33,886 nt of DNA from a virus: positions 1-33,886 of IMG/VR virus record IMGVR_UViG_3300025736_000095. One strand, given 5' to 3'. Each line of letters opens with the position of its first letter. Position 1 is the stretch's first letter. A program made the translations under genes and the position numbers. Positions 1 through 33,886 of this stretch are shown piece after piece. The notes under the pieces were generated by a model. The model ran no database searches, was not told the origin of the DNA, and worked only from the letters and a program-made list of their open reading frames with translations.

Positions 1-41
1 GGCCCTTTCCCGCTTGGCCCTGTCCTATCGCCTCTTGGCAT
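1..41 (-). CDS. DUF5320-like small Gly/Pro-rich protein, N-terminal fragment
   Basis: Only the first 13 codons are inside the window; the gene runs off the left edge. They read MPRGDRTGPSGKG, which resembles the conserved opening of DUF5320-type proteins (MPRGDGTGP...). An AAAGGAGA ribosome binding site lies about 5 bases before the ATG, and the endolysin stop is just upstream, so the gene looks real and co-transcribed with the lysis genes. The function of the family is unknown to me. The assignment rests only on the N-terminal motif. Confidence 0.5.
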   Translation of the reverse strand, partial: MPRGDRTGPSGKG

Positions 42-43
42 GA

Positions 44-814
44 TTATCTCCTTTCTATATAACTTTTCATATTTATAATAAGTTGATCTAAATGTTTAAC
101 TTCTAAAGCCTTTATTCTCCAATACTCTTTGTCGTTTGTGATTTTCTCTTTTGCGAGTACATCTAATGCTTTGTCAAACTCTGTTGGTTCTATTGTCTTA
201 CCCTCCATGAACGGTGGAAAACGCCCCATTTTATCGCCTGTAAGCTCATTGCGGTCAATCTGTATACCGTGGAGCGTCCCATAGCCGTATTGGTTCATTG
301 CGTAGCCTCTGATAGCAACTTCGGGAACTCGTGAGAGTGAGCGCCAGTAGTCTTTGAACCGTAGCTTATAATAAAGCTGTTCCGATGTCATATAGTTATT
401 GAAACCTATATAGATTCCAGGTGTAAAATCTTTATATACATTCTCATACCAATAGTTACAAAAGTCGTATATGTCTTGTTGCTTGTTTCTATAGTCTGGG
501 TTTATATCTTCAAGATCAAGGTACAAAATCTTACCTTGTTCGTATCCCTCTTGTTTTGCAAACAAAGAAGCATTAGACCCGTATGTTGTACCAAGGTCTT
601 TCGATGGAAAAATTCCAGGCTTTGCAGGGCAATGCTGCACTAGCCCAAGATCCAGCCCAGCATTCAAAATGTTTTGTATTTCTTTCTTGTCTATGTCTAT
701 TCGAGTGTTCATAGAGAACCGCCCTACATATCGTATTACAAAATCAAAAGCTGAACGTCTGAATTTTACAGCGGTTTCATATGATAATTTAGAATTACAG
801 TCAAACCCTCTCAT
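44..814 (-). CDS. Endolysin, DUF1906 (Rv2525c-like) glycoside hydrolase-like
   Basis: Protein of 256 residues, probably the cell-wall lysing enzyme. It opens with MRGFDCNSK, the usual start of the DUF1906/Rv2525c-like domain, a TIM-barrel fold related to GH25 lysozymes. Further features are a FDFVIRYVGR strand near residues 23-32, an acidic strand ILYLDLEDINPDY near 96-108 holding the likely catalytic acids (D100, E102, D103), and GIYIGF near 133. The C-terminal 45 residues are charged and may be a short wall-binding or linker segment. There is no signal peptide, so release would need a holin; the membrane protein two genes upstream is a candidate. Its ATG overlaps the preceding stop by 4 bases. 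The lysis role is inferred from the domain and the position after the tail genes. Confidence 0.75.
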   Translation of the reverse strand: MRGFDCNSKLSYETAVKFRRSAFDFVIRYVGRFSMNTRIDIDKKEIQNILNAGLDLGLVQHCPAKPGIFPSKDLGTTYGSNASLFAKQEGYEQGKILYLDLEDINPDYRNKQQDIYDFCNYWYENVYKDFTPGIYIGFNNYMTSEQLYYKLRFKDYWRSLSRVPEVAIRGYAMNQYGYGTLHGIQIDRNELTGDKMGRFPPFMEGKTIEPTEFDKALDVLAKEKITNDKEYWRIKALEVKHLDQLIINMKSYIERR

Positions 815-1014
815 TTTATCCCCCTATATGTATATACGCTCAAACTATCGTCATCGGCTTTATCTAATGAAAAGACTTTTGATAAATCGTTCATATTGAG
901 ATATACTTCTCCGTTTTGTTCAATCATTTTAACATCATTGATAGTCCCCAAATCATCAACAAACACTTTTATTTCCTTGCGTTCTGAATAAACGATAATG
1001 GTATATGCTTTCAT
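811..1014 (-). CDS. Small hypothetical protein between holin-like gene and endolysin
   Basis: Product of 67 residues starting MKAYTIIVYSERKEIKV. The open frame extends further upstream, but this ATG overlaps the stop of the preceding membrane-protein gene by 4 bases, the coupling used throughout this operon, so I chose it. The sequence is acidic and predicted beta-rich, with no membrane segment and no motif I recognise. Its stop overlaps the endolysin start. The position in the lysis cassette suggests a lysis-related or structural accessory role, but the sequence itself does not show this. Confidence 0.6.
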   Translation of the reverse strand: MKAYTIIVYSERKEIKVFVDDLGTINDVKMIEQNGEVYLNMNDLSKVFSLDKADDDSLSVYTYRGIK

Positions 1015-1298
1015 TGTTTTAACCTCACCAACGATATTATTAATCCACTTACACCAGAAATAGCAGCAGCTATTGAAATCCAAATAACCTTAACAGAGTT
1101 TTTTCTAAATTTAGTGTTTTCGTTTATGTCTTTAACTAATGGTTCCATGATTTTTCTGCATTGAGTGTTGTCGTGTACATGCATAAACATAACATCACAA
1201 TCGGTTTTCAGTTTCGGTATACACGACGTGTACCCTTCTACCCTAGCAATTGACGCAACCATCTTCATAAATTCCTCTGTTAGTTTTTCGTTGTTCAT
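1011..1298 (-). CDS. Membrane protein, XhlA/holin-associated-like
   Basis: Product of 95 residues with a charged, partly helical N-terminal half and one hydrophobic segment near residues 70-91 (VIWISIAAAISGVSGLIISL), ending in VRLKQ. A soluble helical part followed by one C-terminal membrane anchor is the layout of XhlA-type haemolysin/holin partners found beside endolysins. Two cysteines (residues 26 and 34) and a His-rich patch (HVHDNTQC) are unusual. An AGGAG site precedes the ATG. Lysis function is inferred from layout and position only; it could be another tail-end membrane protein. Confidence 0.55.
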   Translation of the reverse strand: MNNEKLTEEFMKMVASIARVEGYTSCIPKLKTDCDVMFMHVHDNTQCRKIMEPLVKDINENTKFRKNSVKVIWISIAAAISGVSGLIISLVRLKQ

Positions 1299-1310
1299 AA
1301 TGGCTCCTGT

Positions 1311-2732
1311 CTACTTTACTTCTATTTTGCCTACAATATATCTCAAGTCACCTTCGTTTGCTAAATATATCGCTGGTTGTAAAGTCTTGGGGTTAATAAT
1401 TGATACTTGAATGTCATACTGCCCTGGTGCAATTTGAGGTGTTATTGAAGTCGATATGTCATATGTTCCAGGAATCCATGTTCTGATATCAACATCTACT
1501 GTTTTTGAATAAACTATGATTCCGTCACTAGATAAAGATAATTCGATTTTCCAGTCATAATAAAACGGTGCAAGTCCCGTGTTCGACCAAGTCATTTGTA
1601 TATCCGCCGATGTGTTTATAAATTCTGGATAGGTTATTGATTTTATATAAAGCCTGTATCCAAGTTGGTTAAGCATCGTTTTAAAGTTTATGTCCTCGAT
1701 ACTTCCCTGTGCGAACGCTCCTTGAGATGGTATTCTGAACCATGAACATTTTCCTGCTTGTATCTGTGCTAAAGTTGTTTCATAGCTTTCTGTACCAAAC
1801 CATGTTGGAGGACTAGAATAACATTCGCCACCAGTCGGGGCTGCTTCCCAAGCACTAGGCATAGCCGGATGATATGACTTGGTGCGCCAATCTTGATACC
1901 CGTTTGCAATACCGTTAAGCCAATAATTAGATTCTGAAACATGTCCGAACGCATCACAGTGCAAACCCATTCCGTTATCAATGCCTACTCGTCTAACCTG
2001 TCTAACCGAGATAAGTTTATTTGTAAGATAAGTATTATATGCAGATTCATATAATGACGTATATTCGACCGTTGGCAAAGATCCTGCTTCTCCGTGAGTC
2101 AAAAAGGTAGTGTGCATTTCTCCCCAGTGCCCTACACTACCCATCTTGAACAGCCACACAAAATCATCGTTATTATATCTGTCAGCGAACGCCTTTATAA
2201 CTCTTGTGTGTTCTGAAATCAATATAGCGTTTTTATAGTTCGGACTAAACCCGCCATATGCGTCCCCAGAATTTGTGTAATATGTTCCGTCAATTTCGTC
2301 ATATAACCAGCTAGGAATGTCTGTATGAATCTTAGGTTTTTTAGACCAGTCCATATAGAACATTATCATCATTTTCTTTCCTTCTTCACGCCACTTGCTG
2401 AAATTAAACTTTGACTCGAACGATTCCCAATCAAAAACATATTTAGTAGGCTCTAATTCTTTCCATGAAACATACGCAGCAACTAATTCAAAGTCGAAAT
2501 CGTTAGTTAAGTTATCGCCGTAGTGCATTGCCCCTCTATATGGGTTCTTCAAAACGTCTGTTGTTTCTTCAAAATCAATAGTCTTTTGTATAGGTAACTC
2601 AACAGGTGGAACTTCAACCGGCGGTGTTTCTAACATATCAATAATATGGTTCGTGTTTTCTTCTATTCTTTCTTCTATTCTTTCTTCTATTCTTTTTGTG
2701 ATCTTTTCTTCGATCCGTTCTATAATCCCCAT
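1311..2732 (-). CDS. Tail fibre with glycoside-hydrolase-like domain (DUF4874/DUF4832 type)
   Basis: Protein of 473 residues. Residues 1-35 are a charged helix with a repeated ERIE unit, probably a trimeric coiled coil, followed by a Pro-rich hinge (PPVEVPPVELP). From residue 63 a NPYRG motif and then SWKELEPTKYVFDW (89-102) match the start of a TIM-barrel region seen in DUF4874/DUF4832 proteins, which resemble clan-A glycosidases. The last 110 residues look like an Ig-like beta-sandwich. Coiled coil plus enzyme plus beta-sandwich at the distal tail end suggests a receptor-binding fibre or capsule/polysaccharide depolymerase. A GGGGG site precedes the ATG. The family name is from memory; catalytic activity and substrate are not shown. 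Confidence 0.6.
   Translation of the reverse strand: MGIIERIEEKITKRIEERIEERIEENTNHIIDMLETPPVEVPPVELPIQKTIDFEETTDVLKNPYRGAMHYGDNLTNDFDFELVAAYVSWKELEPTKYVFDWESFESKFNFSKWREEGKKMMIMFYMDWSKKPKIHTDIPSWLYDEIDGTYYTNSGDAYGGFSPNYKNAILISEHTRVIKAFADRYNNDDFVWLFKMGSVGHWGEMHTTFLTHGEAGSLPTVEYTSLYESAYNTYLTNKLISVRQVRRVGIDNGMGLHCDAFGHVSESNYWLNGIANGYQDWRTKSYHPAMPSAWEAAPTGGECYSSPPTWFGTESYETTLAQIQAGKCSWFRIPSQGAFAQGSIEDINFKTMLNQLGYRLYIKSITYPEFINTSADIQMTWSNTGLAPFYYDWKIELSLSSDGIIVYSKTVDVDIRTWIPGTYDISTSITPQIAPGQYDIQVSIINPKTLQPAIYLANEGDLRYIVGKIEVK
2658..2693 (-). repeat. Three tandem 12-bp repeats in the fibre coiled coil
   Basis: The unit AGAATAGAAGAA (minus strand) is repeated three times without mismatch and encodes the RIEE repeats of the fibre's N-terminal helix. 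Exact DNA repetition suggests recent slippage that changes coiled-coil length in 4-residue steps. Confidence 0.8.
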
Positions 2733-2740
2733 AATACCCC

Positions 2741-3352
2741 CTAGTTTTTATATTCCATAAATCCCATACAACAATTAAATATATTCCCAGCCGTTGCATT
2801 ATCCCATGTTGCCGTAACGGTTATATCTAAAGCACCAGTAGTGTCTATTTCAGCAACCGCACAATTGACATTTGAATCTTCCCCATCGATTACCATGTCC
2901 ATGTGCCAAGCCATTGACCCTGTTGAGGCCGCTTCTCTTACAGTACAAGTTCCTGATATATGCCAACAAGCGTCTGTGAGTTTACCTCCAACGGAAGCTA
3001 GTGTGGCTACAGTATTTCCACCAACTTTTACCTGTGTTGTTACGTCCTGTGCACTATTTGAATTATTTATAGAACCAGCCATATACATTTTAAGTATATT
3101 CCCAGCAATCCAAGAATTAGCAGGAACAGCCGCAGTGAAAACGGTTGTTTCTGTTGTTGTGTCTGCGGCAACTGATGTTGCAACCTTAACATCACTTGTT
3201 CGATCTAAAACTTTTTGCAAAGACTTATTTGTAACATACATCTTGTTCCCAAAGTATTCCAACTTCCCTGCAACAGGAGTCGTTGACAATGCAACAACAT
3301 CAAGTATAGGCGCTTTCAGAGTAGGTGAAGTATTGTAAACAACTAACCCGGT
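2741..3352 (-). CDS. Fibre-like protein, downstream part of a TGA-interrupted frame
   Basis: This open stretch of 203 codons directly follows, in the same frame, the TGA that ends the preceding 125-residue gene. The first codons after the TGA read TGLVVYNTSPTLKAP, typical of phage fibre segments. The only plausible internal start is a TTG at 3289 with no ribosome binding site. It therefore looks like the second half of one 328-residue protein, made by stop-codon readthrough or split by a point mutation. The later part (182 residues from the TTG) is Thr/Ala/Val-rich and beta-like, with a C-terminal NCCMGFMEYKN. No enzyme motif is seen; a tail or fibre accessory role is inferred from position. 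Confidence 0.6.
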   Translation of the reverse strand, partial: TGLVVYNTSPTLKAPILDVVALSTTPVAGKLEYFGNKMYVTNKSLQKVLDRTSDVKVATSVAADTTTETTVFTAAVPANSWIAGNILKMYMAGSINNSNSAQDVTTQVKVGGNTVATLASVGGKLTDACWHISGTCTVREAASTGSMAWHMDMVIDGEDSNVNCAVAEIDTTGALDITVTATWDNATAGNIFNCCMGFMEYKN

Positions 3353-3730
3353 TCATGTTTCGTCAGATATCTTTGTGGCAAATTCAGCCGAAGTCATTAT
3401 AGGTATGAACCCTAATGGTAAAACACCATAGGTTGACTGTACGTACCAGTCAGAACCGTTACAAGTTACAATACAAGATTCACCCTCAGCAAGAGAAACT
3501 ATGGTTGAACCGTCAGATATAGTTCCAACACCTGAATTTATATTAATAAATTTAACTGTGTATAAATCATTATTCGCAGCAGCGCCCATTGTTATTGTAA
3601 CCGCAGTAGCTTTATTTATCAAAACCGTACCATAGAAACCGTCTGCCAAAGTGTCTGTATCAACAACAGTAGCTATATATTCCCTACTCGCATAAAACAT
3701 ATTCGGTTTTGTGTTTACTGCTACGCTCAT
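3353..3730 (-). CDS. Small tail/fibre structural protein ending at an in-frame TGA
   Basis: Product of 125 residues with a good AAGGAG site before its ATG. It is beta-rich, with a TLADGFYGTVLINKATAVTITM segment split by Gly/Asp turns, as in fibre or tip proteins carrying small beta-sandwich domains. It ends in EFATKISDET followed by TGA, after which the same frame continues for 203 codons with fibre-like sequence. The TGA is the only interruption. Neighbours are the tail hub upstream and the hydrolase-like fibre downstream. Structural role inferred from position and composition. Confidence 0.65.
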   Translation of the reverse strand: MSVAVNTKPNMFYASREYIATVVDTDTLADGFYGTVLINKATAVTITMGAAANNDLYTVKFININSGVGTISDGSTIVSLAEGESCIVTCNGSDWYVQSTYGVLPLGFIPIMTSAEFATKISDET

Positions 3731-3739
3731 AATATCTCC

Positions 3740-5887
3740 TTATGGTGTTGTTTTATAAAAATAAACCGTTCCCAATCCACTATCTGTATATACATTACAA
3801 TTTGCTTGGACTAATAAAGCACCAGATGCTATGTTAAAATCTGCGGGTATTGCACCATCATAAATCCAAGTCCCATCACTTCCGGAATCATAATATTGTA
3901 ATCCTTCAGCATTCGTTCTAATATCTGTAGTAGCTAAATAAAAATCTCCAGTTGAACAGGCTAAATATGTATCACTTCCTATAAGAAATAGTACTTGCTT
4001 GGGATATGTTGACGTCAATACAGGTGAATTGTCTAGACCGCCTGCCCATAATTGATATAATGAAACTGTTGTTGCATTTGCCACTACACCCAAACTATAA
4101 TATGTTCCATTATCCGAATATACAGCAAATATTTTATAAAAATATTCCGTATTCTCAGTAAGACTCGTATCGTCAAACAATTCTAATACCCCCGAATATT
4201 CCAAAGTAGCGTTAGCGTCACACCAAGTACGGTCTTTGTTTTCTAATGTTGTAGCATAACTATAAAGTTCTACGCCTGTAAAGTTCAAAGAACTAGGATT
4301 AGACCAAGTAAGATCGATTTCGTAATATCCGTTAACCGTAGCAACAAAGTTTGAAACGTCTACTAGAGTAGTTTCAGAAATAAGAGGAATGGTCAAAATG
4401 TTCATATGTGCAAACCCTGACGAAATGACAAAATCAGTAGCGGACGAATCCCCTTTTATTTCAATTGTCATTGGTGAAGCTGATATTGGTTCTTCGACTA
4501 AAGTATCAGTATACATCATGAGTTCATTACCAGATATGTCTTGTACTGGTTGGAAAGTTCGTGGTGTTCCGTTAACATACGTTTTAAGAGTTAAAGCTAT
4601 GTCGCCTGTTGAAGTTCCCGAACAAGCAAAGAATATTTTAACGTCAGACTTAATACCTAAACTAAAAGTCTTTGATAAGATAGAAACCTCTGTAGAAGTA
4701 ACGTCTGTTTGAGCTGTAGAAGTAACCGCATAATCTTTGACCAAATATTTCTGACTCGCATTACTGACATTCCCTGCACCGCCGCCTTTTGCAGCTTGTA
4801 CAAGTTCGGTCATGAACTTTAAGTTGTCAAGTCCGACCTGTGAGCCAAAATCGGAGTCGTTTTTTTCAATAGCATCTATAACTGCTATCTCTCTATTTTG
4901 TGTCTGTGACTGAATGTTCACATTAGTTATAAGATAATAAGTATCTTCGTCTATTCCATACTTAGGAAGTTTTACTTTTAGTTTTGTGAGTGGATCCCAG
5001 TCTAAAGAATAAGAAGCGAAAGAAAGTTCGCCTGTCCGATTGTTTTGCTTGAGTTCGTTTGTTGCTAGAGTGACCGCATCTGCTGTCGTTTTTACATTAG
5101 AATCTTGTATGACATTACCATATACGCCCGAACTCCAAGTTGACCCGCCCTCAATTGTTTGTCTAGCTGAAAAATTAGAAGACTCTTGAGCCATTCCTAC
5201 AACTGCTATCCCGTCTTCTCCAACATCACCAATTACATATTGTTTGTTTCTGTAATTTGCAAGTGAGTTTGCAATCTGCATATCATAAAAATCTTTGAAT
5301 GTACCAGTAGACATTAAATCATGTGACGCTGCTGGCGTGGTAGTCTCTGCTTCAAAGTTCAACGCTTTGTTATTATCAATGTACCATGTGAACCCTGACG
5401 CATCCGCTAGTTGATCTAGTATCTCTTTTACAGATGTAATTCCTTTATTATATTGAGTATAATAAGCTCCGTTTTCTATGTTCCCACCAGTAGACAGATT
5501 TTCACTATAAGTATCATCATTTAAAACATTGTTCAATATATATTTTACAATGTCACCTGCATAAGAGGTGGAAAATGAAGCCGTGATAGTTCGCCTTTCA
5601 GGTATAGAATTATAGCCATCAGAATATAATGAAGACCTTATAAGAGCATCATTGCTATTCCCGCCTGTAAACTCTGAATGAGCGACCTTGCTTATTATAC
5701 CGCCAAAATATAGGTTGGAATCATTATCATAGACCTTTATATCTTGACCGACTTGAGGTAAATATGTACTAGCCTGTGTCACAAATGTCACGCCGCAAGT
5801 ATTATTAGCCTTTGACGATCTGTTCAAGTCTACTGTTCCACCCTCGTAATATGCTGTTTTAGTGTCTCCTAAAATATTTATTATCAT
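3740..5887 (-). CDS. Tail hub / tail-associated protein with fibronectin-like domain
   Basis: Protein of 715 residues starting MIINILGDTKTAYYEGG; the ATG overlaps the tape-measure stop by 4 bases, so I rejected the longer upstream start. The first 340 residues resemble hub proteins of the XkdQ/gp27/Tal type: a beta-rich start, a GFTWYIDNNKALNFE strand and a DPLTKLKVKLPKYG region. Around residues 520-620 is a fibronectin type III-like stretch (WSNPSSLNFTGVELY ... TEYFYKIFAVYSDNG). The last 100 residues form another small domain. It probably forms the tail tip below the tube and anchors the fibres. No separate Dit gene is present between it and the tape measure. The hub role is inferred from order and partial resemblance. 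Confidence 0.7.
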   Translation of the reverse strand: MIINILGDTKTAYYEGGTVDLNRSSKANNTCGVTFVTQASTYLPQVGQDIKVYDNDSNLYFGGIISKVAHSEFTGGNSNDALIRSSLYSDGYNSIPERRTITASFSTSYAGDIVKYILNNVLNDDTYSENLSTGGNIENGAYYTQYNKGITSVKEILDQLADASGFTWYIDNNKALNFEAETTTPAASHDLMSTGTFKDFYDMQIANSLANYRNKQYVIGDVGEDGIAVVGMAQESSNFSARQTIEGGSTWSSGVYGNVIQDSNVKTTADAVTLATNELKQNNRTGELSFASYSLDWDPLTKLKVKLPKYGIDEDTYYLITNVNIQSQTQNREIAVIDAIEKNDSDFGSQVGLDNLKFMTELVQAAKGGGAGNVSNASQKYLVKDYAVTSTAQTDVTSTEVSILSKTFSLGIKSDVKIFFACSGTSTGDIALTLKTYVNGTPRTFQPVQDISGNELMMYTDTLVEEPISASPMTIEIKGDSSATDFVISSGFAHMNILTIPLISETTLVDVSNFVATVNGYYEIDLTWSNPSSLNFTGVELYSYATTLENKDRTWCDANATLEYSGVLELFDDTSLTENTEYFYKIFAVYSDNGTYYSLGVVANATTVSLYQLWAGGLDNSPVLTSTYPKQVLFLIGSDTYLACSTGDFYLATTDIRTNAEGLQYYDSGSDGTWIYDGAIPADFNIASGALLVQANCNVYTDSGLGTVYFYKTTP

Positions 5888-7476
5888 CTTGCTCTGCCCA
5901 CTCCTCCGGATTGCCATGTGCTATATACAAGTTCGGCTAATTTACGCCCGTCTCTTTGATCAAAGACTTTTGCGTCATAAAAATTAACAACCATCCCTTT
6001 TTCTTGTTTACCCCTGCCAGGTTTCACTTGTGCACCTCTTGGTAAAATAACTCTTTCGGGTCTATCCTCACCAACCATGTATTCATCTGTGTCTGCAATA
6101 TATCCGCCTGTTGCTTTCCCTTTATTCTTATTGCCACCAAATATACCACCTATAAATCCTGTGACTTTTGATACAGCTCCGCCAGCAACTTTTGCAACGC
6201 TTCCTACGACTTTAGCGACTCCCTCGATCAACGGACCTATTATCTTGAATACCTTTTCCAAGATGGTGAGAAATACTGGTAATACAGTCTTTGTCAATGT
6301 CTGGATTATACCCATCATAACAGGAAGCAAGTCTTTTGCTAGTTCCAAGAAGATGTCTATTAGAGGCATCATAATAGGTGCAAGCATAGCCCAATATTCA
6401 ATAAAGAACGGTAACACTCCCTTGACAAGTTCCATGAATATATCAAGGATAGGTTGAACCACAGGTATAAGTTTATTAAACAACTCTATAAATACCGGCA
6501 TAAGTGTTTCTATAATAGGTACTAGCATGTCAATGAACGGTAACAACACCGAATCTATCAACATTAGAAATACCGTAATTATAGGATCTAGTATTGGTAC
6601 TAACGCATCTAATAGCTTCAAGAACACAGGCAATAATTTATCTATTAGCACTTGAACAATCGGCATCAATTTTTCAATCAATGGACCTATGAACCCCATT
6701 AGTGGAGGAAGTATTTTTATGAACTCTTGTGCTAGATCGTTTATGATAGGCAACAATGGTCCTAATGCTTTTGTAAACAAAGCCCCTATAGTCCTTGTCA
6801 ATTGATCCATTGTATCAGTCATTTCTACACCTGATTTTATAGTCTTTTCGTCAAGCACAAGTCCTAAATCATTAGCCTTTTGTTTCATTTCGTCAACTGC
6901 TCCTGCACCCGCATTAAATAAAGGTGCTAAGTCTGTGGCTGATCGCCCTAACAATTCATTAGCTAATGCTGTTCTTTTGGTTTCATCGTCCATTGCAGAT
7001 AAAGCGGTTATTGTTTCTTCTAACAAAACTTCTTGGTCTTTTAAGTTTCCATCAGCGTCTGTGACAGATATCCCTAGCTCGTCAAACGAATCTGAATAAG
7101 TATCGACTCCTTGTGAAGCTTCATATGCAGCTTGAGATAGTTTCTTGACTGCTGGTTGTAGTCCTTCAACAGAACCACCAGATTGAGATATTGCAAAATC
7201 CCATTCTTGAAAAGACTCTGCAGATATACCTATCTTTTGAGACAACTTATCAACACGGTCTGCGGATGTAGATGCTTTTTTTGCCATACCAAACACCGCA
7301 CCACCTACAGCAAGTGCAGCCGATCCCATAACAGCGGCTCCCTTAACCATTCCGCCACCGGCTTTTTTGAAAGTGCCACCAAGACCACCGGCTTTCTTGT
7401 CGATTTTATCTAAGTCTTTTTCAGTTTCTTCTCCGCCTTCTAGAAAGACAGAACCAAAAACTTTAAATATTTCCAT
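5884..7476 (-). CDS. Tail tape measure protein
   Basis: Protein of 530 residues. The Gly/Ala-rich N-terminal part carries KKAGGGMVKGAAVMGSAAL, followed by a helical SADRVDKLSQKIGISAESFQEW segment, typical of phage tape measures. Residues about 235-430 are a long run of hydrophobic helices with recurring LLP, LIP or LVPI at roughly 20-residue spacing. A GGIFGG hinge and the C-terminal GGYIADTDEYMVGEDRPERVILP motif, common at tape-measure ends, follow. It sets tail length and occupies the tube lumen. At about 0.15 nm per residue (general rule) the tail would be near 80 nm, rather short. It follows the G/GT chaperone genes, the standard order. Confidence 0.9.
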   Translation of the reverse strand: MEIFKVFGSVFLEGGEETEKDLDKIDKKAGGLGGTFKKAGGGMVKGAAVMGSAALAVGGAVFGMAKKASTSADRVDKLSQKIGISAESFQEWDFAISQSGGSVEGLQPAVKKLSQAAYEASQGVDTYSDSFDELGISVTDADGNLKDQEVLLEETITALSAMDDETKRTALANELLGRSATDLAPLFNAGAGAVDEMKQKANDLGLVLDEKTIKSGVEMTDTMDQLTRTIGALFTKALGPLLPIINDLAQEFIKILPPLMGFIGPLIEKLMPIVQVLIDKLLPVFLKLLDALVPILDPIITVFLMLIDSVLLPFIDMLVPIIETLMPVFIELFNKLIPVVQPILDIFMELVKGVLPFFIEYWAMLAPIMMPLIDIFLELAKDLLPVMMGIIQTLTKTVLPVFLTILEKVFKIIGPLIEGVAKVVGSVAKVAGGAVSKVTGFIGGIFGGNKNKGKATGGYIADTDEYMVGEDRPERVILPRGAQVKPGRGKQEKGMVVNFYDAKVFDQRDGRKLAELVYSTWQSGGVGRAR

Positions 7477-7485
7477 GATAACCTT

Positions 7486-7791
7486 TCACCAACTGTATTT
7501 TGCCTTTATAGCGTTAGCTTCTTTGATAATCTGTTCTGTTGGCAATGTACATATCTTAGAACTTCGATTCCCATAAAACTCGTCAAATGTCATGTATGTA
7601 TCTTTATCAAAATGAGGATACGTTGACGCATATATAGCATGTGCTCTTGCTTCTGCGTTCTCTGCAACGATCTTGTTTAATAACTGCCAGCCATCCTCAT
7701 AGTCCAGATTCATAATATAGTTCATATCCGAATACCTGGACGCAAACAAATCAATCACATCTATATGCGTTTTGATGTGACTGGCCGGGTA
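7486..7791 (-). CDS. Tail assembly chaperone, T part (made by -1 frameshift)
   Basis: Downstream part of the G/GT chaperone pair, with 101 codons open in the -1 frame from the slippery T7 run. After the shift it reads YPASHIKTHIDVIDLFASRYSDMNYIMNLDYEDGW when joined across the site. The frame has only a GTG at 7758 with no convincing ribosome site, so frameshifting is the better explanation. In the lambda GT model the fused C-terminal domain recruits tail tube protein to the tape measure. The helical DYEDGWQLLNKIV and YMTFDEFYGN segments resemble T-domain proteins of Gram-positive phages. The predicted G-T fusion is about 192 residues. Confidence 0.75.
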   Translation of the reverse strand, partial: YPASHIKTHIDVIDLFASRYSDMNYIMNLDYEDGWQLLNKIVAENAEARAHAIYASTYPHFDKDTYMTFDEFYGNRSSKICTLPTEQIIKEANAIKAKYSW

Positions 7792-8063
7792 AAAAAACCT
7801 GCAATTTTCTTATATATTTCTTTGATCTCTTCCACTAACTCTTCAATCTCTGTGTCTGCAATTGCTTCAACCGTAATGCCTGTCATATCACTAAGCAATA
7901 CATACAATTCTTTTTCTGCCTTATGGATATTAGTAACAATACCCCATAGCATGTCAGCACCGACCTCGTCTTGTGATTTGCCCTTGAAATCCAGCTTGAA
8001 CCCCATTTGAGAAACAAGCTTTGAAATCATTGCAATCTGTCGTGTCTTGAGTTTAATCTCCAT
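7761..8063 (-). CDS. Tail assembly chaperone, G part
   Basis: Product of 100 residues beginning MEIKLKTRQIAMISKLV, with GGGGG four bases before the ATG; the longer open frame upstream has only a TTG start. It is helical and acidic, without membrane or enzyme motifs, as expected for the gpG-type chaperone between tail tube and tape measure. Near its end, codons 90-91 are TTT TTT preceded by T, a classic T-TTT-TTT slippery site; without shifting, translation ends in TRPVTSKRI at TAG. Most ribosomes would make this protein and a minority the fusion. Function by position and by the frameshift signature. Confidence 0.75.
   Translation of the reverse strand: MEIKLKTRQIAMISKLVSQMGFKLDFKGKSQDEVGADMLWGIVTNIHKAEKELYVLLSDMTGITVEAIADTEIEELVEEIKEIYKKIAGFFTRPVTSKRI
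7791..7797 (-). promoter_or_regulatory. Slippery heptamer for programmed -1 frameshift
   Basis: Seven consecutive T on the coding strand, in the phase T TTT TTT ACC relative to the G frame. This is a perfect X-XXY-YYZ site. The -1 frame is open from a TAA about 25 bases upstream through the whole T gene, so one tandem slip joins the two proteins. Gene order (tube, G, T, tape measure) matches the conserved use of frameshifting here in long-tailed phages. Confidence 0.8.
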
Positions 8064-8083
8064 GTTACCCCCTATTAAATTTT

Positions 8084-8608
8084 CTATGTTGTTGCGAATT
8101 CTACTTTCCAACTTGGAGTAGTAGTTGATGCTTCAAGTGAAGTCGCTGTGAATACGAGTTCGTCCACCACTTCATTCTTGTCCAAAAACTCCCAGTTCAA
8201 TGGCCCTAAGTTCAATGCATTATCAACTGTAATGGTAATAGCATTGCCACCTTTGGTCTTGCCTATAAACTGAACTTTCTTATAATCCCCGTCTGCAATA
8301 TCCATATTACCTGTTAATGTCGTAACGCTCCCGCCTGCGGATGAAGTCATTGCCGGATAGAAACTATTGATCGAAGCTGGTAAAAACTCTACAGCTCTCA
8401 TTGTCAAGGTGTCAATTTCTTCGTCAATCTCGACTCTGCCTTTGACATATCCGTAGTCTCCGTCAAGTGCTAGTTTTCTGTACGTTGGTTCTCTGTGGAA
8501 GACACCGCCTCCACGTACTGCGCCTATTGCCGTTAGTGAAGCTGTTGTCAATGCTGCGCCATAATAAAAAACTCCATATCCTAACATAATGTCGCTAGGT
8601 ACTGCCAT
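8084..8608 (-). CDS. Major tail tube protein
   Basis: Product of 174 residues starting MAVPSDIMLGYGVFYYG; I chose the ATG 9 bases inside a longer GTG frame because AGAGAGGTG lies at proper distance. It is beta-rich with no helix-forming core: ATYRKL-type strands, a GRVEIDEEIDTLTMRAVEF strand pair and a C-terminal DELVFTATSLEASTTTPSWKVEF strand, matching siphoviral tube proteins of about 170-200 residues. The position just before the G/GT chaperones and after the tail terminator supports this. It would form hexameric rings stacked around the tape measure. There is no sheath gene nearby, so the tail is non-contractile. Confidence 0.8.
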   Translation of the reverse strand: MAVPSDIMLGYGVFYYGAALTTASLTAIGAVRGGGVFHREPTYRKLALDGDYGYVKGRVEIDEEIDTLTMRAVEFLPASINSFYPAMTSSAGGSVTTLTGNMDIADGDYKKVQFIGKTKGGNAITITVDNALNLGPLNWEFLDKNEVVDELVFTATSLEASTTTPSWKVEFATT

Positions 8609-8623
8609 GTTAATCACCTCTCT

Positions 8624-9016
8624 TTATAAATATGTTCTCACTCTGTATCTCAATTGTCGCCTTGCCACGCCCTGCATCCCTGACGGTAAAGATAACCGAC
8701 TTACTCTATAACAATTAAATGTCGGGCTTCCACCTGTGCCGTACTGGTAATAATTCAGTCCCGTAGGACTTGTATAATCGCCGTCTCCATCAACTGCATC
8801 AACCATCTGTTCAACCTGTGTTAATTTTGCTGAGTACCCGACTATATCAACATCTATCATGAAGTCTTCTGCGGGTTCAGTATCATTTGTTGAGGTATAT
8901 TGAAAATAGATATACGGCACTTTTATAACACCGTCTATTTCTTCACCGTAATAAACACGATATCCAAACGTCAAAAGCCTTGCTCTTATCGCACCTATAA
9001 AATCAGTCAGAGCCAT
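8624..9016 (-). CDS. Tail terminator / tail completion protein
   Basis: Product of 130 residues starting MALTDFIGAIRARLLTFGYRVYYGEE, with GGGGG before the ATG; the frame is open five codons further up without a better start. The N-terminal helix plus IKVPYIYFQYTSTN strand is typical of the gpU/gp17-like tail terminator fold that caps the tail tube at the head-proximal end. It overlaps the end of the HK97 gp10-like gene and precedes the tube gene, the usual order for this protein. Assigned from order, size and N-terminal pattern. Confidence 0.65.
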   Translation of the reverse strand: MALTDFIGAIRARLLTFGYRVYYGEEIDGVIKVPYIYFQYTSTNDTEPAEDFMIDVDIVGYSAKLTQVEQMVDAVDGDGDYTSPTGLNYYQYGTGGSPTFNCYRVSRLSLPSGMQGVARRQLRYRVRTYL

Positions 9017-9341
9017 TTTTGCCCCCTGCAAACTTTATTTTGTTTACAAGCGATTCGATCTTCTTCGTATTGCTTTCAATTGCTGGAGTCAAAAAAGGTT
9101 GTGCTTTCATTTTGACCGTTCCCTTTTCAACGAATAAAGCATATTCAACATTACTACCAAGATATGTCGCCAATTCTTTTTTGTCTACCTTATGAGAAAT
9201 ACTACTTCTCAAATTGCCAGTATCAACAGCCGACCTCAACTTAGCCTCTGCTTCACCAAATATGCCAATAGCTTTCAAGGCTTTTTCCTGCCAGGTATTA
9301 AATTCTTTGTTAAAAGCGTTCATGTTCGATTCATAACCCAT
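9003..9341 (-). CDS. HK97 gp10-like head-tail / tail completion protein
   Basis: Product of 112 residues. The segment AKLRSAVDTGNLRSSISHKVDKKELATYLGSNVEYALFVEKGTVKM carries the family hallmarks: an (L)RxSI element after TGNL, and YALFVEKGT followed by KAQPFLTPAIE. These identify the HK97 gp10/minor tail family, which acts in head-tail joining. The start has GAGGTAAAT upstream. The gene sits between the head-closure and tail-terminator genes, where the family normally occurs. Length is normal for the family. Confidence 0.88.
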   Translation of the reverse strand: MGYESNMNAFNKEFNTWQEKALKAIGIFGEAEAKLRSAVDTGNLRSSISHKVDKKELATYLGSNVEYALFVEKGTVKMKAQPFLTPAIESNTKKIESLVNKIKFAGGKNGSD

Positions 9342-9348
9342 ATTTACC

Positions 9349-9690
9349 TCATGTTGAAAGTTGATCTATGCCGTTGAAAACTAACAGGATCTCCAAATGG
9401 TGATTTCTCTTAACTGGATTGTCTGTGTCTACTACTCTGAAAATAAGACTATCTGCGTCTACGATTCTATGCTTTTTAAGTATCCATGTATTGGTTGAAC
9501 TGCATCCGATAACATGTGTAACTACGCCTAAATATTGAGCGGCGACCTTTTGTTCCTGACCCGTTACTTTGTCAATCCAGCCCTTGAAAGTTCCCGTATC
9601 GCTCCAAGTAGGTTCTGGTGATCCCATTGCTGAAACATTAGTTGATGGAGTTGTTACCGTGAAAGACTGGTCATAAAAGTCTGATATCAT
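9349..9690 (-). CDS. Head-tail stopper / head closure protein
   Basis: Product of 113 residues from MISDFYDQSFTVTTPS. A start seven codons earlier exists (9711) but has no ribosome site; the chosen ATG overlaps the preceding stop as ATGA, the pattern used in this operon. The sequence is beta-rich: GTFKGWIDKVTGQEQKVAAQYLGVVTHVIG, then ILKKHRIVDADSLIFRVVDTDNPVKRNHHLEILLV. This matches SPP1 gp16 / HK97 gp7-type closure proteins, whose ending often reads as a barrel strand before a short tail. It would seal the connector after packaging. Assigned by pattern and order. Confidence 0.72.
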   Translation of the reverse strand: MISDFYDQSFTVTTPSTNVSAMGSPEPTWSDTGTFKGWIDKVTGQEQKVAAQYLGVVTHVIGCSSTNTWILKKHRIVDADSLIFRVVDTDNPVKRNHHLEILLVFNGIDQLST

Positions 9691-10286
9691 ACAAACACCG
9701 GCTTTCGCCATCTGTTCAAACCTGACATCATAGCCTTAGGATAACCGCTCGCCATGTCTAGTGTATTATAAGTTCCTGACCACCTAGACACAGTTTCAGA
9801 TGTCAAAGCATAATCGTGATTCGTCAATTTGTAATTTGTCATTTGTGAAACCACGAACTTTAAAGCATCTGGATATTTCACTTTGTTTATCACGATATAC
9901 AAGGCTTCGTCTTCTGTAACCATCTCTTGAAAGTAAGGTCTTGAGGTTGTTGAATACATAGTCAAAGTAGTTGATGAAACTGATTCGACTTCAAAGAAAC
10001 CATCGTTATTATACGATCCTTGAACCCTAACCGTTTGACCTGCTTTGAACTGTGAATCAATAAACCCGTCGCCTGTACCATCGTATGTTATAGTATCCGC
10101 ACTAGTCGTGTTTCTAGTGAACGAAATATCCGAACTCTGCATATATACATTCTCGTCTCTGAAATCATTATTACAATACTCTCTGATGTCATCTTCAATC
10201 ACAGGAATAAGCCTATCAATAAGACTATCCTGTGAAGTTGAGGTTATTGATAAAAACGCTTTGATTTCAGTTTTAGTAGCTATCAT
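9687..10286 (-). CDS. Head-tail connector protein, gp6/gp15-like
   Basis: Product of 199 residues. The N-terminus MIATKTEIKAFLSITSTSQDSLIDRLIPVIEDDIREYCNNDF is the standard helical start of the phage gp6-like head-tail adaptor family, in which two helices precede a (Y/C)NNxF element. A beta-rich insertion (residues about 60-115) makes it longer than the usual 100-residue adaptors. A helical end, YPDALKFVVSQMTNYKL, follows. It binds below the portal in the connector. It starts at the stop of the upstream gene (TAATG) after GAGGAGG and is followed by the stopper gene. Confidence 0.8.
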   Translation of the reverse strand: MIATKTEIKAFLSITSTSQDSLIDRLIPVIEDDIREYCNNDFRDENVYMQSSDISFTRNTTSADTITYDGTGDGFIDSQFKAGQTVRVQGSYNNDGFFEVESVSSTTLTMYSTTSRPYFQEMVTEDEALYIVINKVKYPDALKFVVSQMTNYKLTNHDYALTSETVSRWSGTYNTLDMASGYPKAMMSGLNRWRKPVFV

Positions 10287-10720
10287 TATTCCTCCTCATA
10301 TTCTACAGCCACAAAAGTTGCTGCTCCTGTGGTTATCGTAACCGTTAAAGAAGCCCCTACCCCAACATGAACATGCACACCATTACCAGACATAGCGCTC
10401 GCCTTTGATGCATACAATTTTGCAAGTATTCCACCATATCCAACGGATGTTGACGTTGATTCAATCTGCACATCTCCAGTATCTGAGGAAGTTGTTACCA
10501 TAAAATCGTTTACGACTATTTCTGACGTTGAAGAAGTTGGTGTAATCAAAACACTGTTTGCTACATTTGTTGAATACTCAGCCGCCGCAAAATAATGCCC
10601 TCTGTGGCTCTGGTGTGTCAAAAGTCTATCGGTATCCATAACCGAGTTTATGTTGACATTTAGACCGCCAGTGTTGTTTTTTATTGATGTAACATCATCT
10701 ATTCCGTTTACTTTTAACAT
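10286..10720 (-). CDS. Ser/Thr-rich structural protein (putative head decoration)
   Basis: Product of 144 residues, mostly beta-strand with many Ser and Thr (TPTSSTSEIVVNDFMVTTSSD, QIESTSTSVGYGG). HVHVGVGASLTVTITTGAATFVAVEYEEE closes the protein. I do not recognise the family; composition resembles two other small proteins between capsid and connector (12121-12510 and 11700-12107), and the trio may be surface decoration or fibre-like proteins of the head. They could also serve as acceptors for glycosylation by the enzymes encoded upstream (inference). AGGTG precedes the ATG. Confidence 0.6.
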   Translation of the reverse strand: MLKVNGIDDVTSIKNNTGGLNVNINSVMDTDRLLTHQSHRGHYFAAAEYSTNVANSVLITPTSSTSEIVVNDFMVTTSSDTGDVQIESTSTSVGYGGILAKLYASKASAMSGNGVHVHVGVGASLTVTITTGAATFVAVEYEEE

Positions 10721-10735
10721 TCTATCACCTGCTTT

Positions 10736-11692
10736 TTATGTTGAAGCTAAATATCTGAGAATTACTATGCCCGACCCGCCGTTTCCGGCAACTCCACCCA
10801 TACCACCGCCACCGAGTCCATCGTATCCGTCATGATGGCTTGGATCACCGCCGCCGCCGGCTCCACCTGCTCCAGCACCCGCTCCGCCGCCGCCGCCGGC
10901 ATATAATTGACCGAGAGTTTTTTCAAACATTCGGGTAGTCGTTCCTTGACCAGTTCCGGCATAAGTACCAACTCCGTTGCTACCATCAGAACCGCCGGCA
11001 TCTCCACCTGTGCCACTGCCGCCAGAACCACCAGCACCACCGCCGGCCTCTCCGGATTCGTTGCCTAGACTTCCGCCGTTTGCATAATAGGTCCCTTCGG
11101 TATGGAACCAACTTTTTGAGCCGTTTTCTCCTGGAAAGCCGCCGGCTCCACCTGCTCCAACAACAACAGACAAGCTGCCTGCCGGAGTGGAAGAAATTTC
11201 GAGAAAAGTATCAGTATAGCCACCGCCACCGCCGCCATAATCTCCGGCACCACTTCCGCCACCACCAACGATGAACGCATCAAGAGACGTAACCCCTGCT
11301 GGAACAACAAAAGTACCGTCTTCTAAAAATATTGATGTTACATATTCAGGGTCATAAGTGCCTGCTACGCCTAATAGAGTAACCCCGTCTTTGATGTTAC
11401 CCTCGAGAACCTTTGCCGCTTCTGCTGCTGATAATTTAGCGGCTCCCGAACCGTTGTAATAGCCCGCCGAAATAGTCGTGCCTGACGTGGTTGTTACTTC
11501 TACGTCAGCCGCTGCATTGTTTGGCATTGTACCTTCTATTTTAGTATCTGGATCGGCTGCATAACCAAATTTGCCGTCAAGCACATCACCAGCACCAATA
11601 TCACCGGTAAGGGTCGAAGCCGTTGGTGTAATTACATTGCCATTTACAGAAACATTGGTCTGTACTTTTGAATCTCCATTTTTAGTTATCAT
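10736..11692 (-). CDS. Glycine-rich fibre-like protein in the head module
   Basis: Protein of 318 residues. Residues 30-115 carry repeated elements typical of phage fibres: GKFGYAADPDTKIEGTMPNNAA, GYYNGSGAAKLSAAEAAKVLEGNIKDGVTLLGVAGTYDPE. From residue 140 to the end it is a glycine-rich domain with GGGG runs, like polyglycine-sandwich tips of some receptor-binding proteins, ending GNGGSGIVILRYLAST, the usual terminus of that domain. Coding DNA here is locally GC-rich from GGN codons. Such proteins are normally in the tail; here it lies between capsid and connector genes, suggesting a head fibre or displaced fibre. GAGG precedes the ATG. Confidence 0.7.
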   Translation of the reverse strand: MITKNGDSKVQTNVSVNGNVITPTASTLTGDIGAGDVLDGKFGYAADPDTKIEGTMPNNAAADVEVTTTSGTTISAGYYNGSGAAKLSAAEAAKVLEGNIKDGVTLLGVAGTYDPEYVTSIFLEDGTFVVPAGVTSLDAFIVGGGGSGAGDYGGGGGGYTDTFLEISSTPAGSLSVVVGAGGAGGFPGENGSKSWFHTEGTYYANGGSLGNESGEAGGGAGGSGGSGTGGDAGGSDGSNGVGTYAGTGQGTTTRMFEKTLGQLYAGGGGGAGAGAGGAGGGGDPSHHDGYDGLGGGGMGGVAGNGGSGIVILRYLAST

Positions 11693-11699
11693 ATCAACC

Positions 11700-12107
11700 T
11701 CACAACGTCTTATAAGTTGCTTCTAATCCGTAAGTAATAGCAGAAGACCCTGGAGAAGATTCCCATGTGATGTCAACCTCGTCAGATGCTGAAAACTCAA
11801 TCGGTCTTGTTGGTTGCCAGTATATGTCTGTAACCGCAGTCAAAGATTCTGACAACAATAACGTGTCATACGCCGCCGCTGTTCCACTGTCGATTTTGAC
11901 CTGTAAAGATCCAGTTGAACCAGCTGCAGATAAATGTAACTTGACATCTAGCAACGCCCAATATCCTGTCGTAGACTTTACAGTCACCGCTAAAGGAGTT
12001 GTTGAAGTTGCTGTTGCCCTAAAGGCACTGACGTTCCCACCCGCAATCTTTGAAACGTCAGCCCATATCTGTGATATTTGTCGTTCTACTCCAAAAGTTA
12101 AGCCCAT
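11700..12107 (-). CDS. Small beta-rich structural protein (putative head decoration)
   Basis: Product of 135 residues. The start MGLTFGVERQISQIWADVSKIAGGNVSAF is helical; the remainder is beta-rich with many Ser/Thr (ATATSTTPLAVTVKSTTGYWALLDVKLHLSAAGSTGSLQVK). DVDITWESSP-type strands lead to a GLEATYKTL end. I do not recognise a family. Position directly downstream of the capsid gene cluster and similar composition to its neighbours suggest a virion surface protein. AGAGGTG lies before the ATG. Confidence 0.6.
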   Translation of the reverse strand: MGLTFGVERQISQIWADVSKIAGGNVSAFRATATSTTPLAVTVKSTTGYWALLDVKLHLSAAGSTGSLQVKIDSGTAAAYDTLLLSESLTAVTDIYWQPTRPIEFSASDEVDITWESSPGSSAITYGLEATYKTL

Positions 12108-12120
12108 TTAATATCACCTC

Positions 12121-12510
12121 TTATCCGAATGAATACGGCATTTTGACCACGCCGATAACGCCTGTTGGTGAACCCGTTGAAGCAACTGCTATCGAAATGT
12201 TACCCGTGGACTGCATGAATCTCGCGGATTCAAGAGGACCGATAACGGATCTATGATAAGTTGTATCGCCTGTTGAAGTCAAAGTAACCGCTAATGTGCC
12301 GATTCCACGTCTCCATGCAGAAGTAGTTGTTCCTGCTGCAACTGTGAATATTGCCGAAGCTGCTGCCGTTGCGTACATGTCCACATAAATCAAGAAAGTA
12401 TCATCTCTTGGTTGCGGGAATGTATATGTAGCCGCTGTTGAAGTCCAAGCAGTTGGTGAAAAGGCTACGGATGAATCACGTGCTAGAATTGCTGCTGTTA
12501 GTCCTGCCAT
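12121..12510 (-). CDS. Ser/Thr/Ala-rich protein after the capsid (putative decoration)
   Basis: Product of 129 residues, first gene after the major capsid. It is rich in Ala, Thr and Ser (SPTAWTSTAATYTFPQPRDD, MYATAAASAIFTVAAGTTTSAW) and predicted beta-rich, ending GVIGVVKMPYSFG. Genes in this place commonly encode head decoration or cement proteins of similar size. No specific family is recognised. AAGGATGTGAGA is upstream of the ATG. Function by position only. Confidence 0.6.
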   Translation of the reverse strand: MAGLTAAILARDSSVAFSPTAWTSTAATYTFPQPRDDTFLIYVDMYATAAASAIFTVAAGTTTSAWRRGIGTLAVTLTSTGDTTYHRSVIGPLESARFMQSTGNISIAVASTGSPTGVIGVVKMPYSFG

Positions 12511-12539
12511 TATATCTCACATCCTTTTTATTAATTTTA

Positions 12540-13388
12540 TCAAGTAGTTTCTGCACTATACGTCAATACTAACTGTACCAAACCTTGAGGCTGTACAACT
12601 TTCATGCCATAAACGTGTAAACCCTTGACCGCATCCGTGAAATGATCTTCCGGTCTGTATCCTTCGACTTTAACTATCTGTTCTGCGAATGATATTGCTT
12701 CTCGAACTCCTGCCATACAGCGAGTCGTATAGTCTGGTGCCGTTCCTGTCTGATACAATCCGTTAGATTTCAATATTGCAAATCCAAGGACGTTACCGAC
12801 CAGACCATTTGCATATACGCCGTCTGCATTAACTGAACCCTCAGTTGTCAACAGTTTTGCGAGTATTAACTTGCTGATAACCCACGGAGCAAGAACCATC
12901 CAACGCCCTTCATCAGGTACGCCCGCTTCGTCCAATTTCTGTTTAGCCTCTGCAATGGTGTTATATATCATCAAGCTGTCGCAAGTTGAATCTGTGACTG
13001 TGTGAGCTGCCTGTGAATATAATAGACCCAATGCTGTGTCAGCTACTTTTGCGAGTGCGTAAGCTGCTTTTTTCATTGCCGCTGGCATAAAGTTAACATT
13101 TGCTTGTGCTTGATCAATATCGTCAATCTCAAAAGCAAAATACTTCGCCGTATCGATATTCAATATTGTCTGTGAAGATTGAAGCTTTTGAACTGTCAAG
13201 GATGTTGAGTTTTTCGTATAATCAGCAACGGTTATTTCGCCGATAGAACTGATTTTTACAGAACTTCCCTGACCTGTGATTTCGCCTTCGTAATCAGTGT
13301 TTACCACCGAAGCGATGACATTTGCTGTTTGGAATGTTTCTAAAATTTCTGCTGCCCATATTACAGGGATAAAATGATCAACTGCCAT
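12540..13388 (-). CDS. Major capsid protein (HK97 fold, P22 coat-like)
   Basis: Product of 282 residues. The opening MAVDHFIPVIWAAEILETFQTANVIASVVN and the following beta segment (GSSVKISSIGEITVADYT), then DKYF-like FAFEIDDIDQAQANV and AAMKKAAYALAKVADTALGLLY, correspond to the N-arm, E-loop and spine helix of P22-gp5-like capsid proteins. RWMVLAPWVISKLILAKLLTTEG and NGLVGNVLGFAILKSNGL are the typical P-domain and A-domain segments of this family. It forms the head shell. Scaffold lies just upstream and decoration-like genes downstream. Length is usual for Gram-positive phages. Confidence 0.9.
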   Translation of the reverse strand: MAVDHFIPVIWAAEILETFQTANVIASVVNTDYEGEITGQGSSVKISSIGEITVADYTKNSTSLTVQKLQSSQTILNIDTAKYFAFEIDDIDQAQANVNFMPAAMKKAAYALAKVADTALGLLYSQAAHTVTDSTCDSLMIYNTIAEAKQKLDEAGVPDEGRWMVLAPWVISKLILAKLLTTEGSVNADGVYANGLVGNVLGFAILKSNGLYQTGTAPDYTTRCMAGVREAISFAEQIVKVEGYRPEDHFTDAVKGLHVYGMKVVQPQGLVQLVLTYSAETT

Positions 13389-13411
13389 TTATGTTCACCT
13401 ACCTTCTTTTA

Positions 13412-14041
13412 TTATTTGTTCCAGTGTAGTCTTGATTCGCCTATCTTCTCTTTGTTTGCTCTTACTTGTGCTGTAGTCATAGTTCTGACTTCTGCTTCTG
13501 TGAATAATCCTTCTGGTTTCTTAAGCGGCTGGTCTGTCGGCATCTTATAAGTCTCAAAGACTTTTTCTTTTGCTGTTTTCTCTAACGACTTAAACACCGT
13601 TTCAAAATCCAGCATTGCCGCTTTAGTGTTCTCAGGATCGTCTTTGATGAAGTATGAAACCAATTCTACAGGAAGACCTTTTGTCGATGCTTCTTTCTGG
13701 TACTTCTCTTTCTGTGCCGCTCTTGCGAGTGCCGCATCTGATTTTGCAGCTCTGGTCTCAAGTTCTTTGATACGCTTCTGCTCTATTGTCTCTTCCGGGT
13801 ATTTCTCTTTTATAACCTTATCGACTTCCACCTTGTAAAGTGCGTCCAGATTGTTTTCCTTCCATGTCTGCAAACCCTTTGTAAAATGTGCATCGATTCT
13901 CGGCTGTATAAGTGTTTTCCCCTCTTCGGTGTCCAGAAATCCTTTGACTCCATCTGTGGTTATAAACCCCTTGACGTATTCTTTGACTTCTTTCTTACTA
14001 GCGTTTGTTGTTAAATACTCCTGCACTTCTGAAAATTCCAT
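13412..14041 (-). CDS. Capsid scaffold protein
   Basis: Product of 209 residues from MEFSEVQEYLTTNASKKEVKEYV; the ATG has GAGGAG at 7 bases, so I rejected the GTG five codons upstream. It is highly charged and helical: KEKYPEETIEQKRIKELETRAAKSDAALARAAQKEKYQKEA is a central coiled coil, as in SPP1 gp11/Lactococcus scaffold proteins. The end (EGLFTEAEVRTMTTAQVRANKEKIGESRLHWNK) gives the basic helix that commonly binds the capsid. It is immediately upstream of the capsid gene and downstream of a promoter-leader-terminator unit. No protease motif. Confidence 0.85.
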   Translation of the reverse strand: MEFSEVQEYLTTNASKKEVKEYVKGFITTDGVKGFLDTEEGKTLIQPRIDAHFTKGLQTWKENNLDALYKVEVDKVIKEKYPEETIEQKRIKELETRAAKSDAALARAAQKEKYQKEASTKGLPVELVSYFIKDDPENTKAAMLDFETVFKSLEKTAKEKVFETYKMPTDQPLKKPEGLFTEAEVRTMTTAQVRANKEKIGESRLHWNK

Positions 14042-14092
14042 CTTGTTACTCCTCACTCTGCCAGTTCTAGCCTAACAGTTTAATTTTTTTCA

Positions 14093-14126
14093 CAAAAAAA
14101 TACGTACTTATTTATTCTTAAGTACG
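14093..14126 (-). terminator. Rho-independent terminator-like hairpin upstream of scaffold gene
   Basis: Perfect 8-bp stem CGTACTTA / TAAGTACG with an 8-base loop (AGAATAAA), followed on the minus strand by TA and seven T. It lies after a strong promoter and before the scaffold gene, in the same direction. It would end a 65-75-base transcript or attenuate transcription into scaffold and capsid. Confidence 0.8.
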
Positions 14127-14153
14127 CACTCTTCGTGGCGTTTTGTGTTTCAT
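14118..14153 (-). CDS. Candidate 11-codon leader peptide before the terminator
   Basis: ATG followed by codons for KHKTPRRVRT and TAA. The last codons and the stop lie inside the left arm of the terminator stem, so a ribosome finishing here would block hairpin formation. No strong ribosome site is visible (AAAGTAA upstream). It may be chance; I list it because its placement fits attenuation control. Confidence 0.3.
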   Translation of the reverse strand: MKHKTPRRVRT

Positions 14154-14167
14154 ATTTACTTTTGTCT

Positions 14168-14196
14168 ATTTTATCATATTACAAACTACGTGTCAA
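14168..14196 (-). promoter_or_regulatory. Sigma-A promoter upstream of scaffold/capsid genes
   Basis: Minus-strand TTGACA (14191-14196) and TAAAAT (14168-14173) with a 17-bp spacer. It overlaps the last codons of the Com-like gene. Predicted transcription starts near 14161, only about 35 bases before the terminator-like stem. Confidence 0.75.
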
Positions 14197-14374
14197 CTTT
14201 GAACTTGATGTCAACTCCATACGAACCCCTTTTCCCACAATGCTTACAACTCAAGTCTAGATCCAGTCTAAAAAGAGTTGCACCAGTTGAAGGGATATCA
14301 AAAGGAAGTTCGCTTGTAGCTGTGAACAAATAGTTACCGCAATATCGACATCTAAGCACTTCGCTATGTGCCAT
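14186..14374 (-). CDS. Com-like zinc-ribbon protein
   Basis: Product of 62 residues with two CxxC knuckles, RCRYCGNYLF (residues 8-17) and SCKHCGKRG (42-50), spaced like the Mu Com translational regulator family and other small phage zinc ribbons. It is followed by VDIKFKVDT. It likely binds RNA, DNA or protein through one zinc ion. It starts within the stop of the preceding gene (TAATG overlap). Its own end lies inside a promoter, so it is the last gene of the packaging and portal transcript. The Com assignment is by motif only. Confidence 0.6.
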   Translation of the reverse strand: MAHSEVLRCRYCGNYLFTATSELPFDIPSTGATLFRLDLDLSCKHCGKRGSYGVDIKFKVDT

Positions 14375-14634
14375 TATTCCACCTTCATTCTTTCAAGCCT
14401 CTTTATCATTTCTTCTATGATGCTGTTTACTTGTTCTGTTGGTTCTTCTTTTATTTCTTCATATTTTTCATATTCTTTGAGTTCGCTGAAAATTCCTGTG
14501 TACAACGCATAACAAATCCCGTTGTTATATTTAATCATTAGATCATTGCCGGTTCTTGATACTATTGCTCCACTATAATAAAATTTCTTTTCAGGATGCT
14601 TCGCTAGTTCGTTTATCATTTCTAATCTGTTCAT
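14374..14634 (-). CDS. Small hypothetical protein
   Basis: Product of 86 residues starting MNRLEMINELAKHPEKKFYYSG. The ATG follows GGGGGAAATGTA and overlaps the stop region of the upstream gene; the slightly longer frame begins with TTG. It holds a small beta-rich segment (AIVSRTGNDLMIKYNNGICYALY), followed by a charged helical end (KEYEKYEEIKEEPTEQVNSIIEEMIKRLER). This layout resembles small phage accessory proteins, but I know no function. It is translationally coupled to neighbours on both sides. Confidence 0.65.
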   Translation of the reverse strand: MNRLEMINELAKHPEKKFYYSGAIVSRTGNDLMIKYNNGICYALYTGIFSELKEYEKYEEIKEEPTEQVNSIIEEMIKRLERMKVE

Positions 14635-15638
14635 TACATTTCCCCCCAAACTTTCATAGTTTGTTTAATGTCTTCTATACTACCTGTGTAGCTATCGAAT
14701 ACGCTGTTCAAACGGTTTATTTCTTTTTGATGTTCTAGCCTGCTTGCGTTTATTTGACCTACTTGAGCGTTTTGAAAAGCCAGTCTGTCTTTCATCTTCT
14801 TTAAGAACGGTGCAGCTATTTTCTTTTCGCCCTCTTGATCCATTCCGTAACGTTCTAAACATTTCAACAAGTCTGACTGATCGGGTATGTACAATTCGAT
14901 TCCTAATCCTTTGGCTATGCCTAACCAGAACTCACATGATGGTCTTTGCTTCTCATATTCTGAACCGACTGCCATATCTACGCCATATAAATGTATTCTG
15001 TCAAATCCTTCATAACAAGCAAGTGCTATCATGTATGTGACCGTGTTCGTGAAATAGTTATCGCCTTGAGCGTCCATGTCAGACATCCATTTCTTGATTT
15101 GTTTCAAAGGATATCGAACCGACATAGGAGCTGAATCATAATGCAGATTCATGTATACAGGAATAGGCGCTTTTTTGATCCAGTCCATACGCACCCTAGT
15201 TTTATCGTGGCCGCAAGCAGTCTTTGAACAGTGCTCTTCGTCCTGGCTTTCAAACCACCTTGTAGCTCTTGGTACTAGATTCCAATGGTCGTTAACTCCC
15301 CATATTTCCCAACTTGGGTCATCATAAGGAGCTTCTTTGAAAGTCATTGCAGTACCTACGATTGCAACCTGTTTAATTTTCGTCTTATACAGCTTTGTAA
15401 TGTTCTGCTGAATTATCTTCTTTGCTTTTTCTTTGACTCTTGCCAATGCTACAGGATTCTCGAACCCGTCATCAACAACACCTGTTTCGTTCTGCGGTAT
15501 TCTAATATCGTGTACCTCGTCCAACCATTCTTTGACTTCTTCCTCTGGAGTCCTAGTTATCATCTCTTCGATAACTTCTTGCTTTTCCTCATACCCTTTT
15601 ACTTCCATGCCCTCTGGCATTTTATACGGTTCAGACAT
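14634..15638 (-). CDS. DUF115/Maf-like protein, possible nonulosonate transferase
   Basis: Protein of 334 residues. After an acidic 85-residue start comes a Rossmann-like core: KQVAIVGTAMTF (89-100), then DDPSWEIWGVNDHW (106-119), then TRWFESQDEEH. Later elements are YMNLHYDSAP, TNTVTYMIALACYEGFDRIHLYGVDMAVGSEY (a strand-helix-strand with conserved GVDM) and GIELYIPDQSDLLK. This resembles the DUF115 core of Maf-type proteins, which transfer nonulosonic acids from CMP-sugars to flagellin; related proteins without known function also occur in phages. The last 60 residues are a coiled coil. The gene overlaps a CMP-sugar synthetase gene upstream, which supports a transferase role (inference). It lies in the head module, so virion or cell-surface proteins may be the acceptor. 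Confidence 0.5.
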   Translation of the reverse strand: MSEPYKMPEGMEVKGYEEKQEVIEEMITRTPEEEVKEWLDEVHDIRIPQNETGVVDDGFENPVALARVKEKAKKIIQQNITKLYKTKIKQVAIVGTAMTFKEAPYDDPSWEIWGVNDHWNLVPRATRWFESQDEEHCSKTACGHDKTRVRMDWIKKAPIPVYMNLHYDSAPMSVRYPLKQIKKWMSDMDAQGDNYFTNTVTYMIALACYEGFDRIHLYGVDMAVGSEYEKQRPSCEFWLGIAKGLGIELYIPDQSDLLKCLERYGMDQEGEKKIAAPFLKKMKDRLAFQNAQVGQINASRLEHQKEINRLNSVFDSYTGSIEDIKQTMKVWGEM

Positions 15639-16437
15639 TGCGTTCCCTCCTCAATTTTAGTAATGTTTCTGCTATTTTTACATCGGTTTCATAATGGATA
15701 TCTATAGCGTCATACTCTGGTATAACATGCCCCATTTGTAGAACATGACCCGCTGCGGTTTGTTTGAGTATCCTATTAAGCTCTAAGTCTGCCCACATCT
15801 CAATATAGTTCTTTGCACTCAACTCTTCGTCAGGTGAAACCATGTCTTGTATGAACTCACGATCTAGTCTTACAATTCCATATGCACCGTTCGAAAAATA
15901 CAGGTCGTTGAGATTGTTTGTTATAAACACATTCACGCCCACATTATCAGCATGGAATATAGGAAGTATGGTACCTCTTTCTGGCAATAGCGCCCTGTAA
16001 TTATTTAAGTGTGCTGGCTTTTCCATCTTATGAATTGTTGTGATACCGATAGCTGTTGAATGACTTAACAGTTTATCATACATCTTGTCTATCTCTTCTG
16101 CTCTGATCATCGGATGTGTCGCGTTCGCGTACACGCAATAATCTGCACCCATGCTTTTTTCAATCTCTCTGTGTGCCTGTAACTTTACCCCCGCATCTCC
16201 TAGTAAATCAGTTGCCAACTGCCACGGCCTGTCAATTACCTCTGCACCATACGACCTAGCAATCTCTTTCATTTCTTCGTCTTCTGTTGATACAAAAATC
16301 TTGTCAATACACAATGCGTTGCTCATAGCAATTAGCGGGTATTCCATTAGCTTCAATCCGTCACACTCTTGAACATTCTTTCTGGTTAATCGTTTGGAAC
16401 CCCCACGTACGCATAACAATCCAGCTACCTTTTTCAT
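15631..16437 (-). CDS. CMP-nonulosonate (N-acylneuraminate) cytidylyltransferase-like
   Basis: Protein of 268 residues of the NeuA/PseF family, which activates a nonulosonic acid (such as sialic, legionaminic or pseudaminic acid) with CTP. The nucleotide-binding loop CVRGGSKRLTRKN (residues 9-21) matches the family RGGSKGxPxKN motif, with T replacing the usual Pro. Then follow KIFVSTEDEEMKEIARSYGAEVIDRP, a YANATHPMIRAEEID element (family: QPTSPxRxxxDI), SNGAYGIVRLDREF and the closing AIDIHYETDVKIAETLL (family IDxxxDxxxAE). The core is complete. The product's user is likely the next gene; no sugar-synthesis genes are seen here, so the acid would come from the host. The gene overlaps both neighbours, so it is built into the head operon. 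Confidence 0.8.
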   Translation of the reverse strand: MKKVAGLLCVRGGSKRLTRKNVQECDGLKLMEYPLIAMSNALCIDKIFVSTEDEEMKEIARSYGAEVIDRPWQLATDLLGDAGVKLQAHREIEKSMGADYCVYANATHPMIRAEEIDKMYDKLLSHSTAIGITTIHKMEKPAHLNNYRALLPERGTILPIFHADNVGVNVFITNNLNDLYFSNGAYGIVRLDREFIQDMVSPDEELSAKNYIEMWADLELNRILKQTAAGHVLQMGHVIPEYDAIDIHYETDVKIAETLLKLRRERNV

Positions 16438-16664
16438 TCTGCCCCTCCTGTTGGGTTAAACTCTAACATGTTCGGTTTCTCCACTTCTTCGTATATCTGT
16501 GGCTGACCCGTAAACGTCAGTGATACTATTTTACCGTTTGCGTCTTTGACCTCTGAGGTCTGTTTGTACCCTTGCGTTGAATACGTCTTAACAAGTGATG
16601 ATTTCACTTGGTGCGTATCGTCCTTTTCAAAGAACATGTGTGTACAATGTATTACTACTGCCAT
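16434..16664 (-). CDS. Small hypothetical protein of the head module
   Basis: Product of 76 residues, MAVVIHCTHMFFEKDDTHQVKSSLV, then a beta-rich segment (SEVKDANGKIVSLTFTGQPQIYEEVEKPNMLEF). GAGGGGGG lies before the ATG. Similar small genes sit after the MuF gene in some Gram-positive phages, but I cannot name the family. Its stop overlaps the start of the CMP-sugar synthetase gene. Confidence 0.6.
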   Translation of the reverse strand: MAVVIHCTHMFFEKDDTHQVKSSLVKTYSTQGYKQTSEVKDANGKIVSLTFTGQPQIYEEVEKPNMLEFNPTGGAE

Positions 16665-16675
16665 ATTGCCCCCCT

Positions 16676-17602
16676 CTATCCTGCTTTCTTTAGTCCGTTA
16701 GCTTTTGACCATTCAGTATAATTCTTGTATGGGATTATTCCCTCCCCTCTGGCTCGTCTGAAATCGTTGGTAACTCCGTCAAGTTCGATGATGAAGGTAC
16801 ACCTACAATTGCAGTCATCAGCTGCTTCTCCTAATGAACCAGGAGCAGGACCCGAACCGCCGTTCTCGCTGTGGAAGTTACCGTTCTTGTCTGCTTCTTG
16901 ACCGTCCAACATTTGGTGAGCATCCCTTGTGTCTCCGTCCAATGTTGATACCCAAATCTTCTTTGTTTTGATTCCCAAGTCGTTTGCGTGTTCCATACTT
17001 TCTAAAGAAGCTTGATTATGTACTCTGTGTGCTTCTGTTTGAGCCACCACCATAGATTTCTTAGCGTCACCACCTAATACTTTAGTAATCCGCTTTGACA
17101 TCTTCCCGTATCCTTCGCCACGCATCAAGCCCTGAACAACTGACTGGTTTATCTTGCTAATTACCTGAGCTTTGTTTTTTAATAGCGTCTGATTCAATGT
17201 CAGCCCCGATATAGGGTTCTGTATAGCCGCCCTGATTCTTGCAACATCTAATGTTTTATAACTCAGCTTCGCCTGCAACTCTTTTTCTATTGCAAACCCT
17301 GTACGATAATAACCTGACTTGTACATCTCTGATAAACCGCTATTCAAGATTCTTTTCTCGTCAAGATACAAAGCGTTCATTGTTTTTGTAATCTCTTTTT
17401 GTGTCAGTTTCAGACGGTTGTATTTCTGCATCTCTGCATACGTCAGTTTGTCTTTGATACCGTACTTAGAATATAGATCTCCGAACATCACCTTTAGTTC
17501 TTTGTTAGCAACTCGATATTTAGCGACTAATTCTTTTTCCATGCTAGTGGTCATCTTTGCAGCGACCTTATTTGCTTTGTTTAGTTCACTCGTTATCGAC
17601 AT
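16676..17602 (-). CDS. Minor head protein, MuF / SPP1 gp7 type
   Basis: Protein of 308 residues of the phage head morphogenesis family. A helical N-terminal half is followed by QTEAHRVHNQASLESMEHANDLG and the hallmark IWVSTLDGDTRDAHQMLDGQE (residues about 216-236). A glycine-rich loop leads to the paired cysteines DCNCRCTF. Members bind the portal and are packaged with DNA entry proteins. No toxin domain is attached, as it ends soon after the core (residue 308). The gene overlaps the zincin-like gene upstream by 17 bases. Confidence 0.88.
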   Translation of the reverse strand: MSITSELNKANKVAAKMTTSMEKELVAKYRVANKELKVMFGDLYSKYGIKDKLTYAEMQKYNRLKLTQKEITKTMNALYLDEKRILNSGLSEMYKSGYYRTGFAIEKELQAKLSYKTLDVARIRAAIQNPISGLTLNQTLLKNKAQVISKINQSVVQGLMRGEGYGKMSKRITKVLGGDAKKSMVVAQTEAHRVHNQASLESMEHANDLGIKTKKIWVSTLDGDTRDAHQMLDGQEADKNGNFHSENGGSGPAPGSLGEAADDCNCRCTFIIELDGVTNDFRRARGEGIIPYKNYTEWSKANGLKKAG

Positions 17603-17981
17603 TCGGCTCCCTCTTTAATCCTACTAATGCATTGGCTAATGTGTCAATAATCTGTTCGTGTAATGCGTCTTCAACGGTATCTACTTCATAACTATCAAGT
17701 ATCCCAAATTTACAATGCAACAATTCATGGATAAGTGTCTTTTCCATGTCCTGTTTAAATCCATTATGTACTTTTTCCCAATCAATATGATCCAATATCC
17801 TTATGACTGCTTTTTGACCTCCGTTTTGCCAATCGCATCTGCCAGCAGAATCAAGGTTATGATCTCTTTGTATAACTACGCTAGTTTCCCAATTCTCTAA
17901 CCCTAAAACCTTTTTCCATTCCTCACACAACACTTTTAATTCTTCTAACGGCAATATGCATTCCTTTGGAAAATATTTCAC
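17586..17981 (-). CDS. Zincin-like metallopeptidase-fold protein
   Basis: Product of 131 residues. A zinc-binding HExxH motif, HELLH (residues 85-89), lies in a helix (MEKTLIHELLHCKFG), and a downstream acidic helix (VEDALHEQIIDTLANAL) offers a glutamate (E104 or E109) as third ligand. Size and layout resemble small phage zincin-like proteins. It starts at the portal's stop region and overlaps the MuF gene. A role in head maturation proteolysis or as an anti-host factor is possible, but nothing shows a substrate. The motif is intact, so catalysis is feasible. Confidence 0.7.
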   Translation of the reverse strand: MKYFPKECILPLEELKVLCEEWKKVLGLENWETSVVIQRDHNLDSAGRCDWQNGGQKAVIRILDHIDWEKVHNGFKQDMEKTLIHELLHCKFGILDSYEVDTVEDALHEQIIDTLANALVGLKREPNVDNE

Positions 17982-19456
17982 TCCTCTTCCTCCTCTATCG
18001 GATTCCCGAATTCGTCTACCTCTAGTTCTTCTATGTCAAGGTCGATTGTGTCGCCTTGCTCCTTTTCCATCTGTGCTAATTCTTTGCCTACATCATCTAC
18101 AAAGCTCAATAGTCCAAGTCTGGTCTTGTCGCTGATCAGTCCGGCAAATGCAACGGTTGTTTGTGCTTCATCCAATAGATTCAATGGGAAGTTTCGAGTC
18201 CAAGTATACTCTATATTTTTATAGTCTATGTTAGAACCTTTGACGTTCCAGACAAAAGATAACAGCTTGTACATTCTCATTAAAGATGATGTAAACTCTC
18301 GTTCTGAGGTAACGCACTTTGACTCAAGACTAAACATTTTAAACTTCATTGCTATACCTGTTACGGTGCCGCCAAATGCTTCATCAGAGAAATTGACCGA
18401 CTGTGCAAACCCGTATATATTATCTTCGAGCCTGTTTAGATGATTTTCTATAACAGTGTCGCTCAGGTCTTTTGTTAAGAATTCCGCTCTACTTGTGGTA
18501 TCGCCAAACCCGAAAGCACCCGTTCTTCTTGCTCTTTCCATAACGTCTTCGTCTGGAACCATCCCATAAAAAGCCATGTACGCAAGCCTAAACTGTTCAA
18601 GTTCTGAGTTGATGTCTGACAACGTGATATCGTACCCGTCTATCAGCGAATAAACCTTTTCACAGTCGCCTTGTTCTTCTTTGTTGTTGTCGAACTTGAT
18701 TATCGGAACGCCTTTGAACATATGCGGTTGTGATTCTTTTCCGTTTCTCATGAAAGGAACATACAAGATTTCTTTCTGTTTTGTGTCCTTATCTGTCTGC
18801 GTTGAAGAGATAAAATAATACACGTTAGTTTCATCGTACCATTCTACATAGGTCTTAGTTTCTTTGCCGTCCATTATCTCATAATAGCGCATTGCGAATT
18901 TGGGTTCGTCCAATGAAGAGTCTCTAACTACAATACATTCCCACGGTTCTATACTTTGTACCCTTGTCGTCCCCTCTTCGCCTATATACAGCTGTCTAAT
19001 GCCATAAGCACATATAGTTGCCATTTTCAAAGTTTCGCTGTCTAACAGCTCTATATGGTTTGTCTTGTTGAAGTCTTTTATGACCTGGATATCTAGGTCG
19101 TAAGCGTCCTGGTTGAAGATTTCTGTTTCTTCGCCTGTGTCAGGGTTTATCTCTGTTGATGTATAAACCGCTGTGTCTATGTCGTATATAATCGGATTTC
19201 CCAACATGTACCCAACCTTTGTGTCAATGATATCTCGGTCGAAAGCGTTATTGAGTTGGTTGTTGATCTTGCTTTTGTCTATATGTGTATGCATGAAAAT
19301 AGGTACACCCTCCATTGTGGACTTGTACCTCTCGTAGTTCTTGATCATTCTGTTATGCTGTATTCTGTGGTCGCTTATCAGGTCTTTGATGATATCCGAT
19401 ATCCTGGACATTTGCCCGACTTCTATTCGCATTATAATATCTGACATTATACTCAT
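17978..19456 (-). CDS. Portal protein, SPP1 gp6 family
   Basis: Protein of 492 residues. Family features are the N-terminal helical segment with DHRIQHNRMIKNYERYKST, KINNQLNNAFDRDIIDTKVGYMLGNPI (the standard portal opening), then AYGIRQLYIGEEGTTRVQSIEPWECIVV and the stem region with EAFGGTVTGIAMKFKMFSLESK. It ends with an acidic tail (GNPIEEEEE). It forms the dodecameric ring that terminase docks on. Order TerS, TerL, small genes, portal, MuF is normal. It overlaps the preceding small gene by 4 bases. Confidence 0.92.
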   Translation of the reverse strand: MSIMSDIIMRIEVGQMSRISDIIKDLISDHRIQHNRMIKNYERYKSTMEGVPIFMHTHIDKSKINNQLNNAFDRDIIDTKVGYMLGNPIIYDIDTAVYTSTEINPDTGEETEIFNQDAYDLDIQVIKDFNKTNHIELLDSETLKMATICAYGIRQLYIGEEGTTRVQSIEPWECIVVRDSSLDEPKFAMRYYEIMDGKETKTYVEWYDETNVYYFISSTQTDKDTKQKEILYVPFMRNGKESQPHMFKGVPIIKFDNNKEEQGDCEKVYSLIDGYDITLSDINSELEQFRLAYMAFYGMVPDEDVMERARRTGAFGFGDTTSRAEFLTKDLSDTVIENHLNRLEDNIYGFAQSVNFSDEAFGGTVTGIAMKFKMFSLESKCVTSEREFTSSLMRMYKLLSFVWNVKGSNIDYKNIEYTWTRNFPLNLLDEAQTTVAFAGLISDKTRLGLLSFVDDVGKELAQMEKEQGDTIDLDIEELEVDEFGNPIEEEEE

Positions 19457-19617
19457 GTTCTCACGTCCTTGTTTTTATTCTCCATCCACGCCCCCATTAT
19501 TTTCATTTCTTCCAACACTCTGATTGTTAGTTCGTTCCAAACCCTTCTAAATTCCTTATGGTCAAACTTAGAAAAGTCCCATTCATCTTTGCTCAACGGT
19601 GTGTGTTCATATTTCAT
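19453..19617 (-). CDS. Small hypothetical protein between terminase and portal
   Basis: Product of 54 residues, MKYEHTPLSKDEWDFSKFDHKEFRRVWNELTIRV, ending KNKDVRT. GAGGTG lies upstream of the ATG and the stop overlaps the portal ATG, so it is translationally coupled. It is charged and helical. I do not recognise it. Its tight fit between real genes is the main support. Confidence 0.6.
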   Translation of the reverse strand: MKYEHTPLSKDEWDFSKFDHKEFRRVWNELTIRVLEEMKIMGAWMENKNKDVRT

Positions 19618-19805
19618 ATCTTTATCACCTCGAACTTGTCAGTGTCGTTGTATCTGTCCCAGTATGTATCTTTAGCTATTTTTAATTCTTCATCTCTGAC
19701 GCTGTATTCGTCAGGAGATAAATCTATACAACTTTCTTTGAATGTGTGAGTAGATGCCGCACACATTGCTATTGGCCCGAATACAACCCTTCCATCTTTA
19801 ATCAT
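19614..19805 (-). CDS. Small hypothetical protein after terminase
   Basis: Product of 63 residues, MIKDGRVVFGPIAMCAASTHTFKES. GGAGGGG is placed well before the ATG, and its stop overlaps the next gene. Acidic and predicted to be mixed. It is translated between TerL and portal as part of the packaging operon; no function is recognisable. Confidence 0.6.
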   Translation of the reverse strand: MIKDGRVVFGPIAMCAASTHTFKESCIDLSPDEYSVRDEELKIAKDTYWDRYNDTDKFEVIKI

Positions 19806-19817
19806 CTTTCACCCCTC

Positions 19818-21098
19818 CTAATAAAATGCCCTAACTGCCTTTACGTCTCCGTACATTGATTCGCTCTCGTATGCGTATCTCAGAGCATCTAGTAAATGGT
19901 TGTTCTTGTCTACTGGTACTCTTAATGCGTTACCGTCTTTGTCCTCTTTCCATTTGTACTGTTGAATCTCGTTCTTAAAGTTCTGACATCTTACATCAAT
20001 TATTATGTGTTGTCTTTGCAGCCAGTCTATACCAAATCTAACTGAATCCTTACCCTTCTTTGCAGATAATGCGTTAATGCCTAATTTGTTTAGCTCGACC
20101 TTACATCTTGGGTCTTCACTATCACAAGTAATATATTCTTTGCCGATAATTGGCTTAAGTGCCTCAGCTAACATATCGTTTGTCATTTCACGTTCGTATA
20201 GTTCGTCTGTTACATATATTGTCTTAAGCTTTTTAGCATAGTGTGTCCTTATCGTTGCATTAGGATCAACCGAGAACCCGAAATCCTGGCCGTTCTTATA
20301 ATTATCAAATGTGTCTAAAATGCATGTCTGCGTACCGTTTATGTCTACAAACTCATTGTGTAAGTCCCTAGCCTCCCAGTTCTTAAATATAACGCTTCCT
20401 AACACACCCCAGTTACCCAATGTGTAAACGTCTCTGTAATACGGATCGGTCTCGTCTTCCAGTCGCCGTCTGTCTTGATCTGTCAAGAACCGATTGTCTT
20501 TGTATGTAGTTTTCAATATGCTTGTCGTGTCGTTTCTGTATGTGGTCTTCTCGTCTTCCCAGCAGTTAAAATATTTCTCGAATATCCAGTGACTTTGTAG
20601 TATAGGATTAAAAGATAATATCATACGCTTTGAAACCTTTGATTTTCCTCTTAACCTTTTTTCAAGTTCCTTGACATCCGATTCCATTACCTCTGTTGCT
20701 TCTTCAATCCAAATGTCTGTGATATTTCCCTTTACGGGTCGGATAGACTTTATCTTCTGAACATCGTCCAAGCCTACAAATAAGATCTGATATCCGTTGG
20801 TACATGTAATTGTCAAATCTGATAAGTTGATTGAGAACAGCTTTTTGTCTTGCTCCCATTTCATTATAACCCTTACCAGCTCATTGAACATTGAAGCTTT
20901 TACATACCTCTTAACATTCCTGATACAAAGATAGTTCCTTCCACCTTTCATCAAATCCCATATACACCTTTGAGCTAAGAACACCGATTTCCCCGAACTT
21001 GAACCACCGAAGTATATTTGTGTATCGGTTTTGTCTTCCAAATAATCAAGATAAACCTTATTGAAAATTGATGGTGGCACTCGTACTGGTGTGTTCAT
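19818..21098 (-). CDS. terL: Terminase large subunit (PBSX family)
   Basis: Protein of 426 residues: packaging ATPase and nuclease. Walker A is GGSSSGKS (31-38), Walker B DIWIEE (128-133) with the catalytic glutamate, and coupling motif SFNP (162-165). The nuclease domain contains DFGFSVDPNA (D272), CDSEDP (D326) and NNHLLDALRY (D404), the three acid positions expected for the RNase H-like nuclease. The family is PBSX/Xtm-type by its order and QIYFGGSSSGKS opening. It docks on the portal. It overlaps the TerS stop by 4 bases. All motifs are intact. Confidence 0.95.
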   Translation of the reverse strand: MNTPVRVPPSIFNKVYLDYLEDKTDTQIYFGGSSSGKSVFLAQRCIWDLMKGGRNYLCIRNVKRYVKASMFNELVRVIMKWEQDKKLFSINLSDLTITCTNGYQILFVGLDDVQKIKSIRPVKGNITDIWIEEATEVMESDVKELEKRLRGKSKVSKRMILSFNPILQSHWIFEKYFNCWEDEKTTYRNDTTSILKTTYKDNRFLTDQDRRRLEDETDPYYRDVYTLGNWGVLGSVIFKNWEARDLHNEFVDINGTQTCILDTFDNYKNGQDFGFSVDPNATIRTHYAKKLKTIYVTDELYEREMTNDMLAEALKPIIGKEYITCDSEDPRCKVELNKLGINALSAKKGKDSVRFGIDWLQRQHIIIDVRCQNFKNEIQQYKWKEDKDGNALRVPVDKNNHLLDALRYAYESESMYGDVKAVRAFY

Positions 21099-21457
21099 TC
21101 GTCATCCTCGTCTAACAACGAAACTGTTATAGTATTGTCTCCTGTCTGTTTGATTTCCTGTTTATCAGACCATCCTAATTGCTTTAACGAGAAAATCGCC
21201 ATAGTAGTATTTATGGTGTCTGCTAAGCCACGCCGTTCAAGTTGAGCTATTTTCTTTTCAATCAATCTTTTTATAGAGTCCGAAAACTTATCACTATCAG
21301 AAGCAAACTCATATAACCGTTGCTTTCTTACCCCTGTAGAATAAGCAAATTCTTCTACAATCGGTATATCAGTCATTTCAATATACGCTTCCATATTCAG
21401 CCTTATATCTTCTATAACTTCTTCGGTATATTTTATTGGTCTTCCTTCTTTTGCCAT
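21095..21457 (-). CDS. terS: Terminase small subunit
   Basis: Product of 120 residues starting MAKEGRPIKYTEEVIEDIR; the ATG follows AAGGTG at a good distance, so the GTG three codons upstream is less likely. The N-terminal half is a helix-turn-helix type DNA-binding region (IVEEFAYSTGVRKQRLYEFAS, with IEKKIAQLERRGL coiled helix), and the end is an acidic C-terminal tail. It recognises the packaging site on phage DNA. It directly precedes TerL and follows a consensus promoter. Length is normal. Confidence 0.88.
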   Translation of the reverse strand: MAKEGRPIKYTEEVIEDIRLNMEAYIEMTDIPIVEEFAYSTGVRKQRLYEFASDSDKFSDSIKRLIEKKIAQLERRGLADTINTTMAIFSLKQLGWSDKQEIKQTGDNTITVSLLDEDDE

Positions 21458-21475
21458 ATCAATCACCTTATAAAT

Positions 21476-21504
21476 ATTATAGTCCCGTGTATGTCTTATG
21501 TCAA
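21476..21504 (-). promoter_or_regulatory. Consensus sigma-A promoter for the packaging/head operon
   Basis: Minus-strand TTGACA (21499-21504) and TATAAT (21476-21481) separated by 17 bp, both exact consensus hexamers. It is between the small zinc-ribbon gene and TerS, just upstream of the TerS ribosome site. It would drive terS and the genes that follow using host RNA polymerase. Confidence 0.85.
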
Positions 21505-21509
21505 ACTAA

Positions 21510-21635
21510 TCAATCTTCTTCGGTTTCTTCTACGTCTATTGAAGCAGAATTATTAACCCACTTTAAACAGCAACTGCATAAGTCTATGGTGGTACTCATC
21601 GGGCTTCCACAAAACGGACATATTCTATATAACAT
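21510..21635 (-). CDS. Small zinc-ribbon protein
   Basis: Product of 41 residues with ICPFCGSPM at the start and CSCC at residues 20-23, a complete four-cysteine zinc knuckle with one extra Cys. It ends in an acidic tail (VEETEED). A strong AGGAGGTG sits 6 bases before the ATG. It is too short for most gene callers. Similar mini zinc ribbons are common in early phage operons; function unknown. It is the last gene before the terminase promoter. Confidence 0.7.
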   Translation of the reverse strand: MLYRICPFCGSPMSTTIDLCSCCLKWVNNSASIDVEETEED

Positions 21636-21645
21636 GTTCCACCTC

Positions 21646-21927
21646 CTACATCACTTTCATTATCCAGTCTGCATGTAACAAGACTATGCAAACCTTTATA
21701 AACAATACCCCGTGCAATGCGTATTTAACCCATTTCTTTTTTACTTTCGATATCAGCCATAAACATACGATCATAAATATCAGTATACAAATAGACGCTA
21801 TCAACGGTTCTTTTTCATACACGCCTTTCAAGAGTGGGTTCGCTTCTTCAATAAACCCTCTTGTAAAACCTATGTAGGTACACACTACATCTATTACTGT
21901 TAATCCTGCTACATACGCATAAATCAT
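21646..21927 (-). CDS. DUF5658-like small membrane protein
   Basis: Product of 93 residues with three or four hydrophobic segments: an N-terminal YVAGLTVIDVVCTYIGFT, ASICILIFMIVCLWLIS (about 43-60) and YALHGVLFIKVCIVLLH (about 69-85). The motif TYIGFTRGFIEEANPLLK matches the DUF5658-type family found in phages and Firmicutes. Membrane protein of unknown role, perhaps superinfection exclusion (inference). A GGAGAAG ribosome site is present. Confidence 0.65.
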   Translation of the reverse strand: MIYAYVAGLTVIDVVCTYIGFTRGFIEEANPLLKGVYEKEPLIASICILIFMIVCLWLISKVKKKWVKYALHGVLFIKVCIVLLHADWIMKVM

Positions 21928-21935
21928 TTCTTCTC

Positions 21936-22121
21936 CTAGTTCAAGATCGTTTTTGTCCCCATATCTTTGATAATACTATTTATAATTGCTTCCCAGTCAA
22001 AGTCTGTTTCTCTTATGAACTCTATACAATACAGTATTTTGTCCTCAGACCAGTCTTTTGAAACCTCATTCTTTTTTATAGCCTTTCTGATATCCGATTC
22101 GGTTATGCTTATAACGTTCAT
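21936..22121 (-). CDS. Small hypothetical protein
   Basis: Product of 61 residues, MNVISITESDIRKAIKKNEVSKDW, with two predicted helices and IEFIRETDFDWEAIINSIIKDMG. GGAGGAGGGG before the ATG is very strong. I do not recognise the family; this helical layout is seen in small phage proteins. Part of the small-gene cluster between the transporter genes and the terminase. Confidence 0.6.
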   Translation of the reverse strand: MNVISITESDIRKAIKKNEVSKDWSEDKILYCIEFIRETDFDWEAIINSIIKDMGTKTILN

Positions 22122-22152
22122 TGTTCCCCTCCTCCATCAAACAAAACACCTA

Positions 22153-22485
22153 TTATACGCAATCGTCAATTTCTCGTAGTGCGTCAATTTTACCCTGTAA
22201 ATATATAATACTATGTTCCTCATCAAGGGATGGAAATGGTTCAATAGCATCAATTTTATCTCGTTCTTTTCCGTACTTATCAATCAATTCCAATCTTTTC
22301 TGGTTTATCTCTACCTCCTTACTCTCCCTAAGCTCTTTCAATGGACACCATTCAGGCTTTGCCCACTCTCCCCATATAAGATAACATTCATTTGGTGCTA
22401 GTTTACACTTATAAATTGCATATGTGTTCAAAAATGGGCAGTCAGTACACTCTTTTATTTCTTCTAATTCAAACTGATATTTCAT
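22153..22485 (-). CDS. Cysteine-rich small phage protein
   Basis: Product of 110 residues. The N-terminal half carries ECTDCPFLN, then YKCKLAPNECYL and WCPLKEL, a Cys-Cys...Cys...Cys...Cys-Pro pattern characteristic of a widespread small phage family that presumably binds zinc or forms a small fold. The second half is helical and charged. It sits directly after the binding-protein hairpin, with AGGAGGGTG before the ATG. Function unknown. Confidence 0.7.
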   Translation of the reverse strand: MKYQFELEEIKECTDCPFLNTYAIYKCKLAPNECYLIWGEWAKPEWCPLKELRESKEVEINQKRLELIDKYGKERDKIDAIEPFPSLDEEHSIIYLQGKIDALREIDDCV

Positions 22486-22498
22486 GTTTCACCCTCCT

Positions 22499-22527
22499 AA
22501 AAGGAGCCCCGCCCGAAGACGGGTTCC
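22499..22527 (-). terminator. Hairpin after the binding-protein gene
   Basis: On the minus strand, GGAACCCGTC, UUCG tetraloop, GGCGGGGCTCC, then TTTT. The stem has one A-C mismatch and one bulged G but a GC-rich core. The T run is only four long and runs into the next ribosome site. It could be a terminator, partial attenuator or 3' RNA stabiliser for the binding-protein message. Confidence 0.6.
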
Positions 22528-22533
22528 ATATGT

Positions 22534-24174
22534 CTATCTGTTTACTGCTGTATTATACATTTCTACTAATGTGTCTGCTCCAAGGTCTTTGACCTTTGCT
22601 ACAAAAGCGTCGAACTCGTCCATAGATGTATTGCCGTTTATGAAGTTCGTTATATTCTCTTGTACATAAGTCGTCAACGGTGCTTTTATCTCTTTCAAAG
22701 TCTCTGCTTCTGATTCGTTTAGCGGCACTGGTGGTACAGAATACGTGTACACGTTATCGCCATATATCTTACCGTATGGTTGCCATAACCTAGTGCTGTC
22801 GTTTCCTCGATCGTCAAAATATTCAGCGTTTGCATAGACCTTGACCCAGTTAGAATTTTCGCCCGTCCCGTAAACATCTTTTATAAGTTTAACAAACGAT
22901 TCTTCTTTTGTGACTCCAGGTCTCGGATTCATAGGATTTCCTGCTGCGTTCTGAATGTATGTGATTCCTTCTTCACCCCAATACAATTTATCATGGTTTG
23001 TGAAGTCATACGTCCAGTCTAACATTGCCAGTATATTGTCTAGTGCTTCTGTGTCTGCACTTATAACAGACCCAGTTGTTGAAAATCTTGATTTACCAGC
23101 CCAGCCGTAGAATGTGCCGTTATAACTTGGTGGTACAAACGCTCCAAATGATCCTGACAACCCGTTTTCTGCTAAAAATCTATTGTGTGTTGGTGCATTC
23201 ATCATGTTATCAACCCAGAATTGGCATGTTCCGTCTCCTGCATCTGTGTACCATTGTGGCTCTGGATAAGCCGCCCACTCAGGTGTTAATATGTCTGCTT
23301 CTACCAAAGACTTGAAAAACAATATAGCGTCTTTGAAATTTGCTGTTTCGATCGTGTTTACAAATTCGCTCTTGTATTGGTCGTAGTACGGAAAATCACA
23401 TAATGACGTTCCAAAACTATAACTCAATAGATTCAAGTCTAGAATTCCGTTTCTGTTAGTCCAAATAGGACCGTCCATATTTGATCGCATTTCTGCTAAT
23501 ACATTATACAGATCGTCAAACGTTTCAAATGATGTTGTACCTGATAGATCGGATCTGATAACCCCACCCAAAGAAGATGTCGGGTTGTAGTTTCTGATCG
23601 TTGATGCTAAATAGATATTTCCATCTGCTGCGGTGATCCCTCCTACATAAGATTCAAACTTGTCAAGCCAGCCCTTGTAATGCGGTAACTTGTCAAGATT
23701 ATCAGACAGACTTACCAACATTCCCTTGGGTCCTATCTCTTGAGCCAAATCAAAGTCCGGCGACATTGAAGGTATAAATATATCTCTAGGCCCTACGTTC
23801 ACAATATCCGTCAATTCTCCACCTGCTACCATGACAGACAATCTTTCCATGTACACGTCTATCGGTGTAGCAACTCTTTCGATTGTTAGATTCCCTGCTT
23901 CTCCTAGCCAGTCAAATACTTTCAAATCCATTGAATAATCAATTGAATTATCACGCATCATCCAAGTTATAGTCTTATGTTCCATAACCTTTTCAACTTC
24001 GACTATCTTGTCAACCTCCTTGATAACTTCAACCTCTTTTTCGACTTCTTTGATAACTTCAACTTCTTTTTCAACTATCGATGTAACTGTAACGATTTTC
24101 TCCTTTGCCTTACACGCCCCAAACACTGATGCGATAAGTAGAACTACTAGTAATACACTTAAAATTCTTTTCAT
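22534..24174 (-). CDS. Sugar ABC transporter binding lipoprotein (LplA/YtcQ-like)
   Basis: Protein of 546 residues from MKRILSVLLVVLLIASVFGAC; I chose this ATG, 6 bases after GAGAGGAG, over a GTG 16 codons upstream. It has a lipoprotein signal peptide, with the lipobox cysteine at residue 21. Residues 35-63 are a repeated charged linker (EKEVEVIKEV twice, then DKIVEVEKV). The remainder, from HKTITWMMRDNS, is an extracellular solute-binding fold of the large LplA/YtcQ group, about the usual length for this group (500-560). It would deliver an oligosaccharide to the two permeases upstream; substrate unknown. Other possibility: a pheromone- or signal-type binder. A hairpin follows. No ATPase is present nearby. 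Confidence 0.88.
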   Translation of the reverse strand: MKRILSVLLVVLLIASVFGACKAKEKIVTVTSIVEKEVEVIKEVEKEVEVIKEVDKIVEVEKVMEHKTITWMMRDNSIDYSMDLKVFDWLGEAGNLTIERVATPIDVYMERLSVMVAGGELTDIVNVGPRDIFIPSMSPDFDLAQEIGPKGMLVSLSDNLDKLPHYKGWLDKFESYVGGITAADGNIYLASTIRNYNPTSSLGGVIRSDLSGTTSFETFDDLYNVLAEMRSNMDGPIWTNRNGILDLNLLSYSFGTSLCDFPYYDQYKSEFVNTIETANFKDAILFFKSLVEADILTPEWAAYPEPQWYTDAGDGTCQFWVDNMMNAPTHNRFLAENGLSGSFGAFVPPSYNGTFYGWAGKSRFSTTGSVISADTEALDNILAMLDWTYDFTNHDKLYWGEEGITYIQNAAGNPMNPRPGVTKEESFVKLIKDVYGTGENSNWVKVYANAEYFDDRGNDSTRLWQPYGKIYGDNVYTYSVPPVPLNESEAETLKEIKAPLTTYVQENITNFINGNTSMDEFDAFVAKVKDLGADTLVEMYNTAVNR

Positions 24175-24225
24175 TTGTTGCTCCTCTCTTTTTTTTATGT
24201 TGCAAACTTTTTCCCGCCTCACCTC

Positions 24226-24444
24226 CTATTCCTTTGGCATTTCATAATAACAATCTGCACAAGTCATATGCCCCCATATCAAATTTATAACCTCTTGTGT
24301 TCTGTCTTCTGATGAATAATTTCCAAGAACTATTGATTTATTATCTGTAACTAACTTTGTGATTCTAAGTTTATTACCTATAAATTCAGTGCCTATATCC
24401 TCAGATTTTATAATTGCTCTCCTGTCTTGTGATAGTATATACAT
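24226..24444 (-). CDS. Small phage protein between permease and binding protein
   Basis: Product of 72 residues: MYILSQDRRAIIKSEDIGTEFIGNKLRITKLVT, then VLGNYSSEDRTQEVINLIWGHM. This resembles a common phage family with a YILSQD start and a (I)(V)LGxY(x)(S/T)EERAxEVL end. Function unknown. It separates two transporter genes, so the importer genes are not contiguous. GGGGGG before the ATG. Confidence 0.7.
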   Translation of the reverse strand: MYILSQDRRAIIKSEDIGTEFIGNKLRITKLVTDNKSIVLGNYSSEDRTQEVINLIWGHMTCADCYYEMPKE

Positions 24445-24452
24445 TTCCCCCC

Positions 24453-25322
24453 CTAACCTTTTATTGAACCCACCAACACGCCTTTTGCAAAATACTTCTG
24501 TACGAAAGGATATACGAAAATCGTAGGTCCCAAACTTATCAGTATTACTGACATCTGTATTGATCTAGTAAAGCCCATCTCGTTCATTCCGACCTTTAAT
24601 CCTGATATCATCTCCTCACCTCTGAAATTGCCTGTTATGACTAATTTTCTGAGAACCATCATCAAAGGTTGCTTGTCTTGTGAAGTTAAATATAACAACG
24701 CCGGGAAAAATGAGTTCCATTGTGCTACTACTGCGAATAATCCCAACGTTGCTATTATTGCTTTAGATAAAGGTATCACCACCTTTCCAAATATCCAGAA
24801 ATGGTTTGCTCCGTCTATACGTGCTGAGTCTATTAATGCTTTTGGTATTCCTCTAAAGTTTGTCCTAAAAAGGATAATGTTCCAAGCCGACAAAGACGGT
24901 AAAATCACTATTGCCCATATTGTGTCTAGTAACCCTAATTTCTTAATGATTAAAAACGTCGGTATCATTCCACCGTTGAAAAACATTGTAACCGTAAAGA
25001 AAATCATTATGTATTTTCCTGCTTTGAATCCCTTGACTGTGAGTACATACGCCGCTGTAGTTCCGAGTATCAGACTTAGCAAAGTTCCTGTAGCCGCATA
25101 CAATACCGAGTTTGCGTATCCCCGCCATATTGTTTTTGTTTTCAATACAGCTTCTATAGCGTTAAACTGAATCCCCTTAGGTATCAGATAAACTGTTCCG
25201 TTTGCTATCTCATGCGAATCTGATATAGATATATTTATCATGTACACAAAAGGATATAAACAAATCACTAATAAAATTGTCAAAGAGCAGTATAGAAATA
25301 TGTCAAATATCTTCATTCCCAT
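24453..25322 (-). CDS. Sugar ABC transporter permease (LplC/YtcP-like)
   Basis: Inner permease of 289 residues, ABC CUT1 type of the YtcP/LplC group. There are about six membrane helices beginning FLYCSLTILLVICLYPFVYM. The EAA loop is intact (residues 163-184, LIDSARIDGANHFWIFG), and the GGMIPTFLIIKKLGL and FGSVVIP-like elements of the family occur. It would pair with the upstream permease and bind the ATPase through the EAA loop. Length is normal. The start overlaps the preceding 64-residue gene by 10 bases, so it is fully embedded in the phage operon. Confidence 0.9.
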   Translation of the reverse strand: MGMKIFDIFLYCSLTILLVICLYPFVYMINISISDSHEIANGTVYLIPKGIQFNAIEAVLKTKTIWRGYANSVLYAATGTLLSLILGTTAAYVLTVKGFKAGKYIMIFFTVTMFFNGGMIPTFLIIKKLGLLDTIWAIVILPSLSAWNIILFRTNFRGIPKALIDSARIDGANHFWIFGKVVIPLSKAIIATLGLFAVVAQWNSFFPALLYLTSQDKQPLMMVLRKLVITGNFRGEEMISGLKVGMNEMGFTRSIQMSVILISLGPTIFVYPFVQKYFAKGVLVGSIKG

Positions 25323-25507
25323 ATTCCAACGTCTATAAATTTACCATTTTCGTCATACGAAAACACAGCACAGAACAAAGCATATCCTTTTATTTTTTCT
25401 TGTCCTTCTTGTAGATATATTCTCTTTCGCCCTGGCTCCTTTCCCTCATCAAAACCAATACCTAAAGATTTGAATAGTTCTATTGTTTTTTTATAGTCGG
25501 TTACCAT
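25313..25507 (-). CDS. Small phage protein between the two permeases
   Basis: Product of 64 residues, MVTDYKKTIELFKSLGIGFDEGKE, ending KGYALFCAVFSYDENGKFIDVGIWE. This ending (F..E.GKF...GIWE) is shared by a small phage protein family that I recognise only by pattern. Its ends overlap both permease genes. No membrane segment or catalytic motif. It may be unrelated to transport and merely lie between the transporter genes. Confidence 0.7.
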   Translation of the reverse strand: MVTDYKKTIELFKSLGIGFDEGKEPGRKRIYLQEGQEKIKGYALFCAVFSYDENGKFIDVGIWE

Positions 25508-26379
25508 ATACTTGCCTCCCCTGCTTTTTTAGATAGTTGGTTTGCCCCCACTAACAAACCAAAATTGATGATTGAGTTGAATAATCCTGCTGCGGTTGCA
25601 AACGAGTAGTCCCTACCCATTATTCCGCGTCTGTATACATAAGTTGTGATAACGTCTGCTGTTTCATAAGTTCCTGGATTGTACATGATAAAGACTTTCT
25701 CAAATCCCACATTCATTATACTACCGAAAGTGAGTATAAGCAATATTACAATAGTCGGCATGATGCCTGGTACGGTAATAAATCGCATTTTCTGAAATCT
25801 GTTTGCTCCTTCGATTGATGCACTTTCGTAAAGTTCAATACTAATTCCAGATAAAGCAGCCATGAAAATTATTGTCCGCCATCCCGTGCCTTCCCAAATG
25901 CTAGAGCCTACATACATCGGCCTAAACCAGTTCTTGTCGTTGAAGAATAGCTGTTTGTCAAAACCTAGCTTGTCAATGATCTGATTCACCATTCCCCTTG
26001 AACTTAACACTTCCATCATCAAACCTACGATTATGACTGTTGCTACAAAATGAGGTAAATAGCTTATTGACTGAAACATCCGTTTGAACGGTTTGTTCTT
26101 GACTTCGTTTATCATCAAGGCTAGAAATATCGGAGCAGGAAACGCAAGGATTATCATATAAAAATTAATCAATACCGTGTTTTTAAGTATCCTCAAAAAA
26201 TAAGGATCGTTCACAAACTGTTTAAAGTATTTCAACCCTACGAACCCTGACCCGAAAAGTCCTGACATTACGTCATATTTTCTAACTGCAATAACTAACC
26301 CTGCCATTGGTACATATAAAAATATAAAAAACAATAAAATAGTCGGTACAATCATCCAGTATAGTTCTTTGTTTTTCAC
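25501..26379 (-). CDS. Sugar ABC transporter permease (LplB/YteP-like)
   Basis: Permease of 292 residues, ABC CUT1 type, with six predicted membrane helices. The first is ELYWMIVPTILLFFIFLYVPMAGL. The EAA loop (184-205: YESASIEGANRFQKMRFITVPG) is intact. Typical LplB features include FVGLKYFKQFVND, ISYLPHFVAT and the closing GKATYS-like end AGEASIW. It forms the heterodimeric channel with the next permease. Its ATG overlaps the stop of a phage zinc-ribbon gene by 4 bases. Length normal; no frameshift or lost motif. The likely substrate is an oligosaccharide by family. Confidence 0.9.
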   Translation of the reverse strand: MKNKELYWMIVPTILLFFIFLYVPMAGLVIAVRKYDVMSGLFGSGFVGLKYFKQFVNDPYFLRILKNTVLINFYMIILAFPAPIFLALMINEVKNKPFKRMFQSISYLPHFVATVIIVGLMMEVLSSRGMVNQIIDKLGFDKQLFFNDKNWFRPMYVGSSIWEGTGWRTIIFMAALSGISIELYESASIEGANRFQKMRFITVPGIMPTIVILLILTFGSIMNVGFEKVFIMYNPGTYETADVITTYVYRRGIMGRDYSFATAAGLFNSIINFGLLVGANQLSKKAGEASIW

Positions 26380-26594
26380 ACACTCTCCTCACACTCTTTA
26401 CAAACTTGTCTACCCTCAGGAACATACTTACCACAACAAACACAGGTGTCTTTTTCTGTATAAGGTTTAAACGTATTCATCCAGTCTGCTATACTTTCTA
26501 TTTTCACCTTGCTCATTTCATGGCACAAAGCCTCTGCATCTACATTAGAATAATCAAAATCTGATATGCTGGCCGGTGTTTGTTTTTTGCTCAT
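26376..26594 (-). CDS. Small protein with C-terminal zinc ribbon
   Basis: Product of 72 residues. The end, CVCCGKYVPEGRQVCKECEES (two CxxC pairs at roughly residues 50-53 and 65-68), is a zinc ribbon. The N-terminal part is acidic and helical, suggesting a small adaptor or regulator. GGAGGG precedes the ATG, and the stop overlaps the permease start. Function unknown; such proteins are common near phage replication genes. Confidence 0.7.
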   Translation of the reverse strand: MSKKQTPASISDFDYSNVDAEALCHEMSKVKIESIADWMNTFKPYTEKDTCVCCGKYVPEGRQVCKECEESV

Positions 26595-26595
26595 T

Positions 26596-27390
26596 TCATC
26601 CCTCCTTCAACTGTTCCTTAAGTGGATCCATATACAAATCTTCAATATCTGATTCCTCATAGTCACGTTCTTGAAAACCTTTTTCGTTGGTTGCTTCGGG
26701 TATTTCATCAAGCCACCCCTTGGAGTTCAGCCAAGTTGATGGGTATGGAATAAATTGCCCGTTGTCTTTTTTCCAGTCCGCTGTTTTTTTAGCTTTTTCT
26801 ATTGCAGCAATGATAGTTTTCAAAAGTTGTTCATCAGGATTGATCTTTTTGAATGTCTTTTCTGCTTGCCCTTTACTCATTTTTCTTGGATATGCTTTCC
26901 AAAAGTTATCAAAAAGAGCTATGTATTTATCTATATCTATATCTTTATCTATATCTGTCTCTAACTCTTGGTTGGACACGTTGGACTTGGGTTGGACATT
27001 ATTAGGACTATGTACAACTTCCAATTCCTTTTTATCCCTTTGCTTCCTTTTTTGTTCAGCCCAATAGGTTTCTGTGCCTAATAATTTCTGTATTCCGTTC
27101 ATGTAAATAGTGTCATCATCAAGAACATCAATCATATCTAAACTCTTTAATAGCTTTAATGCGCTCCTGACAATATCAATATTTGTGTGTGTGATGGTTG
27201 AAAGCATGTCTTCATTGTAAGGCATCATTTCATTAAATCTTAAGTTCCCATCATGATCAACACTTTCAACAAGTAATTTCAAATAGAACAAGACATAGTC
27301 TTTACCATTAGGCAGATCTTCAATAATTTGGATATCGTGCCTTTTGAAAAAATCGCGTTTTAGCTTTAACCAATAATATTTTTTTGTCAT
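26596..27390 (-). CDS. Phage replisome organiser / DnaD-like replication protein
   Basis: Protein of 264 residues. Residues 1-130 are the N-terminal replisome-organiser domain, a winged helix: KKYYWLKLKRDFFKRHDIQIIEDLPNGKDYVLFYLKLLVES. After an acidic low-complexity linker (DIDKDIDIDK), the C-terminal domain YIALFDNFWKAYPRKMSKGQAEKTFKKI... ends PYPSTWLNSKGWLDEIPE, a DnaD-like type typical of phage initiators. It probably binds the phage origin inside this gene and loads the host helicase via its loader; no own loader is seen next to it. SD GGAG at 7 bases from the ATG. Confidence 0.88.
   Translation of the reverse strand: MTKKYYWLKLKRDFFKRHDIQIIEDLPNGKDYVLFYLKLLVESVDHDGNLRFNEMMPYNEDMLSTITHTNIDIVRSALKLLKSLDMIDVLDDDTIYMNGIQKLLGTETYWAEQKRKQRDKKELEVVHSPNNVQPKSNVSNQELETDIDKDIDIDKYIALFDNFWKAYPRKMSKGQAEKTFKKINPDEQLLKTIIAAIEKAKKTADWKKDNGQFIPYPSTWLNSKGWLDEIPEATNEKGFQERDYEESDIEDLYMDPLKEQLKEG
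26931..26997. other. Candidate replication origin inside the replication gene
   Basis: AT-rich direct repeats of TATATC/TATCTT type (26931-26958) lie next to three copies of GTTGGAC (26971-26977, 26980-26986, 26991-26997). Repeats in the linker region of the initiator gene are the usual site of origin iterons in several Gram-positive phages. No experiment or cumulative skew is available; the low-complexity repeats may simply encode an acidic linker. Confidence 0.35.
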
Positions 27391-27394
27391 ATGG

Positions 27395-27583
27395 CTACTC
27401 CGCTATAAGTTTTTTAATTCGTTCCTTTGTTTCATATCTGGGATTTTTAGTAACACCTTGTTCAATCCATCTGTAAGCCATTAACGACAATTCTAATCTT
27501 TTACACATTTCTATCTGTGGCAAAAGTTTACCGTTCTTGCCGTTTTTAGCACGATAAGAAATTAATTCATTTGGATAATTCAT
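27395..27583 (-). CDS. Small helix-turn-helix protein
   Basis: Product of 62 residues. A recognisable HTH core is LPQIEMCKRLELSLMAYRWIEQGVT, with a Q-to-L-type helix pattern as in Cro/XRE or plasmid/phage excisionase-like small regulators, followed by a basic helix KERIKKLIAE. It is first after a consensus promoter and directly precedes the replication gene, so it likely controls this operon (inference). GGAGGG before the ATG. The stop is five bases before the next ATG. Confidence 0.65.
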   Translation of the reverse strand: MNYPNELISYRAKNGKNGKLLPQIEMCKRLELSLMAYRWIEQGVTKNPRYETKERIKKLIAE

Positions 27584-27607
27584 ATATACCCTCCATTCCT
27601 ACTATAT

Positions 27608-27636
27608 ATTATACTACTAATTAGCTTGTTTGTAAA
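27608..27636 (-). promoter_or_regulatory. Sigma-A promoter before the HTH and replication genes
   Basis: TTTACA (27631-27636) and exact TATAAT (27608-27613) with a 17-bp spacer, minus strand. The HTH gene starts about 25 bases downstream of the -10 box. It is in a 77-base gap, so the genes downstream, including replication and transporter genes, probably start here. Confidence 0.8.
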
Positions 27637-27660
27637 GACCTTAATGTCCATCTTTCATAA

Positions 27661-27939
27661 TTATTTATGTTTGAACATGTTCTTTACCCAGCCGCCCTTT
27701 GGAGGCTGTTTCAACATGTCTTCGTTTATCTTAAAAGATTCCTTAAGTATAGGTTCGTAGCCCTCACACTTCCATATATCGTCTATTCTCTTGATCTTGT
27801 CTATTGGGAAATCAAAGCCCTGGTTCCAATGAGCATGAAACAATAAGTCTTCTGTCTTACAATGAAACTCGTGGGTACACGTTGAGCAAACGTCTTTGTT
27901 AAAAGTGTCATAATCCTTGTCTGTAAATATCTCACACAT
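27661..27939 (-). CDS. Cysteine/histidine-rich hypothetical protein
   Basis: Product of 92 residues. Its N-terminal half has CSTCTHEFHCKTEDLLFHAHW, a C-x2-C and H/C arrangement that may hold zinc. The C-terminal half is basic. GGAGGTATAAA is correctly placed before the ATG, and the gene follows the RusA-like gene by one base. No named family. It is the last gene of the transcript before the HTH promoter. Confidence 0.6.
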   Translation of the reverse strand: MCEIFTDKDYDTFNKDVCSTCTHEFHCKTEDLLFHAHWNQGFDFPIDKIKRIDDIWKCEGYEPILKESFKINEDMLKQPPKGGWVKNMFKHK

Positions 27940-27940
27940 T

Positions 27941-28309
27941 TTATACCTCCGTAATCGTTATTTCTGTACGTGGATTTTGCTTGTCGTGGTCTACATAGCT
28001 TCCGTCTGTTGTGTATACAATCGTGCAGTTGTCGTCTGCTAATACCCCATATGTAACAAGTATGTCGTGCAAAGCATTGTGTAAATTATTTAAGTCAATT
28101 CTTGCCTTCCCATTGAAATAGTCTATCTTCGTGTAGTAGACTGCCTTGACATTAATCCTGAAATCAATAGGATGCTTAAGTCTCTTTACAAACCACTTGC
28201 AATCTTTTTCATATTGCAGATATGCTTTGCTTTGGATTAACCCGCCATTTTTAGCTTTCTGCATAGAATTCTTTTTAGTTCGTGGATCTAGCGGGATAGT
28301 TAGGTTCAT
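27941..28309 (-). CDS. RusA-like Holliday junction resolvase
   Basis: Product of 122 residues. The opening MNLTIPLDPRTKKNSMQKAKNG and the strand FRINVKAVYYT, then GKARIDLNNLHNALHDILVTYGVLADDNCTIVYT match the RusA family. In that family the conserved DxDN element (here ARIDLNNLHNAL) carries catalytic Asp residues and is followed by VLxDD; both are intact here. It would resolve branched DNA in recombination or packaging, in keeping with the ERF annealing protein encoded upstream. GGAG before the ATG. Length normal. Confidence 0.85.
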   Translation of the reverse strand: MNLTIPLDPRTKKNSMQKAKNGGLIQSKAYLQYEKDCKWFVKRLKHPIDFRINVKAVYYTKIDYFNGKARIDLNNLHNALHDILVTYGVLADDNCTIVYTTDGSYVDHDKQNPRTEITITEV

Positions 28310-28321
28310 GCGTTCTCCTCT

Positions 28322-28354
28322 CTTGCGACAAAATTTTCATTTTGCGCCATCGCT
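28322..28354 (-). repeat. Intergenic repeat copy 1 (partial)
   Basis: Carries the core ACAAAA/TTTTG arms around TGAAAA but lacks the CATTGAA and distal TTTGGGCA parts. Ends in CGC both sides, giving a bulged stem. Lies between the 37-residue membrane protein and RusA. Confidence 0.7.
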
Positions 28355-28466
28355 ATTTTCGTATTATTAGTGCTGACCATACTGTAATTATCACGACGGT
28401 ACAAGCAAAATAAATGGTCATTATCGCAAACAATCCGTCTACTGCTGTTAATATTTCGTTATTCAT
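28353..28466 (-). CDS. Very small membrane protein
   Basis: Product of 37 residues, MNNEILTAVDGLFAIMTIYFACTVV, with one hydrophobic segment of about 22 residues and a basic end IRK. The start overlaps the stop of the upstream gene by 3 bases (TGA/ATG), and GAGAGGAG lies upstream. The stop is directly followed by the repeat. Function unknown; small single-span phage proteins sometimes act in exclusion or lysis. Confidence 0.55.
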   Translation of the reverse strand: MNNEILTAVDGLFAIMTIYFACTVVIITVWSALIIRK

Positions 28467-28600
28467 AGATTCTCCTCTCTGCTTACTCCCACTTGGCTAT
28501 TTAGTTTCCTCAATGTGTCCCTTTTCCCTTGGAAATATGCAAATATATAGACTAACTCTATCATTATAAATGTTAAGATAAACCTTAAAGCATCACTCAT
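28463..28600 (-). CDS. Small membrane protein
   Basis: Product of 45 residues, MSDALRFILTFIMIELVYIFAYFQGKR, one N-terminal membrane span then a basic tail. I chose the second of two adjacent ATGs because the AAAGGAG spacing is better (5 bases). It is coupled to the next gene by an overlap. Function unknown. Confidence 0.55.
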   Translation of the reverse strand: MSDALRFILTFIMIELVYIFAYFQGKRDTLRKLNSQVGVSREENL

Positions 28601-28616
28601 CATTTCTCCTTTCAAC

Positions 28617-28661
28617 TGGTAAAATTTGGGCATGCGACAAAACTTTCATTTTGTCTAATCG
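28617..28661 (-). repeat. Intergenic repeat copy 2
   Basis: Full copy; variant GCGACAAAA instead of TTGAACAAAA, making a 7-bp perfect stem GACAAAA/TTTTGTC. Its GATTAG holds the stop codon of the upstream 79-residue gene. Confidence 0.8.
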
Positions 28662-28894
28662 GAATACTCGCATCCTTCTAATGCGGATATCATAGAGTGG
28701 GCTTGCAATCTGTCTACCATATCGTCTGTATTAGCCAACATATGTTTTTGTCTATCTATCAATTTCAGCCTTTTCTCTCTTTCCTCTAACGCTTTGATAC
28801 CTAAGGCTAGGGCTTCATGGCATTCTTTATTAAAACTCGATATATACACGTTTTTAACAAACATAATCATACCTATTGCCTCTTTACTCTGCAT
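28655..28894 (-). CDS. Small hypothetical protein
   Basis: Product of 79 residues from MQSKEAIGMIMFVKNVYISSFN, with AGGAGGTGATCAAC upstream; the longer frame begins inside repeat copy 3 and is not the likely start. It is helical with ALALGIKALEEREKRLKLIDRQKHM as a probable coiled coil. The stop codon lies in the next repeat. Function unknown. Confidence 0.65.
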   Translation of the reverse strand: MQSKEAIGMIMFVKNVYISSFNKECHEALALGIKALEEREKRLKLIDRQKHMLANTDDMVDRLQAHSMISALEGCEYSD

Positions 28895-28916
28895 GTTGAT
28901 CACCTCCTTATCTAAC

Positions 28917-28961
28917 TGGTAAATTTTGGGCATTGAACAAAACTTTCATTTTGTCTAATCG
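28917..28961 (-). repeat. Intergenic repeat copy 3
   Basis: Full copy of consensus form (ACAAAATGAAAGTTTTGT, minus strand). Starts right after the TAG of the upstream gene and ends 23 bases before the next ATG. Confidence 0.85.
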
Positions 28962-29147
28962 CTATTCATAACTTTTAATTGATAAATCAATAATTGATTT
29001 TCTTAATTTCTGACCCCTTAAAATCCTTTCTGGAGGGCTTTTCCAACCATGTACATGTGCAAGTCCCCCTAAGGCATCCAGTTCCTCGTTTAATAGCTCA
29101 ATATACTCCTTTAATACTTGAATTAACATATTTCTCGAGTCTTTCAT
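28962..29147 (-). CDS. Small hypothetical protein
   Basis: Product of 61 residues from MKDSRNMLIQVLKEYIELLNEELDALGG. The AAAGGAGAAC site supports this ATG, rather than the repeat's ATG 48 bases further up in frame. The segment LLNEELDALGGLAHVHGWKSP is similar in style to early phage accessory proteins. Helical; no family named. Confidence 0.65.
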   Translation of the reverse strand: MKDSRNMLIQVLKEYIELLNEELDALGGLAHVHGWKSPPERILRGQKLRKSIIDLSIKSYE

Positions 29148-29162
29148 AGTTCTCCTTTCATT

Positions 29163-29207
29163 TGGTAAATACTGGGCATTGAACAAAACTTTCATTTTGC
29201 GCCATCG
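29163..29207 (-). repeat. Intergenic repeat copy 4
   Basis: Full copy with a GCGCC variant instead of GTCTAA on the side next to the upstream stop. Follows the TAA of the upstream 70-residue gene by a few bases. Confidence 0.85.
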
Positions 29208-29210
29208 TGA

Positions 29211-29423
29211 TTAATAGAATCTTATTTTTCCCTTTTCGTCAATTCTACAGTGCGAATAGTGAAATCCATCGTAGTTTTTTGGCTCATGTTCGTAATATGT
29301 CACATCCGCTGTAGCTATGTCATGCAGCGTGTTGCCAGTTATGTATGCTTCTGGATATTTAACCCCTAAACGACGTAAATATTTAGCAAGTAACACTATA
29401 TCTTTCGTAAATCCCTTATCCAT
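29211..29423 (-). CDS. Small hypothetical protein
   Basis: Product of 70 residues, MDKGFTKDIVLLAKYLRRLGVKYPEAYITGNTLHDIATADVTYYEHEPKNYDGFHYSH. An N-terminal helix is followed by a beta-rich part rich in Tyr and His. AAAAGGAGATATT precedes the ATG. It is one of the small genes flanked by the repeat. No family recognised. Confidence 0.6.
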   Translation of the reverse strand: MDKGFTKDIVLLAKYLRRLGVKYPEAYITGNTLHDIATADVTYYEHEPKNYDGFHYSHCRIDEKGKIRFY

Positions 29424-29440
29424 AATATCTCCTTTTCAAT

Positions 29441-29485
29441 TGGTAAATTTTGGGCATTGAACAAAACTTTCATTTTGTACAATCG
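29441..29485 (-). repeat. Intergenic repeat copy 5
   Basis: Full copy; the repeat's ATG overlaps the stop of the upstream 54-residue gene (ATGA), so the end of that protein is encoded by the repeat. Confidence 0.85.
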
Positions 29486-29634
29486 CTACATTTTTTACAC
29501 ACGACATCTTCTTCATTAGATTTGTCTTGGCAATTTTCACAAATAACTCTATCACAATAAATACACACAAGAGAATCATCTAATCTTCCTGCACCTCCTG
29601 TTGGTTCTCCACAAATATCACAGTATTCTAACAT
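29470..29634 (-). CDS. Small double zinc-knuckle protein
   Basis: Product of 54 residues with four CxxC pairs: CDIC, CIYC, CENC and CKKC, then one more Cys near the end. This is enough for two zinc sites, like a RING/treble-clef or cross-brace motif. The C-terminal SDCTK is encoded by the repeat. Below the size limit of many gene finders; starts just after the stop of the upstream gene. Function unknown. Confidence 0.7.
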   Translation of the reverse strand: MLEYCDICGEPTGGAGRLDDSLVCIYCDRVICENCQDKSNEEDVVCKKCSDCTK

Positions 29635-29636
29635 CT

Positions 29637-29822
29637 TTACCCATCCTTACTCTCTCTAGGGACAGTGCCATTTATCATATTCACGTAAGTTTGGTACTGT
29701 TCCTCAAACCGCTCAACCATAACGTTGACATTGTGTTCCAGTACAATACAATGTGCCACTAAATCATCCTTTTTCCAATTTAATAGTGTTTTTTCACTGT
29801 GTATCCTATTCTTTATAACCAT
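29637..29822 (-). CDS. Small hypothetical protein
   Basis: Product of 61 residues, MVIKNRIHSEKTLLNWKKDDLVAHCIVLEHNVNVMVERFEEQYQT. Helical, charged; may dimerise through the VEHN...VERFEEQY helix. AAAGGAGAATT before the ATG. It is co-translated with the zinc-knuckle gene downstream. Function unknown. Confidence 0.6.
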   Translation of the reverse strand: MVIKNRIHSEKTLLNWKKDDLVAHCIVLEHNVNVMVERFEEQYQTYVNMINGTVPRESKDG

Positions 29823-29847
29823 CTTTTAATTCTCCTTTCTATTTCCA

Positions 29848-29887
29848 TATTTTGGGCATTGAACAAAACTTTCATTTTGTCTAATCA
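29848..29887 (-). repeat. Intergenic repeat copy 6
   Basis: Copy with the consensus core; it diverges at the side nearest the next gene (CATAT in place of TGGTA). Follows the TAA of the upstream 65-residue gene. Confidence 0.8.
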
Positions 29888-29888
29888 G

Positions 29889-30086
29889 TTATTCGCTTTT
29901 AAAGTAAGGAAAATTACTATGGTCTATACCGTACATTTCAATTAATTTAGAAAAATCTTCCGCTATATAGGCCATACTTTGCCCCAATGCCTCTCTTTGC
30001 TTGTTCTCTGCAACCATGCCATGCATAGCAATCTCAGCTTGCAGCAATCTCATCTTAAAGTTCAATACTTTTCGTTCATTATCCAT
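29889..30086 (-). CDS. Small early phage protein
   Basis: Product of 65 residues. The segment GMVAENKQREALGQSMAYIAEDFSKLIEMYGIDHSN is highly characteristic of a common small phage family (MVAENxxRxxxGxSxAYxxxDF). Function unknown in that family. GAGGGG precedes the ATG. Its stop is a few bases before repeat copy 6. Confidence 0.75.
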   Translation of the reverse strand: MDNERKVLNFKMRLLQAEIAMHGMVAENKQREALGQSMAYIAEDFSKLIEMYGIDHSNFPYFKSE

Positions 30087-30130
30087 TATTGACCCCTCGC
30101 TTTCTTCCTCACATCATTTTTAATTTCATT

Positions 30131-30175
30131 TGGTAATATTTGGGCATGCGACAAAACTTTCATTTTGTCTAATCG
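30131..30175 (-). repeat. Intergenic repeat copy 7
   Basis: Full copy with the GCGACAAAA variant like copy 2. Begins right after the TAG of the upstream 88-residue gene. Confidence 0.85.
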
Positions 30176-30442
30176 CTAATCACAATCTTTTACAAATTCT
30201 TTGTCGAAACTTTCAAATGCTTTTTCAGGACTTTTCCCAAACCCACAGACACCTTCTTGGATATTACTACCCAATAATGCACACCACTCATTCCCGTCCT
30301 TAAATAGCAAAGGCTTATACATAACATGCGGTCTAGTTGCTTGATATATTCTGTCGTCTGCAAGAATTCTATCCATTCTCTGAATCTCATTAAATCTTTC
30401 GCACCAAAAATCTCCTTCATTGTTCGGGTAACTATTTTTCAT
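30176..30442 (-). CDS. Small phage protein with GVCGFG motif
   Basis: Product of 88 residues from MKNSYPNNEGDFWCERFNEIQRMD; AAAGGGAGAGG lies at the right distance, and the 17-codon longer frame starts inside repeat copy 8. The end NIQEGVCGFGKSPEKAFESFDKEF matches a small phage family seen repeatedly with (L)(Q)EGVxGFGxTPxxAxxxFxxxW. It resembles HicB-like antitoxin folds by pattern, but a toxin partner is not seen. Function unknown. Confidence 0.7.
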   Translation of the reverse strand: MKNSYPNNEGDFWCERFNEIQRMDRILADDRIYQATRPHVMYKPLLFKDGNEWCALLGSNIQEGVCGFGKSPEKAFESFDKEFVKDCD

Positions 30443-30460
30443 AACCTCTCCCTTTCTACT

Positions 30461-30505
30461 GTCATAATTTAGGACATTGAACAAAACTCTCATTTTGTCT
30501 AATCG
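30461..30505 (-). repeat. Intergenic repeat copy 8
   Basis: Full copy; TGAGAG replaces TGAAAG in the loop. The stop codon of the upstream 51-residue gene lies in the repeat. Confidence 0.8.
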
Positions 30506-30654
30506 TCTTCTTCAGCTTCATCATCTAAGTCTTTTCCCTCTTCCAATAATTTCATAACGTTTGCAAGCTGCCCTCTACCGAACCCAGCGTTAAATGAAGT
30601 CCTTGCAACACACAAATTATAGTGTGCGTTCTCTAAAATCTCTCTAACTGTCAT
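30499..30654 (-). CDS. Small acidic hypothetical protein
   Basis: Product of 51 residues, MTVREILENAHYNLCVARTSFNAGFGRGQLANVM, ending in an acidic tail (DDEAEEDD). The ATG overlaps the stop of the upstream zinc protein gene (ATGA) and AGGAGGTAG is upstream. The TAG stop lies in the repeat. No family recognised. Too short for most gene finders. Confidence 0.65.
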   Translation of the reverse strand: MTVREILENAHYNLCVARTSFNAGFGRGQLANVMKLLEEGKDLDDEAEEDD

Positions 30655-30824
30655 ATTTCTACCTCCTTACTCTCCCTAGCTATTGCAGATTCTGTCCTTT
30701 TCTCTCCACAAACATTACAAACACCTTTTGAATGAATATCTGCCTGTTTTTTTGTTGTAAAATCAAAAACATCTTTGCAATTATCGCAATATACAGCATA
30801 TCCGTTACATGTTATTTCTATCAT
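30651..30824 (-). CDS. Small zinc-ribbon protein
   Basis: Product of 57 residues with CDNC near residues 13-16 and CNVC near 36-39, plus an early Cys; a classic one-zinc ribbon. Ends KEVEI. GGAGG is 8 bases before the ATG. Translationally coupled to the next gene. Below many callers' size limit. Function unknown, perhaps a nucleic-acid-binding accessory. Confidence 0.7.
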   Translation of the reverse strand: MIEITCNGYAVYCDNCKDVFDFTTKKQADIHSKGVCNVCGEKRTESAIARESKEVEI

Positions 30825-30842
30825 ATATCATACCTCCTTAAT

Positions 30843-30886
30843 TGGTAATATTTAGTCATTGAACAAAACTCTCATTTTGCTATTTC
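30843..30886 (-). repeat. Intergenic repeat copy 9
   Basis: The rightmost copy, most diverged at the outer edges; the core has TGAGAG like copy 8. It begins at the stop of the upstream 100-residue gene. Confidence 0.75.
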
Positions 30887-31187
30887 AATCTATAAGAATT
30901 TCACCATGTCTGATTATGCTACCTATCATCCAATCATATCCGCAAAATCCTTTTGTGTTTTTTCTTATTTTTGTGGCTTCTTTGCCATTAATCTTCTTAA
31001 CGCTTACGTTTGCTCCCCACCCGTCATCCCAGCGGTAGTAGTACCCTCCCCGTTCAAGAATAGCATTGGTTTTTTCTTTGTCCTTAACAGTAAAACTTTT
31101 AACCCGTGCATATAATATCCCTTCCCCTGTCCATTTCCCGTTCCAACTGCCACAGTTTGGCATTGTTAAGATAAAAGCAATTAACAT
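30885..31187 (-). CDS. Small early phage protein (SWNGKW motif)
   Basis: Product of 100 residues. Motifs LTMPNCGSWNGKWTGE and GYYYRWDDGWGANVSVKKI, then NTKGFCGYDWMIGSIIRHGEIL, are shared with a phage protein family in Gram-positive hosts that I know by pattern only; function unknown. It starts within the stop region of the small zinc protein upstream. Repeat copy 9 follows its stop. Confidence 0.75.
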   Translation of the reverse strand: MLIAFILTMPNCGSWNGKWTGEGILYARVKSFTVKDKEKTNAILERGGYYYRWDDGWGANVSVKKINGKEATKIRKNTKGFCGYDWMIGSIIRHGEILID

Positions 31188-31339
31188 CTTTTAACCACCA
31201 TCCTTTCTTCTTTCCCGCATAACCCGCATTTGAATATAAAGGTGTACGTACCCTTTTCGTAGTTACCTGCAATGTATACCCAGTCGTGGTCGGGACATTC
31301 TTTGTCTGATTCTCTTAATACTTCTATTGAATCTAACAT
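31181..31339 (-). CDS. Small zinc-knuckle protein
   Basis: Product of 52 residues (MLDSIEVLRESDKECPDHDWVYI...). Cys/His pairs CPDH (near 15-18) and CGLC (near 38-41) give a treble-clef-like zinc site. Two adjacent ATGs; I chose the second because AGAGGGG is better placed. The stop overlaps the start of the next gene. Function unknown. Confidence 0.6.
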   Translation of the reverse strand: MLDSIEVLRESDKECPDHDWVYIAGNYEKGTYTFIFKCGLCGKEERMVVKRC

Positions 31340-31632
31340 CATGATTCCCCTCTCTTATAACCATCTTTCGCGTCTTGAAACTGTTCTTCTGCCTTTGTGT
31401 CTCTATTAGAGCCTTTTATACGTCTGTCTATGTTTATCCACTCTTCAACAAGTTCGCTGATTTTTGGGTACATATACGTTTTTATTGTTTCTTTAAAGTA
31501 TGTGTGTAGTTTTTCTATTACGGTTGCATAATCATCAGCAGACAAAACGACAGTACACGGTATTTCGTCAATCACGGAGATCAAATCATCTTTGTTAAAT
31601 ATAATGTTATCTTCTTCAAGAAACTTTTTCAT
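31339..31632 (-). CDS. Hypothetical helical protein
   Basis: Product of 97 residues: MKKFLEEDNIIFNKDDLISVIDEIPCTVVLSADDY, then a long helix (IEKLHTYFKETIKTYMYPKISELVEEWINIDRRIK). GGAGG precedes the ATG, which overlaps the upstream stop. No known family. Charged and cytosolic. Confidence 0.6.
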   Translation of the reverse strand: MKKFLEEDNIIFNKDDLISVIDEIPCTVVLSADDYATVIEKLHTYFKETIKTYMYPKISELVEEWINIDRRIKGSNRDTKAEEQFQDAKDGYKRGES

Positions 31633-31955
31633 TTCTCAACCTCCAAATATTTTGTCTTGGTATAATCTACATGTTCAAGATCGTATGCTCTATCAACATG
31701 TGTTTTGATAGTTACTTTCATTCTATTTCTTGTGTGGCACATTTCTGCATCGTTTCTAGCAAGAAAATAACCTTTTTTGTTTGATTCAATGTCTGAGGCT
31801 ATTGGGTACCCTTCATGTACCAAGTCACTGACAAGCGTTCTGACTTGACGTTCTGATAGTCCAAGCATTAAAGCTAACATGCTGTTTTTTACTTTAGGTC
31901 CGGCAACTTGTAAGAGTCTGATTATTTTCGCTTTTGCTTCTGATACTTTGTTCAT
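31629..31955 (-). CDS. Winged-helix DNA-binding protein
   Basis: Product of 108 residues. The N-terminal part contains a wHTH: AKAKIIRLLQVAGPKVKNSMLALMLGLSERQVRTLVSDLVHEGYPIASD, with the recognition helix ERQVRTLVSDLV followed by a wing ending in GYFLARNDAE. The C-terminal part is basic and beta-rich. It may regulate early genes. AGGAGG stands 5 bases from the ATG. Similar to small phage HTH_11-type proteins. Confidence 0.75.
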   Translation of the reverse strand: MNKVSEAKAKIIRLLQVAGPKVKNSMLALMLGLSERQVRTLVSDLVHEGYPIASDIESNKKGYFLARNDAEMCHTRNRMKVTIKTHVDRAYDLEHVDYTKTKYLEVEK

Positions 31956-31956
31956 G

Positions 31957-32298
31957 TCATCCTCCTTTTCCTAAGTCCTGCCTGATTTCACCCTCTATGA
32001 TTCGTATTTCTGTCTTGATTGCGTAAATAAGTTCCCTCTGTGTGTCGTATGCATATTGGCATCTATCACGTTTGTACTTCAATTCTGCGACTGTTTCATT
32101 TCCTAACGCCAGATTTCTAACAGCCGTCCAGGCTACCCCGTTATCATGCAGCGTAAACGACTCTTTGCGTTCGGATATCTTATACTTTTGGTCTGACAGA
32201 GCCAACAACCGACCCATCTTTTTCATGCCCTTGACTGTCATTATAAGTCTGTTCATACTCTTGTGTAATAATATAACTTGATCTTGTCCACTGTCCAT
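31957..32298 (-). CDS. Hypothetical coiled-coil protein
   Basis: Product of 113 residues. The C-terminal half, NETVAELKYKRDRCQYAYDTQRELIYAIKTEIRIIEGEIRQDL, is a probable coiled coil; the N-terminal half is basic with MNRLIMTVKGMKKMGRLL. The gene overlaps both neighbours by very few bases. No known family. It lies between two DNA-related genes of the early operon. Confidence 0.6.
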   Translation of the reverse strand: MDSGQDQVILLHKSMNRLIMTVKGMKKMGRLLALSDQKYKISERKESFTLHDNGVAWTAVRNLALGNETVAELKYKRDRCQYAYDTQRELIYAIKTEIRIIEGEIRQDLGKGG

Positions 32299-32666
32299 TA
32301 CAAAGTCTCCTTCAATAAATATATTGAATCTGCAAGCGATAAGAACTCAACATAATCAATTATTTTCATGTGTGTTTTAAAGTGCCATGGTTTCAATAAT
32401 AATCTGTCCATGCAATTGTTTAAGTAATCAGTGTAAACTCCCAATGCTTTTTCGCATGATAAATATTTTTTGCCGTCTTTCCCGTTTTCCAAAGTATGTG
32501 TAATCGTGTCTATCCAGTCTATTAACTGATTACAGAAAGGGCAACGTTGCATACTATAGCTTGGTTCTTTGCAATTAGGACACATAGGCATACTATACAA
32601 ACTATCATCTCTACCATTAAAAAATCCTTCATAATACGGCTTTGTTGCTTTATTTTTATCCATCAT
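32298..32666 (-). CDS. Hypothetical zinc-ribbon protein
   Basis: Product of 122 residues. A double knuckle MCPNCKEPSYSMQRCPFCNQLI near residues 28-49 gives a four-Cys zinc ribbon. The rest is helical. GGAAGG lies upstream and the start overlaps the upstream stop. It follows the HNH/Ref-like gene. Possibly a recombination or replication accessory (by position). Confidence 0.65.
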   Translation of the reverse strand: MMDKNKATKPYYEGFFNGRDDSLYSMPMCPNCKEPSYSMQRCPFCNQLIDWIDTITHTLENGKDGKKYLSCEKALGVYTDYLNNCMDRLLLKPWHFKTHMKIIDYVEFLSLADSIYLLKETL

Positions 32667-32947
32667 AAATAATTCCTTCCTATTAGCCTCATGAATTCTT
32701 CTCTAGTATGAGTCTTTTCAAAGTCAACTTGACAAGCTTGTTTTAATGATACATCTAAGCTAGGTCTGTTGTGTACACCTTCTTTGCCTGTGTGATGTTC
32801 TAAACATAGTCTAACCTGTAATTTATGCTCTATACTGTTCTGCCGGTTCTTGCCCCCGTAGACCTCATGCAAATGTGCATACGGCTTCCCACATAATATA
32901 CATCTGTCGTCAACTGTTGGTTTCGGGTTGTTCTTTGCCTTACTCAT
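32663..32947 (-). CDS. HNH / Ref-like phage protein
   Basis: Product of 94 residues from MSKAKNNPKPTVDDRCILCGKPYAHLHEVYGG; this ATG overlaps the ERF stop by 8 bases, so the longer frame lying inside ERF is rejected. Motif pattern: RCILCGK with HLHEVYGGKNR, then LCLEHHTGKEGVH and a final FMRLIGRNYL. This resembles phage proteins related to HNH/Ref nucleases, with Cys and His zinc ligands and catalytic-like histidines in order. In phage operons it usually follows the single-strand annealing protein. Nuclease activity not certain. Confidence 0.7.
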   Translation of the reverse strand: MSKAKNNPKPTVDDRCILCGKPYAHLHEVYGGKNRQNSIEHKLQVRLCLEHHTGKEGVHNRPSLDVSLKQACQVDFEKTHTREEFMRLIGRNYL

Positions 32948-33593
32948 CAGGATGACTCGCTTTGTATCGTTTCCCAGAACAAGGACCGCACAAATTAGCC
33001 TGATACCATTTCTGACTTTTTGCAATCAATGTTTCAACAGAACTTTTAGCTGTTGCGTGAATCTCACCGTCACAGTCTTCACAATAGTGTATGTTCCCAC
33101 TAACAGGTAAGCCTTCGTCATAGTCTTGTATTGGTTCTTCTCTTTTACCGTCAATGTCGTCTGAGTGCGTGTTGTCTGTGTCTTCGCCTGAGAACATCAT
33201 AAACGATTTACAAATAGCACTTTTAAAAGAATACGTGAACGCTTTACCAGCTCCCTTGTCTTGTGTATCCGCACCGTTTCCAAATCCTACAACGTCTTGA
33301 GATTCGCCTGATTCAATGTCAACAATTCTGTAAACAACTTTTAATTGCGTAATTGCCCGTATAGTTTTTTCTTCTTTGTCGTTGTATGTTCTACTATATG
33401 GTGTTGCGTTATCCTCAGACTCCCCGTCAACAGGAAAGATTATCAACTTATACTTTTTGAATAAAGGTTTGATTTTGTTAAAGACCTCTTTTTCAGAGAC
33501 TGCCTTATAATTTCCTACCTGCATATTTTTTTCTATTGTTTCTACCTCGCACATAACGTCATACATCTTTTTGTACAAATTCGTGTTTTCCAT
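32940..33593 (-). CDS. erf: ERF-family single-strand annealing protein
   Basis: Protein of 217 residues. The ERF domain spans residues 1-150: NLYKKMYDVMCEVETIEKN, then FNKIKPLFKKYKLIIFPVDG, QLKVVYRIVDIESGESQDVVGFGNGADTQDKGAGKAFTYSFKSAICKSFMMFSGED, which holds the conserved GxGxDxxDKGxxKAxTYxxK element. The C-terminal 45 residues add a zinc-ribbon-like CEDC...CGPC tail. It anneals single-stranded DNA in phage recombination. ATG lies 4 bases after the upstream stop. Works with RusA-type resolvase and the HNH-like protein in the same operon. Confidence 0.9.
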   Translation of the reverse strand: MENTNLYKKMYDVMCEVETIEKNMQVGNYKAVSEKEVFNKIKPLFKKYKLIIFPVDGESEDNATPYSRTYNDKEEKTIRAITQLKVVYRIVDIESGESQDVVGFGNGADTQDKGAGKAFTYSFKSAICKSFMMFSGEDTDNTHSDDIDGKREEPIQDYDEGLPVSGNIHYCEDCDGEIHATAKSSVETLIAKSQKWYQANLCGPCSGKRYKASHPDE

Positions 33594-33597
33594 ACCC

Positions 33598-33886
33598 TCA
33601 CCTTATCCTTAAAGATTTAGTTTGTTCAAGTGCTGCGTTCTCGACTTTGATTCCGGCTTTCAAATCTTTCAACAGTTGTGCTTTTGCCAATAAAGACGGT
33701 TGCTCAACATAATATTTGTCTGGTACAGTGCCGTTTATTTTTACGCACGGTGGGTTGTTCTGTAGACTGATTGTAAACAATGTTCCTTTGATCTTGTTAA
33801 TGTTTGCAGTCTTCAACTGAATCTCTAAATAACCCTTCAGCGAGTACTTTTTATTAGTTAATGTGTTAATTCGTGCCTGAAGGCGG
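33598..33886 (-). CDS. Gp157-like protein, C-terminal fragment
   Basis: Open to the right edge of the window with no start inside; a TTG at 33816 is not a true start. The visible 95 residues read RLQARINTLTNKKYSLKGYLEIQL, then KINKIKGTLFTISLQNNPPCVKING, then EQPSLLAKAQLLKDLKAG and a closing QTKSLRIR. These are the conserved C-terminal hallmarks of the siphovirus Gp157 family, found just upstream of recombination genes in many phages; proposed host-interaction or resistance-type role is unproven. The 5' part is outside the window. Confidence 0.8.
   Translation of the reverse strand, partial: RLQARINTLTNKKYSLKGYLEIQLKTANINKIKGTLFTISLQNNPPCVKINGTVPDKYYVEQPSLLAKAQLLKDLKAGIKVENAALEQTKSLRIR

Follow-up and report, generated by a model that had tools for sequence, protein, structure and literature searches.

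An lplBCA-type carbohydrate importer gene set kept intact in a clade of tailed phages

The locus analyzed here raises the question of whether genes for a carbohydrate ABC importer can be a working part of a tailed phage, and what they would do there. The window, that is, the whole stretch of DNA that was analyzed, is the complete IMG/VR record IMGVR_UViG_3300025736_000095 of 33,886 bases. It contains lplB, lplC and lplA as open, full-length ORFs on the minus strand (Table 1), so that none of the three genes is decayed, as the earlier note had claimed. The two permeases, described there as CUT1 proteins with intact EAA loops, are confirmed as such. Pfam BPD_transp_1 is matched above the cut-off by both (E 1.7e-12 for LplB; Table 1 for LplC), and the EAA-type loops, which were read directly, are LYESASIEGANRFQKMRFITVPG in LplB and LIDSARIDGANHFWIFGKVVIPLS in LplC. 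LplB gives a profile match to AlgM1 (4tqu) with E 7e-101, and a simple scan detects 5-6 hydrophobic segments per permease. EAA loops, which are a membership feature of CUT1 importers, are present in the permeases of all four phages with both permease genes. The importer genes match the rest of the phage in GC content. By sequence and predicted fold, lplBCA is classed as a CUT1 carbohydrate importer.

Table 1. Coordinates of the importer genes, their neighbors and associated signals in the window.
Feature	Coordinates	Strand	Remarks
Sigma-70-type promoter	27608..27636	-	11/12 matches; upstream of the operon running through lplBCA
Replisome organiser	26596..27390	-	Upstream of importer; Phage_rep_org_N, Pfam PF09681 E 3e-28
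Small zinc-ribbon-like ORF	26376..26594	-	Translationally coupled to lplB; sub-threshold DZR_2 match, E 0.003
lplB	25501..26379	-	CUT1 permease subunit 1, AlgM1-like; GTG start overlaps upstream stop
Small ORF	25313..25507	-	Between lplB and lplC, overlaps both permeases; varies among relatives
lplC	24453..25322	-	CUT1 permease subunit 2; Pfam BPD_transp_1 E 6e-10, EAA loop intact
Small phage-like ORF	24226..24444	-	Between lplC and lplA; weak PHROG 28508/4601 matches, E 9e-6/8e-5
lplA	22534..24222	-	AlgQ/Smon0123-type solute-binding lipoprotein; probable true start ATG 24174
Terminator-like hairpin with T tail	22508..22523	-	After lplA; weak
Sigma-70-type promoter	21476..21504	-	12/12 matches; upstream of terS, divides importer from packaging operon
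terS	21095-21466	-	Downstream of importer; PHROG terminase small subunit
terL	19818-21098	-	Downstream of importer; Terminase_3 E 3e-47
PseF/NeuA-like cytidylyltransferase	15631..16437	-	Head cluster; CTP_transf_3 E 3e-12; possible importer partner
Maf/CstII-like glycosyltransferase-fold protein	14634..15638	-	Head cluster; model m4580d796b856; possible importer partner

LplA consists of a signal peptide, a cysteine, a charged linker and a two-domain binding protein. The signal peptide and the cysteine are present in all four full-length phage LplA proteins, and the lipobox is non-canonical in the window and L008 (GAC, FGC) and canonical in L024 and L025. A Pfam search with LplA gives no match. 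The AlphaFold model of LplA (m71f89585a516, mean pLDDT 77) matches AlgQ2 with a Z score of 30.3 and an rmsd of 3.3 over 459 aligned residues and the Smon0123-type protein 5gx8 with a Z score of 29.9, and it matches FusA and Blon_2347 less closely. LplA has the predicted features of the lipid-anchored, AlgQ/MalE-fold solute-binding protein of a CUT1 importer, with the non-canonical lipobox in the window. The earlier description of LplA as a full-length lipoprotein stands with respect to the open ORF and the AlgQ2 fold, with one correction to the start codon: ATG at 24174, which is preceded by GAGGAG and gives a protein of 546 aa, is more likely to be the start than GTG at 24222. AlgQ carries an EF-hand calcium loop, whereas a loop of this kind (such as DPNGNGKADE) is missing in all five phage LplA proteins that cover the region, and phage LplA falls outside the AlgQ/FusA subgroup of calcium-binding proteins. 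Loss of this loop as a peculiarity of the phages is ruled out, because the nearest cellular relatives (L035, L042, L047, L051 and L053) are also without it.

All genes with a known phage function in the window are located on the minus strand, in the order ERF-like recombinase, RusA, replisome organiser, importer, terS, terL and portal, followed by genes for a MuF-like head protein, scaffold, P22-like capsid, tape measure and Rv2525c-type lysin. With the replisome organiser on one side and terS and terL on the other, the importer lies inside a phage operon between replication and packaging genes, as initially described. The tight coupling ascribed to these genes is seen in start and stop codons that overlap or nearly overlap across the importer genes, with the addition that small phage-like ORFs sit between the three genes and vary from phage to phage. 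L024 and L025 each have a sigma-70 promoter with 12/12 matches immediately upstream of lplA, against an expectation of 0.05 per 7 kb. The importer is probably part of an early or middle unit transcribed by the host polymerase, because of the positions of the promoters in the window (Table 1), L024 and L025. The hairpin after lplA was rejected as a real terminator: 2 hairpins are found in the region versus 4.1 expected by chance. A 62-bp block around the terS promoter (21447-21508) is 98% conserved in L007, while the adjoining DNA is 80-86% conserved; despite this conserved block upstream, the terS proteins of L007 and the window are 35% identical.

Relatives were gathered from IMG/VR with TerL and with an LplA alignment; a single-protein LplC search of viral contigs gives no match. 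The lplB, lplC and lplA genes are present in identical order and upstream of the terminase genes in L008 (11.3 kb), L024/G001 (37.5 kb) and L025/G002 (29.9 kb), and these three and the window are four independent IMG/VR phages with the same importer order and site. The contigs L011, L026/G003 and L184 stop within lplA. Homologous phages in which the genes are lacking or broken, a case that the earlier note had considered damaging to its reading, are not among the clade contigs that reach the site: lplA is present in all seven and intact as far as each contig extends. The other damaging case was an assembly chimera. Such a chimera, or host sequence wrongly binned as viral, has a negligible probability. 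Most permease matches in the annotated phage collection are indeed located in unannotated records resembling bacterial contigs, but the three genes of the window are separated by phage ORFs, the separately assembled L008, L024 and L025 are arranged alike, the importer is monophyletic and co-diverges with TerL, and a contig of the same sequence, assembled from a different metagenome, spans the junction of lplA and the downstream region. L006 covers this 3' junction and matches the window at 100% over 4,089 bases. The importer set is not an assembly artefact; a chimera is refuted by the independent phages. Other metagenomes contain contigs that are the same as the window or nearly so, and the count of matching contigs is a lower bound, as near-identical records may be omitted from searches. 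Every known carrier is a metagenomic contig. One of the source sites, Ace Lake, is an oxygen-free Antarctic lake, from which the source metagenome 3300035698 was co-assembled (PMC8542988). No protein of the early region of G001 or G002 has a detectable counterpart in the window, and therefore the importer has been inherited with the late module.

In the TerL tree, all seven carriers fall into one clade (SH-aLRT 99), which also includes L007, a contig too short to reach the importer site. In the tree of LplB and LplC, the phages form one clade (SH-aLRT 100) apart from the Bacillota homologues, with a stem of 0.69 changes per column, and the nearest cellular rows are from Bacillota. In both trees, L024 and L025 are grouped, and the window and L008 lie outside this pair. 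As judged from these phylogenies, the importer is of single origin in this phage clade. It is not found in outgroup phages and Clostridia prophages within the 3.5-23 kb upstream of terL that was searched where the sequence is long enough; the Clostridia prophages with the closest TerL have terL in common, most of them also the portal, but are without the importer. The best identities to cellular proteins are about 50% for LplB, 43% for LplC and about 23% for LplA, and the amino acid identities of the importer proteins between phages are 53-80%. The dN values of the importer genes are 0.09-0.43, in the same range as those of TerL and portal, with synonymous sites that are saturated in most pairs, and the importer is therefore under strong purifying selection. 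As genes of cellular origin that are retained under selection in a phage genome, lplBCA are candidate auxiliary metabolic genes, which would alter host metabolism during infection.

An ABC ATPase (PF00005) is not found in the window, G001, G002 and G003, which may be incomplete records; the control is positive in 14/14 genomes. Several importers of this type share one ATPase (MsmX, MsmK) in Bacillota; this ATPase is interchangeable between species, and the use of a shared host ATPase is established for YesOPQ and YtcPQ-YteP of B. subtilis (PMC7658222). Three genes would therefore suffice for the phage. An integrase or resolvase (PF00589, PF00239) is not found in these four possibly incomplete records either, with positive controls. 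The proposal that the importer is a lysogenic fitness factor is unsupported, because it would call for such a tyrosine or serine recombinase. TerL proteins with 52-60% identity are encoded in 5/391 Clostridia genomes, and together with the Bacillota-type permeases this makes a member of the Clostridia the most likely host.

Selection has preserved the importer set in intact form; infected cells may thus be made to take up one particular sugar-like molecule, with the host's own motor protein as the drive. It is fairly probable that the set is a working importer that borrows the host ATPase and brings in one ligand, in an apparently non-integrating clade of tailed phages of anaerobic Bacillota. 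According to this model, the carriers are a single clade of apparently non-integrating phages, whose hosts would be anaerobic Bacillota, probably Clostridia. The lipid-anchored binding protein and both membrane subunits would come from the phage, and the host would add its shared, multitask MsmX-type ATPase, in the way it powers its own importers of the LplABC/YtcPQ type, which have no ATPase either. Production of the complex would take place during infection, from host-type promoters. The cargo would be one specific oligosaccharide or sugar, probably complex or acidic, and its import would boost the supply of carbon, energy or precursors for phage production.

Comparison of LplA with LplB points to a single ligand. 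Between phages, the identity of LplA is 0.62-0.65 at an LplB identity of 0.61-0.72, and the closest pair has 0.74 at 0.80. Between cellular importers, the identity of LplA is mostly 0.24-0.46 (58% for one pair) at an LplB identity of 0.50-0.75. Phage LplA is as well conserved as LplB, whereas the binding protein of cells diverges much faster; in cells the binding protein varies with the substrate, and in the phage clade it does not. Therefore, one ligand is probably retained across the phage clade. Phage-type LplA is not found in 398 Bacillota genomes, and its function could have shifted, because the identity to any cellular binding protein found is so low. The lplBCA products might instead serve in superinfection exclusion or receptor interference, either by blocking DNA entry or by masking or displacing a transporter used as a receptor. 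Common exclusion factors include lipoproteins and small membrane proteins, and LplA is a lipoprotein encoded in an early or middle position. However, one protein would be enough for exclusion, while three subunits are preserved over a long evolutionary time, with each EAA loop and the entire binding fold, and LplA is as constant as the permeases, although exclusion proteins in an arms race are expected to diversify. Exclusion is accordingly considered improbable, and the conservation of all three parts, especially LplA, favors import of a defined ligand.

Two genes in the head cluster are possible partners of the importer (Table 1). The cytidylyltransferase matches TIGR03584 (PseF) with E 3e-22, which is below the cut-off, and CMP-NeuAc synthetase in PDB with E 5e-30. 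The model of the transferase-fold protein (pLDDT 74, pTM 0.57) matches the CstII sialyltransferase with a Foldseek E of 5e-6 and Maf (5mu5) with a Z score of 10.7 and an rmsd of 3.3 over 153 aligned residues. This protein gives no sequence-family match, though it is well conserved; relatives of it are present on 55 IMG/VR contigs. The pair suggests CMP-nonulosonate chemistry and possibly glycosylates the virion or a surface; that the importer feeds this chemistry is a guess. In such a route, the importer would bring in a nonulosonic-type or other acidic sugar, the phage cytidylyltransferase would activate it, and the transferase would attach it to the virion or the host surface. Both enzyme genes are present in all clade genomes in which the head cluster is sequenced, the cytidylyltransferase is nearest to PseF/NeuA, the transferase model matches both CstII and Maf, and the fold neighbors of LplA, AlgQ2 and Smon0123, bind uronic-acid oligosaccharides. 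The nearest cellular importer (L035) adjoins genes for a DHDPS/NanA-type lyase, a BNR sialidase-like protein and GH106, but another near cellular importer (L047) adjoins a GH95 fucosidase gene instead. The enzymes beside the cellular importers differ, and therefore the phage ligand is not readable from these neighbors. In addition, many phages encode transferase relatives but show no importer, the importer is not adjacent to the two enzyme genes, and the cytidylyltransferase, besides its score, evolves fast (25-30% identity). This route is therefore unlikely, and its full form, in which LplABC powered by the host ATPase, a CMP-sugar synthetase and a transferase decorate the phage's own capsid or the infected cell, is slightly less likely still.

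The closest known systems include CUT1 importers of Bacillota that have no ATPase gene of their own. Like LplABC and YtcQ-YteP-YtcP, the phage set consists of two BPD_transp_1 permeases and a lipoprotein binding protein in the order B-C-A, with no ATPase gene. Unlike them, it is located in a phage genome, is split by phage ORFs, forms its own deep clade, has a binding protein with only about 23% identity and has no adjacent sugar-degrading enzymes. The nearest solved structures by profile and fold are those of AlgM1-AlgM2-AlgQ2, the alginate system of Sphingomonas sp. A1, and Smon0123, which binds a glycosaminoglycan disaccharide. The alginate system has its own dedicated ATPase, AlgS. Cyanophage PstS and other phage transport genes likewise provide an uptake component for the infected host. 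Each of those is a lone binding protein or a carrier made of one polypeptide, whereas the set described here keeps the binding protein and both channel subunits together. Entomopoxviruses and mimivirus also have ABC transporter genes, but these encode their own nucleotide-binding domains, belong to viruses of eukaryotic hosts and are not CUT1 importers (PMC6163359).

Within the collections and literature searched, the importer set is undescribed in phages, in agreement with the statement of the earlier note that no described phage is known to have it. Literature coverage is incomplete, and no description of a phage sugar ABC importer was found in it. The annotated phage collection gives 106 matches to LplC, 94 to LplB and none to LplA. 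Those permease matches that are best or were inspected are unannotated gut or Listeria/Enterococcus records resembling bacterial contigs and were rejected as phages, and a few that are plain Salmonella genome records were left out of the phage count; no convincing counterpart remains. BFVD gives one weak match to a solute-binding protein, labeled as inovirus. PHROGs 1577 and 20211, which have no known function, resemble the permeases and may stem from records of the bacterial-contig type. Many of the phage records MT83xxxx, OR846xxx-OR849xxx and PQ520xxx are unannotated and look bacterial, with whole sugar-transport operons.

Single uptake proteins are a known cargo of phages. If the preferred reading is true, a phage takes over nutrient import as a module that relies on the host ATPase, and three genes would be enough for a virus to exploit the shared-ATPase design of Bacillota importers. 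Because the importer arose once, sits at one site and has a binding protein that varies unusually little, assays of one protein are enough to look for the ligand, and with such assays, what limits phage production in anaerobic Bacillota becomes directly testable.

Three further proteins of these phages were observed. The Rv2525c-like protein with a glycoside hydrolase fold at the record end (44-814) is a probable lysin. A DUF4832/DUF4874 protein is encoded downstream of the tape measure gene (1311-2732), and a match to it was not found in phage families or G001-G003. The tail region of G001 encodes a Kelch beta-propeller protein (L030:10612-11949), which is possibly receptor- or glycan-binding.
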